Of a stretch of 9,459 nucleotides of DNA, positions 1-9,459 are shown in pieces. Both the position numbers and the translations under genes were made by a program. The notes beneath the pieces were generated by a model, which made no database searches, was not told where the DNA came from, and saw nothing but the letters and a program-made list of their open reading frames with translations. The DNA is from Candidatus Latescibacterota bacterium. Lineage in GTDB: Bacteria; JAAXHH01; JACQVL01. Every line of letters starts with the position of its first letter. Within the stretch, counting starts at the first letter, position 1. The stretch covers positions 1 to 9,459 of the forward strand of contig JACQVL010000106.1 of assembly GCA_016209865.1 (NCBI GenBank). The letters are read 5' to 3'.

Positions 1-2726
1 CCGACAAGCCCGCCAACTAACGCATTCCAGCTCCGAAAGCGATCAGTCGGATAGTTAATCTCCGGGAAGGGGCTGTACCGGAACCGCCCGCGCGCTGTCC
101 GCGATTCAGCAAACAGACCGGCAGCGATCAGACGCATCAGGTTGAGCGCCTCAGCGGCCGCCGTGCACTGGTGGTAACGGATCAGCCCGAACGCAAGATA
201 ACCAGTCATGAACGGCACCGCGCCGCGATAGTTCCAGCATCCATGAATCTCATCGAAAATCCCCCGCCTCGGCTCCACATACACGCGAACGGCCTCCATC
301 AGGTCGCGGGCTTTGGCAAGAAAGCGTGGGTCTCCCGTCTGATCATACCAGCGGATGACCTGGGCGAGCGGCCAGCCGACGTTCCGCGCGGAACGCCCCC
401 ACGGGTCGCAGTCGAGCAGGTGCTCCGCAAGTCCCTTCGCAGCGTCCAAACTATCTGGATCCCCCGTTATCAAGTAGTGATCGAGCAGTCCGTCGCAGTT
501 CAGCCCGATATTTCCCATCGGGCCGCATGAGGTGTGATCCTCTCCGTAGCTGTGGGTGGCGCCGGCCCAATCAGGATGCTCAGGACAGAAGTGAATGATA
601 TCCACCTCTCGAGTATGCGTACAGGCCGCGTCGAAGTACCGGAACCACTGCGGAGACCCGGTCTCGATGTACTGGATCAGCCCCAGATGGGTGCGCCCGC
701 GGTAGTCGTTGCTCCAGGCGGTGTCCCAGTATTCGCGGTGTCCCAGCCGTGGAGCGCGGATGCCCGTCCGCTCGATCACCGGGGTCATCCGCTCCGCCCA
801 GGCTGCCAGTCCCGGCGTGTGACGCGGCGGCCCGGTCTCGACGACGCCTGACGCGATGAACCACGACTGGTTGAAGAGACGGGGCGCATCCTGGACGCAC
901 CGGTTGAACCGCTCCGCTTCATGAGAGGAGACGGTGCCGTCGTGGAGCCAGAGCGCAAACGTTTGGCGCTTTGCCTCACCGCGGCCGATGCGGGCGCTCG
1001 GACGGTCGTGCGGCCAGCTCAACGCATCCTGCCCTTCCGGGAGCGTCGCCAGGCTCAACAGGTCGGGACGGACGATGATCCCTGTGGGGAATTCCTCCGC
1101 AAACCACCGCATCGCCCCGACCACCCCTCCGTCGGCGTGCCGGAGGTTGATGAACCCGGCAGCCTGCCCGGTGGTCGCCACCCACGAGGTGTTCCGATAG
1201 ATGCGTGCCTCATCCGCGCGCTCCTGCCGGCAACTGACCTCGGCATCCCGGTACAAGGGTATGGCACGGGCCTGCTCGATCGTACCGTGGTGGCCCATCG
1301 CCTTGACGCCGATATCGTCCGGGTCGTGGCCTGGGGTAAACGGCCCGAAGTCCACGGTAGCGTTCTCCAGGCCGGGTAGACGAACCCGCGCCGACCAGTC
1401 CAACAGCATAGCCATCGCCTGGTCGGACTCGTTCACCAGACGCCAGTCGACCAGGAGGTAGGGGAGTCCTGCCCAGACGTGGAGCCGGACACGCCATGGC
1501 CCGAACCGCTGACCCTTCTCGTCGAGCATGTCCCCGTCGAGGCGGACGACCGCGCAAAGCGGGCTGGTCCGCTCGATGACGACGCAACGACGCTGTGCAG
1601 TGAAGTGGTCCCGCCAGCCGACACGGTTGAGCTTGATCGACAGGTCGATTCGCCCGACATCGAGGCCGGACGCACACGCGATGCCGTCAAACACCCCCGC
1701 GCCCGTCTGCTGGCCTACCCTCAGGGTCATGGCTCCGTTGGTGACGGTGGTGATGCCGTTTCGCGTCCGCACGCGGACAGGCTGCGCCGGTCTGGCCGGC
1801 TCTGCGTCTGGCATCAGCCGATAGCGGCCGTTTCTCGTCGCGATGAACTCGCATAAGAGCCACCGGACGCTGCCGTCAGGCCAGTGACTGATCTCGGTGG
1901 AGACAGAAGGGATCGACTGTCCTTGCGGGTCGCGCAGCGCAAACGTCGTGTCTGGGCTGACTGATCCTCTGGGCATCGGGACGCCCGTCCGCACCGGGTA
2001 GCCGGGAGAGGGGAGCCTGCCGGACGTCACGAGGGAGAAGGGGAGACCGGTCTTCGGCAGCGCACGGCGACGGCTTTTCCGGCGTCTGATGGGGACCGAC
2101 TGTTCCTCTGGCCGTACCGCCTGATGACTTGCAGTCAGGTACACATCCCCGAAATAGGCCGAGGTCTGGAAATTTTTCACTGCGTCGTGCGGGTTGAACA
2201 CGCTCCATGAAAAACGTTTGTACGTATCGCCGGGCAGGTGCGTCGTGCTGGCGACTTTATCCACCACCCGGAAGGTGAGCACGATCTCGCTGGCGACAGC
2301 GTTCGTGATCTCGACGACACGGTAGGGATCATGATAACCCGGCCATCCGGGGCCTGCGGACTGAGACCTCGGGTCGACCATCTCCTCATCGGCCACGTCC
2401 TGCTCCCAGACCAGACGGCCGTTGACGAGCAATTGCTTAAACCTGTGTCCGATGAATGCCTGCGTCCCCGTCCAGGCATCCTCATGCCAGGTGCCCGAGT
2501 AGTTGTCCGACTGATAGAACGAGACAAAAAGTGGTTCACCCGCACGCCAGCCCGCAGGCGGAGTGACGGTGACTTTCCATTCCCCGAACCCTCCTGCGCG
2601 GCTGGGTCTCCACGGATGCTCGGCGACCAGAAGCTGCCGGGTGGAATCGCGGTGTGTGACGAAGCCCCGCGTCTGCTTACTTTTCCACGCCTTGAGCGGG
2701 ATCAGTTTCGGTCGGGCGTTGGCCAT
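1..2726 (-). CDS. PcRGLX/YetA-family protein (exo-rhamnogalacturonan lyase-like), N-terminal 908 residues, 3' end outside window
   Basis: One uninterrupted frame runs from ATG at 2726 to the left edge. The start is set by GGAGGG just upstream, overlapping the stop of the preceding esterase gene. Seen: no signal peptide; a beta-rich N-terminal domain (about residues 45-200, with a VNGRLVWEQD strand typical of sugar-binding jelly rolls); a very basic linker (about 205-225, RRRKSRRR). The next block (about 226-325) has TGVPMPRGSV (247-256) and WPDGSVRWLL (282-291), the hallmarks of the PcRGLX/YetA N-terminal RIFT barrel. A beta-sandwich follows (about 326-600). Then comes an alpha/alpha-toroid-like part with EYWDTAWSND (665-674), REVDIIHF (706-713), HSYGEDH (725-731) and GLLDHYLITGD (746-756). 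Known members with these three domains include fungal exo-rhamnogalacturonan lyase PcRGLX (family PL26) and Bacillus YetA. Family assignment is good. Pectic substrate and lyase activity are inferred. The absent signal peptide suggests a cytoplasmic enzyme acting on imported oligosaccharides, unless it is exported another way. Confidence 0.82.
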   Translation of the reverse strand, partial: MANARPKLIPLKAWKSKQTRGFVTHRDSTRQLLVAEHPWRPSRAGGFGEWKVTVTPPAGWRAGEPLFVSFYQSDNYSGTWHEDAWTGTQAFIGHRFKQLLVNGRLVWEQDVADEEMVDPRSQSAGPGWPGYHDPYRVVEITNAVASEIVLTFRVVDKVASTTHLPGDTYKRFSWSVFNPHDAVKNFQTSAYFGDVYLTASHQAVRPEEQSVPIRRRKSRRRALPKTGLPFSLVTSGRLPSPGYPVRTGVPMPRGSVSPDTTFALRDPQGQSIPSVSTEISHWPDGSVRWLLCEFIATRNGRYRLMPDAEPARPAQPVRVRTRNGITTVTNGAMTLRVGQQTGAGVFDGIACASGLDVGRIDLSIKLNRVGWRDHFTAQRRCVVIERTSPLCAVVRLDGDMLDEKGQRFGPWRVRLHVWAGLPYLLVDWRLVNESDQAMAMLLDWSARVRLPGLENATVDFGPFTPGHDPDDIGVKAMGHHGTIEQARAIPLYRDAEVSCRQERADEARIYRNTSWVATTGQAAGFINLRHADGGVVGAMRWFAEEFPTGIIVRPDLLSLATLPEGQDALSWPHDRPSARIGRGEAKRQTFALWLHDGTVSSHEAERFNRCVQDAPRLFNQSWFIASGVVETGPPRHTPGLAAWAERMTPVIERTGIRAPRLGHREYWDTAWSNDYRGRTHLGLIQYIETGSPQWFRYFDAACTHTREVDIIHFCPEHPDWAGATHSYGEDHTSCGPMGNIGLNCDGLLDHYLITGDPDSLDAAKGLAEHLLDCDPWGRSARNVGWPLAQVIRWYDQTGDPRFLAKARDLMEAVRVYVEPRRGIFDEIHGCWNYRGAVPFMTGYLAFGLIRYHQCTAAAEALNLMRLIAAGLFAESRTARGRFRYSPFPEINYPTDRFRSWNALVGGLV

Positions 2727-2736
2727 CGTCCCTCCA

Positions 2737-3936
2737 TTAGCCTGCCGCTTCAGCGTCGGGTGTCTTCAGATGGCGGTCCAGCCAGGTGAACGCTTCGTCT
2801 TGGATATCCGCGTCGTAGCAATGCGGCTTGGGCGGGTTGTGATGGCGGAATTTGTCGGGACACCCGGCCCACTCATACCCTGAGCGAATCTGGCGTGCCG
2901 CCTCCTGCTGTCCTTCGGGCGGGAAGAGCAAGTCTTCGCTCGTGCTGACGACCATGCTGGCGTTGGGCGCGGCCATGATCGTCAGGTCGGGCACGTCGAG
3001 GCGATCCCACACGCCAGGCAGCAGGCAGAACGTCCCGATCGCCCCGCTGACGTTGTACACCTGCTGGTAGTCGCCGGTCGTCATCCATCCGACGCTCACC
3101 GACGCTTTGACCCGCCGGTCGAGGGCGGTCAAGATGTTCGTCCGCCAGCCGCCCCCGGAGAGGCCGGTGCAGCCGATGCGGGCCGCGTCCACTTCCGGCC
3201 GGCTGATCAGATAATCGACGCAGCGGCTGTCGTCCCAGTAATTGACCCCCATCCAGGTCGTCCCCGCCCAGTTCAATTGCCGGACGCCCAGGTAGAGCTG
3301 CTCCTGGACCAGGTTGTCCAGGGCGGCGTACTCGCGGACCGACAGCGCGAACGGGTCGTAGTCGGCAGGAATCCCATTCAGCCCGCGCGGGGCCCGTTCC
3401 CCAAAATGATGCGCGTCGATCACGATAACCGCGTACCCCCGTTTCGCAAATTCTTCCGCCAAAAAGCGCCCGCTGTAACATTCATTGCGATGCTCGACGA
3501 GGACGGGATGATCCCGGCCGGTGTTGACCATCCGTTCCTTGCCGAACAGCATCGGGCCGCCCCAGGCATGAAAGACGACCAGGCCCGGAACCGGGTGCGT
3601 GATCCCCTTCGGAAGGAGAAAGTACCCCTGCACTCGAACCCAGGGCGTCGTGTTGAACGCGACGTGCTCAAGGATGAAGTCGGGCCGTTCCGTCCGGTCG
3701 AGGGTTTCAGGCTGAAGGTTGAGCGGGCCGGGGTCGTAGTGGAGTCCGTCCAGCAGACAGTGCTGAGCGGCCTGGCGCCATTCCTCGAACGTCCCGGACG
3801 GATGAACTTGACGCCACCGATCCGCGTTGAGGTCGAGGGGACGATGCTCCCGGATCCCCCGGATCATGCCTTCGAGGCTTCCGTAGGCACACAACGGCGC
3901 ACGGGAAATCTTCAAATCGTGGTGAGGGACTCGCAT
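2737..3936 (-). CDS. Alpha/beta-hydrolase family esterase (acetyl-xylan-esterase/dienelactone-hydrolase-like)
   Basis: 399 residues, ATG start with GAGGA six bases upstream. Seen: about 100 N-terminal residues before the hydrolase core; strand GLVVFHAWGG (118-127) forming the oxyanion-hole region; AVIVIDAHHFGER (169-181); and a nucleophile elbow CTGLSGGGWRT (256-266) giving Ser260. The likely acid is Asp335 in STSEDLLFPP and the likely base His372 in KPHCYD, followed by a helix ending FTWLDRHLK as in many carbohydrate esterases. There is no signal peptide. The family removes acyl or ester groups; the exact leaving group cannot be read here. Its stop lies 10 bases before the PcRGLX-like start, so the two are probably translated together, consistent with de-esterifying the glycan or oligosaccharide that the lyase-like protein attacks. 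A peptidase of the same fold is possible but less likely. Confidence 0.8.
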   Translation of the reverse strand: MRVPHHDLKISRAPLCAYGSLEGMIRGIREHRPLDLNADRWRQVHPSGTFEEWRQAAQHCLLDGLHYDPGPLNLQPETLDRTERPDFILEHVAFNTTPWVRVQGYFLLPKGITHPVPGLVVFHAWGGPMLFGKERMVNTGRDHPVLVEHRNECYSGRFLAEEFAKRGYAVIVIDAHHFGERAPRGLNGIPADYDPFALSVREYAALDNLVQEQLYLGVRQLNWAGTTWMGVNYWDDSRCVDYLISRPEVDAARIGCTGLSGGGWRTNILTALDRRVKASVSVGWMTTGDYQQVYNVSGAIGTFCLLPGVWDRLDVPDLTIMAAPNASMVVSTSEDLLFPPEGQQEAARQIRSGYEWAGCPDKFRHHNPPKPHCYDADIQDEAFTWLDRHLKTPDAEAAG

Positions 3937-3968
3937 GCGGTGTCCTCGTTCTTCCCTGTTGGAGAGAA

Positions 3969-4628
3969 TTATCGCTCTGGAGCGTCGACAGACAGCGGGA
4001 GACCAAGACGACGGCGTATCTCTTCCTGAATCTCGAGTGAACTCCGTGTCCCATCGATGTCCACGATGAGTGCCTTCTGGCGAAACAGGTCGAGGATGGG
4101 CTCCGTCTTGGCGTGGTAGTCGTTGAGCCGGCCACGCACCGCTTCTGGGGTATCATCGGGTCGCGGGATGAGTTTTCCTTTACAGACATCGCAGACGTCG
4201 GCAACCGCAGGCCGATGATAGATGAGGTTATAGTCGAGGCCGCAGCCAGAGCAGAGACGGCGGCTCAGGATGCGCTCCATGACGATCGCGTCCGGGACGA
4301 CGATATGGATGACGGCATCGATGTCGTATGTCTCCAGGAAGAACTCCGCCTGCGGCCGGTTCCTCGGAAACCCGTCGAGGATGAACCCGTAGTTCCAATC
4401 GTGCTGGTCGAGACGGGACCGGACGATCTCATCCACCAGCTCATCAGGAACCAACTCACCGGCCGCCACGATCCGCTTGACCCGCGCCCCGAGCTTGGTG
4501 TGGTTCTGGATGTTCCAGCGGAAGATATCTCCCACGCTGATGTGGACGAGGTCGAAATCCTTCTTCAGCATCCCCGCCTGAGTGCCTTTGCCGCTCCCCT
4601 GCGCGCCCATGATGATATACTTGCGCAT
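3969..4628 (-). CDS. adk: Adenylate kinase / nucleoside monophosphate kinase with Cys4 zinc LID
   Basis: 219 residues, the normal length for a long-form adenylate kinase (AMP + ATP = 2 ADP, cytoplasmic). Seen: P-loop GAQGSGKGTQ (8-17); NMP-binding segment ISVGDIFR (30-37); ELVPDELV (58-65); DGFPR (85-89) with Gln93; Arg119 and Arg123; a LID with Cys126, Cys129, Cys146 and Cys149 placed to bind zinc; and RPDD with Arg156 and Arg167. All arginines that contact nucleotide in E. coli Adk are present. Odd: the usual Pro of GAPGxGKGT is Gln10, and the Thr of ISTGD, which contacts AMP, is Val32. ATG at 4628 follows a GAGGAG site. The gene lies 69 bases after the dehydratase and 32 before the esterase, in the middle of a sugar-acid operon and not beside secY/map as in the usual spc operon, so it may be a second copy. 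Function as an NMP kinase is near certain; AMP as the preferred substrate is likely. Confidence 0.93.
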   Translation of the reverse strand: MRKYIIMGAQGSGKGTQAGMLKKDFDLVHISVGDIFRWNIQNHTKLGARVKRIVAAGELVPDELVDEIVRSRLDQHDWNYGFILDGFPRNRPQAEFFLETYDIDAVIHIVVPDAIVMERILSRRLCSGCGLDYNLIYHRPAVADVCDVCKGKLIPRPDDTPEAVRGRLNDYHAKTEPILDLFRQKALIVDIDGTRSSLEIQEEIRRRLGLPLSVDAPER

Positions 4629-4697
4629 TCCCCATCTCCTCGTCTACCAGTCCGCCACACTCCCGTCCGATTCGTAGTAGAACTCCCCGCCCAATTC

Positions 4698-5786
4698 TTA
4701 TTGATAAACACAGTTCTGTTCCGCCTCTTTCTCGTCGATCTCAAACCCCAGGCCGGGCCTCGTCGGCAGGTCGATGTGCCCGTCCCTGACCTGCCAGTCT
4801 TCGCGGAGCAGCCCGGCGCCCAAGCTCTGGTCGATCTGCTCCTGGATGAGGAAGTTCGGGACGACCGCGTCGACGTGCAGGGCAGCCGCCAGGGCGACCG
4901 GGCCGATGGCGCAATGGGGCATGAGGTGGATGTAATACACCTCCGCCATGTTGGCCACCTTCTTGAGCTCGGTGATCCCGCCCACGTGCGACGTGTCGGG
5001 CTGGATGTAGGCGACCGCGTGCTTCTCGAAGATGTCACGGAACCCCCAACGGGTCAGCAGACGCTCCCCGGTGGCGATCGGGTAGGACACATGGTCGGAG
5101 ACGAGCTTCAGCGCATCGACGTTCTCCTGCGGCACCGGCTCCTCCACGAACATCGGGCGCATGCCCTTCAGTTCGTTGCAGACCTCGATGGCGAACGCCG
5201 GAGTCATCTTGCCGTGGAAATCGAACGCCAGTTCGACGTTCGGGCCGACCCACTCCCGCATCAGGTACGCGCGTTCGACGAACTCATCGATGACCGCCGG
5301 CGGTTCGTGTCCCCGCCATTTCCCGCCGGGACCGGATTTAAACGCGGTATACCCTCCCGTGCGTTGCAGCCATTCTAATCGCTCTTTCGCGGCGGCTTTC
5401 CCTTCGTCCGTCAGGTTCGGGATGCCCCAGTGGGCGTACACGCGGACCCGGTCGCGCGCCGCTCCGCCTAAGAGCTGGTAGACCGGCACGCCGACATGCT
5501 TGCCCGCGATGTCCCAGAGCGCCTGGTCGATGCCCGATAGGGCGCTCATCAAGATCGGCCCGCCCCGGAAGAACGCGGAGCGGTAGATGTGCTGCCAGTG
5601 GTGCTCGATGCGCAGCGGGTCTTTTCCGATGAGGTAGCCTGCGAGCTCCTCGACGGCGGCGGTCGTGCTCTTCGGTTTCCCCTCAAGCGTCGTCTCTCCC
5701 CAGCCGACGAGACCGGTGTCGGTCGTGACCTTGACGAGCCGCACCCGCGGGCGGGGGAAGAACTGGTCGATGCGGACGATGTTCAC
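4698..5786 (-). CDS. Enolase-superfamily acid-sugar dehydratase (D-galactonate dehydratase-like)
   Basis: 362 residues, GTG start at 5786 supported by AGGAGA eight bases upstream. It resembles E. coli DgoD over its length, from the N-terminal capping domain (GWGETTLEG, 28-36; FRGGPILMSALSGIDQALWD, 73-92) through the barrel. Aligned by eye with DgoD, the metal ligands are Asp189 (FDFHG), Glu215 (FVEEP) and Glu241 (TGER). The acid/base histidines are His191 and His291 (MPHCAIGP), and Asp264 (QPDTSH) supports His291. All sit at a constant six-residue offset from DgoD, so the active site is intact. Members dehydrate aldonic or aldaric acids to 2-keto-3-deoxy acids. D-galactonate is the best guess, but close paralogues act on gluconate, mannonate, rhamnonate or other acids and specificity cannot be read safely by eye. 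The C-terminus (after PGLGFEID) is shorter than in DgoD. It sits 90 bases downstream of the dioxygenase gene in the same operon. Confidence 0.88.
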   Translation of the reverse strand: MNIVRIDQFFPRPRVRLVKVTTDTGLVGWGETTLEGKPKSTTAAVEELAGYLIGKDPLRIEHHWQHIYRSAFFRGGPILMSALSGIDQALWDIAGKHVGVPVYQLLGGAARDRVRVYAHWGIPNLTDEGKAAAKERLEWLQRTGGYTAFKSGPGGKWRGHEPPAVIDEFVERAYLMREWVGPNVELAFDFHGKMTPAFAIEVCNELKGMRPMFVEEPVPQENVDALKLVSDHVSYPIATGERLLTRWGFRDIFEKHAVAYIQPDTSHVGGITELKKVANMAEVYYIHLMPHCAIGPVALAAALHVDAVVPNFLIQEQIDQSLGAGLLREDWQVRDGHIDLPTRPGLGFEIDEKEAEQNCVYQ

Positions 5787-5838
5787 GGGGATGTTCTCCT
5801 GGTAAGCGCTTCTGATCGACCTGAATTGGGGTCTTTAC

Positions 5839-5866
5839 CAACCACCGACCACTGACCACCGACTAC
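5839..5866. repeat. Four-copy heptanucleotide tandem repeat (minus-strand consensus GTGGTCR)
   Basis: Read on the plus strand the four seven-base units are CAACCAC, CGACCAC, TGACCAC and CGACTAC, each differing from the consensus YGACCAC by no more than one base. It fills a third of the 90-base spacer between the dioxygenase stop and the dehydratase ribosome binding site. It codes for nothing evident and has no dyad symmetry, so it is not a terminator. It may be a dispersed intergenic repeat or simple slippage. Confidence 0.7.
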
Positions 5867-5876
5867 CATCTTCTTC

Positions 5877-6665
5877 TCACACTCGCATGCGCAGCATCGG
5901 GTTGGTAAACGAGACGCGGATGTACTCACCGGAGTGGAGCGATTTGGTGCCGGGGGTCATGAAATGGATGATGAACGCCCGGCGCTGGCGGTCGGTCGTG
6001 TTCGGCGCGGTGTAGTGCAGGGTCTGGCAATGGTGGAGCATCGCGCCGCCGGCCGGCAGGTCGATCACCACCGCCTTAGACGCGTCGACCGTGTCCCCCA
6101 GGTCGAGGAGGGCGTTCGTGGATGCGGACCGTGGATGCATGAGCGGGCGGAGATGCGAGCCGGGGAGGAGCTGCATCGCCCCGTTGCGGACGTCGGCGTC
6201 GTCGAGGGTCATCCAGCAACTCACTAAATTGGCGGGGACGCATCGCCAGTACGCGTTGTCCTGGTGCCAGAAGACCGGCCCGCCGTGGCGCGCGGGCTTG
6301 TACAGGGCTTGATCGTGGAACAACTGAATGTTTGGGCCGAGCAGGGGTTCGACAAGGTCGAGGATCTGGTCGTTGTACAGCAGCCGCCTGAAGTGAACGT
6401 TCCGTTCGCACATCTGCATGATCTGGAGCATCTGGACCTCGGCGTTGTTCTTGGCGTCCAGGTCATCCGTGTTGTCGATGGCGAGGTTGCGGAAGCCCCC
6501 GTGTTGGTGGGCCAGCTCAAACTCACGGTCGTACTCGCGGCGCAGCAACTCGACCAGGTCATCGTCGAGCAGTTTGCCGATTCTCAGGTAGCCGTGCTCT
6601 CGGAAGCTGTCGACCTGTTCCGGCGTCAACGTGATGCGGTCAGTCGTCGATGCGGTCGCGGCCAT
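5877..6665 (-). CDS. Phytanoyl-CoA dioxygenase (PhyH) family Fe(II)/2-oxoglutarate oxygenase
   Basis: 262 residues starting at ATG 6665, preceded by GGAGGAG seven bases upstream. The frame stays open to 6815, but that extension translates a palindromic repeat (HSRAGGNP) and has no family similarity, so the internal start is preferred. Seen: N-terminal LTPEQVDSFREHGYLRI (13-29), typical of PhyH proteins; iron-binding WHQDNAYW (133-140) giving His134 and Asp136; a jelly-roll segment NGAMQLLPGSH (161-171); and HHCQTLHYTAPNTTDRQRRAF (from 211), where His217 is the probable third iron ligand and Arg226-Arg229 supplies the 2-oxoglutarate-binding arginine. Known members hydroxylate or oxidatively demethylate small molecules using oxygen and 2-oxoglutarate. 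The substrate is unknown. As first gene of the operon with an acid-sugar dehydratase it may oxidise a modified sugar, but that is inference. It is cytoplasmic; no signal peptide is seen. Confidence 0.88.
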   Translation of the reverse strand: MAATASTTDRITLTPEQVDSFREHGYLRIGKLLDDDLVELLRREYDREFELAHQHGGFRNLAIDNTDDLDAKNNAEVQMLQIMQMCERNVHFRRLLYNDQILDLVEPLLGPNIQLFHDQALYKPARHGGPVFWHQDNAYWRCVPANLVSCWMTLDDADVRNGAMQLLPGSHLRPLMHPRSASTNALLDLGDTVDASKAVVIDLPAGGAMLHHCQTLHYTAPNTTDRQRRAFIIHFMTPGTKSLHSGEYIRVSFTNPMLRMRV

Positions 6666-6746
6666 GGGTCTGCTCCTCCGGGGGTGAGGAAAAGACTTTG
6701 CAAATGGAGTGAATGTCACTACTATTGAGATAAGATCGAATAGTGG

Positions 6747-6766
6747 ATTCCCGCCTGCGCGGGAAT
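6747..6766. repeat. dRS3-like palindromic repeat ATTCCC-N8-GGGAAT
   Basis: The 20 bases ATTCCCGCCTGCGCGGGAAT form a perfect hairpin with 8-base arms (ATTCCCGC/GCGGGAAT) and a CTGC loop. They fit the ATTCCC-N8-GGGAAT core known as dRS3 in Neisseria, forms of which are dispersed in many unrelated genomes. It is flanked by GTGG and GACAC and lies between the two divergent operons. Read through, it gives the spurious peptides HSRAGGNP (minus) and DSRLRGND (plus), which explains why both neighbouring frames appear to extend into the intergenic region. Confidence 0.85.
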
Positions 6767-6799
6767 GACACAAGAGAAGCCCTGCATCGCACGAGTGAG

Positions 6800-6805
6800 T
6801 ATAAT
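6800..6805 (+). promoter_or_regulatory. Candidate sigma70-type -10 box (TATAAT) for the amidohydrolase operon
   Basis: A perfect TATAAT lies 51 bases before the amidohydrolase start, in the AT-richer part of the 191-base divergent region. This would put the transcription start near 6812 with a leader of about 45 bases. No good TTGACA-like -35 box is found at 16-18 bases upstream (the 17-base position reads AAGCCC), and the TG upstream is one base out of register for an extended -10. The call therefore rests on the -10 match and its position. A promoter for the divergent dioxygenase operon must also lie here but is not clear. Confidence 0.4.
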
Positions 6806-6856
6806 AGGGACACAACCACGTTTGGTCAAGGGTTAGATGAATGTGAGGAGATCATC

Positions 6857-7699
6857 ATGATCGTCGATACCCACGTCCATGTCTGGGAGGTCGATCCGTC
6901 CAAATATCCCATCGGGCCGACCGCCCCCGGCTGGAACTCCTATCCAGACGAGCCGGGCACCGCCGATGAATTGCTCGCCGAGATGAACGCCCACGGGGTC
7001 GACTGGACGGTCCTGGTGCAGACGAGTTGGTCGACCTGGGACAACGGCTACATCGCCGATTCCGTGGCCCGTTTTCCGGATCGATTCATCGGGCATGGGT
7101 TGATCGATCCCCAGGACCCGAACAACGCGGAACGGGTCCGGTACTGGATCACCGAACGGGGCCTGGCCGGGTTTCGCTTTCACCCGCTCTACTATCCCGG
7201 CGCGGATATCCTGCTCACCCGCCAGAACGAGCCGATGTGGGAAGCGATCGCCGAGCTGGATGCGGTCATCCAGCTCCACCTGCAGGTTGAGCACGCCCAT
7301 CAGGCCGCCGTCATCGCACAGCGATATCCCGATATGACGCTCATCCTCGACCACATGGGGTATCCTCAGATCGAGGCTGGCGAAGCCGCGTTCCAGCCGA
7401 TCATCGACCTGGCCCGGTACGACAACGTCTACCTGAAGCTGTCGGATGTCGCTCACCGTTCGAAGCAGGACTTTCCGTATACGGACGTGCATCCGTTCAT
7501 CCACACGCTCCTGAAAGCATTCAGTGCCCGGCGGATGGTGTGGGGCACCGGGTTTCCGGGCCATCATCGACAGAAGCATCACTGGCCGTCCTTAGAGCAG
7601 GAACTGCGCCTGATACGAGAAGGCCTGCCGTTTCTGACGGATGATGAGCGAGAACGCATCTTAGGCGGCACGGCGGTTGAGATCTGGGGTTTACGATAG
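6857..7699 (+). CDS. Amidohydrolase-2 family TIM-barrel hydrolase (COG3618 lactonase-like) lacking the usual catalytic Asp
   Basis: 280 residues from ATG 6857, with GAGGAG six bases upstream. The frame extends upstream to 6743, but that part is the palindromic repeat. Seen: N-terminal metal-site motif DTHVHVW (4-10) with His6 and His8; GLAGFRFHP (102-110); QLHLQ with His141 (139-143); LILDHMGYP with His166 (162-170); and LKLSD (193-197). These match COG3618 proteins such as L-fucono/L-rhamnono-lactonases and LigI. At the end of strand 8 the family normally has WG[ST]D[WY]P, with Asp as metal ligand or catalytic base. Here it reads WGTGFPGHH, so Gly232 replaces Asp. The protein may belong to a subfamily with altered chemistry or use the following His236/His237. 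It heads a two-gene operon with a 2-hydroxyacid dehydrogenase 14 bases downstream. A lactonase acting before the divergently encoded acid-sugar dehydratase is the natural guess, weakened by the missing Asp. Confidence 0.85.
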   Translation: MIVDTHVHVWEVDPSKYPIGPTAPGWNSYPDEPGTADELLAEMNAHGVDWTVLVQTSWSTWDNGYIADSVARFPDRFIGHGLIDPQDPNNAERVRYWITERGLAGFRFHPLYYPGADILLTRQNEPMWEAIAELDAVIQLHLQVEHAHQAAVIAQRYPDMTLILDHMGYPQIEAGEAAFQPIIDLARYDNVYLKLSDVAHRSKQDFPYTDVHPFIHTLLKAFSARRMVWGTGFPGHHRQKHHWPSLEQELRLIREGLPFLTDDERERILGGTAVEIWGLR

Positions 7700-7713
7700 G
7701 GAGGGTTCACCCA

Positions 7714-8769
7714 ATGGCATCGTCTCGTCCCAAAGTTGTGCTGGCCTGTAGTCAGCGGGTTCACGAGGTCTATACGACACCCCCGGACTTAGAGCGACTT
7801 CAAGCGTTCGCGGATTGGGAGTGGGTCGCCTGCGAAAAAGAGCTGGCCAACGACGAGCAGGAAATTGCCCACCTGATCGACCGCTTGAAGGATGCCGACG
7901 GTCTGGTCGTGTGCGGGGGAGCGCCCCACATCAGCGCCGACATCATGGCGCAGGCCCCAAAGCTGCGGATCATCGGGGACATGGAAGCCGACCGCTTCGC
8001 TGCTCGCATCGCGGTCGAAGCCGCGTGGGAGCGGGGCATCCGAACGGTGGACACGACGAACGGCTCGTCCTATCCGGTGGCGGAATGGGCGCTGGCGTTG
8101 ATTCTGATCTCGCTGCGCAACGCGGGCGCACTGTTTCGCCGTATCATCGCTGGTAATTACGGCAAAACCTACGATGATCCAGGCTATCTGCGCGGGGAGC
8201 TCGTCGGGAAACGGGTGGGGTTGATCGGCTGCGGCCACATCGGGCGGCGGCTCATCACGTACCTGAAACCCTTTGACGTCGAGATCTGGGTGTACGACCC
8301 GTACCTCCCCAAAGAGATGGCGGATGCCCTCGGTTTTCTCCTGACTTCCCTGGAGAACCTGCTGTCGCAGTCCAACGTGATCGTCTGTCTGGCGCCGATC
8401 ACCCCGCGAACCCACCGGATGATCGGGCAGCGGGAACTCGACCTCATTCCGTCCGGCGCGGTGCTGGTGAACGTCTCACGCGGCGCCATCATCGACCCGG
8501 ATGCCCTGGTCGCGCGGCTGAAGCGTGGGGATATCATCGCCGGGCTGGACGTGTTCGACCCGGAACCGATTCCAGCAGACAGCGAGATTATTCATCTTGA
8601 CAATGTCTTCTTGAGCCCGCACATCGCCGGGGTCACCGCGGCCGGCGCGCCGCGCATGTTCACGCTGATGGTGGACGAACTCGACCGGTTTTTCCACGGC
8701 CACGAGACGTTCTTCGACCTGACTCCCCGCTCGATCGCCAACCGGCGGGGGAGTAAGCCACAGCGGTAA
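7714..8769 (+). CDS. D-isomer-specific 2-hydroxyacid dehydrogenase (SerA/GhrB-like fold)
   Basis: 351 residues, ATG start, with GGAGG nine bases upstream overlapping the stop region of the amidohydrolase gene. Seen: an NAD-binding Rossmann motif VGLIGCGHIGRR (168-179); Asp195 in WVYDPY at the end of the second strand, favouring NAD over NADP; and the catalytic triad Arg256 (NVSRGAIID), Glu284 (FDPEPIP) and His303 (LSPHIAG). All family landmarks are present and the length is normal. Such enzymes interconvert 2-keto acids and D-2-hydroxyacids (phosphoglycerate, glyoxylate/hydroxypyruvate, 2-ketogluconate and others). The substrate loop after the first strands reads IIGDMEADRF rather than the common GxGxDNID pattern, so the substrate is probably not 3-phosphoglycerate. 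Coupled to the lactonase-like gene, it may handle a keto acid from sugar-acid breakdown (inference). Confidence 0.88.
   Translation: MASSRPKVVLACSQRVHEVYTTPPDLERLQAFADWEWVACEKELANDEQEIAHLIDRLKDADGLVVCGGAPHISADIMAQAPKLRIIGDMEADRFAARIAVEAAWERGIRTVDTTNGSSYPVAEWALALILISLRNAGALFRRIIAGNYGKTYDDPGYLRGELVGKRVGLIGCGHIGRRLITYLKPFDVEIWVYDPYLPKEMADALGFLLTSLENLLSQSNVIVCLAPITPRTHRMIGQRELDLIPSGAVLVNVSRGAIIDPDALVARLKRGDIIAGLDVFDPEPIPADSEIIHLDNVFLSPHIAGVTAAGAPRMFTLMVDELDRFFHGHETFFDLTPRSIANRRGSKPQR
8722..8754. repeat. GC-rich inverted repeat at the convergent 3' end
   Basis: ACTCCCC (8722-8728) and GGGGAGT (8748-8754) are perfect complements. The stem extends two further pairs, GC with GC, if G8747 is bulged out, leaving a 14-base loop. 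It falls within the last codons of the dehydrogenase, 15 bases before its stop. No T-run follows on either strand, so it is not a convincing intrinsic terminator, but its position between convergent genes makes an RNA-processing or transcription-end role possible. Confidence 0.4.
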
Positions 8770-8778
8770 ACAGCACAC

Positions 8779-9459
8779 TCACGTGATCTCGAAGTCGACG
8801 AGTTCGCGGGTGCCCTGAAAGATGAGTCCATCGTGGCCGACTTCTTCGGCGCCGGTCATGATGCCCAGAATCGCTTCACGCGGCCAGCCTTCGCCGTGGA
8901 TGATCGGATACGATGGAATCTCCGTCGGTAAGTAGAGCCGCGCCTTGATCAGGTCCTGCATGACCAGGTCCTTTACTGGAATACTCCGGAAGAGCCGGTC
9001 CTGGTCGTCGAGGTGGTACGCGTCGATGGTGTCGGGCAGGCCGAGTCCGTCGTAGCCGACGAGGCGGTAGATGATAGACAGCGCGTCCGTTTCGCGTAAG
9101 CCGGGGTTGGCCTCCTGGAGAAACCGGGCCCATACGATCAGCGTATTGACGACGAACGCCGGGATGTGGGAGACCAGCGGGCTGGCGAAGTCCGAGAATT
9201 CGGCCCAGTCGGCGTGGTTGTGGCCCACGAACAGCGACAGTGAGGCCGGATGGGTATCCGTCCCGAAGATGATGTCTGGCCCGGCCGCCCTGTGGACTTC
9301 CCGGTGGAAGCGTTTCAGGTTCCTGGTTAACAGCTCAGTCCGGAAGCGGAACCAGTCGATCAGACCGGATTGTCCGCCCAGGAGTTGGAGGAAATCGAAC
9401 GGCCCCATCCCCTGCCGGCAGGCGGTGGTCAGCAGCCTGGCATTCAGGCTCTGGAGCCG
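8779..9459 (-). CDS. Putative TIM-barrel glycosidase, C-terminal 227 codons only (5' end outside window)
   Basis: The minus-strand frame is open from the right edge to TGA at 8781-8779; the ATG at 9408 is internal, as 17 sense codons precede it. I do not recognise a named family. Seen: WFRFRTELLTRNLKRFHREV, resembling the helix before a barrel strand in glycosidases; DIIFGTDTHP; FVGHNHADW; a block with GYDGLGLPDTID; and near the end YPIIHGEGWP followed by GHDGLIFQGTRELVDF, which look like the last two strands of a beta/alpha barrel. The Glu in HGEGWP and the Asp residues in GTDTHP and GYDGLGLPD are candidate catalytic residues. Glycosidase-like function is inferred from pattern and context only. 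It converges on the dehydrogenase gene with 9 bases between stops, so it is not in the same operon. Confidence 0.6.
   Translation of the reverse strand, partial: RLQSLNARLLTTACRQGMGPFDFLQLLGGQSGLIDWFRFRTELLTRNLKRFHREVHRAAGPDIIFGTDTHPASLSLFVGHNHADWAEFSDFASPLVSHIPAFVVNTLIVWARFLQEANPGLRETDALSIIYRLVGYDGLGLPDTIDAYHLDDQDRLFRSIPVKDLVMQDLIKARLYLPTEIPSYPIIHGEGWPREAILGIMTGAEEVGHDGLIFQGTRELVDFEIT

Follow-up and report, generated by a model that had tools for sequence, protein, structure and literature searches.

Gene cluster and the encoded adenylate kinase

The window, by which we mean the whole 9,459-nucleotide stretch analysed (contig JACQVL010000106.1 of a Candidatus Latescibacterota bacterium), carries five genes on the same strand in the order PhyH-type dioxygenase, DgoD-like protein, adenylate kinase (Adk), esterase and PcRGLX-like protein (Table 1). 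The gaps between them, taken in that order, are 90, 69, 32 and 10 bp, so that adk is flanked by 69 and 32 bp. The DgoD-like gene is probably co-transcribed with adk. The GC content of adk is 59.5%, versus 63–65% for its neighbours in the window. Separately, positions 8779–9459 of the same strand encode a protein of at least 226 residues which is cut by the contig end and has no Pfam or NCBIfam match.

Table 1. Features of the adk cluster. Residue counts are in E. coli numbering, for 57 clade members and 43 other Adks.
Feature	Positions	Strand	Evidence or remarks
PhyH-type dioxygenase (phyH), first cluster gene	5877..6665	(-)	PF05721
DgoD-like gene (galactonate dehydratase family), upstream of adk	4698..5786	(-)	PRK14017, 403 bits versus cut-off 311
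Accessory adenylate kinase, 219 aa	3969..4628	(-)	PF00406, PF05191 and TIGR01351 over cut-off; own clade
Gln10 codon, P-loop (E. coli Pro9)	4599..4601	(-)	Gln 42/57 in clade; Pro 42/43 in other Adks
Val32 codon (E. coli Thr31, AMP site)	4533..4535	(-)	Val 57/57 in clade; Thr/Ser 42/43 elsewhere
Phe36-Arg37-Trp38 codons (E. coli Leu35-Arg36-Ala37)	4515..4523	(-)	Phe 56/57, Arg 57/57, Trp 56/57
Zinc LID, Cys126 to Cys149	4182..4253	(-)	PF05191; sequence
Alpha/beta hydrolase (acetyl-xylan-esterase-like), downstream of adk	2737..3936	(-)	PF12715, PF05448
PcRGLX-like protein, runs off contig	3..2726	(-)	PF19501, PF21345

The adk gene is a complete, uninterrupted reading frame encoding a P-loop, an NMP site and a four-cysteine zinc LID of the form C-x2-C-x16-C-x2-C (Cys126, Cys129, Cys146 and Cys149). 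Its product scores 149 bits against PF00406 (Pfam cut-off 26.8), 43 bits against the zinc-LID model PF05191 (over the Pfam cut-off) and 210 bits against TIGR01351 (NCBIfam cut-off 168). The frame, these scores and the short gaps bear out the first-pass annotation, which had described a full-length zinc-LID Adk lying third in a tight five-gene cluster. Only the broad TIGR01351 model is passed; the protein falls below every NCBIfam equivalog cut-off, including that of the housekeeping model PRK00279 (222.5 versus 251 bits), and lies far under that of the UMP/CMP kinase model TIGR01359 (108.7 versus 207.6 bits). NCBIfam thus holds no curated model for this subfamily. Its top-scoring PDB entries are Adks of the Bacillus type or variants of these.

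The source genome is a 3.75 Mb metagenome-assembled genome (MAG), 83% complete, which contains exactly two Adk matches, 40% identical to each other. The second copy (G000:C214) lies between secY and map and holds the spc-operon place in which the window gene is not found. The window gene is therefore a paralogue, as had been proposed, and not a relocated housekeeping gene. Relocation had been expected if this were the sole adk of the genome in a neighbourhood unshared by relatives; the neighbourhood is indeed not conserved (see below), but the gene is not the sole copy. A second, ordinary Adk is evident in about 30 of 35 carrier genomes, and in 20 that were checked the other adk adjoins secY and/or map in 18 cases and encodes Thr31 in 18. 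We regard the assignment of the window gene as an accessory Adk as highly probable.

Phylogeny and AMP-site signature

When species-representative genomes were scanned, 68 loci emerged. About 50 of these encode proteins 59–73% identical to the window Adk and are distributed over Krumholzibacteriota, Planctomycetota, Acidobacteriota (Vicinamibacteria and Bryobacterales), Hydrogenedentota and Actinomycetota; the 18 others are a related short-LID group, wholly acidobacterial, with 45–50% identity to the window Adk. A tree was built from 90 sequences, including 43 comparison Adks with the genome's own housekeeping copy among them. One branch, supported at 100/100 and 1.34 changes per column long, separates the window type, the short-LID group and a group of two Krumholzibacteriota sequences from all 43 comparison Adks, so that the Adk tree proposed at the outset sets the window gene in a distinct clade. 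The open-access literature searched yielded no work on the subfamily or on exchanges at Thr31/Thr39, and the window adk apparently belongs to a distinct and uncharacterised Adk subfamily.

The two unusual residues pointed out earlier, Gln for Pro in the P-loop (GAQGSGKGT) and Val for Thr31 (ISVGD), are real, and two further changes in the same site, L35F and A37W, had been missed. In the alignment, both of the former are marks of the clade rather than private mutations (Gln at position 9 in 42/57), and the clade signature can be written as G-x-Q-G-[SC]-G-K-G-T ... H-I-S-V-G-D-I-F-R-W. Position 31 is Ile in 18/18 members of the short-LID group and Met in a further 2/2. At position 37, the residues listed for the 43 other Adks do not include Trp. 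Phe35 is not diagnostic by itself since it is also present in some housekeeping Adks, above all those of actinomycetes. Lys13, Asp84, Gln92 and the arginines at positions 36, 88, 119, 123, 156 and 167 are invariant in every group, and the P-loop Lys, the nucleotide-binding Arg residues and Gln92 are kept in 57/57 clade members; the earlier statement that all nucleotide-binding arginines are retained is thus confirmed. Given the invariance of these arginines and of Gln92, which reads adenine, the protein is likely to act as an adenylate kinase, and the window Adk is very probably catalytic. The overall pattern suggests that the enzyme is still active and that its AMP pocket has been retuned, a shift in NMP choice being unproven.

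A different reading of the same signature is that Val31, Phe35 and Trp37 reshape the NMP site such that dAMP, UMP, CMP or an unusual AMP analogue is preferred. The alteration of Thr31, Leu35 and position 37 together, followed by fixation across phyla, would fit such a substrate shift, and Thr31 is an AMP-site residue of E. coli Adk (UniProt P69441). We nevertheless consider the shift unlikely, since the invariant Gln92 and arginines favour AMP and the score against the UMP/CMP kinase profile is well short of its cut-off. Of the original suggestion, the altered NMP site stands, as a clade-wide feature, whereas the changed preference is disfavoured by these residues.

Distribution and gene neighbourhoods

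Carriage of the window-type adk is patchy: it is present in 10–12 of 78 Krumholzibacteriota, 8 of 139 Planctomycetota and one of 16 genomes in the window's own order, being absent from the 15 order-mates. No match above 43% was seen among the phage matches listed, and none in virus contigs. A plasmid vehicle was also rejected, the sole 62% 'plasmid' match being a chromosome-sized Nonomuraea record of 11.9 Mb. The simplest account is that the window adk was gained horizontally into a lineage-specific operon.

Genes in the compared loci were called with a codon-model caller. A gene for a universal stress protein (Usp, PF00582) is located about 60 bp upstream of adk in 16 Actinomadura-type loci (L055, L058, L059, L064, L066–L068, L070–L072, L075, L077, L079, L096, L098 and L100), and most Planctomycetota copies have no recurring neighbour gene. 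In six loci from Actinoplanes and relatives (L057, L061, L069, L073, L074 and L076), adk is directly preceded by a conserved protein of ~190 residues; the L073 copy, the sole one scanned, has no Pfam match. Several Krumholzibacteriota genomes (G093:C1:2063964-2064818, G095:C159, G135, G141, G169, G172, G177 and G190) contain frames of ~400–440 residues with two Adk-like stretches in tandem, possibly double-headed Adks.

The scattered phyletic and genomic positions would also be expected of a passenger gene, selfish or close to neutral, that moves horizontally and is retained with no dedicated role. Such a passenger would be at odds with the 57–73% identity seen between phyla, with the invariance of the catalytic residues and with the conserved Usp–Adk linkage, all of which point to purifying selection, and with its not being seen on virus contigs, on true plasmids or among the phage matches listed. 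We judge it quite improbable.

The first-pass annotation had also raised a role in the sugar-acid pathway, in which this adk would clear AMP formed by a ligase or kinase of the operon. The close spacing of the cluster would suit this proposal, as would the sister short-LID group, the adk of which is found roughly 10–40 bp downstream of an L-piperidine-6-carboxylate-dehydrogenase-like (aldehyde dehydrogenase) gene in 16 Acidobacteria loci (L080–L095). Against it, Pfam and NCBIfam reveal no AMP-forming enzyme in the window, and the sugar-acid cluster around adk recurs at no other locus among the relatives examined, so that the recurrence of adk beside DgoD/PhyH homologues that had been looked for was not found. 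All 15 order-mates have dgoD (75–82% identity) without this adk, three of them (G001, G011 and G013) have esterase relatives (63–71%), and the two genes lie at separate places. A part in the pathway is thus very unlikely. The operon is not common to the order-mates, and their dgoD and esterase are on separate contigs, which left no clean empty site for comparison. In genomes of the window's order, about 30–56 matches each belong to the enolase superfamily (DgoD-like), which amounts to a large repertoire of sugar-acid dehydratases.

That a foreign adk was joined into the contig by assembly or binning is hardly credible despite the short contig, the incomplete MAG and the lower GC content of adk, as the flanking dgoD and esterase have 63–82% relatives in order-mates, the frame is intact, the gaps are operon-like and a closer source sequence was not found.

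Polyphosphate kinases and proposed role

Genes for PPK2 polyphosphate:nucleotide kinases adjoin window-type adk in three phyla; the PPK2s were assigned to classes by the residue that follows Walker B (PMC8776046). In one Vicinamibacteria locus (L040), a two-domain polyphosphate:AMP phosphotransferase (702 bits against TIGR03708, cut-off 548) is encoded 33 bp upstream of adk, and the same pair is present at L035. In the planctomycete G268, a class I PPK2 (TIGR03707, over cut-off) lies directly upstream of adk on the same strand, and in five Micromonosporaceae the distance ranges from 46 bp (convergent) to 10 kb. The window itself has no PPK2 beside adk, that of the genome being on another contig. 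It is of the class II type (AMP to ADP), whereas those of the four order-mates examined are class I, a suggestive difference from one case.

Two observations concern gene structure at such loci. At L035 (6447-8651), PPK2 and adk form one 734-residue frame, where the near-identical L040 has two genes; the C-terminal half of PPK2 is apparently frameshifted and runs on into adk. In G092, an acidobacterium with a window-type Adk, a two-domain PPK2 (C289:7527-8963) lies ~1.7 kb from another Adk-like stretch (10633-11001) that is 37% identical and has an internal stop.

PPK2 is more frequent in carriers than in non-carriers in both Planctomycetota (8/8 versus 62/131, p = 0.003) and Krumholzibacteriota (7/10 versus 10/66, p = 0.0007), kinship being ignored in these tests, which were made without a species tree. 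For Krumholzibacteriota, p is 0.007 with close relatives collapsed, 0.05 when the comparison is limited to genomes of 3.2 Mb or more and 0.20 when the limit is 3.5 Mb. Genome size and ancestry are partial confounders of the enrichment. Of 31 further carrier genomes, 10 yielded no PPK2, that of Actinomadura madurae among them, and PPK2 is present in all genomes of the window's order although the order-mates have no window-type adk. Coupling of the accessory Adk to PPK2, as read from these genomes, is the likeliest physiological link but a tentative proposal.

On the sequence evidence, we favour with moderate confidence a horizontally acquired accessory Adk of a distinct subfamily that serves conditional adenylate balancing. 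Given the patchy branch, the altered AMP-site signature and the occasional position beside polyphosphate kinases, the enzyme probably serves as a spare or balances energy in times of stress, and does not belong to the sugar pathway. This accessory Adk would use a retuned AMP pocket to catalyse 2 ADP ↔ ATP + AMP, would act at high AMP and would be expressed with whichever operon took it in. Together with PPK2 it could work by two routes: AMP to ADP by class II PPK2 and then 2 ADP to ATP + AMP by Adk, or AMP to ADP by Adk and then ADP to ATP by class I PPK2. Either would regenerate ATP from stored polyphosphate. A more specific version, in which the pocket was retuned once (T31V/L35F/A37W) for the high-AMP, low-ATP state of PPK2 activity and this dedicated 'polyphosphate' Adk then spread between phyla as an energy rescue module, is doubtful.

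The accessory Adk resembles the housekeeping enzyme (TIGR01351; E. coli 1AKE and the zinc-LID Bacillus type 1ZIN) in family, zinc LID, catalytic arginines and Gln92; it differs in its separate clade, in T31V, L35F, A37W and, for most of the clade, P9Q, in its location away from secY and map and in its scores below the equivalog cut-offs. In Acinetobacter johnsonii 210A, according to Resnick and Zehnder (2000) as cited in PMC8776046, a polyphosphate:AMP phosphotransferase and Adk regenerate ATP. The same two kinds of enzyme are encoded by neighbouring genes at L035 and L040, but in that account they are separate enzymes and the Adk is the organism's own, whereas the present Adk comes from a clade of its own and its link to PPK2 is solely genomic. 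Adk activity associated with E. coli PPK1, as reported in PMC3163519, likewise pairs an adenylate kinase with a polyphosphate kinase, and differs in involving PPK1, the housekeeping Adk and an overexpression setting.

The clade may mark a polyphosphate-linked route of ATP rescue in uncultured phyla. Adk is a textbook enzyme for studies of dynamics and specificity, and since three normally conserved positions have changed together while the catalytic residues are kept and a normal copy resides in the same cell, the clade offers a ready-made natural test of what these AMP-site positions contribute to AMP affinity, AMP substrate inhibition and NMP choice.
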